Shown here piece after piece: positions 1 to 48,468 of a stretch of DNA of 48,468 bases (positions within the stretch are counted from its first letter, which is position 1; each line of letters starts with the position of its first letter). Location of the stretch: assembly GCA_013607635.1 (NCBI GenBank), contig VCAY01000007.1, positions 1-48,468 of the forward strand. The letters run 5' to 3'. The notes beneath the pieces were generated by a model that did not search any database, was not told where the DNA came from, and worked only from the letters and a program-made list of their open reading frames with translations. The position numbers and the translations under genes were made by a program. The stretch is from Campylobacterota bacterium (GTDB lineage: Bacteria; Campylobacterota; Campylobacteria; Campylobacterales; Sulfurimonadaceae).

Positions 1-1035
1 CTTAAGGTACTAAAGCCTCAAAATGCCAAACTTTTTCGTTTTGATGGTGACCAATTTGTATATATTGTAAACGATTTTTTTAATTTCCGTGAGCTTAAAG
101 ATTTTTCAGAATCTATTATATCTTTTTTTAATCAAACAGATATAGATCTAGAGTATAGGGATATCATTGTTAGGATTTCAATGACCATCGGTGTTGCTAT
201 GGGTAATGGGCTCATAACACTGAATCATGCAGCAGCAGTGCATGAAGCGCGCCGATATAAAAAGGGCTCTTACAAAATTTTTGAAGCAAAATCGGAATAT
301 GCCAAAAGGCAAAGTGAAAATACCTATTGGGTTAACAAGATTAGAGATGCTATTGAAAATGAAAAACTTATTGGTTTTTTTCAACCGATTCGTAACAATA
401 AAACAAAGCAGATTGAGAAATATGAATGTTTAGCACGGATCGATGATGGTATTGAGCTTGCTTCTCCACAACGATTTATGGAAGCTTGTCGCATGACGGG
501 AACACTCTCACTTATTACAAGAAGGATTGCGGCAAACGCTTTTAGGGTATTTAGCCAAACAGATTATGAGTTTTCACTTAACATCACTTCAAACGATATC
601 AACCTTGGGTATCTTGAGGAGTTTTTACTTCTCAATGTCAAAAAATACAATATTGATCCCTCTCGTGTGGTTTTAGAGCTTTTAGAAGATATTGTAACAT
701 TAACCGAATCAGATATGCTTGAGCAGATTAACTCACTTAGAGATAAAGGTTTTAAGATCGCTTTAGATGATTTTGGTGTGGAAAACTCCAACTTTTCACG
801 ACTTCTTGAACTGCATCCCGATTATCTCAAGATTGATGGGATGTTTATTAAAGATATTTTAGAAAACGAAAAAAGCAATCTTATTGTTGAGACGATCGTT
901 GAATTTTGTAAAAAAAGTGGCGTTAAGGTTATTGCCGAGTATATCCACAGCGAAGCAGTGCTACATAGGATCGAGCAGATGGGAATTGAGTATGCTCAAG
1001 GATACTGCATAGGAGCTCCAAAAGATCATCTTTAG
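1..1035 (+). CDS. GGDEF(degenerate)-EAL domain protein, 5' truncated by window edge
   Basis: Frame is open from base 1; degenerate GGDEF signature (FRFDGDQFVYIV); EAL motifs ECLARI, NITSND, LELLED, ALDDFG, LKIDGMFI, AEYIHSE, AQGY. Confidence 0.88.
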   Translation, partial: LKVLKPQNAKLFRFDGDQFVYIVNDFFNFRELKDFSESIISFFNQTDIDLEYRDIIVRISMTIGVAMGNGLITLNHAAAVHEARRYKKGSYKIFEAKSEYAKRQSENTYWVNKIRDAIENEKLIGFFQPIRNNKTKQIEKYECLARIDDGIELASPQRFMEACRMTGTLSLITRRIAANAFRVFSQTDYEFSLNITSNDINLGYLEEFLLLNVKKYNIDPSRVVLELLEDIVTLTESDMLEQINSLRDKGFKIALDDFGVENSNFSRLLELHPDYLKIDGMFIKDILENEKSNLIVETIVEFCKKSGVKVIAEYIHSEAVLHRIEQMGIEYAQGYCIGAPKDHL

Positions 1036-1040
1036 TTTTC

Positions 1041-1815
1041 TTATCTGTTTTGCAATAAGGTTTTTAACTCTTTTATCTCTGAGCGAAGTTGTGCAATCTC
1101 CTCTTTTGATGCAAGTTCAATCTCTGCAGTATCCTCTTTGCTTAAGCTGTTCATAGCATCAACAACGACCGCAACGATAAGATTGATGATGATAAATGTA
1201 ACCACAAAGATAAAGGGGACAAAAAACAGCCAAGCATAAGGGTAGATTTCCATAACAGGACGCGCAATACCCATAGACCAAGACTCGAGTGTCATCACTT
1301 GGAAAAGTGTATAGAGTGATTTGCCAAGTGTACCAAACCATGCAGGAAAATCTTCTCCAAAGAGTTGCGTTGCAAGAATAGCAGATATATAAAAGAGGAT
1401 AATCATGAGCCCAGCAATTGATGCCATGCCCGGAATAACACTTCTAAGGGCAACAACAATTTTTCTCATTTGTGGCATAATAGTGATAATGCGTAATAGC
1501 CTAAAGACCCGCAGGATTCTAAAAATTTCAAAGACACTGTTGGTAGGAAACAAGGAAATAGCTACGATACTTAGATCAAAGAGGCTCCATCCATCTTTAA
1601 AAAATGAAGCTCGATGTGCATAGATTCGTAGGATAATCTCAATCAAAAATATATTAATGATAATTTTGTCAAAAATATCTAATTGATCTTTAATGTTTGT
1701 AAAAAATGGCAGGGTAGGTTTCTAACCCCATTGTGATCCCATTGATAATAATGACCCATAAAATAAAGTTCTTGAATTTATCTGACTCTACGAGAGCGTA
1801 AATTTTTGCATGCAT
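1041..1815 (-). pseudogene. NavAb-like bacterial voltage-gated sodium channel, frameshifted near the S1-S2 loop
   Basis: ORF 1041..1646 carries S4 ([10 protein letters not shown]), selectivity filter TLESWSMG and C-terminal coiled coil. ATG at 1815 with AGGAG SD encodes [38 protein letters not shown] in the other frame. Removing 1 nt joins the frames. Confidence 0.85.
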
Positions 1816-1825
1816 AATATAACTC

Positions 1826-3364
1826 CTAATAGTTGATAGCTACCTTATAGGTTGGATCATCCTCCTCATAGCTGCAATGAGGTCCCGCTTTTTTCAAAAT
1901 ATCCTTGCAATCCGCACTAAGGTGTCGTAAAAGAAGGTTTTTGCCTGCATCTTCATATTTTTTGACAAGATTGTCGATCGCTTCAACACCGGAAAAGTCA
2001 AGTACCCGTGCATTTTTAAAGTCTATCACCACCTTTGGTGGATCTTGCTCAATGGAAAAATTATCGGAAAATGTTGTTGCACTGCCAAAAAAGAGAGGAC
2101 CTTCAAGCTCGTAAACTTTGGTACCATCCTCTTCAACACTTGTTTTTGCCCAAATACGTGCATGTTTCCACGCAAAAACAAGAGCAGCGATAATCACACC
2201 GATAATGACAGCAACAGCAAGATCCTCTATAACAGTAATGATGGTGACAACAACCATCACAAAAACATCTGCTTTTGGCATGTGTTTAAGGTGTGAGAAG
2301 CTTGACCACTCAAAAGTTCCGATACTTACCATAAACATGATCCCAACAAGTACACCGACAGGGATCACATTAAGCACATCTGTCAAGGAGATAACAAGGA
2401 TCAGCAGTCCAACAGCAGCAGTAAAGGAGGAGAGTCTTCCAAGACCACCGGAAGTGTAGTTGATAATCGATTGACCAATCATGGCACACCCGGCCATACC
2501 ACCGAAAAATCCACAGGCGATATTCCCTGTACCCAAAGCGATACACTCTTGATTGCCACTGCCTCGCTCTCCACTCATCTCATCTAAAACTGCCAGTGTC
2601 AAGAGTGATTCAATAAGTCCGACAAGTGCCATAATAACAGCATAAGGAAGCACCATAATAAACGCATCAAGGCTAAAGAGGGTATCTGGAATGATAAGGT
2701 GTGGTAACTGCCCTTTAAACACACTCAGGTTTGCAAGATCACCCACTGTGAGTGTATCGATCTTGGCAAAATAAACGATGAAAGTAAGTACCACAATGGC
2801 AACAAGTCCAGATGGTACCGCTTTGGTGTATTTTGGCAACAGATACATTATAAGCATCGTTACAAATACGATGGCATACATCTCGATACCTTGGCTGTTA
2901 AAGAACTTAAACTGTGCCATAGCGATCACAATAGCAAGTCCGTTGACAAAGCCATAAAGGGCAGGTTGTGGAACAAGGCGGATAAATTTACCAAGTTTCA
3001 AAACACCTACAAGTACCTGAATGACCCCTGCAATGATAGTTGCAAGAAGTACATAATTAAGTACATGGATATAAAGCTCGTCTCCTGTGAGTCCGGCAAG
3101 TTTAAGTTTGTAGTTTGCTTCAAGCACAAGGCCGATAATAACAACAGCAACACTTCCTGTTGCTCCGCTAATCATTCCGGGCTTTCCACCGATGATAGCA
3201 GTGATAAGCCCTAAGATAAATGCAGTGTAGAGACCAACAATGGGACTTACTTCTGCTATAAAACTAAAGGCGATCGCTTCAGGTACGAGTGCAACAGCTA
3301 CAACAAGACCTGAAAGGGTGTCATTTTTGATATTGTGTGATGTATATTTTCGGATATCGAACAA
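1826..3364 (-). CDS. SulP family inorganic anion transporter with C-terminal STAS domain
   Basis: Long multi-TM ORF (track 1826..3391) with SulP core and STAS-like tail (VVIDFKNARVLDFSGVEAID). TTG start at 3364 preferred because of AAGGG SD 7 nt upstream; the track start at 3391 lies almost on a TATAAT box. Confidence 0.9.
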   Translation of the reverse strand: MFDIRKYTSHNIKNDTLSGLVVAVALVPEAIAFSFIAEVSPIVGLYTAFILGLITAIIGGKPGMISGATGSVAVVIIGLVLEANYKLKLAGLTGDELYIHVLNYVLLATIIAGVIQVLVGVLKLGKFIRLVPQPALYGFVNGLAIVIAMAQFKFFNSQGIEMYAIVFVTMLIMYLLPKYTKAVPSGLVAIVVLTFIVYFAKIDTLTVGDLANLSVFKGQLPHLIIPDTLFSLDAFIMVLPYAVIMALVGLIESLLTLAVLDEMSGERGSGNQECIALGTGNIACGFFGGMAGCAMIGQSIINYTSGGLGRLSSFTAAVGLLILVISLTDVLNVIPVGVLVGIMFMVSIGTFEWSSFSHLKHMPKADVFVMVVVTIITVIEDLAVAVIIGVIIAALVFAWKHARIWAKTSVEEDGTKVYELEGPLFFGSATTFSDNFSIEQDPPKVVIDFKNARVLDFSGVEAIDNLVKKYEDAGKNLLLRHLSADCKDILKKAGPHCSYEEDDPTYKVAINY

Positions 3365-3448
3365 AAATTTTCCCTTAGAAAATAGTTGCAAAATTATATC
3401 TTATTTTTCACAGATAACAAAACAGATCTTCGTAGCAAATTGTGTATG

Positions 3449-6073
3449 CTATTGTAATGAATCTAATTGCTCTTCTACTTTTGTTTTTTTCTCCTGTGCT
3501 TCTGCTAAAGCTTGTCTGTTTTTCTCTAAAACATCGGATGGAGCGTTGGCTACAAAACGCTCATTGTTTAACATAGCGCTGAGTTTTGCGATCTCTTTGT
3601 CGAGTTTTTCACCCTGTTTTGTTAGCCTGTTGATGATTGGTGTAAGATCAATAGAGTCCGTAGGGATGAAGGTTTCACACATATCGGCGATGTCACTTAC
3701 CGCATTGTCAATTTTTGTATTACAAAAAGTAATATTTTGAACTTTTGCAAGCTTCTCTATGAATGGCTGCATCATCTTTTGGATCTCTTGGTCTAATCGA
3801 TCCACTTTTACATACGCCTGCTCTATTTTTTGGTTTGCCATATCAACTAAAACTTTGGCACGGCGGATAGAGACGATCGCATCCATAATGAGGTTAAAAG
3901 TTTTCTCCTCTTTTCTCTGTTTTGTTTTAAACGGATACTTTTTGATCATAATTGAATCGTCTTGCTCTAAAGTGGTACCACTGAGTTGATGGTAAAGATG
4001 TTCTGTGATAAACGGCATAAACGGATGCAATAGTTTCATCGCCTCTTTAAAGATAGCCCCAAGCTCAACGATCGAGGATTTGTCTGCTTTGCTAAGCTCA
4101 ATTCCCCAGTCACAAAACTCGTTCCAGATAAAGCGGTAAAGTACTGTTGCCGCATCATTAAACTTGTACTCATCCATCGCCGCGCGCACCTCTTTGGTTG
4201 CCACATTTAAACGGGAGACCATGTAGCGTCCTAGTGGTGTCTCAAGACAAAAACCGCTAAGATCCGGAAAAGTATCGACATTCATCCGTAAGAATTTCGC
4301 TGCATTGTAAAGCTTGTTGGTAAAGTTACGATTAAGCTCAAGTTTTTTCTTACTCATTCTAATATCGCGCCCCTGAGCCGCTGAAATTGCCAGAGTAAAA
4401 CGCAAGATATCGGCACTAAACTCATTAACCATATCGAGTGGATCGATCACATTGCCTTTAGATTTGGACATCTTTTGCCCATGCTCATCACGTACAAGAG
4501 CATGCAAGTAGATGTGGTTAAACGGCAATTCACCCATAAACTGCTCACCCATCATCATCATCCTTGCAACCCAGAAGAACAGGATATCAAAGCCGGTAAT
4601 AAGCAGGGTGTTTGGATAAAACTCTTTTAAGTCATTTGACTTAAACAGTTTGTCCATCTCCGCATCACCGTCACCCCATCCAAGTGTTGAGAATGGCCAA
4701 AGAGCAGAGGAGAACCAAGTATCAAGCACATCAGGATCTTGCGTAAGGTTTTTGCTTGCACATTTTGGACAAGATTCTGGCTGATCCTCTTGTGTTGCAA
4801 ACTCATGTTCACAATCATCGCAGTAAAACACAGGGATCTGATGCCCCCACCAAAGTTGGCGTGAGATACACCAGTCGCGAAGATCACCCATCCAAGAGTT
4901 GTAAGAGTTGATCCAGTGCGATGGGAAGAATTTTGCTTCACCCTCATTGGTTTTTTTGATCGAACTCTTGGCTACCTCGCTGCGAACAAACCACTGTTTG
5001 GAGATGTACGGCTCTACAACATTTTTACAGCGGTAACAATGCCCCACTTGGTGTTTATGATCTTCGATTTTGATCATAAAACCTTCCTCTTCAAGACGTT
5101 TGACGATCACTTCTCGTGCGGTAAGACGCTCTAAGCCTTGAAACTCTCCTGCGTAGTCGTTGAGGATCCCTTTTTCATCAAAGACGGTGATAAACTCAAG
5201 ATCGTGCCGTTTTCCCACTTCGTAGTCGTTTTGATCATGTGCGGGTGTTACTTTAACCACACCTGTTCCAAACTCCATATCGACATGCTCATCGGCGATG
5301 ATGGTAACTTCACGATCAAGAAGCGGAAGTTTTACTTTTTTACCGATGATATTTTTGTATCGTGCATCGTCGGGGTGTACCATCACGGCAGTATCGCCAA
5401 AGTAGGTCTCAGGTCTTGTGGTTGCAACTTCAACAAAACCGCTGCCGTCGGCAAACGGGTATTTTATGTGGTAAAACTTGCCGTCGTGATCTTCATACTC
5501 CACCTCAATATCTGAGAGTGCACCATCGTGGGTACACCAGTTTACCATATAGTTGCCGCGAACGATAAGCCCTTTGTTATAAAGGTGTACAAATGCTTCT
5601 TTTACCGACTTTTGCAACCCTGCATCCATCGTAAAACGCTCACGCTTCCAAGCGGGACTTACCCCCATCTTTCTAAGCTGCGTAGTCATAATGCCGGCAG
5701 ACTCCTCTTTCCACTTCCAAGCACGCTCTAAAAACGCTTCGCGTCCGATCTCCTCTTTAGTCTTTCCTTCAGCGAGAATCTGTTTTTCTACAACATTTTG
5801 TGTCGCTATTCCGGCATGATCGGTTCCCGGTTGCCAGAGGGTTTTGTACCCGTCCATCCTTTTGTAGCGGGTGATGATATCTTGGAGTGTAAAAGTGAGT
5901 GCATGACCGATGTGGAGTCTTCCGGTAACATTTGGAGGTGGCATCATAATTGCGAAAGTTTTGCCATCCTCTTGAATATCTTTGTTACCATCGACCTCAA
6001 AATAGTCTCTTTCTTCCCATATCTGGTAATATTTACTTTCTATATCTTGAGGGTTGTACTTGTTTTCTGACAT
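3449..6073 (-). CDS. valS: Valine--tRNA ligase
   Basis: Class I aaRS motifs (PPPNVTGRLHIGHAL, KMSKSKGNVIDP), C-terminal coiled coil; start MSENKYNPQ preferred over the longer ORF start at 6115. Confidence 0.96.
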   Translation of the reverse strand: MSENKYNPQDIESKYYQIWEERDYFEVDGNKDIQEDGKTFAIMMPPPNVTGRLHIGHALTFTLQDIITRYKRMDGYKTLWQPGTDHAGIATQNVVEKQILAEGKTKEEIGREAFLERAWKWKEESAGIMTTQLRKMGVSPAWKRERFTMDAGLQKSVKEAFVHLYNKGLIVRGNYMVNWCTHDGALSDIEVEYEDHDGKFYHIKYPFADGSGFVEVATTRPETYFGDTAVMVHPDDARYKNIIGKKVKLPLLDREVTIIADEHVDMEFGTGVVKVTPAHDQNDYEVGKRHDLEFITVFDEKGILNDYAGEFQGLERLTAREVIVKRLEEEGFMIKIEDHKHQVGHCYRCKNVVEPYISKQWFVRSEVAKSSIKKTNEGEAKFFPSHWINSYNSWMGDLRDWCISRQLWWGHQIPVFYCDDCEHEFATQEDQPESCPKCASKNLTQDPDVLDTWFSSALWPFSTLGWGDGDAEMDKLFKSNDLKEFYPNTLLITGFDILFFWVARMMMMGEQFMGELPFNHIYLHALVRDEHGQKMSKSKGNVIDPLDMVNEFSADILRFTLAISAAQGRDIRMSKKKLELNRNFTNKLYNAAKFLRMNVDTFPDLSGFCLETPLGRYMVSRLNVATKEVRAAMDEYKFNDAATVLYRFIWNEFCDWGIELSKADKSSIVELGAIFKEAMKLLHPFMPFITEHLYHQLSGTTLEQDDSIMIKKYPFKTKQRKEEKTFNLIMDAIVSIRRAKVLVDMANQKIEQAYVKVDRLDQEIQKMMQPFIEKLAKVQNITFCNTKIDNAVSDIADMCETFIPTDSIDLTPIINRLTKQGEKLDKEIAKLSAMLNNERFVANAPSDVLEKNRQALAEAQEKKTKVEEQLDSLQ

Positions 6074-6133
6074 GCTACACAGCCTTACGTGAAAATTTTT
6101 CGCGATTATATCCAAAAAAGGGTGAGGCTATGC

Positions 6134-6886
6134 TTATATGCCGGTGACTCTCTTTTTGATTTGGATCTTGTCGCTATACATATCTTGATCTGCTTGTTCA
6201 AGGACCTCTTCTAAGATGGTATCTTTGGAAAAACTACTGAGACCAAAAGAGAAACTGATATGAAAGCTGCCGTTTTGTACTTTAAATTTCTTCTTCAGTA
6301 TATTTTCGCGAAGCTTGGAGAGTTCCTCTTTTGCAATATCAGTGGTGATGCTGTGGTGAAAAAGTATAAGAAACTCATTGCCACCATAGCGTACTACAGG
6401 GTATCTTATGGTTCGTAACATATTAGTGACATATTGCAGTACTTTGTCGCCGACAATGTGTCCGTAGGTGTCATTAATCTGTTTAAAATAGTTCAGATCG
6501 ATAAGTCCAAGAACACCATCTTTTATAAGATGGTTATGGTTTGTAGCATCTTGGTTGAGATAGTGGTCTTGTAACCATTTTCGATTGTATGCTTGTGTAA
6601 GTGCATCTTTATAAACAGCTGCTTTAAGTTTTTCAACCTCAGCACGTAGTTGTTCAGTCTCTTGAAGAACTTCGTGTAAGGTTGTTTCATCTTTTGCTTT
6701 GATCGCCTTTGTTGTTGATCGATCAAGCTGTTTGACATTTTCGGTTGTTTGAGATTCAAGTTGTGATAATTGAGTGCACGTTTCCTCCAAAAGATTTTTT
6801 GCTATTTCGTATTCATCTTCTAAAGAAACATCGTATTTTTTAGCAGTTTCTTGGAAGTAGTTAGTAAAAATTGTTGGGGTGATCAC
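6134..6886 (-). CDS. GGDEF-family (diguanylate cyclase-like) protein with variant GGNEF motif
   Basis: GGDEF domain (DALTQAYNRKWLQ, LIDLNYFKQINDTYGHIVGDKVL, RYGGNEFLILF). Open frame continues upstream to about 6970 without ATG/GTG/TTG. Confidence 0.85.
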   Translation of the reverse strand: MITPTIFTNYFQETAKKYDVSLEDEYEIAKNLLEETCTQLSQLESQTTENVKQLDRSTTKAIKAKDETTLHEVLQETEQLRAEVEKLKAAVYKDALTQAYNRKWLQDHYLNQDATNHNHLIKDGVLGLIDLNYFKQINDTYGHIVGDKVLQYVTNMLRTIRYPVVRYGGNEFLILFHHSITTDIAKEELSKLRENILKKKFKVQNGSFHISFSFGLSSFSKDTILEEVLEQADQDMYSDKIQIKKRVTGI

Positions 6887-7045
6887 GGGAAGGTCGCATA
6901 TAGAGTTTTTAACATCATGGGTAATAATCTTTAAGAGTTCCTCATCTGTTTTTAATTGGTTACTCCTTATGTGTATATGTGACGGATTGTATCACAGTAT
7001 ATTTTAAAATTAGCCCAATTTAATAGATGCGGTGTATAATTCGCC

Positions 7046-9127
7046 ATGCCATTAACAAGACTCAATGAAGAGCAGTACAAAGCTGCAACATCCAAACACA
7101 CCAAAAATCTCATCATCGCTTCAGCAGGGACAGGGAAGACCTCGACTATTGTAGGGCGTATAGCATATCTGCTGCAAAACGGTGTGCAGCCACAAGAGAT
7201 ACTGCTACTGACATTTACCAATAAAGCAGCAGCAGAGATGGTAAGTCGTGTGGCAGAATTTTTCGGTAAAAGTGTTGCTGGCAAGATCGATGCAGGAACA
7301 TTTCATGCGGTGAGTTACCGATGGTTGAAAAAAAAAGATAAACGGGTTGTGCTCAAACAGCAAAGAGAGTTAAAAACTCTTTTTCGCTCTGTATTTGAAA
7401 AACGCTCCTTTGGGCATATCGATGCAGATGTGCAAGCATGGGGTGGCAACTACCTTTACGACATCTACTCCTACTACCAAAACACCGAGCTGCAAAAAGA
7501 TTTTTACAATTGGCTTTTAAAAAATCATCCAGAACACGAAGAGTTTGCGATGATCTATGCCGATGTGGTGGATGAGTTTGAGAAGCTCAAAAATGAGTTT
7601 GGTTTTTTAAATTTTAACGACCTGCTGTTAAAGTTTCGTGATCTTTGTAAAAATGAACATCTCGGTTATAAAGAGGTGCTTGTGGATGAGTACCAAGATA
7701 CCAATGCCCTGCAAGGCACACTCATCGATGCGATGGATCCACCCTCACTTTTTTGTGTGGGGGATTATGATCAGAGTATCTACGCTTTTAACGGCGCAGA
7801 TATTACGATTATCGGATCATTTACCCAAAAATATCGTGATGCCGTGGTGCACACCTTAACAAAAAACTACCGCTCAAGCAAACCGATCCTCTCACTGGCG
7901 AACAAGGTGATCGAGATCAATGAACGGATCTACCCCAAAAATCTTGAGGTAACCCGCAGCGATGTTGACATAGCGCCAAAACTACTAGCTTATGATGAAC
8001 TCTTTGATCAGTACCATGGTGTTGCAGATATGATCTCGCGTTCATCTACACCCCATCAAGATATCGCCGTAATCTTTCGTAACAACTCCTCAGCCGATGG
8101 GATCGAAGTGGCTTTACGGGAGATCAACATTACATGTAAGCGTAAAGGGGGAACGAGTTTTTTTGACTCTAAAGAGGTGAAGGGTGTTCTTGATCTTTAT
8201 ACCCTTTTAGTTAATGAATCAGATATGATGGCGTTTATCCACCTGTTTGAGTATGCCAAAGGGATCGGCAGTGCGATGGCAAAAGAGCTTTACATGGCAC
8301 TTAAAAACTTAGGACAGGGGAGTATGTTCTATGGGCTTTATGCACCTGATGAATCGCTGAAAAACCCTTTTGAAAAACGTAAACTTAACCATCAGCTTGG
8401 GCTTTTTGATGATTTTTTGGAACTGGGTGCGGTTGGGAAGTTTGCCAAGCTGGGTTTTGAAGCGAAATTTATGAAAAACCCGATCCTCAAACACCCAAAG
8501 CTTACTAAAGAGGGTGCAGTTTTTTTGCACCATTTTTATGTGTTGTTTCGCGATCTTAAGGGGATCAAGCAGCCAAGAGCGATTGTGCGAAAGATCGCTT
8601 CAAGTGAGTTGTTTTGTTATATTGCCGATCATTTGGCAACAAAAAGGGCGATGCAAAAAGATGGCAAAGTGGATGAGAAACAACAACAAGAGGCACTTGT
8701 ACGCATCGAGCGAAAGATGCAACTCCTCCAAGAGCTATCACAACCCTACAGTGAGCATGAAAGGTTTTTAAATGCGATGATTCTCGGCTCATCCGATCTT
8801 TCGCAGGGTGAAGGGGTGAATCTTCTGAGTGTACATGCATCAAAGGGGCTGGAGTACAAAGAGGTGTATGCGGTGGATCTTATGGATGGGCGTTTCCCAA
8901 ACAGGAAGCTGATGCTGCGTAGCGGTTCACTCGATGAGGAGCGACGACTTTTTTATGTGGCGGTAACAAGGGCAAAAGATATTTTGTACCTTAGTTTTGC
9001 TAGATACGACAAGATCAAAAAACAAAATTTTGTCGCTTCACAATTTGTATACGAAGCAGGGCTGATTCCAAAAGATGAAAGCTACTCGCAGATGGTACTG
9101 CAAGAGTTGAACAAAGTGGAGGATTAA
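7046..9127 (+). CDS. UvrD/Rep family ATP-dependent DNA helicase
   Basis: Walker A SAGTGKTSTIV, VDEYQDTN, GDYDQSIYAFNGA, VHASKGLEYKEVY, RRLFYVAVTRAK. Confidence 0.95.
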   Translation: MPLTRLNEEQYKAATSKHTKNLIIASAGTGKTSTIVGRIAYLLQNGVQPQEILLLTFTNKAAAEMVSRVAEFFGKSVAGKIDAGTFHAVSYRWLKKKDKRVVLKQQRELKTLFRSVFEKRSFGHIDADVQAWGGNYLYDIYSYYQNTELQKDFYNWLLKNHPEHEEFAMIYADVVDEFEKLKNEFGFLNFNDLLLKFRDLCKNEHLGYKEVLVDEYQDTNALQGTLIDAMDPPSLFCVGDYDQSIYAFNGADITIIGSFTQKYRDAVVHTLTKNYRSSKPILSLANKVIEINERIYPKNLEVTRSDVDIAPKLLAYDELFDQYHGVADMISRSSTPHQDIAVIFRNNSSADGIEVALREINITCKRKGGTSFFDSKEVKGVLDLYTLLVNESDMMAFIHLFEYAKGIGSAMAKELYMALKNLGQGSMFYGLYAPDESLKNPFEKRKLNHQLGLFDDFLELGAVGKFAKLGFEAKFMKNPILKHPKLTKEGAVFLHHFYVLFRDLKGIKQPRAIVRKIASSELFCYIADHLATKRAMQKDGKVDEKQQQEALVRIERKMQLLQELSQPYSEHERFLNAMILGSSDLSQGEGVNLLSVHASKGLEYKEVYAVDLMDGRFPNRKLMLRSGSLDEERRLFYVAVTRAKDILYLSFARYDKIKKQNFVASQFVYEAGLIPKDESYSQMVLQELNKVED

Positions 9128-9870
9128 GACTCAGTCCTTAGTTTTTTGACCTCTAAAAAGTAGCTGTGCCCAAGATAGATCACATAAAATACGGTCGCAA
9201 AAAAGATCACAAACGGGATGAGTGACAAAAGATAAAGCACAAGTGTTTTGAGACGTAAAGTGTTGCCGTGTAAGAGTTTGATCTGTATCGCTTCCTCTTT
9301 GGTGCAGATATTTGATGCTACATCATAGGTTAACATTTTGTGAAAGAAGTAGTAAAGTGGAAAGTTAAATGCAATGATGTTGATAATAGGAATAAAATAA
9401 AGGGGTATAAAAACGATAAATAGCACCAGCATAATCAGCACCCATTTTATCATCAAAAAGATCCCCTCAAAAAGGTTTGAGTATCTTATCATTGCGACAT
9501 CTTGGTAATCTCTTTTTTGTATCTCTTTAAGGATGAGATGGGTCATAAACCCCATCACAATGAGTGCCACAAAGATCGAAACATAGAGCATCAAAAGTGA
9601 CCCGATGGTGTAGACTAGAAAAGTTGCTATCCATGAGGTAAGGGCACTGTTGGCTAGAAACTTGATGATCGCCGTATTTTGTAAAGTGGCACTCAAGGTG
9701 TCGGTATGCGCCATATCACTAAGATGCTCAAGTCCGATACCTGCAAGGATAAAAAAGAGTATGTAGATGATAAGCATACTTAAGATAAACGGCAGCAGTG
9801 AATACTGCAACATCTTTGGTGTAAAAAGGTCTTGAAAACTGCGTGATAAGATACTTGCTTCGTTATTCAT
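9124..9870 (-). CDS. EI24 domain / CysZ-like integral membrane protein
   Basis: Multi-TM ORF with N-terminal SRSFQDLFTPKMLQYSLLPF, typical of EI24 proteins in Campylobacterota. Confidence 0.7.
   Translation of the reverse strand: MNNEASILSRSFQDLFTPKMLQYSLLPFILSMLIIYILFFILAGIGLEHLSDMAHTDTLSATLQNTAIIKFLANSALTSWIATFLVYTIGSLLMLYVSIFVALIVMGFMTHLILKEIQKRDYQDVAMIRYSNLFEGIFLMIKWVLIMLVLFIVFIPLYFIPIINIIAFNFPLYYFFHKMLTYDVASNICTKEEAIQIKLLHGNTLRLKTLVLYLLSLIPFVIFFATVFYVIYLGHSYFLEVKKLRTES
9125..9147 (+). terminator. Candidate terminator overlapping the helicase stop codon
   Basis: TAAGAC-TCA-GTcCTTA imperfect hairpin (one bulge) followed by G and TTTTTT. Confidence 0.4.
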
Positions 9871-9880
9871 TGAGAGATTC

Positions 9881-11101
9881 TTATTTTTTTGATTGCGTTT
9901 TAACCTGTAGCTGGGTAGAACAATTATAGCTTATAATATCTTTTGCTGCAAGGTATCCACTAGCCCATGCAAAAGCAAAGTTGTACCCACCTCGCCTGCC
10001 AACAACATCTAAAACCTCGCCGATAAAGTAGATGTTTGGCTGGAGTTTTGAGGCAAATGTTTTTGGATTTATTTGTGTGGTATCAACACCACCCCCACTT
10101 ACTTCAGCGTGGCGAAATCCGTGTGTGTCGCTGACTTCAAATTTCCATTGTGTGATACGGTTGGCGATCTTTTTGGTTAGTTTCGTATCGCATGTTGTCT
10201 GTGTAGGACTTAGGTTCAAAGAGAGTAAAACGGCTTGTGTGATCTTTAGTGGCAGGAGGTTGTGAATAATATCAAAAAGTGTTAGCGATGGGTTGTTTTT
10301 TGATGTATTGAGTAAAAAAACTGCTATTTGCTGCGTAGTCATTTTTGGTAAAAGATTAAGTACAATATCGACTGCTTGGGCATTTAAAAGTGCTACGCTT
10401 GCCGTTTGTGAGATATCTAAAATAGCAAAACCGGAAACGCCGTAATCGCTAAAGAGGATATCACCGCTGATTGTTTGCTCTTTTATGCCGTTGATATGCA
10501 GTGAAACCTCACCTTCAACTTTTGCACCACTCATCTTTTTGGGGTAGGGGGAGTCAAGCTCAAGCTGCACTAAAGATGGATAGGTTGGGATGATATTGTG
10601 CCCCAACTCTTTGGCAAATTTGTACCCATCATCGCATCCACCAAGATGGCTTGCTGTTTCACTTCCTGTTGCAACCACAACGGCATCGTAATTTTTTAGT
10701 TCACTCAAAGAGTTGACTTTATGTTCGGTGATGAGGTTTGCTCCAAAGTTTTTTGCACTTTGTACTAAGATATTGGCAACCGATTTTGCTTCGTTACTTA
10801 GTGGATAAGCACGACCATCTTCTAGTGCAGTAAGGGGCAGTCCAAGTGTAAGCATCATTTTTTCAAACGCTTTAAAGTTAAAAGTTTTGATCGCATACTC
10901 CACAAAATTTGGGTTTTGTGAGAAAAAGTCGGCTGCATCTAACGATGTGTTGGAGATGTTACAGCGTCCATTGCCTGAGACAAGAATCTTTTTGGCGGGT
11001 TTGTTATTTTGCTCGTACAGATCAACTTCCACACCACTTTTTGCACACTCAATCGCACATAAAAGCCCGCTTGCTCCTGCTCCAATGATCGCTACTTTCA
11101 T
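9881..11101 (-). CDS. HI0933-family NAD(P)/FAD-dependent oxidoreductase
   Basis: N-terminal FAD motif GAGASGLLCAIE, NGRCNISN, C-terminal GEVLDVVGRRGGYNFAFAWASG. Confidence 0.9.
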   Translation of the reverse strand: MKVAIIGAGASGLLCAIECAKSGVEVDLYEQNNKPAKKILVSGNGRCNISNTSLDAADFFSQNPNFVEYAIKTFNFKAFEKMMLTLGLPLTALEDGRAYPLSNEAKSVANILVQSAKNFGANLITEHKVNSLSELKNYDAVVVATGSETASHLGGCDDGYKFAKELGHNIIPTYPSLVQLELDSPYPKKMSGAKVEGEVSLHINGIKEQTISGDILFSDYGVSGFAILDISQTASVALLNAQAVDIVLNLLPKMTTQQIAVFLLNTSKNNPSLTLFDIIHNLLPLKITQAVLLSLNLSPTQTTCDTKLTKKIANRITQWKFEVSDTHGFRHAEVSGGGVDTTQINPKTFASKLQPNIYFIGEVLDVVGRRGGYNFAFAWASGYLAAKDIISYNCSTQLQVKTQSKK

Positions 11102-13303
11102 CTATAAAGAGACCACTTTTGCACCAAAGCCACCTCTATGAGCCGGTGCATCTTCAAATTTTTTCACCCTTGGGTGGTGTTTTAAAAACTCTTTGACAGC
11201 ATGGGAGAGCTTGCCTGTACCGATGCCATGATACACCAACACTTCATCCCATCCGTTGATAAGCGCATCGTTAAGAAACTTATCAAGCACTTCACATGCT
11301 TCTTCACTTCGCATACCATGAAGATCGCACTTTAATCCCGCTTTTTTCTCAACATTTAAGTGCACATCGGTTCTTGGTTTTGGTTTGACGATTTTGGTGG
11401 GTTTGAGGTGTTTGGTTTTAACTCGCACTTTCATACCGTTGATCTCCACGATCGCCTCGTTTTTGCCTTTCATAGCGGTGATGATTCCACTTTGGGAGTG
11501 ATACTTCACTGCATCACCCACTTGAAACTCTATATCACGCACTATCTCGCTTTTTTGCTCGCGAGGGAGCTTTTGTTTTGCTTTGTTCATTGAGCGGTGG
11601 ATCTCTTTGGTATCTGTGCCTCGTGCAGCCTTTTTTGCCGCTTCGATCGCTTCGGCGTAGCTTTGTTTGAGTGCAGCTTTTTCCTGCTCGATCGTTACAT
11701 GTAACGCCTCTTTTGCCTCTTTGAGTGCGCGCTCTTTTTGGGCTAACTCTTCAAGTTTGGCATCAACTTGAGCGTGTTTTGCTTTGAGTTCCCGCTCAAG
11801 CTCACTACCCCGCTCAATGAGTAAAGAGAGTTTTTCGGAGTTGTCCCCATAAACTTTTTTTGCCTGTGCAACTAAAGTTGGGGCTATGCCGTATCTGCTT
11901 GCTGTCTCAAACGCATAACTTTTACCGATGATCCCTTGCAAAAACTCATAAGTGGGTTTACGCTGCTCTTCGTCGTAGATCGCAGCAAGCAAGGCCACAT
12001 CATCACGATCAGCCATAAGTGCAGCGAGGCGTTTATGATGTGTGGTGACGATGATCTTTTGCCCACGCTTGATGAGATCATCCAAGATCACTTTAAAAAG
12101 TGCTGCCGCTTCATCGCTATCGGTTCCAAGCTCTATCTCATCAACCCCGATGAGCGCATCTTTTTGTTTGAAAATCTGAACAAACTGCTGCATCCTACCT
12201 GCAAAAGTGGAGATATCGTTACTTACATTTTGGGGATCATCGATGATTGCATCGATCGATTTAAACGATCCTACATCACTTTTGCTATCATTGAGACGCA
12301 TTGGGATGATGTAGCGCGCCATCAGTGCTACAGCGAGTAAAGATTTCAGAAGCATCGTTTTACCACCGGCGTTGACACCTGTGATCATGAGAATATTGTG
12401 TGTAAAATCAACACTGATAGGTTTGGCATGGTGCAGTGCAGGGTGGATGAAGTCTTTTAGAACTATATTTTTATGAGGTTTTGCCTTGATAATCTGTAAG
12501 TTTTTCGCCCGCGCAAACAACACACGCGCCTGATAGTGATCAAAGCGCTCAAACTCTTTGTCGATAAATTTTATAAAAGGTAGAAGTTGCTCAAGTGTAT
12601 GGGAGAACTCTTTGGCATAACTGTAAAAGATCGCTTGTCTCTCTTGCTTAACAAAGCGTATCTTCTCTTTGGTTTTTAGGATACTATCGGGGGCTACATA
12701 GAAAAACCCACCAGTGGAGCGTCCAACAACGGAGCCTTTTAAGACATGATTAAACCCTCCACGCACCAAAAGAGACTCTTCATTGTTGACAAAGTGGATT
12801 TGTGAGTCCACAAGATACCCTGAGAGTTTTTGGCTGTTGATGAGTCGTTTGAGTGATGAGGCAATTTCATGTTTATACTCTTTGATTCTTTGGGAGAGTC
12901 TAAAAAGCTCCTCATCAAGATTTTCTTCAAAATTGCCTTGTGAGTCAAAATATTTCTCTATCTCTGTAAAACTTTGCGGGATTTCGATTCTATCGACAAA
13001 TTCACCAATAATACACTCAAAGTTTTTGTTTTTAAGGTAGCGAAAATAGCGTACTATTTTGACTATCTCAAAGATCTGCTCAAAACTAAGTGCACCGTGT
13101 TTTTTAAGATGGTTTTGAACAGTGGTGAGATTAGCGATCTTTGGAGGTGCGTTAAATTCAAGTTTGTCAAGCGCTTTGATGTAGCGGTAATGCAACTCTT
13201 GATCCCCCTGCATATAAAGGGGAGTCTCTCTGGAGAAAAAATCTCTTAACTGATCGATGTGGTTGTAAAGATCAAGTTGTGTAAGGAGTTGCTCTATTTG
13301 CAC
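11102..13303 (-). CDS. mutS2: Endonuclease MutS2 with Smr domain
   Basis: MutS ATPase Walker A GVNAGGKTMLL, GVDEIELGTDSDEAAAL, Smr signatures CDLHGM and HGIGTGKL. Confidence 0.94.
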   Translation of the reverse strand: MQIEQLLTQLDLYNHIDQLRDFFSRETPLYMQGDQELHYRYIKALDKLEFNAPPKIANLTTVQNHLKKHGALSFEQIFEIVKIVRYFRYLKNKNFECIIGEFVDRIEIPQSFTEIEKYFDSQGNFEENLDEELFRLSQRIKEYKHEIASSLKRLINSQKLSGYLVDSQIHFVNNEESLLVRGGFNHVLKGSVVGRSTGGFFYVAPDSILKTKEKIRFVKQERQAIFYSYAKEFSHTLEQLLPFIKFIDKEFERFDHYQARVLFARAKNLQIIKAKPHKNIVLKDFIHPALHHAKPISVDFTHNILMITGVNAGGKTMLLKSLLAVALMARYIIPMRLNDSKSDVGSFKSIDAIIDDPQNVSNDISTFAGRMQQFVQIFKQKDALIGVDEIELGTDSDEAAALFKVILDDLIKRGQKIIVTTHHKRLAALMADRDDVALLAAIYDEEQRKPTYEFLQGIIGKSYAFETASRYGIAPTLVAQAKKVYGDNSEKLSLLIERGSELERELKAKHAQVDAKLEELAQKERALKEAKEALHVTIEQEKAALKQSYAEAIEAAKKAARGTDTKEIHRSMNKAKQKLPREQKSEIVRDIEFQVGDAVKYHSQSGIITAMKGKNEAIVEINGMKVRVKTKHLKPTKIVKPKPRTDVHLNVEKKAGLKCDLHGMRSEEACEVLDKFLNDALINGWDEVLVYHGIGTGKLSHAVKEFLKHHPRVKKFEDAPAHRGGFGAKVVSL

Positions 13304-13623
13304 TGTGAGGCTCTCACCATCTGGGCGTAGTGTGGGGTGTTTTCTTTGCCTATAAAGGTTTGGGTGCCATCACTAAGATCATAAAAAGTGGCATTGATCT
13401 CGATGCCGTTACATCTAACGCTTTGACCCCGTTGGAATTTTTTGATAACTTCCAAAACACGTTGCTGTTCACTTAGGGCATAGTTGTTATACATTATGGC
13501 ACCACTAACGGCTATAAAGAAGGTGGAGCTAACGATGAGCTTTTGTGATTTTGTAAGCTCGGTAAAATAGTGAAGAGCTAAAAAAAGCAGCCCAACAACG
13601 ATGAGTCCAAAGATGTATGCCAC
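13294..13623 (-). CDS. Conserved hypothetical membrane protein (between mutS2 and murC)
   Basis: 109-aa ORF with two predicted N-terminal TM segments, tightly packed with murC and mutS2. Confidence 0.7.
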   Translation of the reverse strand: MAYIFGLIVVGLLFLALHYFTELTKSQKLIVSSTFFIAVSGAIMYNNYALSEQQRVLEVIKKFQRGQSVRCNGIEINATFYDLSDGTQTFIGKENTPHYAQMVRASQCK

Positions 13624-14939
13624 TATGCGGTACCTCTGATCTGATAGGTGATATCTCCAGCACCAAAGCCGATGATAAGACCGTTGTCAAGTGTTTTTAA
13701 CTCTTGCTTGTCTTTGACAACCTTGATATGGTTGTTGGCTCTTTGTATTTTGTCTGCGAGTGTAAGGTTGTAACGCTCAAATTTATGTGCAAAGTCGATA
13801 TCTCTGGGTGTTTCACCTGCTGCCCAAACAGGTAAGATGATAAGCTCCTGCGCCCCTTCAAAACACTTAATAAACTCTTCAAGATTATCGATAGTGCGAG
13901 AGTATTTGTGTGGCTGCCAGATCGCTGTGATCTTCTCAAACCCTTTAAGCTGTGCATACTCTTTGACCGATTGGAATGTTGCTTTGATCTCTGTTGGGTG
14001 GTGCCCATAGTCATCGATGATCACACTGCCGTTACCTTTGCTGATGATATCGAAGCGTTTTTTGATCCCTTTGAAGTTTAAGAGATTTTTTCTGATACTC
14101 TCAATATCCATACTCTGGCTTGCTGCTAGGATCGCTAAAGAAGCATCGATGGCGATATGTTTGCCAAACCCCCAAACATCAAAGCTGCCTAGATCTTTGA
14201 GTTTAAATCTTGTGTGTGGCTCGTCGTTGATGAGAACAAATTCGATATCTTGAATATCTTTGCTAGGGTACAGCCATGAAGCATCGCTAAACTCATCTTG
14301 AAGGGTTGCTAGAAAAGGGTCTTCTGCATTGAGTATCTTGGAAGGTGCCAAGCGGATGAAAGTTTTGTACGACTCATAAAATCTGTCGTAGTTGTAGTCA
14401 TAGTACTCCATGTGTTCCGGCTCAGCATTGATAACGATCGCACAGTGGGGGTTGGAGTTGATAAAACTGCCGTCACTCTCATCTGCTTCAAAGATCATCG
14501 TATCGTTACTTGCATCGTAGCGCACATTGGAGCCAAACGCCTTGGACTCGGCACCAATGATTGCTGAGCCTTGCATGATCGAAGCGAGGATTGCTGTTGT
14601 GGTGCTTTTACCGTGTGCTCCTGCAACGGAGTAAACTTTTTTATCATTTAAGATCTTTAGCAGTGCTTCGCGTCGTGCCATCACTTCGATCTTTTTCTCT
14701 TTGGCTGCTACAACTTCTGGATTGTCAGGGCGGATAATAGCGGAGTGGATCACAAGATCTTGATCACTAATCGCATCAGCGCTATGTGGAACTGTGACTT
14801 TGATCCCCAGATCACGAAGTTTTTGTGCGATCACGGTATCTTTGATGTCTGAGCCACTTACCTCATGCCCTTGAAAGTGCATATATTGCGCCAAACCTGA
14901 GATCCCGATGCCGCCAATGCCGATAAAGTGTATCTTCAT
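13623..14939 (-). CDS. murC: UDP-N-acetylmuramate--L-alanine ligase
   Basis: GIGGIGISGLAQ, AGAHGKSTTTAIL, EADESDGSF, DDYGHHPTEI. Confidence 0.97.
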   Translation of the reverse strand: MKIHFIGIGGIGISGLAQYMHFQGHEVSGSDIKDTVIAQKLRDLGIKVTVPHSADAISDQDLVIHSAIIRPDNPEVVAAKEKKIEVMARREALLKILNDKKVYSVAGAHGKSTTTAILASIMQGSAIIGAESKAFGSNVRYDASNDTMIFEADESDGSFINSNPHCAIVINAEPEHMEYYDYNYDRFYESYKTFIRLAPSKILNAEDPFLATLQDEFSDASWLYPSKDIQDIEFVLINDEPHTRFKLKDLGSFDVWGFGKHIAIDASLAILAASQSMDIESIRKNLLNFKGIKKRFDIISKGNGSVIIDDYGHHPTEIKATFQSVKEYAQLKGFEKITAIWQPHKYSRTIDNLEEFIKCFEGAQELIILPVWAAGETPRDIDFAHKFERYNLTLADKIQRANNHIKVVKDKQELKTLDNGLIIGFGAGDITYQIRGTA

Positions 14940-15446
14940 TTAGTTATCCCCCTTGCTTTGGGAGTCTTTGAGCAATTTTTGTGCCTCTTTTGTAAAAGCG
15001 TTGATATAAAAACTTTTTTGCTCTTGTGTCGTAGCTATATCGGCAATTTTTTCTAAAAATTGATCGAGACTCAAATCACTCTGTGCAGCTGCTTGGTGGA
15101 TCTGCATCGCATCAGAGAATTTTTTGTCGTTACTTAATCCTGAGAGTATCTCAAAAAGTGCCGCGGCATCTTTTTTCTGATCGGCATGGTAATGCTCGAT
15201 CGCATACTCATACAAAGCGCGAAGTGTTGCAAAATCCTGTACTTCACTTATATCAAATTGTGTTTTTGCTTCAAGGGTTTCTGTGAGTCTCTCAAGTGCG
15301 AGGTCCAAGATATTGGCATAATATCCATGTAGAGTCTCTTCATCAAACACTTCGTGTGCTTGTGACTCTAAAACATACAAAGATGCGATATCAGCCTCTT
15401 GTTGTGCTTTGAGCACCTTTGCTTTTAGCTCTTCTACTTTACTCAC
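14940..15446 (-). CDS. Hypothetical protein, helical
   Basis: 168-aa ORF directly upstream of murC in the same operon. Confidence 0.7.
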   Translation of the reverse strand: MSKVEELKAKVLKAQQEADIASLYVLESQAHEVFDEETLHGYYANILDLALERLTETLEAKTQFDISEVQDFATLRALYEYAIEHYHADQKKDAAALFEILSGLSNDKKFSDAMQIHQAAAQSDLSLDQFLEKIADIATTQEQKSFYINAFTKEAQKLLKDSQSKGDN

Positions 15447-16578
15447 CTAAACACTCCTTGATGCGCATAAGCACCTCTTTTGTTTTGGTTGGGTTCTCTA
15501 CAAGTGCGATGCGAACATACCCAACACCCGGATTTTCACCCTTGTCATCATCTCTTGCCAAAAACTCCCCCGGAAGCACTTTGACATTGAACTCTTTATA
15601 GAGCTTTTTTGTAAAATCAAGCGCATCACCAACATAAAGCCAAATGTAAAAGGTTGCTTCTGGAATTGCAGTGCCTAGAATCTCTTTGGCGATCTCGAAG
15701 TTTTCTTTATAGATTTTTCGTGAACTCTCTACATGTGCTTCATCGCTCCAAGCAAGTGCAGCAGCGTGTTGCAGTGGTAGTGGAGAGGCAGCACCTATGT
15801 ATGTGCGGTATTGCATGTAGCTTTTTAAAATCTTTGCATCACCGGCGATAAATCCACTTCTAAGCCCAGGTGCGCTGGAGCGTTTGGAGATGGAGTTAAT
15901 CACTAAAATATTTTTATAATCATCATTGCCTACATGAAGTGATGCCTCAAGCAAAGAGGGGATTTTTGCATCGGTATAGATTTCGCTGTAGCACTCATCG
16001 TTGAGTAGTACAAAGTTGTGTTTGAGTGCCAACTCTACCCACTGTGAAAGCTCATCGAGTGTGAGCGTTGCGCTTGTAGGGTTGTTGGGAAAGTTTAAAA
16101 TCACAAGATCACATTTACTTAAGATATTTTCATCTATCGTTGGTTTAAAATTATTCTCTTTGGTAAGGTTGAGGTGATAAACTTTAGAGTTTGTCGCAAT
16201 CGCCGCACCTTCATAGATCTGATAAAAAGGGTTTGTGTATGCCATCACACTTTGTGGTTTGTCGCTAAGTAAAAACTGCGGAAAGTTAAAAAGCACTTCG
16301 CGTGTTCCAAAAGTTGGGATGATCTGCTCATTTGAGAGTGTGACCCCAAAGCGTGATGCAACAAAATCTCGCATCGCTTTGCGCAGTATCTCTTCGCCGC
16401 CTGTTTTTGGGTACTTTTTAAGCAGTGGTGCGTTGTCACAGAGTGCTTTTTGGATAAACTCCGGTGTATCAAACTGGGGTTCACCGATCGTTAAAGCGGA
16501 TGGCTCGTAAGCATTGTTTGGTATAATGCCCTGTAGTAGATTATTCAGTTTTTCAAATGGGTACGGTTCAAAATTCAT
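15439..16578 (-). CDS. dapC: Succinyldiaminopimelate transaminase / PLP-dependent aminotransferase
   Basis: Class I/II aminotransferase fold motifs (NFPNNPTSATL, NDECYSEIY, SISKRSSAPGLRSGF). Confidence 0.85.
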   Translation of the reverse strand: MNFEPYPFEKLNNLLQGIIPNNAYEPSALTIGEPQFDTPEFIQKALCDNAPLLKKYPKTGGEEILRKAMRDFVASRFGVTLSNEQIIPTFGTREVLFNFPQFLLSDKPQSVMAYTNPFYQIYEGAAIATNSKVYHLNLTKENNFKPTIDENILSKCDLVILNFPNNPTSATLTLDELSQWVELALKHNFVLLNDECYSEIYTDAKIPSLLEASLHVGNDDYKNILVINSISKRSSAPGLRSGFIAGDAKILKSYMQYRTYIGAASPLPLQHAAALAWSDEAHVESSRKIYKENFEIAKEILGTAIPEATFYIWLYVGDALDFTKKLYKEFNVKVLPGEFLARDDDKGENPGVGYVRIALVENPTKTKEVLMRIKECLGE

Positions 16579-16668
16579 ATCGCGATTATAGCGAAATTAC
16601 ATAAACAATTTAAGTTTGGTGTATCAATAATATCTGTATAATCAAACGAATCATTCCAAGGAGCAACA

Positions 16669-17196
16669 ATGAATAAAATTGTTTTATCGACAGTAGTAGC
16701 ACTATTTTTACTAGGGTGTAGCGAAAATAAGCAAGAGAGTACAGTAGAGCAAGAAACTGCACCTGTAGCAAAACAGGAAGTCACCCAGAGTGAAACAAAA
16801 GTACAACCACAAAAGCCTGTCACTAAAGAAAAAGAGACTGTACAAGAAGAAGTAAAACAAGTCAAGATTACAAAGCCCGTTAAAAAAGAGGTAGAAGTTG
16901 TCAAGAAAGAGATGAAGCAAGAAGTTACAAAAGTGGTGCAAGAGCTAAAACCTGCAATCAATGGTGCCAAACTTTTTAGTAAATGTGTTGCATGCCATGG
17001 TGCAAATGCTGAGAAAAAAGCTTTAAATAAGTCTCATGTTATTAGAGGATGGAGTGAAGAAAAAATTATGACAGCATTTCACGGTTACAAAGCTGGTACT
17101 TATGGTAGCACTATGAAGGGTGTCATGAAAGCGCAGATAGCTAATTTTAACGAAGAGGAATTAAAGGCTTTGGCTAAACATATTTCAAAGCTATAA
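16669..17196 (+). CDS. Lipoprotein monoheme c-type cytochrome with Lys/Glu-rich linker
   Basis: Lipobox LFLLGCSE, ~70-aa Lys/Glu/Val-rich linker, CVACHG heme motif. Confidence 0.88.
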   Translation: MNKIVLSTVVALFLLGCSENKQESTVEQETAPVAKQEVTQSETKVQPQKPVTKEKETVQEEVKQVKITKPVKKEVEVVKKEMKQEVTKVVQELKPAINGAKLFSKCVACHGANAEKKALNKSHVIRGWSEEKIMTAFHGYKAGTYGSTMKGVMKAQIANFNEEELKALAKHISKL

Positions 17197-17243
17197 TTCA
17201 AGTTTTACCGCTACAATTTTCTAAAAAATTATACGGAAAAGAG

Positions 17244-17447
17244 ATGATGACATTAGTGATAAACGGTGAAACAAAAGAGTTCCAAAAGGGACTCACACTT
17301 TTAGATGTGTTAAAAGAGCTTTGCCTTGAAGATAAAGTGATGGCTGCTGCTGTGAATATGCAGATTGTAAAACAAGACACTTGGAACTCTTACGAGCTAA
17401 AAGATGGCGATAAACTAGAATTGCTCGATTTTGTCGGTGGTGGTTGA
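17244..17447 (+). CDS. thiS: Sulfur carrier protein ThiS
   Basis: ThiS-like ubiquitin-fold small protein ending LLDFVGGG. Confidence 0.88.
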   Translation: MMTLVINGETKEFQKGLTLLDVLKELCLEDKVMAAAVNMQIVKQDTWNSYELKDGDKLELLDFVGGG

Positions 17448-17789
17448 TTGCAGAGCTACAACACCGATGGCATACTCTCCATCATGAGTGATAGAAAGAG
17501 AAGCATCTTCGATGTTAAACTTTTGCACAAGCTTTTGTGAAAAAGAGAGTTTTGGTGCTCCTTTTGGTGTTTTGTATATTTTAATATCAAAAAAAGAGCA
17601 CTCACTCCCGATGCCACAACCAAGAGCTTTGGCGACTGCTTCTTTGGTTGCCCAAAATCCAGCAGCTGTTTGTTCGTTTTTAACAAGCTCTATCTCTTCG
17701 GGGTGTAAAAACCTCTGTAAAGCCTTTTTCCCAAACCGCTCCATCATCTGAGCGATTCTTGAGATTTTTACAAGATCAACTCCAAGCAT
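17415..17789 (-). CDS. acpS: Holo-[acyl-carrier-protein] synthase
   Basis: MLGVDLVKISRI, RFLHPEEIEL, FWATKEAVAKALGCGIG, LSITHDGEYAIGVV. Confidence 0.95.
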   Translation of the reverse strand: MLGVDLVKISRIAQMMERFGKKALQRFLHPEEIELVKNEQTAAGFWATKEAVAKALGCGIGSECSFFDIKIYKTPKGAPKLSFSQKLVQKFNIEDASLSITHDGEYAIGVVALQSTTTDKIEQF

Positions 17790-18331
17790 TACTGAATAAC
17801 AAACTCGGTAAAGTAGATCCCTTTGATGCGGCCGTCTGTTATCATAGAGTTAAGGGTATCTACGATCTGTTGTGACAGTTTTGCTTTGCCTTTTTTAGAG
17901 GAGACCTCTTCAAGTGTTTTTGATGAAAGGATTCTAATGATCCTGTCACGAAGAACAGCAGATTTGGCGTCAAGCTCCATACTGAGCTCTTCACCTTCAA
18001 GTTCAAGAGAGATGGTTGTCTTAAGAAACCTTCTTCCTGAATCACTTTTGAGATTAACTGTAAATGTATCGAGTGGGTAGAGAATGCCAATATCATCAAG
18101 CGATCTTAGACTCTCATCTTGTGCATAAGATCTCTTTTTTACATTTTTTGGCTTCTCTTGCTGTTGTACCTGTTGTACAGGCTCTTCCCCATCACCACCT
18201 ATAAATAAAAATGCAATAGCACCAAGGATAATGATCAGTATAAGTACAACAATGATAATGATCAATAACAGATTGCTCGATTTTTTCTCTTTTGGTGCAG
18301 ATTCTTCTTCTTTTACTTCTTCTTCAGCCAT
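17789..18331 (-). CDS. fliL: Flagellar basal body-associated protein FliL
   Basis: Single TM after charged N-terminus, YPLDTFTVNLKSDSGRRFLKTTISLEL, adjacent to acpS as I recall in Campylobacterota. Confidence 0.9.
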   Translation of the reverse strand: MAEEEVKEEESAPKEKKSSNLLLIIIIVVLILIIILGAIAFLFIGGDGEEPVQQVQQQEKPKNVKKRSYAQDESLRSLDDIGILYPLDTFTVNLKSDSGRRFLKTTISLELEGEELSMELDAKSAVLRDRIIRILSSKTLEEVSSKKGKAKLSQQIVDTLNSMITDGRIKGIYFTEFVIQ

Positions 18332-18384
18332 GCTTCATCCTTGAAATATTATTGTGTTAGTATATCAAATTTTACAAAAAAAAC

Positions 18385-19035
18385 TTAAACTTCTTGCGAT
18401 GCAATGAGATTATTGAGTGGTAAAAACTCGTATGCATCAGCATTATAGTACTCAATTTTACCATTTTCAATGTCGTAACACCAACCATGTATATGCAATG
18501 CACCCGCTTCAAATCTTTTGATAACATTTGGATAGGTCAAAATGTTTTCTATCTGTTTGACAACAGAGAGTTTTTCAGTAAGCCTTAAAAGTTCCTCTTT
18601 GTCTGCATTGTTTCCCAAACTTAAAAGAGCTGACTTTTTAGCACTTTCACCAAGTTCTAGCCATTTTCTTGTGTGTATGAGAGAATCATCCTCTATAGGC
18701 TCATAAAGATGGCGACATGCACCGCAGTGGGTGTGACCGCAGATGATAATCTCTTGAACTTTAAGAACGCTGACGGCATATTCTATAGCAGATGCGGTTG
18801 CATGAAAATCTTCATCCGGCTTGTAGGGTGGAACAAAATTTCCTACGTTTCTGACGACAAAAAGATCACCCGGATTGGTTTGTAGCATCAAATCGGGGAT
18901 CACTCTTGAGTCAGAACAGCCGATAAAAAGTGCTTTTGGTTTTTGCCCTTTGACTAGCTCTTGGAGCGATTCTCTGTTTTTCTTAAAGTATGCACGAAAG
19001 AGTTTGTTACCTTCAGCGTATTGTTTGATGTTCAT
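18385..19035 (-). CDS. Beta-class carbonic anhydrase
   Basis: CSDSRV, GNFVPP, GHTHCGACRHL. Confidence 0.95.
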   Translation of the reverse strand: MNIKQYAEGNKLFRAYFKKNRESLQELVKGQKPKALFIGCSDSRVIPDLMLQTNPGDLFVVRNVGNFVPPYKPDEDFHATASAIEYAVSVLKVQEIIICGHTHCGACRHLYEPIEDDSLIHTRKWLELGESAKKSALLSLGNNADKEELLRLTEKLSVVKQIENILTYPNVIKRFEAGALHIHGWCYDIENGKIEYYNADAYEFLPLNNLIASQEV

Positions 19036-19047
19036 GCAACCACTCTG

Positions 19048-19308
19048 TTAGCTACAGACTTTGATCTCTAATGAACAGAGGATATCTTCAAAGATTTGAC
19101 CCGATTCACGAGAGCAATCATCATGATACTCGATCACAAGCACCTCTTTGCCACTTGAAGTGTTTGTTGTGTGGATCTCTGGTTGCATATCGTGTTTTGC
19201 GGTATGCTCATCAATTATTTGACAAACCTTTTGCTTCTCCTCTTGTGTTTCATAGGCCAATGCAAGCCTTGAAAATCTCTCTTCACTTCTAACTTCTGCG
19301 TCTATCAT
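19048..19308 (-). CDS. Hypothetical protein (86 aa)
   Basis: ORF with TATAAT-like promoter and AAGG upstream, 12 bp from the carbonic anhydrase gene. Confidence 0.6.
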   Translation of the reverse strand: MIDAEVRSEERFSRLALAYETQEEKQKVCQIIDEHTAKHDMQPEIHTTNTSSGKEVLVIEYHDDCSRESGQIFEDILCSLEIKVCS

Positions 19309-19397
19309 ATAAAAACCTTGAACATCAAATTTTAAATTCCCAAATTATACAACTTTTATCTAAAAACTGCACTTTTTATTGGTTGTTCGGTGATAAA

Positions 19398-20744
19398 TCA
19401 GTACCACTGTAGTAATTTGGTAACTTCATCAACTATATATGTTTTGATAGAAGTTTTCTCTAGTGGTTTTTTTGCTACAAGTGCTTTGGTGATCTTTTGC
19501 ATCTTTGCCTCTTTGAGACGGTTGTCAAGTGCATATACTTCACGCACATCCCCTACAAGTGAGACCTCACCGATAAAGACCGTTTCTTTGGAGATGGCAC
19601 GATCGCGAAAACTGCTGATGATTGCAGCTAGTATAGCAAGATCAGCTGCTGTTTCGGTGATCTTGATCCCACCGGTGATGTTGATAAAGACATCATATCC
19701 TGAGAGTGGTATCTCAAGTTTTCGCTCAAGCAAAGCTAGAAGCATATTGAGGCGATTGTTATCAAACCCTGTGGCTTGGCGTTTGGCATTTGGTGTGTGT
19801 GACTCTGAAACAAGCGCTTGCACTTCTAAGATGATGGGTCGGCTTCCCTCCATAATGACAGTAAGGGCTGAGCCTGGTTGGTTGGAATTGCGGTTAAAAA
19901 ATCGCGATGCAATATCGGTTGCACTAAAAAGCCCATCTTGACGCATCTCAAATACACCGATCTCACTTGTTGCACCAAAGCGGTTTTTAAACCCTCGAAG
20001 GATGCGAAGCTCTTGTGAACTGTCCCCTTCAAAATAGAGCACCGTATCCACCATGTGCTCAAGCACCCTAGGACCCGCGATGCTTCCCTCTTTGGTGATG
20101 TGTCCTATGATAAATATAGCGATATCTTTCTCTTTGGCTATGCGCATCAGCTCAAAAGTGATCTGGCGCACCTGTGTGACACTTCCGGGTGCTGAAGTGA
20201 TGTTTTCGGAGTAGATGGTCTGGATCGAGTCGATGATGAGAAAATCGTACCTTCGCTCCTCAAGCTCCACAAGGATCTGTTCAAGTCGTATCTCACTTAA
20301 AAGATAGAGGGTGTCATGGTTGGAGTTGAGTCTGTTAGCGCGCAGTTTGATCTGTGAAGCAGACTCTTCCCCTGAGACATAGAGTACATTTTTACCTGTT
20401 GAAGCGATATTTGAGCCTGTTTTAAGCAGCAGTGTAGATTTTCCAACTCCCGGACTTCCACCAATAAGTGTGAGACTCCCCGGAACGATCCCCCCACCTA
20501 AAACATTGTCAAGTTCAGCATCTAAAGAGCTAAAACGTTTAATCTCATCTTCTACCACATCGTTGATACTGAGTGCTTTGGTTGTGTGTGCAGAGGTTGC
20601 TTTGGTTTGCTTAAGCACCTCTTGCTGTTGTTTGTTAAGTTCGATAAAACTATCCCACGCCCCACAGTTGGTACATTTTCCCATCCATTTTGGTGTTGTT
20701 AGACCACAATGTTGACATTCAAAAAGGGTTTTTACTTTTGCCAT
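19398..20744 (-). CDS. radA: DNA repair protein RadA
   Basis: Zinc finger CQHCGLTTPKWMGKCTNCGAWDS, Walker A GGSPGVGKSTLLLK, KNRFG motif. Confidence 0.97.
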   Translation of the reverse strand: MAKVKTLFECQHCGLTTPKWMGKCTNCGAWDSFIELNKQQQEVLKQTKATSAHTTKALSINDVVEDEIKRFSSLDAELDNVLGGGIVPGSLTLIGGSPGVGKSTLLLKTGSNIASTGKNVLYVSGEESASQIKLRANRLNSNHDTLYLLSEIRLEQILVELEERRYDFLIIDSIQTIYSENITSAPGSVTQVRQITFELMRIAKEKDIAIFIIGHITKEGSIAGPRVLEHMVDTVLYFEGDSSQELRILRGFKNRFGATSEIGVFEMRQDGLFSATDIASRFFNRNSNQPGSALTVIMEGSRPIILEVQALVSESHTPNAKRQATGFDNNRLNMLLALLERKLEIPLSGYDVFINITGGIKITETAADLAILAAIISSFRDRAISKETVFIGEVSLVGDVREVYALDNRLKEAKMQKITKALVAKKPLEKTSIKTYIVDEVTKLLQWY

Positions 20745-20840
20745 GATTTTTCTTTTTAGTAAAATATGTACGTAATTGTATAAAAAATCTGTATGAAGTG
20801 GAAAAAATATGACATTTTGTCATATTGTGAGGGTGTGTTA

Positions 20841-21722
20841 TTAGTTTTCTTCCTCTGCAAAGATAGCATCAAGCAGTCCATCGACAAATTCGTATTTGTC
20901 AAACGGTGTGAGGTTTTCCGGTTGCTCACCTGTTCCTACGTAAAAGATTGGAAGTTTGAGTGCGTAGGCGATCGAGAAGATACTGCCACCTTTGGCTGTA
21001 CCGTCAAGCTTGGTGATAATGATGCCATCAATTCCGATCATCTCGTTAAACGCTTTTGCTTGTGTGATAGCAGAGTTGCCTTGTGTGCCGTCAATAACCA
21101 ACATTGTTCTATGAGGTGCACCGCTATGGGCTTTGTCACAGATGCGGTTGATCTTTTTTAGCTCGTTAGCTAGGTTTGTTTGTGTGTGGAGTCGCCCAGC
21201 TGTGTCGATGATAACACGATCAAACCCTTTTGCTTTTGCGGAATCGATTGCATCGTAAGCAACAGCGGAAGGATCGTGTCCTTGTTTAGAAGAAACAATT
21301 GGGATGTCGAGTTTGTTTGCCCAAAGGGTAAGTTGCTCAATCGCTGCGGCACGGAATGTATCACCAGCTCCTAGCATCACTTTTTTACCCTCATCTTTGT
21401 AGCGTTTTGCTAGTTTTGCGATGGTGGTTGTTTTTCCAGCACCATTGACACCCACTATCAGCTCTACAAAAGGTGGTGTAAACTCCGGATCTTTGTAAGG
21501 CTCATAAGAAAGGGTTGCAAGGAGTTTGGAGCGAAGAATCTCACGGGTGACTTTCTCTTGGTAGATCTCGTTGATGATGATCTCAACAAGATCGTACTCC
21601 ACATCCGCTTCAAGAAGGATATCTTCAATCTCATCTTTGCTAAATGTAACCTTTTTTTTCGGTGCAACTGCTTTGATCGCATCGGCAGTTTTGTTAAGCG
21701 ACTTTTTGATAAATCCTAGCAT
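20841..21722 (-). CDS. ftsY: Signal recognition particle receptor FtsY
   Basis: [48 protein letters not shown]. Confidence 0.97.
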
Positions 21723-21725
21723 CAG

Positions 21726-22283
21726 CTACTTCCCTAATGCCCTTTTGATATCACTCTCGATAAACTCCTCTTCCGTTGCACCTTGATAGTAGTTAATAAG
21801 CTTTCCATCTTTATACATTGCCATGAGTGGAATACCGAAGTTTCTCCCAACATTGAGTTTTTTTGCCACTTCATTGATGATTCTTCTGTTTTCACTTGAG
21901 TTTGCGAGTGGGTACTTGGCGTTGTGCTTATCTCTAAAATTGATCAGCTTTGTATCTTCAATATTATCTTCAACTGTAATACCGATGACAACAAGCTTGT
22001 CTTTATACACTTTTTGTAGGTGGGTTAAATGTTTTGCTTCTGCTTGACAAGGGGGGCACCATGTTGCAAAAATATCGAGAATAAGAATTTTATCTTCACT
22101 GCCTTGTAGAACAAAACCCTGGTTATGCTTTTTGATAACATACTCTTTTTTTGAAAGATCTTTTAAGACAAACTCATTGGTAGAGAGGATTGCATTGGCA
22201 TCGTTTTGCTCATCTTGTGACGAACATCCGGCTACAAAGAGGCTCAGAAGGATAGATACAAAGAGAAAAGATCGCTTTAACAT
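21726..22283 (-). CDS. TlpA-family thioredoxin-like lipoprotein
   Basis: Lipobox LFVAGCSS; thioredoxin motif FATWCPPCQAEA. Confidence 0.9.
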   Translation of the reverse strand: MLKRSFLFVSILLSLFVAGCSSQDEQNDANAILSTNEFVLKDLSKKEYVIKKHNQGFVLQGSEDKILILDIFATWCPPCQAEAKHLTHLQKVYKDKLVVIGITVEDNIEDTKLINFRDKHNAKYPLANSSENRRIINEVAKKLNVGRNFGIPLMAMYKDGKLINYYQGATEEEFIESDIKRALGK

Positions 22284-22340
22284 TGTTTTTTGCCTTGATT
22301 GTGTAAAATTTGAGTAAAATTATACCTATAAAGATGTTAC

Positions 22341-22904
22341 ATGAGACTTACAAAAGAGATTTTTAGAAAAAAATCTTTACAAACAATCAAAAATGCGAAA
22401 AAATTTAACAAGTTCTACAAAGATGCTCTGTTGCAACGAAGGCTTATGCTACAGTTAAAACAATTACGAGGGAAGAATATCTTGTTTTACTATCCGTTAC
22501 CATTTGAAGCAAATGTGATAAACGTGATGCAAAAAATGAGAAAAAATAACAATATTTTTTTACCGTTTATGGAAGGCGAAAGTTTTAAGATGGTACCATT
22601 TAGGTTGCCGCTTAAGAAAAAAAGTTTTGGAATTTTTGAAGCGGATAATTCATTGAGAGATATAAAAAAAATAGATATTGCTATAGTGCCGAGTATCGGT
22701 GTTGATGGAGATTTGAAAAGAGTAGGTTTTGGCAAAGGGATGTATGACAGGTTTTTTGCAAAATTGAAAAAAAAACCTTATGTGATTTTTGTGCAGCCGG
22801 AACTATGTTATACAAAACAGAAGTTATGTGATGCAGATGATGTGCAAGCAGATATCCTTATGACACCTCGTAAAGAGATCAAAAGGCGCTATGGCTATCG
22901 GTAA
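22341..22904 (+). CDS. 5-formyltetrahydrofolate cyclo-ligase
   Basis: FYYPLPFEANV, VPSIGVDGDLKRVGFGKGMYDRFF. Confidence 0.9.
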   Translation: MRLTKEIFRKKSLQTIKNAKKFNKFYKDALLQRRLMLQLKQLRGKNILFYYPLPFEANVINVMQKMRKNNNIFLPFMEGESFKMVPFRLPLKKKSFGIFEADNSLRDIKKIDIAIVPSIGVDGDLKRVGFGKGMYDRFFAKLKKKPYVIFVQPELCYTKQKLCDADDVQADILMTPRKEIKRRYGYR

Positions 22905-22913
22905 GGAAGAAAG

Positions 22914-24482
22914 ATGTTAAACGAGATTCTCATGGGTGGTGGTACTGCCATCGTCAGTGGGCTTATCGGTTTTTTCATCTCTAAGAAAATAACAAGTGCG
23001 AATTTTGAAGTTTATACACAGCAGGCAAAAGCAAAAGCCAATGCGATAGAGAACGAAGCGCAGACCCTGCTTGAGCGGGCGCGTCTTAAAGCTCGTGAGA
23101 TTGAGATCGAAGCGAAAAAAGAGTTTGACAGTGCAAAGGATCGTGCGCGAGCCGATTTTGCACAAAGAGAGGAACAACTTCGTCAACAAGAGAATGCCTT
23201 TGCGCACTATAAGAGTGTAGAGGAGGAAAAACTTCAAAATGAAGCAAGAGCGCTTCAGGCACAAAAAGTTAATATTGAGAGAAATGAAAGATCGTTAGCG
23301 TCACTGAAGAAAAAATATGATCAAAAGATCGAAGAAGCAGTTCGTGCCATAGAGCACAGTGCAGGGATGACACAGGAGGAAGCAAAAAATATACTTCTTG
23401 AAAAAGTGGAGGAGAAATCACGAGGTGAGATCTCACATATTGTACGAAAGTATGAAAATAAAGCAAGAGAGGAAGCACAAAAGAAAGCAAACTACATCAT
23501 AGCACAGGCAACAAGCCGTTTTGCAGGAGAGTTTGCGTCGGAGCGTTTGACAAATCTTGTTCATCTTGAAAATGATGAGCTTAAAGGGCGTATCATCGGT
23601 AAAGATGGTCGTAACATCAAAGCACTTGAGACACTGCTTGGTGTGGATATTATCATCGATGATACCCCAAATGCCATAGTAGTGAGTAGTTTTAACCTTT
23701 ATAGACGTGCCATTGCGACAAAAACTTTACAGTTACTGATCGAAGATGGAAGGATTCAGCCTGCACGTATCGAAGAGATCTTTGAGAGGGTTTCTAGTGA
23801 GTTTGAAGAGAAGATCTTACAAGAGGGTAAAGAGATTGTTTCTGAACTTGATATCGGTGTGGTACATCCTGAGTTGATGAAACTTATAGGAAGATTGCGT
23901 TATCGTGCATCTTATGGACAAAATGCTCTCGCACATACCCTTGAAGTAGCACACCTAGCAGGAGTGATGGCAGCAGAGATGGGGGGTGATCCTAAGATCG
24001 CTAAAAGAGCGGGACTGTTACATGATATTGGTAAGTCTCTAACACATGAGCATGAGGGGAACCATGTTGATCTCGGTGCAGAGGTGTGTCGTCGTTATAA
24101 TGAAGATGCCGTAGTTATTAACGCTATCTATGCGCATCATGCACAAGAGGAGATTAAGTCGATCGAGTGTGGTGCAGTATGTGCTGCAGATGCACTTTCA
24201 GCTGCACGTCCAGGGGCTAGACGTGAGGTGCTTGAGAGTTTCTTAAAACGGGTCACCGAGATTGAAGAGATCGCTTCATCACATACAGGTGTAAAACAGG
24301 CGTATGCTATCAATGCAGGGCGTGAAGTTAGAGTGATTGTTAATGCGACACTTATTAACGATGATGAGTCGATACTTATGGCTCGTGAGATCGCCGTAGA
24401 GATCGAGGAGCGAGTGCAGTACCCAAGTGAGATTAAGGTAAATGTGATCCGTGAAAGCAGGGCAGTGGAGTATGCCAAATAG
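22914..24482 (+). CDS. rny: Ribonuclease Y
   Basis: N-terminal TM, coiled coil, KH domain (GRIIGKDGRNIKALE), HD domain (GLLHDIGKSLTHE). Confidence 0.97.
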   Translation: MLNEILMGGGTAIVSGLIGFFISKKITSANFEVYTQQAKAKANAIENEAQTLLERARLKAREIEIEAKKEFDSAKDRARADFAQREEQLRQQENAFAHYKSVEEEKLQNEARALQAQKVNIERNERSLASLKKKYDQKIEEAVRAIEHSAGMTQEEAKNILLEKVEEKSRGEISHIVRKYENKAREEAQKKANYIIAQATSRFAGEFASERLTNLVHLENDELKGRIIGKDGRNIKALETLLGVDIIIDDTPNAIVVSSFNLYRRAIATKTLQLLIEDGRIQPARIEEIFERVSSEFEEKILQEGKEIVSELDIGVVHPELMKLIGRLRYRASYGQNALAHTLEVAHLAGVMAAEMGGDPKIAKRAGLLHDIGKSLTHEHEGNHVDLGAEVCRRYNEDAVVINAIYAHHAQEEIKSIECGAVCAADALSAARPGARREVLESFLKRVTEIEEIASSHTGVKQAYAINAGREVRVIVNATLINDDESILMAREIAVEIEERVQYPSEIKVNVIRESRAVEYAK

Positions 24483-24493
24483 GCATACTTTTG
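24470..24493 (+). terminator. Candidate intrinsic terminator overlapping the rny stop codon
   Basis: GTATGCC-AAATA-GGCATAC followed by TTTT; 7-bp stem with the TAG stop at the loop/3' stem boundary. Confidence 0.5.
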
Positions 24494-24498
24494 CGTTG

Positions 24499-25068
24499 TT
24501 ACTTTTTAATGGTTGTTACGACCACACCTCGAAGATCTCCCATCTTGTATCCTATCGCTTTATCTTCTGGATAACGTTTTGAGATTGCATCTTTAAGTTT
24601 TTTATTAGTGATATTGCCGTGACACTGCAGACATACTTTTTTATTAATAACAAGTGGTTTATAAAATTTGTACGTTGTACCATCAAGCTGTTTTATTAAG
24701 TATTTTGGTAATTTTTTGTCTTGGTTTTGAAGTTTTTGCAACTCTTGCAGTACAGCTTGTTCATCTGCAGTGGGTTTGTTGAGTGGACTTCTTGTTTGTA
24801 AAGAGGTTCTTTGAACATTGATACCATTGGGTAGATTGTCATTGACTTGTTGCGTGAGCGTATAAGCCTCTTGAGAACAAAAATCAAGTGCTTGTAAAAC
24901 ACCTCCTTTTTTGAGGTTTTTTTTCATATTTTGACCAAGTGTCTGCATAAGTAACTTGGTGGCCATTTCTCCTTTGTTGACAACATCATTGGGAATCGGC
25001 TGTGGTTGATTGGCAAAAACAAGTGTTGCACCAAGAGCAACTGTTAAAAGTGGGTAGATTGGCTTCAT
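24499..25068 (-). CDS. DUF3365 (Tll0287-like) family heme-motif protein, periplasmic
   Basis: Signal peptide, RSPLNKPTADEQAVLQELQ, CLQCHG motif. Confidence 0.8.
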   Translation of the reverse strand: MKPIYPLLTVALGATLVFANQPQPIPNDVVNKGEMATKLLMQTLGQNMKKNLKKGGVLQALDFCSQEAYTLTQQVNDNLPNGINVQRTSLQTRSPLNKPTADEQAVLQELQKLQNQDKKLPKYLIKQLDGTTYKFYKPLVINKKVCLQCHGNITNKKLKDAISKRYPEDKAIGYKMGDLRGVVVTTIKK

Positions 25069-25174
25069 ATCTCTCTCCTATTAGAAAAATTTAGCTAAAT
25101 TATAGCAGACTTATAATAATTTAATCCAAATTCGAGTAGAATTTCGCAACTAATAATTTAAGGGAGCACACCAA

Positions 25175-25849
25175 ATGGGTGAGGTATTTACTTTTTTCGG
25201 ATTGATTTCTGAGCAACATGACTTTTTATTTTTAGCACACATGGTTCTTTCGGCGCTTATTGCTGTAGTGTTGGCAAAAATGGCTATGAGTAACCTCCAA
25301 CTTGTACCAAAAGGGACGCAAAATCTTATGGAGGCATATCTTAGCGGTGTTTTACAAATGGGTACAGATGTGATGGGTAAAACACATGCACGTCAGTATG
25401 TTCCACTTGTTGCAACGATTGGGTTATTTGTATTTATCGCCAATGCTATCGGTATTATCCCAGGATTTGAAGCACCTTCTGCAAACTTAAATATGACGCT
25501 TACTTTAGCGTTGAGTGTCTTTGTTTATTACAATTTTGTCGGTATTAAAATGCATGGTGTTGTTAAATACTTTAAACACTTTACAGGTCCTGTATGGTGG
25601 TTGGCATGGTTGATGTTCCCTGTTGAGATCGTTTCACATATCTCCCGTATCATCTCTCTTAGCTTCCGTCTTTTTGGTAATATCAAAGGGGATGATATGT
25701 TCTTGGCAGTTATCTTGATGCTTGCTCCTTGGGTATTGCCACTGATCCCTTTTGCTCTTTTGACATTTGGTGCTTTTTTACAGGCGTTTATCTTTATGAT
25801 GTTGACGTATGTTTACCTTGCAGGTGCCGTAGTTGTTGAGGAACACTAA
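25175..25849 (+). CDS. atpB: F0F1 ATP synthase subunit a
   Basis: [22 protein letters not shown] and [11 protein letters not shown]; multi-TM. Confidence 0.96.
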
Positions 25850-25858
25850 GAGTTCCTT

Positions 25859-26119
25859 ATGAAACATGACACTTTTGAAAAAGTGATCAAATTCCTTCTA
25901 GGAGCATCATGGGGGATCATCCTCTTTGGTGCTTTTTTCGTTTTTAATATCTCCATCCATTTTGGACTTTCCATAGCAATTTTTTTAACACTCTTTTTCA
26001 TTCTACTCTCTTTATTTCTTCTGCTTGTATTAGATGCATTTTTGGTCAATAAACAAAGAGTTCAAGAGCTTAAAAAACAGACACACCTACTCGAGCAGAT
26101 CCTAAACTCTAAAAGCTGA
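25859..26119 (+). CDS. Hypothetical small membrane protein downstream of atpB
   Basis: 86-aa ORF, two TM segments, starts 9 nt after atpB. Confidence 0.65.
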   Translation: MKHDTFEKVIKFLLGASWGIILFGAFFVFNISIHFGLSIAIFLTLFFILLSLFLLLVLDAFLVNKQRVQELKKQTHLLEQILNSKS

Positions 26120-26187
26120 TTTTAGCGATATTAAAAGATAATTTCGCTAATATAAAGCACTTATAATTTTTAATCTCAAGGAACCCT

Positions 26188-27612
26188 ATGTTTGAAGTGG
26201 TCATCGGACTTGAAGTCCATGTACAGTTAAATACAAAAACAAAACTTTTTTGCTCATGTCCTACGAGTTTTAACCATAAACAAAACACTAACACCTGCCC
26301 AACATGTCTGGCACTACCAGGTGCGCTGCCTGTGTTTAATAAAGAGGTGTTGCACAAATCGATCATGTTTGGTACAGCGATCGATGCAACAATCAACAAA
26401 ACATCCTATTTTGATCGCAAATCGTACTTCTATCCTGATTCTCCATCGGCGTATCAGATCACACAGCTTTACACGCCTGTTGTGGAGCATGGAAAACTCA
26501 GAATCGATTTTGAAGATGGCTCACACAAGGTGATCCGAATTAATCGTGCACATATTGAGGCAGATGCAGGGAAGAATATCCACGATGGTGATATCTCCAA
26601 GGTTGATCTTAACCGTGCAGGTACACCACTGCTTGAGATTGTATCTGAGCCAGATATGAGAAATGGCGATGAAGCAGTTTTGTATCTTAAAAAACTTCAT
26701 GCGATTGTGCGTTATCTTGATATCTCCGATGCAAATATGCAAGAGGGGTCGTTTCGATGTGATGTAAATGTTTCGATCCGTCCAAAAGGGGATGCAAATC
26801 TTTATACGCGTGTAGAGATTAAAAATATCAACTCCTTTAAGTTTATCCAAAAAGCGATCGAAGTGGAAGTTGCACGTCAGGTTGAAGCGTGGGAAGATGG
26901 TGTTTATGATGAGGAGATTGTTCAAGAGACAAGACTTTATGATGCTAACAAAAATGAAACTCGATCGATGCGTGGCAAGGAGGAGGCAGCAGATTATCGC
27001 TATTTTCCAGAGCCAGACCTTTTAAAAGTGGTGGCAACGGATGCAATGCTTGCAACTTACTCAAAGATCCCTGAACTGCCAGATGAGAAGATGCAACGTT
27101 ATGTCGATGAGTATGGTGTGAGCAAATACCATGCGAGTGTGATCACTTCAGATGTTGAGATGGCGAAATATTTTGAAGATATGATGGCTGAGGGGATCAG
27201 TGCTAAAAACGGTGTGAGTTGGCTCTTGGTTGAGCTTCAAGGGCGTCTCAAAGGGGAGAGTGATCTTACAAATACCCATGTCGATGCCAAGAAACTTGCA
27301 ACGCTGGTCAAGAGAATTGAAGATGGCACCATCAGTGGTAAAGCAGCTAAACAGGTACTTGACAAACTCGTAGAGGAGAACCTTGATGTCGATGGTGTGA
27401 TTGATGCCTTAGGAGTCAAGCAGGTTAACGATACAGGAGCGATTGAAGCGATTTGTGATGAGATCATTGCTGCAAATCAAGATAAAGTAGCTGAATATCA
27501 AGGTGGTAAAGAGAAACTGTTTGGTTTCTTTGTTGGTCAGGTGATGAAAGCAAGCAAAGGGAGCGCAAACCCTCAAACAGTTAATGAGATCTTAAAACAA
27601 AAGCTTGGCTGA
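26188..27612 (+). CDS. gatB: Asp-tRNA(Asn)/Glu-tRNA(Gln) amidotransferase subunit GatB
   Basis: [40 protein letters not shown]. Confidence 0.97.
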
Positions 27613-29195
27613 TGCAACTTTTTAACCGTCTTTTAGTCAACTTTGCCTATTTTTTAAGAGCTTCTGTGTGGTACCAGAAGAGAAGACGGTTTTTTTACAA
27701 TCTTCTTGAAAACGATGATTTTAAGCTCAAAAAATATTTTGATCTTTTTATGATGTTTCTCATCTTTTCAAGTGTGGCGATCCTTATTTATGAGGTTAAA
27801 AGAGATGTTCACGATCTTTTGAATTTTTTCAATGCCTATGTGATCTCATTTATCTTTTTTGTTGAGTATATCTTGCGTTTATGGGTGCACAGTAGCGTAA
27901 CTGATATTATTATCAAAGAAGATGAATATAGTGATCTTTTAGGTACTCGATTTAGCTTATGGAAAGTTTTTAAGCAAGTTTTGAAGCAAAAAATGGAGTA
28001 TGTGTTTTCTGCCAAGGCAATTATAGATCTTTTAGCGATCATGCCGTTTTTCCATGAGTTGAGACTTCTTCGTTTGTTTATCCTCTTTCGGGTTTTTAAG
28101 ATCTTTAGATATGCCAAAAGTTTTAACACTTTTGCTTCTGTCTTGGCAACGAAAAAGTTTGAATTTGTTACTTTGGCAATGTTTGCTTCGATCGTTATTT
28201 TTGTTGCATCGGTACTTATCTATGTGATGGAAGCAAACAATCCATCTTCCCCTATAGATACTTTGTATGAAGCATTTTACTGGTCGATTGTCACCATCTC
28301 AACAGTTGGGTATGGTGATGTGGTTGCCGTCACACCTGAGGGGCAGTTTGTTGCTGTGATTGTTATTTTAGCCGGTATCTCTGTGCTTGCTTTTACAACC
28401 TCATTATTTGTTTCTGCATTTAGCGAAAAACTTGAAGATATCAAAGAAGCAAAAGTGATCCAAGAGGTGGCAAAAAACCCCAACACATACATCTTGTGTG
28501 GGTATGAAAATATCGCAAGAGAGTTGGCAAAAAAATTGTTGCGATCCGATTTTGATCTTTTGGTGCTCGATAATGATCCAGAAAATGTCAATCAGGCAAA
28601 AAAAGATGGACTGCGGGTTCTTGCTTATGACCCTGGGCAGGTGGAAAGCTACAGGCAACTTGATCTTAATATAGAAAAACAAGTAGCGGCAATTCTATGT
28701 ACAAGAGAGGATGATGTAGCGAATGTTTATACCGCTTTGACGGTGCGATCGATCGATAAGAGGATTAAGATTATATCTCTCTTGATGCAAAGTGCAAACC
28801 GACAAAAACTGCTTTCTTGCGGTGTTGATGAAATTTTGGATGATAAGGAGTTTGTAGGACTTATTGCAAAAGAGTATCTTGGGCACCCTGTGGCATTTGA
28901 AGCGATCCATGAGATGCGTAGTGAAGACTCCACCATACAGACCCATGAAATCCCTATCACACAAAGAGTTGCAGACAATATTTCAATGGTGGGAGAGCTT
29001 AACAACATAAAGTTTCGTATTGTTCTTATTGGGATCTACAAAAAGGAAAAACAGCATTTTTATTTTAACCCGATAGATAGCACATTGTTAGAAGTTGGTG
29101 ATGTCCTTATCATTATCGGAAACTATGTTTTTATCCATGAGTTTACCAAATATCTTGCTTCTAAAACAGCCAAAGGAGCAAAATATGTCCAATAA
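27612..29195 (+). CDS. 6TM potassium channel protein with RCK (TrkA-N/TrkA-C) domains
   Basis: S4-like RLLRLFILFRVFKIFR, selectivity filter TVGYGD, TrkA-N-like domain ILCGYENIARELAKKL, C-terminal TrkA-C-like segment. Confidence 0.9.
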   Translation: MQLFNRLLVNFAYFLRASVWYQKRRRFFYNLLENDDFKLKKYFDLFMMFLIFSSVAILIYEVKRDVHDLLNFFNAYVISFIFFVEYILRLWVHSSVTDIIIKEDEYSDLLGTRFSLWKVFKQVLKQKMEYVFSAKAIIDLLAIMPFFHELRLLRLFILFRVFKIFRYAKSFNTFASVLATKKFEFVTLAMFASIVIFVASVLIYVMEANNPSSPIDTLYEAFYWSIVTISTVGYGDVVAVTPEGQFVAVIVILAGISVLAFTTSLFVSAFSEKLEDIKEAKVIQEVAKNPNTYILCGYENIARELAKKLLRSDFDLLVLDNDPENVNQAKKDGLRVLAYDPGQVESYRQLDLNIEKQVAAILCTREDDVANVYTALTVRSIDKRIKIISLLMQSANRQKLLSCGVDEILDDKEFVGLIAKEYLGHPVAFEAIHEMRSEDSTIQTHEIPITQRVADNISMVGELNNIKFRIVLIGIYKKEKQHFYFNPIDSTLLEVGDVLIIIGNYVFIHEFTKYLASKTAKGAKYVQ

Positions 29196-29877
29196 TAGGA
29201 TTATTCTCATATTTGGTAACAATGAATATGCACAAAAGATTTATGAAAGTGTAGAGTCCAAGTGTGACAAGGCTGTTATGTTTGGACTGCAAGAGCCTGA
29301 TGAAGAGCAGCATCGTGTGCAACAGTTTGATTTAAGTGACAACTGGGACGATCTTAGGGAAAACTATGATATGCAAAATGCTATCATCTTTTGTGCTTTG
29401 CAAAATGAAGCGCAGAATATTTTTTTGACCTTATCGCTTCATGCAGCGTTTGAGAATGTTGATATTATCGCCCTAGCAAGAAACCAAGAAGATGCCAACA
29501 AGTTATATATGGCAGGTGCAACAAAGGTTATACCGATTGTTGAAACAACAGCGCTCATCATCGCAGATATGATAAAAAAGCCGATAATTACCAACTTACT
29601 ACACAACATTCTCTATGAAGAGAGTAGCTTAAAACTGATGCAAATCGAGATCCATAACGCAGAACATTTTGAGGGAAAATACCCTGCAGATATTAACTGG
29701 AGTAGAGATCATGGCATCATTGTGTTGTCTGTGATCACTTATGATGGTGTCAGTGAGTTTATATACTCCTCAAAAACAAAATATAGAGAGATACACAACG
29801 GGGATCTCTTTGTGGTGATAGGTTATGAAAAAGATCTGCAAGAGTTTAAAAAGTTTATAGGTGAAGCAAATGGGTAA
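29185..29877 (+). CDS. Stand-alone RCK/TrkA-N domain protein
   Basis: Start MSNNRIILIFG with AAAGGAG SD (longer track start at 29095 rejected); Rossmann-like repeats and C-terminal TrkA-C-like segment; 11-nt overlap with upstream channel gene. Confidence 0.8.
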   Translation: MSNNRIILIFGNNEYAQKIYESVESKCDKAVMFGLQEPDEEQHRVQQFDLSDNWDDLRENYDMQNAIIFCALQNEAQNIFLTLSLHAAFENVDIIALARNQEDANKLYMAGATKVIPIVETTALIIADMIKKPIITNLLHNILYEESSLKLMQIEIHNAEHFEGKYPADINWSRDHGIIVLSVITYDGVSEFIYSSKTKYREIHNGDLFVVIGYEKDLQEFKKFIGEANG

Positions 29878-30760
29878 AATAGCAGTGATTGGTGCAGGAA
29901 AGTGGGGAAATGCATTGGCATTTGCACTTGGTAAAAACAACGATGTGGTGATCACCTCAAGAACACCAAGAGATCTGGATAATTTTGTCACTCTTGAAGA
30001 AGCACTGAAATATCCCTACCTTATAATAACGGTGCCTGCACAGCAAGTTGCCTTGTGGCTTGAAGAGAAGTTTGTTTTTAGCAAGCAGAAAGTTTTGGTG
30101 GCTTCCAAGGGGATCGAAGCAACAACAGGACGATTTTTAAATGAGATCTATCGGCCACATATTCCCAATAGCAACATCGCCTTTCTTTCAGGTCCCTCGT
30201 TTGCTACAGAGGTGATGCACTCACTGCCGACAGCTTTGGTTGTTAACTCAAAAAACAAAGAACTGGCTTTTGAATTTGCCGGATTTTTCCCCCATTTTAT
30301 TAAAACTTATGTATCGGATGATGTGATTGGTGCCGAGATCGCAGGAGCCTATAAAAATGTTATTGCCATAGCAGCTGGGATATGTAATGGGCTTGAGCTT
30401 GGCAACAATGCAGCCGCTGCACTGATCTCGCGAGGTCTTGTTGAGATGCAGCGTTTTGGCAGGGCATTTGATGCCGATGATGACACTTTTGTAGGTCTTG
30501 GTGGAGCAGGTGATCTGTTCTTAACGGCATCTTCGACGATGAGTAGAAATTTTCGTGTTGGTCTTGGTTTGGCAAAAGGAAAATCGCAACAACAGATCCT
30601 TCAAGAACTAGGAGAGGTGGCAGAGGGGATAGGCACAGCTTATGCACTCCATGAGATCGCTTTAAAGCATGATTTGTATTTGCCGATTGCTAAAGAGGTG
30701 TATGAGATGCTAGAGGGCAAAGCTCCTCTTGAGAGTCTCAATGCACTTTTAACAAGCTAG
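29870..30760 (+). CDS. gpsA: Glycerol-3-phosphate dehydrogenase [NAD(P)+]
   Basis: IAVIGAGKWGNALA, GPSFATEV, GLGGAGDLFLTASS. Confidence 0.96.
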   Translation: MGKIAVIGAGKWGNALAFALGKNNDVVITSRTPRDLDNFVTLEEALKYPYLIITVPAQQVALWLEEKFVFSKQKVLVASKGIEATTGRFLNEIYRPHIPNSNIAFLSGPSFATEVMHSLPTALVVNSKNKELAFEFAGFFPHFIKTYVSDDVIGAEIAGAYKNVIAIAAGICNGLELGNNAAAALISRGLVEMQRFGRAFDADDDTFVGLGGAGDLFLTASSTMSRNFRVGLGLAKGKSQQQILQELGEVAEGIGTAYALHEIALKHDLYLPIAKEVYEMLEGKAPLESLNALLTS

Positions 30761-30769
30761 GAGAATATT

Positions 30770-32116
30770 TTGGTTGTATATAAAAAGATAGCCTTGGCAC
30801 TTGTGATAGCTTTTGGATTTTTTTTCGCTGCAAGCAGTGTGTTCAATCCGCAACAAAGCGCACTCGTTGGGGTTATAGCACTTTTGGTGACACTATGGAC
30901 AAACGAAGCACTACCTTTGGGTGTTGTTTCATTGATGCCGATCATTTTGTTTCCATCTTTTGAAATCTTGAGTACCAAAGCAACAACCGTCAACTACGCA
31001 CACCCTATTATCTATCTGTTTTTGGGTGGATTTTTGGTGGCGATTGCGGTTGAGAAAACGAAGTTGCATGTAACGATCGCTGAGAAGATACTTGACATTT
31101 TCCCTCAAACACCAAGGGCGATGATCTTTTCACTAGCGATGACATCAGGGTTGCTTAGCTCTATTCTCTCAAATACTACAACAACATTGCTACTTATCAC
31201 CATTGCTATCTTTATCACCGACAATGAAAAGCTCAAACTGCGTTTTGCACTAGCCATTGCCTATGGAGCAAGCATAGGGGGGATTCTCACCCCCATAGGA
31301 ACACCGCCAAATCTTGTGCTGCTTGGGATTATGGAAGAGAATAATATGCAGATGATCCCGTTTTTTCAGTGGATGATGATGGTTGCACCACTCGTCATTG
31401 TGATGATAGGTTTTATGAGCATGTTACTTGGTATCGGTGTTAAAGAGATAAAAGTGGCAAGAGAGAAACAGGTGATGCAGATGACACAAGAGCAAAAAAA
31501 GGTGTTAGCATTGCTTGGAGGGTTGATATTTTTACTAATACTCAATGCACCTATTAGGCCTTATTGGAATGGTTTGGGTTTAAGTGAAAGTGGCATCTTG
31601 CTTGGTTTTGGACTGATACTTTTTATGCCGCCGTTTAAGATACTTACATGGGAAGATGATCATCATAAAGTACCCTACGCGATCATCATGCTTTTTGGTG
31701 CCGGTTTTTCTATAGCAAAAGCTTTTAGTGCGACAGGACTAGCAGATAAGATCGCTTCGTATCTTTTAGATATGACGACACTCTCACCCATCATGCTTTT
31801 GTTTGCTATAGCTTTTATGATCACCTTTGCTACAGAGCTTACGTCAAATACTGCACTTATTTCGATTATGTTGCCGGTAATTTACTCCATTTCCCAACAA
31901 GCAGGGATCAATACTACACTGCTGATGATGGTTGCAACACTCTGTGCATCTTATGCTTTTATGCTGCCGATTGCCACCCCGCCAAATGCGATCGCGATGA
32001 GTAGTGGAGTGGTGCATGTTAAAGATATGATCCGTTATGGAATAGTTTTAAATCTTGCAGGGATTTTGGTGATCGTTATGGTTGCAGAGTTTTTTTGGAA
32101 AGGGGTCTTTTTTTAA
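30770..32116 (+). CDS. SLC13/DASS-family anion:sodium symporter
   Basis: Two SNT motifs (SNTTTTLL, SNTALIS), GTPPNLV, ATPPNAIAMSSG; TTG start with GGAG SD overlapping the gpsA stop. Confidence 0.88.
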   Translation: MVVYKKIALALVIAFGFFFAASSVFNPQQSALVGVIALLVTLWTNEALPLGVVSLMPIILFPSFEILSTKATTVNYAHPIIYLFLGGFLVAIAVEKTKLHVTIAEKILDIFPQTPRAMIFSLAMTSGLLSSILSNTTTTLLLITIAIFITDNEKLKLRFALAIAYGASIGGILTPIGTPPNLVLLGIMEENNMQMIPFFQWMMMVAPLVIVMIGFMSMLLGIGVKEIKVAREKQVMQMTQEQKKVLALLGGLIFLLILNAPIRPYWNGLGLSESGILLGFGLILFMPPFKILTWEDDHHKVPYAIIMLFGAGFSIAKAFSATGLADKIASYLLDMTTLSPIMLLFAIAFMITFATELTSNTALISIMLPVIYSISQQAGINTTLLMMVATLCASYAFMLPIATPPNAIAMSSGVVHVKDMIRYGIVLNLAGILVIVMVAEFFWKGVFF

Positions 32117-32170
32117 GGATCCTTTTGTTGTCTGAGTTGGAATTTCCGCTACGCTTCTGTTGACGGATAC

Positions 32171-32185
32171 CCTCTTACTTAGAGG
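32171..32185. other. Small hairpin in the largest non-coding gap (CCTCT-TACTT-AGAGG)
   Basis: Perfect 5-bp inverted repeat read directly from sequence. Confidence 0.4.
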
Positions 32186-32200
32186 TGCCCATAAGCAAAA

Positions 32201-32209
32201 ATCTGCTAA
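32201..32209 (+). promoter_or_regulatory. Candidate extended -10 promoter for the argB-hemC cluster
   Basis: TGCTAAAAT upstream of the TTG start of argB. Confidence 0.4.
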
Positions 32210-32239
32210 AATTGCAAAATTAAAATTTTAGGAAAAATA

Positions 32240-33106
32240 TTGAAAGCTAAAATAGAAACAGTTAAAACCCTTTTAGATGCTTTGCCGTTTATTCGTGAGT
32301 TTCGCAAAGAGATCGTTGTGATCAAGTATGGTGGCTCAGCGCAGAGATCCCCTGAGCTTAAAGAGAAGTTCGCAGAAGATATCTTGTTGATGTATCTTGT
32401 GGGGATCAAGCCTGTTATTATCCACGGTGGTGGGAAAAAGATTACCGATATGCTTGATGCTTTAAAGATCGATACCAAGTTTATTGACGGACAGCGTGTA
32501 ACAACAAAAGAGACGATGCGCATTGTGGAGATGATACTCAGCGGTGAGATCAATAAAGAGATTGTCTCACTTTTAAATTCTCACGGAGCAAAAGCGATAG
32601 GTATAAGTGGTAAAGATGCGCACTTTATCAAAGCACTGCCAAAAGATGCCGCAAAGTGGGGATATACCGGTAACATCACTCATGTGGAAGCATCGGTGGT
32701 GAAAAACCTCATAGCTGAGAGTTTTATCCCTGTTATTGCACCCATTGCAGCAGGCAAAGAGATGGGGCATCCGGGTTATAACATCAATGCAGATCTTTGT
32801 GCGTCGTATGTTGCTAAGGCGATAGGGGCAAATAAGATCATCTTTTTGACCGATACAGAGGGTGTGTTAGATAAAGAGAAAAACTTAATATCAAGCTTAA
32901 CCAAACAAGATGTTGAAGATCTTAAGGCAGATGGAGTGATACATGGTGGTATGGTTCCAAAGGTCGATGCTTGTCTGGAAGCTATAGATGGTGGAGTGCA
33001 TAAAGCGCACATTATCGATGGAAGGCTGGAGCATTCGATGCTCTTAGAGCTTTTTACCTCAGAGGGTGTCGGTACACAAATAGTTCAACAAAAGGAAGAT
33101 GTATAA
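32240..33106 (+). CDS. argB: Acetylglutamate kinase
   Basis: VIKYGGSA, VIIHGGGKKI, GGMVPKVDACLEA; TTG start. Confidence 0.96.
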   Translation: MKAKIETVKTLLDALPFIREFRKEIVVIKYGGSAQRSPELKEKFAEDILLMYLVGIKPVIIHGGGKKITDMLDALKIDTKFIDGQRVTTKETMRIVEMILSGEINKEIVSLLNSHGAKAIGISGKDAHFIKALPKDAAKWGYTGNITHVEASVVKNLIAESFIPVIAPIAAGKEMGHPGYNINADLCASYVAKAIGANKIIFLTDTEGVLDKEKNLISSLTKQDVEDLKADGVIHGGMVPKVDACLEAIDGGVHKAHIIDGRLEHSMLLELFTSEGVGTQIVQQKEDV

Positions 33107-33396
33107 TGAAATATGAAGCACTGTTTGAAGATGAAGATAATATTTTTGGAGGGTCTCCAAAATCAAAATACCTCGATGTTGTATTTACAGCAAATCGTGG
33201 TGTTGTAGAGTTTGAGTTGGAACAACTTGTAGAGAAGATGGCTATTATGGAGTTGATACTTGCAGAGCAGATTGATGCAGAGGATCTTAGCCGTGTAATG
33301 GAGCAGTTTCGTTTCCAAAATCAAGAACTTTGTGATACAAAAGCAAAATCGTTGTTTATAGAACTCACAGGTGATATTGTTTCAAAATGTGAGTAA
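33106..33396 (+). CDS. DUF2018 family protein (HP0242-like)
   Basis: Resembles remembered HP0242 (GxP.xKxxDxxF...ELE.L.E..A..E pattern) and sits in the same argued neighbourhood (prenyl synthase-hemA-proS-hemC). Confidence 0.75.
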   Translation: MKYEALFEDEDNIFGGSPKSKYLDVVFTANRGVVEFELEQLVEKMAIMELILAEQIDAEDLSRVMEQFRFQNQELCDTKAKSLFIELTGDIVSKCE

Positions 33397-33399
33397 TGT

Positions 33400-33825
33400 G
33401 TGTCTAGAGTACTACAGGGATTTATCACACTCATCTTATTGTTTAGTGTGGGTTTTGCGGATGAATACTCCTTAAAGTGGGAATTTTCCTTGCAAAAGGA
33501 TGAGCCAAAGAAAATTCTTGTAAAATATGAAGGTGAAAAGAAGCTTTTGGTATTTCGTTGGACACTTTATGTAAACGGTGGGCTTGTGGTGCTACGATCG
33601 TACAACTCCTATGTAGCACAAAATATTTTAGCACTCAACCATAAAAATCAAACTTTTCGGGTGCAGATAAAGCCGCGTGCTGCCAATGCATTTAATGTGC
33701 CGTATATTTTGGTGAAGTTTAAAGAGTTCGATACAAAAAAAGATCAAGCGAAGTTTGAGTTATACTTGTATGACACTGAAGCGACAAAAATTTGGCTTGA
33801 AGAGATAAAAAAGAAGAGTGGCTGA
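33400..33825 (+). CDS. Hypothetical protein with signal peptide
   Basis: N-terminal hydrophobic signal (GFITLILLFSVGFADE), 141 aa, packed between DUF2018 and prenyl synthase genes. Confidence 0.7.
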   Translation: MSRVLQGFITLILLFSVGFADEYSLKWEFSLQKDEPKKILVKYEGEKKLLVFRWTLYVNGGLVVLRSYNSYVAQNILALNHKNQTFRVQIKPRAANAFNVPYILVKFKEFDTKKDQAKFELYLYDTEATKIWLEEIKKKSG

Positions 33826-34712
33826 TGGATAGAGTAGAAACAGAGATACAAAGATTGATAGATGAAGTGGGGTATGATGAGGTAAGCAGGCTGTTTGCAA
33901 CACTCAGCGGTGGTAAAAGGCTGCGAGCAAAGCTGATTTTAAAAATTGCAGGTGAGCATCAAGATGCACCACTTCTAGCAGCAATAGTGGAGCTTATTCA
34001 TGCTGCTTCACTACTACATGATGATGTGATCGATGATGCTGATATGCGAAGAGGCAAACCATCGGTCAATGCAACCGATGGAAGTAAAACAGCGGTGATG
34101 CTTGGAGATATCCTTTACTCTAAAGCTTTTACAGAGCTTGTGAAGTTTGATACACTCGTGGCACAAACTATCGCTGCATCTGTTACGGCACTAAGTAAGG
34201 GTGAGATGATGGATGTAAAGATGGCAGAATCGTTTAATGCCGATGAGCAAGCATACCTTGATATGCTCTATCTTAAAACTGCAACACTCATTGAAGCAGC
34301 AGCAAAAGCAGCGGCACTTTTAGCTAAGAAAAATGCTGCAAAACACGCACTCTATGGGAAAAATCTTGGACTTTCGTTTCAGATTATCGATGATATTTTA
34401 GATATCACTTCCGATGAGGCGACACTTGGCAAGCCTGCTATGAATGACTTTGTTGAAGGTAAGTGTACGCTACCGTATATTTATCTACACCACGCGCTAG
34501 ATGCGCAAGATAAACACAGGCTTGAATCACTTCACGGTAAAAAACTTCAAGAGGTTGATTTACAGTGGATTAAACAGAATATGGCACAATACAAAACAAT
34601 TCAAAAGTCATTTGAACTTGCAAAACAGCTTTCAGATGAAGCCAAAGAAGCGATGGCAGAAGATGCTGAACTTGTCGCTATTTTAGATACCATGATACAA
34701 AGAAGTTTTTGA
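33825..34712 (+). CDS. Polyprenyl synthetase family protein
   Basis: GGKRLRAKL, LLHDDVIDDADMRRG, FQIIDDILDIT. Confidence 0.94.
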   Translation: MDRVETEIQRLIDEVGYDEVSRLFATLSGGKRLRAKLILKIAGEHQDAPLLAAIVELIHAASLLHDDVIDDADMRRGKPSVNATDGSKTAVMLGDILYSKAFTELVKFDTLVAQTIAASVTALSKGEMMDVKMAESFNADEQAYLDMLYLKTATLIEAAAKAAALLAKKNAAKHALYGKNLGLSFQIIDDILDITSDEATLGKPAMNDFVEGKCTLPYIYLHHALDAQDKHRLESLHGKKLQEVDLQWIKQNMAQYKTIQKSFELAKQLSDEAKEAMAEDAELVAILDTMIQRSF

Positions 34713-35992
34713 TGCACTATTTAACAGTCAGCTTTTCCCATAAAAACAGCGATATTGCCACACGAGAGAAATACACCTACTCAGATGAAGAAAAAGATGC
34801 CTGCTTAAAAAGGCTTATACAGTCTCCATCGATCAGTGAAGCGATGATGCTCGCTACTTGTAACAGAATGGAGATATATGTTGCATGCAGCGATATCGAA
34901 GATGCACTCAACCATATTGTTACACTGCTTACTTTTAAGGGTGGGATGTCGATCGAGGAGATTAAGCAAACAGCGAAGATAGTTGATGACAGTAGTGCGA
35001 TCCAACACCTTTTTGCCGTGGCTAGTTCCATCGACTCGATGGTAGTTGGTGAGACACAGATTGCAGGACAGCTCAAAGATGCTTTTCGATTTGCGCATGA
35101 TCGAGGCTATGCTAGTAAAAAACTCTCTCGAGCGGTTTCTCATGCGTTTAAAACTGCTGCAAAGGTACGAAATTTTACCGATATCTCTTCAAAACCTGTC
35201 TCTGTTGCTTCGGTGGCAATGGATCAAATCAAACAAAAAGTGGAAAATCTCAGTGGTAAAAAAGCGCTTGTGATCGGTGTGGGTGAGATGAGTGAGATTT
35301 GTGCCAAACATCTCACCTCCGATGGCGTCGATACCTACATCACCAACAGAACAAGACAAAAAGCGGAATCTTTGGCGTGTGATTGTGGTGTTAAAGTGTA
35401 TGATTATGGTGAGCTTGACAAGGCTGTTAATGAGTTTGATATCATCTTCACAGCTACTAGTGCGTCGTATCCTATCATTACAGATGATATGGTGGAAACA
35501 GTAGATTTTCAAAGATTTTGGTTTGATTTGGCAATCCCTCGAGATATTGAGATAACATCAAGAGATGATATTTATCTGTTTGTGGTGGATGATATTAAAG
35601 AGATTGTCGATACCAACAAAAGTGAACGGCAACAGTACGTAAGACAGGCACACGGTATAGTTGGGAGAAGTGTTGTGGAGTTTTTTGAGTGGCTTGATGC
35701 ACTCAATGTTGAACCACTCATTAAAGAGATCTACCAAAAAGCAGACGCTGCAGTTGAAGCTGAGATGCAAAGAGCACTTAAAAAAGGTTTTTTACCAAAA
35801 GAGTATGAGGCTCAAGCACAAAAGATGGCGCAACAGGCGATGAAGCGCTTTTTGCACGATATGACCAAAAAGATGCGCCAAGCATCGAGTGGTGCAAAAA
35901 CAGACAGCATCACGGGGGCGATGCAATACATTGTCAATGAAGCACACGACAATATTCCCGATAAATATAAACATTTTGCCAAAAAGGATTAA
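34709..35992 (+). CDS. hemA: Glutamyl-tRNA reductase
   Basis: MLATCNRMEIY, GETQIAGQLKDAF, GVGEMSEICAKHL. Confidence 0.96.
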   Translation: MMHYLTVSFSHKNSDIATREKYTYSDEEKDACLKRLIQSPSISEAMMLATCNRMEIYVACSDIEDALNHIVTLLTFKGGMSIEEIKQTAKIVDDSSAIQHLFAVASSIDSMVVGETQIAGQLKDAFRFAHDRGYASKKLSRAVSHAFKTAAKVRNFTDISSKPVSVASVAMDQIKQKVENLSGKKALVIGVGEMSEICAKHLTSDGVDTYITNRTRQKAESLACDCGVKVYDYGELDKAVNEFDIIFTATSASYPIITDDMVETVDFQRFWFDLAIPRDIEITSRDDIYLFVVDDIKEIVDTNKSERQQYVRQAHGIVGRSVVEFFEWLDALNVEPLIKEIYQKADAAVEAEMQRALKKGFLPKEYEAQAQKMAQQAMKRFLHDMTKKMRQASSGAKTDSITGAMQYIVNEAHDNIPDKYKHFAKKD

Positions 35993-35995
35993 AAC

Positions 35996-37699
35996 TTGAG
36001 AAGAAGCAGAGCTTTTATACCAACATCTAAAGAAGTACCCAACGACGCAACACTTCCGAGTCATATCTTTTTGTCTCGTGCTGGTTTTATCTCGCAGGTG
36101 GGAGCTGGGCTTTATAACTACATGCCTTTAGCAAAAAAGGTGATCAAAAAGATTGAGCATATCATCAACGAAGAGATGCAAAACGCTGGCGCACAAGAGG
36201 TTGAGCTGAGTTTTGTAACTCCTGCTGATCTTTGGGCTGAAAGTGCTAGGATCGAGAAGTTTGGCAAAGAGTTGCTCCGCTTTCGCGATAGAAAAGAGAA
36301 CCTTTTTGTCTTAGGTCCTACACACGAAGAGATGATGGTCAATCTTGTACGTAACCGTGTCAACTCTTATAAAAATCTGCCACTTAATCTCTACCAGATC
36401 AAAACAAAGTTTCGTGATGAAGCGCGCCCTAGATTTGGGCTGATGCGTGGGCGTGAGTTTATTATGAAAGATGGGTACAGTTTTCACAGCTCTTATAAAG
36501 ATCTCGATCGTGAATTTGATGCGATGGAGGCAGCTTATAAAAAAATTCTTACTCGCTTAGGGCTTGATTTTCGTGTTGTCGAGGCTGACAGCGGTGCGAT
36601 CGGTGGAAGTGGCTCAAAAGAGTTGATGGTGTTAGCTGATAGTGGAGAAGATACGATAGCCGTGTGTAGCAAATGTGAATACGGTGCAAACATCGAAGCG
36701 GCAAAACGCTCAAAACGAGGCACTATTCCAGAGGCTCCGGAAGCGGAGTTTAATAAGTTCTTAACCCCAGATACCAAAACGATCGATGATCTTGCACAGT
36801 TTTTTAAGGTTGATCCTTACTATACAGTCAAGTGTGTGGCAAAAAGGGTGATCTATGAAGATGTCAGTGAGATTGTACTTTTCTTTGTAAGAGGGTGTGA
36901 TAACCTTCAAGAAGCAAAAGCGATTAATGCGACAGAAGCACTTGATATTGTAGATGTAACTGAAGAAGAACTCGCAGAGATAGGTCTTGTTCCTGGCTTT
37001 ATAGGACCACTTGATCAAGACAAAGCAAAGCATGTGATCGATAGTGATCTTAAAAATGCAGCCAATATGATCTGTGGAGCAAACGAGAAAGAGTACCATT
37101 TTGTTGGGGTTGATCTTGGTGTGATCTCTGAAGTTGCTTACTTTGCAGATATCGCTGAAGTGAATGAGGGGGATATCTGCCCACACTGTGATGGTACACT
37201 CTCATTTACCAAAGGGATCGAAGTTGGGCATATCTTTAAGCTCGGAACTGTTTATTCAGAGCCTCTCAAGGCTGAGTTTTTAGATGAAAACGGTAAAGCA
37301 CAGCCGTTTATCATGGGAACTTATGGTATGGGGGTTTCACGCTTGGTTGCGGCAGTGATCGAGCAGCACCACGATGAAAACGGTTGTAAGTGGACAAAAG
37401 CAACTGCGCCGTATATGGTAAATATTATGGTGAGTAATGTTAAAGATGAAGCGCAGGTTGCCCTTGGTGAAGAACTGTATGCAAAACTTCAAGATGCAAA
37501 TGTAGAAGTGATGCTTGATGATCGCAAAGAGCGTTTTGGGTTTAAGATGAAAGATGCGGAGCTGATAGGTTTTCCATACACTGTGATCATCGGTAAAGAG
37601 CTTGCAGGTGGCAATGTAGAGATCTATGAGAGAATGAGTACACAAAAAACAGAAGTACCTGCTGATGCGGTGTATGAAAAACTGATGGAGATGATGTAG
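35996..37699 (+). CDS. proS: Proline--tRNA ligase
   Basis: [56 protein letters not shown] start. Confidence 0.96.
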
Positions 37700-38110
37700 A
37701 TGATCTATTTTCTTGTGTATCTCTTTTTGGAAGTGATGGTCTCAGTCAATATCGCTTCCTCTATCGGGGGATTTACAACCTTTTTAGAGATACTGTTGAG
37801 CGCGTTTTTAGGGATTGTTATATTGATCAATTTTAAAGAGGTGCTGTTTGAGAATATGAAGGCAGTCTCTTATAGTTGTATAAACTTAGAAGAGTTTCAG
37901 CAGCTTAATCTTTTTACGGTTATTGGGGCTTTTTTGCTGATTATACCGGGATTTTTAACAGATATTATTGGGTTGTTGTTGCAATTTAGTGCTATAACGA
38001 GTATGATTGTTAACCGTTATAATGTACAATCCAAACATTGTAAAACTCATACAAAGGATGCAGATGTTATCGATGTGGAAGTTATTAAGTGCGACACTAC
38101 TTCTAAGTAG
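37700..38110 (+). CDS. FxsA-like membrane protein
   Basis: 136-aa protein with TM segments and LLIIPGFLTDIIGLLL typical of FxsA family. Confidence 0.8.
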   Translation: MIYFLVYLFLEVMVSVNIASSIGGFTTFLEILLSAFLGIVILINFKEVLFENMKAVSYSCINLEEFQQLNLFTVIGAFLLIIPGFLTDIIGLLLQFSAITSMIVNRYNVQSKHCKTHTKDADVIDVEVIKCDTTSK

Positions 38111-38897
38111 TGTTCTCTATGGTGAGACAACAAGTGAAAAGATAGAAGATTTTTTACTTGATAAGTTTGAAGAAAACTCTAGAATTGAGAATGTCCATGT
38201 GAGGGTTGAAGAGAAAGTACCCCTTGAAGATATTAAGGGCTGGGATGGTTATATTGTATCGGTTAAAGCGACTATCAAGCAGCCTGTAAAAAAACAGATC
38301 AAACAAAAAATGATCTGGTTCTCAAACGGTACTATGATTACCAAAGAACTTGTTAATATGGACACAGGTAGAGATTTGTTACAGCAAGTTAAACCAAAGT
38401 TCAAAGCAGCATACTACGCAAAAGAGAATCTTGTTTATGGTAATGCCAATGCAAAACACAAAATAGCATTTTTTTCTGATCCTTTATGCCCGTTTTGTAA
38501 AGGTTTCGTTCCCGGTGCTTTAAAAGAGTTGAAAAAAGAGCCGAAAAAGTTTGCAGTGTACTATTATCACCTGCCACTTGAGCGTATTCACCCCGCTTCT
38601 GTGCATATTGTGAAGATGATGACAGCTGCACAGCTTCAAGGTGTAAAAGATGTGATCATCAAAACGTATAATATCAAAGTCAACCCAAGAGAGAAAAATG
38701 TACAAAAAATTCTTGATGCTTTCAACAAAGCTGTGGGAACAAAACTCACTATGAAAGATATCAATGCACCTGTTGTTTTAAAACATGTTAAAAAAGATTT
38801 TAATATCGCGACAGACCTTTTGGTGGGTGGAACACCTACTGTGTATCTTGATGACAAGTATGATAAAAAAAGAAATAGTTACAAGAAAGTGAAATAG
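38064..38897 (+). CDS. Periplasmic DsbA/DsbG-like thioredoxin-fold protein
   Basis: Signal peptide MLSMWKLLSATLLLSSVLYG, DPLCPFCKGF active site, cis-Pro loop GGTPTVYL; AAAGG SD upstream of ATG 38064. Confidence 0.85.
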   Translation: MLSMWKLLSATLLLSSVLYGETTSEKIEDFLLDKFEENSRIENVHVRVEEKVPLEDIKGWDGYIVSVKATIKQPVKKQIKQKMIWFSNGTMITKELVNMDTGRDLLQQVKPKFKAAYYAKENLVYGNANAKHKIAFFSDPLCPFCKGFVPGALKELKKEPKKFAVYYYHLPLERIHPASVHIVKMMTAAQLQGVKDVIIKTYNIKVNPREKNVQKILDAFNKAVGTKLTMKDINAPVVLKHVKKDFNIATDLLVGGTPTVYLDDKYDKKRNSYKKVK

Positions 38898-39857
38898 ATG
38901 GATAAATTAGTTATAGCCACAAGAGTTTCAGACCTTGCACTTTGGCAGGCGTACCATGTCAAAGAGAGGATCGAAAAAAGCTTTCCCGATATCACAGTAG
39001 AGCTTAACAAGATTGTGAGCAACGGCGATAAAGTACTCGATAAACCACTTGCACTCATCGGTGGCAAAGGGCACTTTACCAAAGAGCTCGAAGATCAGAT
39101 GCTCGAAGGTAATGCCCAGATGGCAGTGCATAGTCTCAAAGATGTGCCAACTTATACACCTGATGGACTTGAACTTGTTGCTGTAACAAAACGGCAAGAT
39201 CAAAGTGATGTGTTTTTGTCACACACTTATACTTCTCTTGATGAGCTGCCACAAGGTGCTGTTGTCGGTACAACAAGTCTTAGACGCAGGATGCAATTAC
39301 TCTCGCGCAGACCTGATCTAAAAGTTAAAGATCTTCGTGGTAATGTGAACACCCGTCTTAGAAAACTCAAAGAGGGGCAGTACGATGCGATCATCCTCGC
39401 ATTTATCGGACTTAACAGACTTGATCTTTTAAAAGATATTCCCCATGTTGAAAAACTCTCACTCGATATGATGATCCCGCCGATGGGACAAGCTGCTCTT
39501 GGGATAGAGATCATTACAGGCAACGAAAAAGTGCGAGAGATTGCGATGAGTCTTAACGATGCAGATACACTTCTTTGCACACAAATAGAGCGAGATTTTA
39601 TTGCAGCCATTGGTGCTGGGTGTTCTGCTCCTGTTGCATGTAACGCGGTAGTTGATGGTGATGAGGTAACACTTCGCACGATGATTGGTTTTAGTGATGG
39701 TACAAACATTATACAAGAGAAGATGAGCGCACAAAAAGATGCCAGCCGTAACATCGGTAAAGAGATGGCAAAAAAGATGATAGAGCAGGGTGCTTTGGAG
39801 CTTCTTAAAAAAGCTGAGGAAGTGGCATTTAAAGAGGAGATGCCACAAAGGCTGTAA
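38898..39857 (+). CDS. hemC: Hydroxymethylbilane synthase (porphobilinogen deaminase)
   Basis: ATRVSDLALWQA, HSLKDVPT, GTTSLRRRMQL, GAGCSAPVAC. Confidence 0.96.
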   Translation: MDKLVIATRVSDLALWQAYHVKERIEKSFPDITVELNKIVSNGDKVLDKPLALIGGKGHFTKELEDQMLEGNAQMAVHSLKDVPTYTPDGLELVAVTKRQDQSDVFLSHTYTSLDELPQGAVVGTTSLRRRMQLLSRRPDLKVKDLRGNVNTRLRKLKEGQYDAIILAFIGLNRLDLLKDIPHVEKLSLDMMIPPMGQAALGIEIITGNEKVREIAMSLNDADTLLCTQIERDFIAAIGAGCSAPVACNAVVDGDEVTLRTMIGFSDGTNIIQEKMSAQKDASRNIGKEMAKKMIEQGALELLKKAEEVAFKEEMPQRL

Positions 39858-39861
39858 CACT

Positions 39862-40536
39862 ATGCTAAACGCTAGGATCACGCAGAGCTCTTGGCGTGAA
39901 GTACTTGCAGATGAGCTGCAAAAACCTTACTTGAAAGAGCTTAAAAAGTTTCTTATCCAAGAGAAACAGTGCTACACTATTTTTCCAAATGATGCAAATA
40001 TTTTCAATGCTTACAACACCACAAGTTTTGATGCAGTGAAGGTGGTGATCCTTGGGCAAGACCCTTACCACGGTGTCAATCAAGCGCACGGCCTTGCTTT
40101 TTCGGTAAGAGATGGTGTGAAACATCCCCCCTCTTTAGTCAATATCTTTAAAGAGTTGCAAGATGATGTGGGGTGTAGTTATCCACAGACAAGTGAGTTG
40201 ACATCGTGGGCGAAGCAGGGGGTATTATTGCTGAATACGGTTTTAACGGTGCGTCAGGGTGAAGCAGCTTCTCATAAGGAGCGAGGCTGGGAGCGATTTA
40301 CCGATGTCACCATTCAAGCTATCAGTAAGCATAAAGAGCGTATTGTGTTTATTTTGTGGGGAAGACCGGCACAGATGAAAGCAAAACTCATAGACAGCTC
40401 AAAACATCTCATCCTCAAAGCTCCCCATCCATCACCCCTCTCATCTTACAGGGGATTTTTTGGCTCCAAACCATTTTCAAAGACCAATGAGTATCTTCTT
40501 GCGCATAAGAAAACAGCCATAGAGTGGTGTTTGTAA
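39862..40536 (+). CDS. ung: Uracil-DNA glycosylase
   Basis: VVILGQDPYHGVNQAHGLAFSV, LLLNTVLTVRQGEAASHKERGW, APHPSPLSSYRGFFG. Confidence 0.96.
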   Translation: MLNARITQSSWREVLADELQKPYLKELKKFLIQEKQCYTIFPNDANIFNAYNTTSFDAVKVVILGQDPYHGVNQAHGLAFSVRDGVKHPPSLVNIFKELQDDVGCSYPQTSELTSWAKQGVLLLNTVLTVRQGEAASHKERGWERFTDVTIQAISKHKERIVFILWGRPAQMKAKLIDSSKHLILKAPHPSPLSSYRGFFGSKPFSKTNEYLLAHKKTAIEWCL

Positions 40537-40557
40537 AACTTCTACCGTAACCACCCC

Positions 40558-40851
40558 TTAGCGATTGGATCCAAATTTTGTATGCCACCACTCATCTGGT
40601 GTTATGGTTGTTTTTTTGATACTCTCCTCATCTAATGGGTATTCATAATTTTCACAGTATGTGAGGATGGTTTGATATGCATCATTGATTTTGGCACTCA
40701 TTTTAGTGGCTTTTAGCGGATCATCCTTGTGTTTGTCGGGATGCCATTTTTTCATCAGGAGTTTGTATTTTTGTTTGATCTCTTTAAGGGAGGATTTTTC
40801 ACGAAGACCAAGGAGCGATTTGGCCTTCATGATCTTTTCAAAGGAGCTCAA
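40558..40851 (-). CDS. Small DnaJ-domain protein
   Basis: J-domain with HPD motif (LMKKWHPDKHKDDP), 97 aa, directly downstream of ftsZ. Confidence 0.85.
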   Translation of the reverse strand: MSSFEKIMKAKSLLGLREKSSLKEIKQKYKLLMKKWHPDKHKDDPLKATKMSAKINDAYQTILTYCENYEYPLDEESIKKTTITPDEWWHTKFGSNR

Positions 40852-40857
40852 GTGTTG

Positions 40858-41979
40858 TTAGTCTTGTTGTTTTCTCATATATGCCGGAATATCAAGATAG
40901 TCACCATCTAGATCGCCACCGACAACCATCCTAGGGGCAATTTTTACTTTTGGCATAGCAGGTTGTTGCGCTTCAAACTCTGGATTATTTGTTGTTGTGC
41001 TCTCTTGTTTATCAAATCCGGTTGCAACGATCGTAATCTTTACATAGTTTTCTGGAAGTTCCGGATCGGTTGAAGTTCCCCAGATAACATCAGCATCATC
41101 GTGAGCACTTTCATAAACCACTTCCATAGCTTCTGACATATCGATAAATGAGAAGTCTGGATGGATCTTGAAGTGTACAAGGACACCCATGGCACCATTG
41201 ATAGACATATTGTCAAGCAGAGGTGACTCGATTGCTGCTTTGATCGCTTCATAAGCAGCATTTTCACCCTCATGCTCACCAACACCCATAAGTGCCATAC
41301 CTTGATGACTCATAACGGTTTGTAAGTCGGCAAAGTCAAGGTTGATGTCGTTGTCACCACTTGAGAGGATAACCCCACTTGTTCCACTTACCGCTTGAGC
41401 TAAGACACTGTCAACAATTTTAAAACTGTCTTTAATCCCAAGTCTTCTGTCGATGATCGAGAGGAGTTTGTCATTTGGAATGACAACGATAGAGTCCGAT
41501 TCTTTTTTAAGCTCTTTAAGTCCTGCTTCTGCAAGTTTGCCTCTTTTGCTCCCTTCAAATTTGAAAGGTTTTGTAACAACAGAGATGGTAAGCGCTCCAA
41601 TCTCTTTGGCAATTTGTGCGACAACGGGTGCTGCACCTGTTCCGGTTCCTCCGCCAAGTCCAGCCGAGATAAAAACAATATCTGCACCCTGCAAGGCATC
41701 TCTGATCTCATCATAACTCTCCAGTGCTGAGTCGCGACCGATCTCAGGTTTCATTCCAGCTCCTAGACCCTTTGTAAGGTTTGCACCGATTTGGATCTTT
41801 GTAGCGGATGAATTTTCATTAAGCACTTGCGCATCGGTGTTAACAAGCATCATCTCAATACCGTTGACACCCTCATTGATCATGTGCCCGATCATGTTGC
41901 CACCGCCACCGCCGACACCAACTGCGATGATTCGTGCACCGCTTGGGTTTTGTATCTCCTCAACTGTAAATGGTTCCAT
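40858..41979 (-). CDS. ftsZ: Cell division protein FtsZ
   Basis: GVGGGGGNMI, GLGGGTGTGAAPV tubulin signature, C-terminal DYLDIPAYMRKQ. Confidence 0.98.
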   Translation of the reverse strand: MEPFTVEEIQNPSGARIIAVGVGGGGGNMIGHMINEGVNGIEMMLVNTDAQVLNENSSATKIQIGANLTKGLGAGMKPEIGRDSALESYDEIRDALQGADIVFISAGLGGGTGTGAAPVVAQIAKEIGALTISVVTKPFKFEGSKRGKLAEAGLKELKKESDSIVVIPNDKLLSIIDRRLGIKDSFKIVDSVLAQAVSGTSGVILSSGDNDINLDFADLQTVMSHQGMALMGVGEHEGENAAYEAIKAAIESPLLDNMSINGAMGVLVHFKIHPDFSFIDMSEAMEVVYESAHDDADVIWGTSTDPELPENYVKITIVATGFDKQESTTTNNPEFEAQQPAMPKVKIAPRMVVGGDLDGDYLDIPAYMRKQQD

Positions 41980-41991
41980 TAGTTCACTCCT

Positions 41992-43353
41992 TTAAAATAA
42001 CTGGGTAGCCCAGTTCCAAAACTTCGCCATACCACTAGCTTCGTCACTTTTTTTCTCTTTTGCCTCTTCAAGGTTGAGCATCTTTGGCTCTTTGTCTTGC
42101 TGTGGTTGGGCAATAGGAAAAGCATCTTGAGTTGGTGTTGCAAGATCTACTTTAGTAGCAGAGACAGGCTCCTCATTTGAGTGTCTTACTCTTTTGTTGA
42201 CATCGATCTCATAAGGTGTGTATGGAGCTGCTGAGAACATCACAAGACCAACTGCGCTTGAATATTCAGGATCTCTAAGCGAATCAAAAAGCCCATCCAT
42301 CTCTTTAGGCTTGGCAAGTCGAACCGGAACAGAACCAAAAGTAGCGATAGCAAGATCACGAATCCCCTCCATCTTGGAAAAACCACCGGTAAGAACAACA
42401 CCTGCGCCGATCTGATCTTTAAGCCCGCTGTTTTCGATAAAGTGTGCAAGGATCATCAGTGTCTCTTCAACACGGGCAAAGATCACATTGTGCACCACTT
42501 CTAAAGAGACCTCATGGGTTGTTGTTTCATCTCCGATAATCGGCAACTCAATAAGATCATTGCTTGGTGTCAGGAGTGATCCAAACTCAAGTTTTACTTT
42601 GTCTGCAACATTGAGTGGGGTGTGCAGTGCCATAGAAAGATCGCTTGTGACATGGTTAGAACCCACTCCAAGGTACTCATTGTAACGGATGGAGTTTCCT
42701 GAATATATAGCGATATTGCTTGTATTGCCACCCATGTCGATCACTGCTACACCAAGCTCTTTTTCATCTTCATTGAGTATGGCAATCGTCGAGGCATAAG
42801 AGTTAAGAACTATATTTTCAACTGTAACACCGGCACCTCTTACTGCCTTTTTAAGATTGTGGAGATTTGATTTTTGTGTGGTGATGATGTGCGTCTCTAC
42901 TTCCAGTCTTGAAGCGTTCATCCCGAGTGGATCTTCGATAAAATCTTGATCATCCACCTTGAAGTTGTAAGGTAAGGCATGTAAGACTTCATATTCGTTT
43001 GGGATGTTGGCATTGTAGAGTGAGGTGTGCATCACACGCTTAATCTCATCAAAACTGATCTCTTTAGATTGGATATTGACGATACCGTTAGAGCTAAGAC
43101 TCTTAGTGTATGCGCCAGAAATAGAAACGATTGCACTTGTAGCAGTTGATCCAGAAACTCTTTTTGCATCTTCAACAGCGGTTTTAATACTTCTTGCTGC
43201 AAGCTCAATGTTTGTAATACTGCCTTTTTTTAGTCCTTGTGCTTTGGTAGTTCCAGCACCTGTGATGGTGATAGAGTTGTTATGTGCTATATCTGCAGTG
43301 ATAGCACAAATCTTGGTTGAGCCAATATCGATGGCTAAAACGCTTCTACTCAA
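41992..43353 (-). CDS. ftsA: Cell division protein FtsA
   Basis: AIDIGSTKICAIT, AVIDMGGNTSNIAIY, VVLTGGFSKMEGI; TTG start with AAGGA SD. Confidence 0.95.
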   Translation of the reverse strand: MSRSVLAIDIGSTKICAITADIAHNNSITITGAGTTKAQGLKKGSITNIELAARSIKTAVEDAKRVSGSTATSAIVSISGAYTKSLSSNGIVNIQSKEISFDEIKRVMHTSLYNANIPNEYEVLHALPYNFKVDDQDFIEDPLGMNASRLEVETHIITTQKSNLHNLKKAVRGAGVTVENIVLNSYASTIAILNEDEKELGVAVIDMGGNTSNIAIYSGNSIRYNEYLGVGSNHVTSDLSMALHTPLNVADKVKLEFGSLLTPSNDLIELPIIGDETTTHEVSLEVVHNVIFARVEETLMILAHFIENSGLKDQIGAGVVLTGGFSKMEGIRDLAIATFGSVPVRLAKPKEMDGLFDSLRDPEYSSAVGLVMFSAAPYTPYEIDVNKRVRHSNEEPVSATKVDLATPTQDAFPIAQPQQDKEPKMLNLEEAKEKKSDEASGMAKFWNWATQLF

Positions 43354-43354
43354 A

Positions 43355-44821
43355 CTAGAGTCCTTGGATAAAAATCTGTGTTTTATATTTGCTTTGAAGA
43401 GTTTTCATAAGCCCTTCACCAAACACACTTGTTTTTAATCTAGCAATAAGTTCTTTTGCTTGATCATTATTTGTGTTTTCAAGCAACTTTTGTTCCAAAA
43501 TATTGAAAAGAACGATTTTTCCACTCTGAAGTGTTATGAAATCTCTTTTTTGTTCTGACTGGAAAAGTTTTTGGAGAAACTCTTTAGTCTCAGCCTGTGT
43601 AAGATTATCAATTGTATTGTTGGATTGTAGTGTAAGAAACTCAGAGTGTTTGCCCGTAAAGTGCTGGACGGTTTTAGTGGCTATATCATAGCTTTTCTCT
43701 TTTTGTTTTTGCTGTATATAGTACGCTCGTAGCTCTTTTTTTGCTTCCTCGAAAGATTTTATAACCGAAGGATTTGTTTGAAGAAGTTGAAAGCTGTAGT
43801 AAGATCCGTTAAACATAACCGGTTTTACGAAAGGTTTGGCAGGTGTAGCGTGTGTGATCTTCTCAAACACTTCGTTATTGAATTGATTGTTTGAAGCAGA
43901 GATTGTTAGCTGTTTTATTTTGCTTGGATCTGTTTTTCCGTTTTTAAATGCTATAAATTCTCGTAACGCTGCTTTTTTATTTGCTTTAGTATTGAGCTCC
44001 TTGATAATAGCCGGTTGGGCATCTTTCAAAGAGAGAAGTTTACCCTCTTTGTCTTTAAAATGGTTTTTATTCTCTTGGTAGTAGCTTGCAATAGCACTTT
44101 GATCATACTTGTTTGATTGTGGTTGGTGTTTGAGTAGTGCCACTTTATAGCTTACTGCAGTCATATAGTTGTCTTTAGTGTTTTCCCAGAACTCTTTAAG
44201 GGCATCTTCTTTGACTTTGATAGCGAATTTTTGTGGATCAAGTACTTTGTACTCAATCTTATCTGCAATACCAAAGAGTGTACTCATGATCTTCTCTTCG
44301 TTTTTATTGGGAGAAATTTTAAGGAGTGTAAGCACTTTTTTTACAAGCAACTCTTTGGAGAGCTCTTTTTCATACTCTGTTGGAGTGAGTCTGTTTTGTG
44401 CAAGAACATCTTTGTATGTTTGAGGATCAAAGATACCATCTTTGAAAAAAGCTTTATTGTTTTGAAGTTCAGTATAGATATCTTTTGGAGACACACTAAG
44501 ATCGTAAGATTTAGCAAGGTTGATAAGGTAGGCTTGCTGGATGAGTTGTTGGAGTGCTTGCTTTTGTAAGCCAAACTGTTTTGCCTTCTCTTCATCGAAG
44601 TTGCCCTGAAACATCTGGGCATACTGTGCATAAAGTCTTGAGTATGCTTTTTGCATCTCGACCATACTGATCTCACTATCGCCAACTTTTGCTACCGATC
44701 CCGCTTTGTCACCATAACTATATTGTCCCCAGCCGACAAAACCGGCACCAACAAACGCGATTGTAGATATCCAGATAGTGATAATAAGCCATTTTTTGTG
44801 TCGTTGCATCCAAGTGATCAT
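43355..44821 (-). CDS. PpiD/SurA-N domain periplasmic folding protein
   Basis: N-terminal TM (KKWLIITIWISTIAFVGAGFVGWGQYSY), SurA-N-like region, located upstream of ftsA. Confidence 0.82.
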   Translation of the reverse strand: MITWMQRHKKWLIITIWISTIAFVGAGFVGWGQYSYGDKAGSVAKVGDSEISMVEMQKAYSRLYAQYAQMFQGNFDEEKAKQFGLQKQALQQLIQQAYLINLAKSYDLSVSPKDIYTELQNNKAFFKDGIFDPQTYKDVLAQNRLTPTEYEKELSKELLVKKVLTLLKISPNKNEEKIMSTLFGIADKIEYKVLDPQKFAIKVKEDALKEFWENTKDNYMTAVSYKVALLKHQPQSNKYDQSAIASYYQENKNHFKDKEGKLLSLKDAQPAIIKELNTKANKKAALREFIAFKNGKTDPSKIKQLTISASNNQFNNEVFEKITHATPAKPFVKPVMFNGSYYSFQLLQTNPSVIKSFEEAKKELRAYYIQQKQKEKSYDIATKTVQHFTGKHSEFLTLQSNNTIDNLTQAETKEFLQKLFQSEQKRDFITLQSGKIVLFNILEQKLLENTNNDQAKELIARLKTSVFGEGLMKTLQSKYKTQIFIQGL

Positions 44822-44893
44822 AAAAAGTTTCCTTTGTGTAAATTGCGATATTTTATGGAAATTAGCCTTTAATGTTGATAAAGAGGGAGTCGA

Positions 44894-45484
44894 TTAATCG
44901 AGATCGTATCTACTTGCTGATTCACTGAGCATAAGAATGCGGCAACTTTTTTCCAAAATGGCTAGTTTTCTTGCCATCTCATGCACATCGCGGCTAAATG
45001 CATAAACACCATAGCCACGAATCACTATAATGTTTGTTTTGTGTGTTTGAAAATATGTTGTTATCTCACTTGAAGCGCGATCGTACCAGTCATCAAAGTT
45101 TTTTGGATCGTAGATCTCGATCGAACCAAGATCGTTATGCCCAAAATAATCTTTTGGATCGATGATGTTATGATTAAGAGAGTACGCTGTGGTAAAAGGG
45201 GGCATTGTAAAGCTAATAAATTTTGCTTCAGTTATTTGTGAATAGATATTGTAGTGGATATTAGCATCGATACTTGCCTGATTCCACCGATAGTCTTTTT
45301 TAAAATAAAGCTCAATAAGTGCGTGCTCATCCAAAGCATCAAACACTGCCTCTTTGGTATTGATCAAAAACCTACCTGAATCGGTTTTTGCCGAGATCGA
45401 TCCATGATAGATACCAAAAAAGTCCTTACGAAACATCGAAAGGGACAACGAAGCGAGTTTTTTGCCTAGGTGTGCTTTGTTCAT
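44894..45484 (-). CDS. Class II aldolase/adducin-like domain protein, apparently lacking canonical zinc ligands
   Basis: GSISAKTDSGRFLI, IHYNIYSQI, VIRGYGVYAFSRDVHEMARKLAILEKSCRIL resemble the aldolase II/adducin fold. Confidence 0.75.
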   Translation of the reverse strand: MNKAHLGKKLASLSLSMFRKDFFGIYHGSISAKTDSGRFLINTKEAVFDALDEHALIELYFKKDYRWNQASIDANIHYNIYSQITEAKFISFTMPPFTTAYSLNHNIIDPKDYFGHNDLGSIEIYDPKNFDDWYDRASSEITTYFQTHKTNIIVIRGYGVYAFSRDVHEMARKLAILEKSCRILMLSESASRYDLD

Positions 45485-45498
45485 AACATCCCTTTATA

Positions 45499-46623
45499 TT
45501 ATTTGAACCAACTTTTCATCTTATCAATGGCAGAGTCTAAAACACTCTCATGCGGTTTTGATTCTACACCAAAAGATTCTTGAAGTTTATCTAAGAGTTC
45601 AAGTTGTTGGGCATTAAGTTTTTTTGGATACTGCAGATCGATGACTGCTATAAGATCCCCTCTGCCGTGACCATGCACATCTTCGACCCCTTCACCTCTA
45701 AAAGCGAAGCGCTGTTTATCACGTGTACCTACATCAAGTTTTAATGCCAACTCGCCTGTGAGTGATGGGATGGTAAGGGTGTCACCTTTGATCGCTTGTG
45801 TGAAAAATACCGGTATTTCGATATATACATCGTTGTTGTCGCGAATAAAATGTTTGTCTGGTTGTACACTAAATGTTACATACAGATCACCTCTGCGACC
45901 ACTTTTACCGATGTTTCCTTTGCCTGAAACCCTTAGGCGGTTGCCGTTGTCGATCCCTTTTGGGATTTTGATGCTAATCGTTTCTTTGATCTCTTTGTAG
46001 CTGCTCCCTTTACAGGTAGAACATTTTTGTGCTGTCGCAGTTCCTAGACCGTGACAAGCCGGACATGTTTGTGAGAAGGTCATAAAGCCTTGTTTCATAT
46101 ACACTTGCCCTTGACCACTACACTGTTTACATGTAGAGAGCTTGCCATCTTTTGCTCCGGTTCCCTTACAGTCACTACAAGCATCTTTGTAGGAGTACTC
46201 TATATCTTTTTCACAACCAAACACCGCTTCATTAAAAGAGATACTCATCTCGATATTCATATCAAGCGGGTATTTGTCCATATCGGTCGGATTTCTTCGG
46301 CGTGATCGTCCACCGCCAAACCCACTAAACATCTCTTCAAAAATAGCACCGAGATCATCAAACCCAGCAGATGAGGCACGCGATCCTCCACCCATCCCTT
46401 GCAGACCATCTTTACCGTATCTGTCGTATATACTTCTTTGGTGATCATCGCTCAGACACTGGTACGCTTCATTACAAAGCTTGAACATCTTCTCAGCTTC
46501 TTGATCCCCCGGATTTTTATCGGGATGGTATTTTTTCGCCATTTTTCTGTAGGCTTTTTTGATCTCCGCTTTGTCCGCCGTGCGTGAAACATCTAAAATC
46601 TCATAATAACTTAATTCTTCCAT
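45499..46623 (-). CDS. dnaJ: Chaperone protein DnaJ
   Basis: J-domain HPDKNPGD, Gly-rich region, four CxxCxGxG zinc repeats. Confidence 0.97.
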
Positions 46624-46700
46624 CTTTGTCCTGTAAAAAGTTTTTTTGCAATTATATCGAGTTTTTGCTTAGATAAAATGGTACTAAAGTAGCAGAAGTT

Positions 46701-46709
46701 TGTTATAAT
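46701..46709 (+). promoter_or_regulatory. Extended -10 promoter element (TGTTATAAT) 7 nt upstream of mltA start
   Basis: Perfect TGnTATAAT; start codon at 46717. Confidence 0.6.
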
Positions 46710-46716
46710 CCCGTTT

Positions 46717-47787
46717 ATGAAACGATTTTTCTATATTTTCCCCTTTATGTTCACGCTCTTATTTTATGGATGCTCTCAACAACCATCGTTACATGTAACA
46801 GATGATCTGCCTAAAGAGTTTATGGATGAAGATTTTGCAACAGTTTTGAAGCTGTTTCAAAAGAACTGCCAAACAACAAAAGCAAAAAAACTCTACAAAG
46901 AGCTTTGTATACAAGCACACCAAGAGGGGCTCGATCCAAAAGAGTTTATTTTACAAAACTTTGAGCCACGCCGTTTGATAGATAATCACGATGGAGATGC
47001 ACAGGGGTTACTGACAGGGTATTATCTGGCAAGTATCAACGCCTCGAAAACCCCTTCACCAAGATATAAATACCCTATCTATGCAACACCCTCAGATCTT
47101 GTCGAGGTTGACCTTCAAGCAATATACCCAGAACTAAAACACTACAGGCTTCGTGGCAAAGTCATCGATGGCAAACTTGTCCCTTATTATCCAAGATCAC
47201 AACAAAATAAGATCGATGCCGATGTTTTGTGCTATTGCGATTCCAAGATTGATAGATTTTTTTTGGAGGTGCAAGGATCTGGCGTTGTGCATCTGGATGA
47301 CGGTAGCACAATGCATATAGGCTATGCCAATCAAAATGGGTATAAATACAGCTCTATCGGGAAGTATCTTATAAAAATTGGTGCGATAAAAAAAGAGGAT
47401 ATCTCTTTGCAAAGTATCAAAGCGTGGCTTAAAGAACACCCAGATAGAGTTGATGAGGTGCTCTACCAAAACGATTCGATGGTCTTTTTTCGTCAAAAAC
47501 AGGAGGGGGCTTATGGAGCGTTGGGGGTTCGACTTACACCGATGCGATCTGTTGCGGTAGATAGAAGGTTCATAAAGCTTGGTTCTATGTTATACTTAGA
47601 TGCAGATTTACCGGATGCAACGCACCTTAGTCGTATCGTTTTTGCTCAAGATACAGGAGGGGCGATTAAGGGTAGTGTGAGGGCTGATCTTTTTTGTGGT
47701 GACGATAAAAAAGCAGAAGCGTTAGCCGGAGCGTTGCAATCACCCTTGAAATTATGGATATTTATACCAAAAGAGAGAGATGAATAG
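46717..47787 (+). CDS. mltA: Membrane-bound lytic murein transglycosylase A, lipoprotein
   Basis: Lipobox LLFYGCSQ, GLLTGYY, FFLEVQGSGVVHLDDG, AQDTGGAIKGSVRADLFCG. Confidence 0.93.
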   Translation: MKRFFYIFPFMFTLLFYGCSQQPSLHVTDDLPKEFMDEDFATVLKLFQKNCQTTKAKKLYKELCIQAHQEGLDPKEFILQNFEPRRLIDNHDGDAQGLLTGYYLASINASKTPSPRYKYPIYATPSDLVEVDLQAIYPELKHYRLRGKVIDGKLVPYYPRSQQNKIDADVLCYCDSKIDRFFLEVQGSGVVHLDDGSTMHIGYANQNGYKYSSIGKYLIKIGAIKKEDISLQSIKAWLKEHPDRVDEVLYQNDSMVFFRQKQEGAYGALGVRLTPMRSVAVDRRFIKLGSMLYLDADLPDATHLSRIVFAQDTGGAIKGSVRADLFCGDDKKAEALAGALQSPLKLWIFIPKERDE

Positions 47788-48349
47788 TTCACTAGAGAAG
47801 TTTAACCGACTTGTTGATGCTTTGCAGGAGTTACCGACTATCGGGAAAAAATCTGCAACAAGATTGGCGTATTTTATGATTATGAACGATACGTTTGCGG
47901 GTATGAAGATCGCTCATGCCATTGAGGATGCACTTGGAGTTTTGAAAAAGTGTAAGGTGTGTGGCGGCATGAGTGAGGATCAGATATGCCATATCTGTTG
48001 TGATGAGAATCGTGATACCACCCTTTTGTGTATGGTGGAAAATGCCAAAGATATACTGCTTTTAGAGGAAAACGGTTTGTTTGATGGAAGGTATTTTGTG
48101 CTTGATTCACTAGAAGAGTTAAGTATTGCACACCTTGAAGATATCGTTAAAAACGGAGTGGAAGAGGTGTTGTTTGCACTTACTCCCTCAATTGCCAACG
48201 ATGCAGTGATCTTATATATCGAAGATAAACTAAGCAAATATGAGCTGAAATTCTCACGAATTGCTCAAGGTGTACCAACAGGAGTGAGTTTGGAAAATAT
48301 TGATCTGCTTTCATTAACAAGAGCATTGGAAGATAGAGTGAGCGTATGA
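47780..48349 (+). CDS. recR: Recombination protein RecR
   Basis: LQELPTIGKKSATRLAY, zinc finger CKVCGGMSEDQICHIC, Toprim-like region. Confidence 0.95.
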   Translation: MNSSLEKFNRLVDALQELPTIGKKSATRLAYFMIMNDTFAGMKIAHAIEDALGVLKKCKVCGGMSEDQICHICCDENRDTTLLCMVENAKDILLLEENGLFDGRYFVLDSLEELSIAHLEDIVKNGVEEVLFALTPSIANDAVILYIEDKLSKYELKFSRIAQGVPTGVSLENIDLLSLTRALEDRVSV

Positions 48350-48468
48350 AAAAAATTATTGTTTTATTGTTTGTATGTGTTATGGTGTTTGCCGAGAATA
48401 AGCCTAAAGTCGATTATGAAGAGTCTTGGTTTAACGGTATTAGTTTAGAGGCATATAAAACAACTTAT
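48346..48468 (+). CDS. Secreted hypothetical protein, truncated at window end
   Basis: ATG overlapping recR stop by 4 nt; signal peptide MKKIIVLLFVCVMVFAEN; frame open to window end. Confidence 0.65.
   Translation, partial: MKKIIVLLFVCVMVFAENKPKVDYEESWFNGISLEAYKTTY

Follow-up and report, generated by a model that had tools for sequence, protein, structure and literature searches.

A NavAb-type voltage-gated sodium channel gene lies on the minus strand at positions 1041-1815 of the window analysed here (48,468 nucleotides of a Sulfurimonadaceae contig), and its coding sequence is split over two frames. The question raised by this locus is whether the split is a mutation carried by the cells, an error of the assembly, or an arrangement from which a working product is still made. 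The original prediction, made from the letters alone, had recognized a NavAb-like channel with a four-arginine S4 and a TLESWSMG filter, placed S1 in another frame starting at ATG 1815 behind an AGGAG, and proposed a single-nucleotide frameshift between them.

To establish the identity of the two pieces, each was searched separately. The C-terminal part matched the Ion_trans family (PF00520, E 4.3e-31, profile positions 48-239) and NavAb (PDB 3RVY, E 8.6e-81), the NavAb entries being its closest solved structures; it carries four regularly spaced arginines aligned to RVLRVLRLFR of NavAb and a selectivity filter, TLESWSMG, identical to that of NavAb. The S1 piece searched alone with phmmer matched NavAb residues 1-34 with an E value of about 3e-6 and is therefore no chance match. 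Identity to the relative in the genome G012 is 76% for the S1 piece and 76-78% for the C-terminal part. Both elements of the proposed channel are thus as originally described. With S1 taken from the N-terminal part, the six-helix Ion_trans domain is complete, but across two frames, and a single open frame of about 260 residues from S1 to the C-terminal helix is absent, the break lying between 1690 and 1710. The frame from ATG 1815 is closed by a TAA at 1690-1692, with 41 codons before the stop. The open reading frame at 1041-1646 on the minus strand (201 aa, starting with TTG) understates the C-terminal part: its frame is open up to 1721, and TTG 1646 is simply where a mechanical search meets its first start codon. 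The ribosome-binding site of the channel gene, ATTAGGAG, is conserved in the three nearest relatives. From its sequence, the assembled gene reads as a broken copy of a member of the bacterial Nav (NavAb/NaChBac) family and not as a functional member. The features of the locus are collected in Table 1.

Table 1 Features of the split channel gene and of its neighbours, in window coordinates.
Feature	Position	Strand	Evidence
EAL-domain protein, 5' end off contig, convergent downstream neighbour	1..1035	+	PF00563, E 7.9e-55
C-terminal part of the channel: S2 to S6, TLESWSMG selectivity filter, C-terminal helix	1041..1697	-	PF00520, NavAb match
Frame-change zone (net +1 nt) with the A6 run at 1701-1706, T6 in the coding strand	1690..1710	-	HSP ends, direct reading
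N-terminal part of the channel (S1), 37 residues from ATG 1815	1705..1815	-	phmmer to NavAb residues 1-34
AGGAG ribosome-binding site shortly before ATG 1815, at the stop codon of SulP	1816..1828	-	direct reading
Upstream neighbour: anion transporter of the SulP family with a STAS domain	1826..3391	-	PF00916, E 1.7e-51; STAS, E 1.6e-11

The size of the change follows from the spacing of the conserved residues. Residues 34 and 58 of NavAb are separated by 23 residues, or 69 nt, whereas the corresponding stretch of the window, from 1713 to 1644, has 70 nt; the change is therefore a net +1, whatever position the extra base has. The two frames can be joined by a change of one base, in agreement with the proposed single-nucleotide frameshift. 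Its place is less sharply defined. Matches to an intact relative stop at 1705 and restart at 1697 in a different frame. The A6 tract at 1701-1706, named beforehand as the simplest location, is present, and the lesion likely lies in it, although by sequence it may lie anywhere within 1690-1710: when its nucleotides are compared with those of the three nearest relatives, the site is explained about equally well by one insertion and by an in-frame +3 with a nearby -2. These relatives have ATC CAC or ATT CAT where the window has the A6/T6 run, which is therefore no conserved feature.

We then asked how the gene is organized elsewhere. Homologues were found in 40 of the 135 genomes of the genus (probably Sulfurimonas), roughly a third, so that the gene is dispensable and its loss tolerable. 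S1 to S6 are in one frame in all 108 homologues with enough sequence. Among 109 homologous loci, 106 give a single stop-free match that spans S1 to S6. In another two, L045 and L070, one match likewise spans S1-S6 and no stop occurs before the end of S6 (in L045 the stop is at the normal end). The last locus is truncated by the end of its contig and stands outside the 108 comparable ones. In the L070 homologue, from Rhizobium halophilum, an in-frame stop interrupts the gene directly behind S6 (residue 226, about 4502) and is followed by an intact-looking stretch coding for the C-terminal coiled coil, with a second stop at its end. The nearest orthologues, in the Sulfurimonas species G012, G076 and G094, are 75-79% identical over the C-terminal part and have S1-S6 in one frame. 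The idea that orthologues naturally begin at the position of TTG 1646 without S1 is ruled out, as S1 is present in the same frame in the orthologues.

The age of the lesion was approached through the constraint on the C-terminal part. In codon comparisons, the window gave dN/dS values of 0.08-0.10 against its near relatives, compared with 0.06-0.09 for those relatives among themselves; the ratios are rough since synonymous sites are near saturation. Tajima counts against G012 were balanced with three of four outgroups, indicating no excess of rate; the exception was the outgroup G094, which is nearer to G012 than the window is. No additional stop or indel was found in the channel gene. With this ratio and no other lesion, the break is either very young or not real, and normal selection has acted on the gene up to a very recent time, or acts on it even now. 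An old pseudogene was rejected, as there is neither relaxed constraint nor further lesions. A sequencing error and a recent pseudogene, both named at the outset, stand as the main readings.

The first of these would place the frameshift in the data: an error of sequencing or of the consensus, or a mixture of strains collapsed into one sequence, with the channel gene of the organism intact. The genome is a fragmented draft (1.4 Mb at 92% completeness, the window being one of its 72 contigs), a homopolymer is found at or beside the site of the change, and the purifying selection and lack of other lesions described above would be expected of an intact gene. To see whether the draft is prone to such errors, about 1.25 Mb of it (G000), taken in pieces, was compared with about 1.1 Mb of G012, covering the 459 comparable genes (456 kb) that lay whole within a piece and had a counterpart. 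Clean single-site frameshifts appeared in two of the 459 genes of the window's genome, the channel gene and a GNAT acetyltransferase gene, and two others were more heavily damaged; the reverse comparison gave no convincing case in G012. The compared coding DNA (about 455 kb) holds 767 A6, 284 T6 and 410 A/T runs of at least 7, and the channel lesion is the only one found at an A/T run in it, with none at any of the 410 longer runs. A homopolymer-prone platform would have given many more; homopolymers are thus no systematic source of error in this assembly, although an isolated error or two may have occurred. The GNAT gene (G000:C33:46192-46600; L244, about 6337-6356) is shifted at a G6 tract and occurs in 123 of the 135 genomes of the genus; a homopolymer frameshift in so nearly universal a gene hints that some homopolymer indels of the draft could be errors. 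A few other genomes have internal stops in it as well, so that the GNAT case does not decide between error and mutation. Overall, we give an error in the draft a little less than an even chance.

The two more heavily damaged genes, named from their sequence by eye, encode a nucleotidyltransferase-like protein (L245, about 8437-8738) and a GGDEF response regulator (L122, about 13862-14936); relative to G012, each has missing sequence together with a change of frame. Three further candidates were discarded: the apparent frameshift in L120 is an overlapping upstream reading frame, the hit in L224 an upstream-start artefact and that in L150 a spurious ORF.

Two other readings would leave the split a function. 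Slippage at the A6 tract might switch the channel on and off, as the original prediction also entertained; the lesion does lie in or beside a homopolymer early in the gene, and the remainder is well kept. However, the cut-offs for phase-variable tracts in Campylobacter are 10 or more for A/T and 7 or more for G/C (PMC6321876), and this tract has only six bases, shares its kind with about a thousand other A6/T6 runs and is missing from the three nearest orthologues, which makes phase variation highly improbable. Alternatively, an internal start such as TTG 1646 might give a shortened channel, without S1 and most of S2, acting as a voltage-insensitive sodium pore. Artificial pore-only constructs conduct (PMC3620320), and S3-S6 is undamaged here and normally constrained; a recent loss explains that constraint too, no ribosome-binding site precedes TTG 1646, half a voltage sensor would be left, and the form is seen in no relative, so that we consider it extremely doubtful. 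Taken more broadly, it is very unlikely that the split gene still yields a working product, be it a fraction of full-length channel, made when slippage occurs in the A/T run, or a truncated S3-S6 sodium pore that lacks voltage gating.

A recent lesion in a known kind of gene, to which we give an even chance, agrees with these results because the two pieces match successive parts of NavAb, all 108 comparable homologues are intact and decay is absent; that the assembly has few frameshifts favours it over an error. The lineage of this species would normally have a tetrameric voltage-gated sodium channel of the NavAb type, with S1-S4 as its voltage sensor and S5-S6 as its pore, encoded downstream of SulP and admitting Na+ on depolarisation. 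The frame change between S1 and S2 would have arisen very recently in the sampled cells through a net +1 indel, for which slippage in the six-base A/T run is the simplest source. The mutation would then be present in living cells and the channel inactivated: no channel is expected from the assembled copy, because translation from ATG 1815 would end after 41 codons.

The surroundings of the gene are shared with its relatives. The SulP gene lies 10 bp from the channel start on the same strand, and the two are probably co-transcribed. The order SulP, Nav and convergent EAL is kept in four related Sulfurimonas genomes (window 1-3391; L083, L084, L085, L152) and is common to G012, G094 and G076; in the flanks examined, no SulP homologue was found beside other Nav loci. 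No Rfam family was detected in the window. A second channel gene of the window (27612-29195) was considered as a possible split from the following TrkA_N ORF, and this was rejected: positions 27612-29877 hold an intact K+ channel of normal length with a TrkA_N domain (527 aa), followed by a slightly overlapping, separate RCK-like gene, a pair kept in relatives.

In alkaliphilic Bacillus, Nav channels admit Na+ for pH homeostasis and motility (PMC4225499), and a comparable role is expected, from homology, for the intact channel of this clade; the adjacent SulP gene suggests a possible connection with anion uptake. Our literature search found no paper treating NavAb and Sulfurimonas together. 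The locus is an unremarkable representative of a known gene family, carrying a frameshift that is either young or an artefact, and it changes little of what is known; at most, it indicates that a NavAb-type channel can be lost in Sulfurimonas. Useful by-products are the distribution of the gene in the genus and the SulP-Nav pair conserved in one small clade, which offers a starting point for studying bacterial Nav channels, whose role is poorly understood.

Among known systems, NavAb of Arcobacter butzleri is the nearest, with consecutive matches over the full length, the same four S4 arginines and an identical filter, and MEIYPYAW in the window gene against MEVYPYAW in NavAb. The window gene differs from it in the net +1 nt between S1 and S2, which leaves no full-length frame, and in a C-terminal helix region that is a little shorter. 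The channels of G012, G076 and G094 resemble it in sequence, in their SulP and EAL neighbours and in the ribosome-binding site, and differ in their intact single frame and the lack of an A6/T6 tract at the site. The group of 5HVX and 6SX5, which we take to be NavMs, and BH1501 (NaChBac) belong to the same family by sequence and are more distant, with E values of about 6e-61 and 2e-43, respectively, compared with 9e-81 for NavAb.
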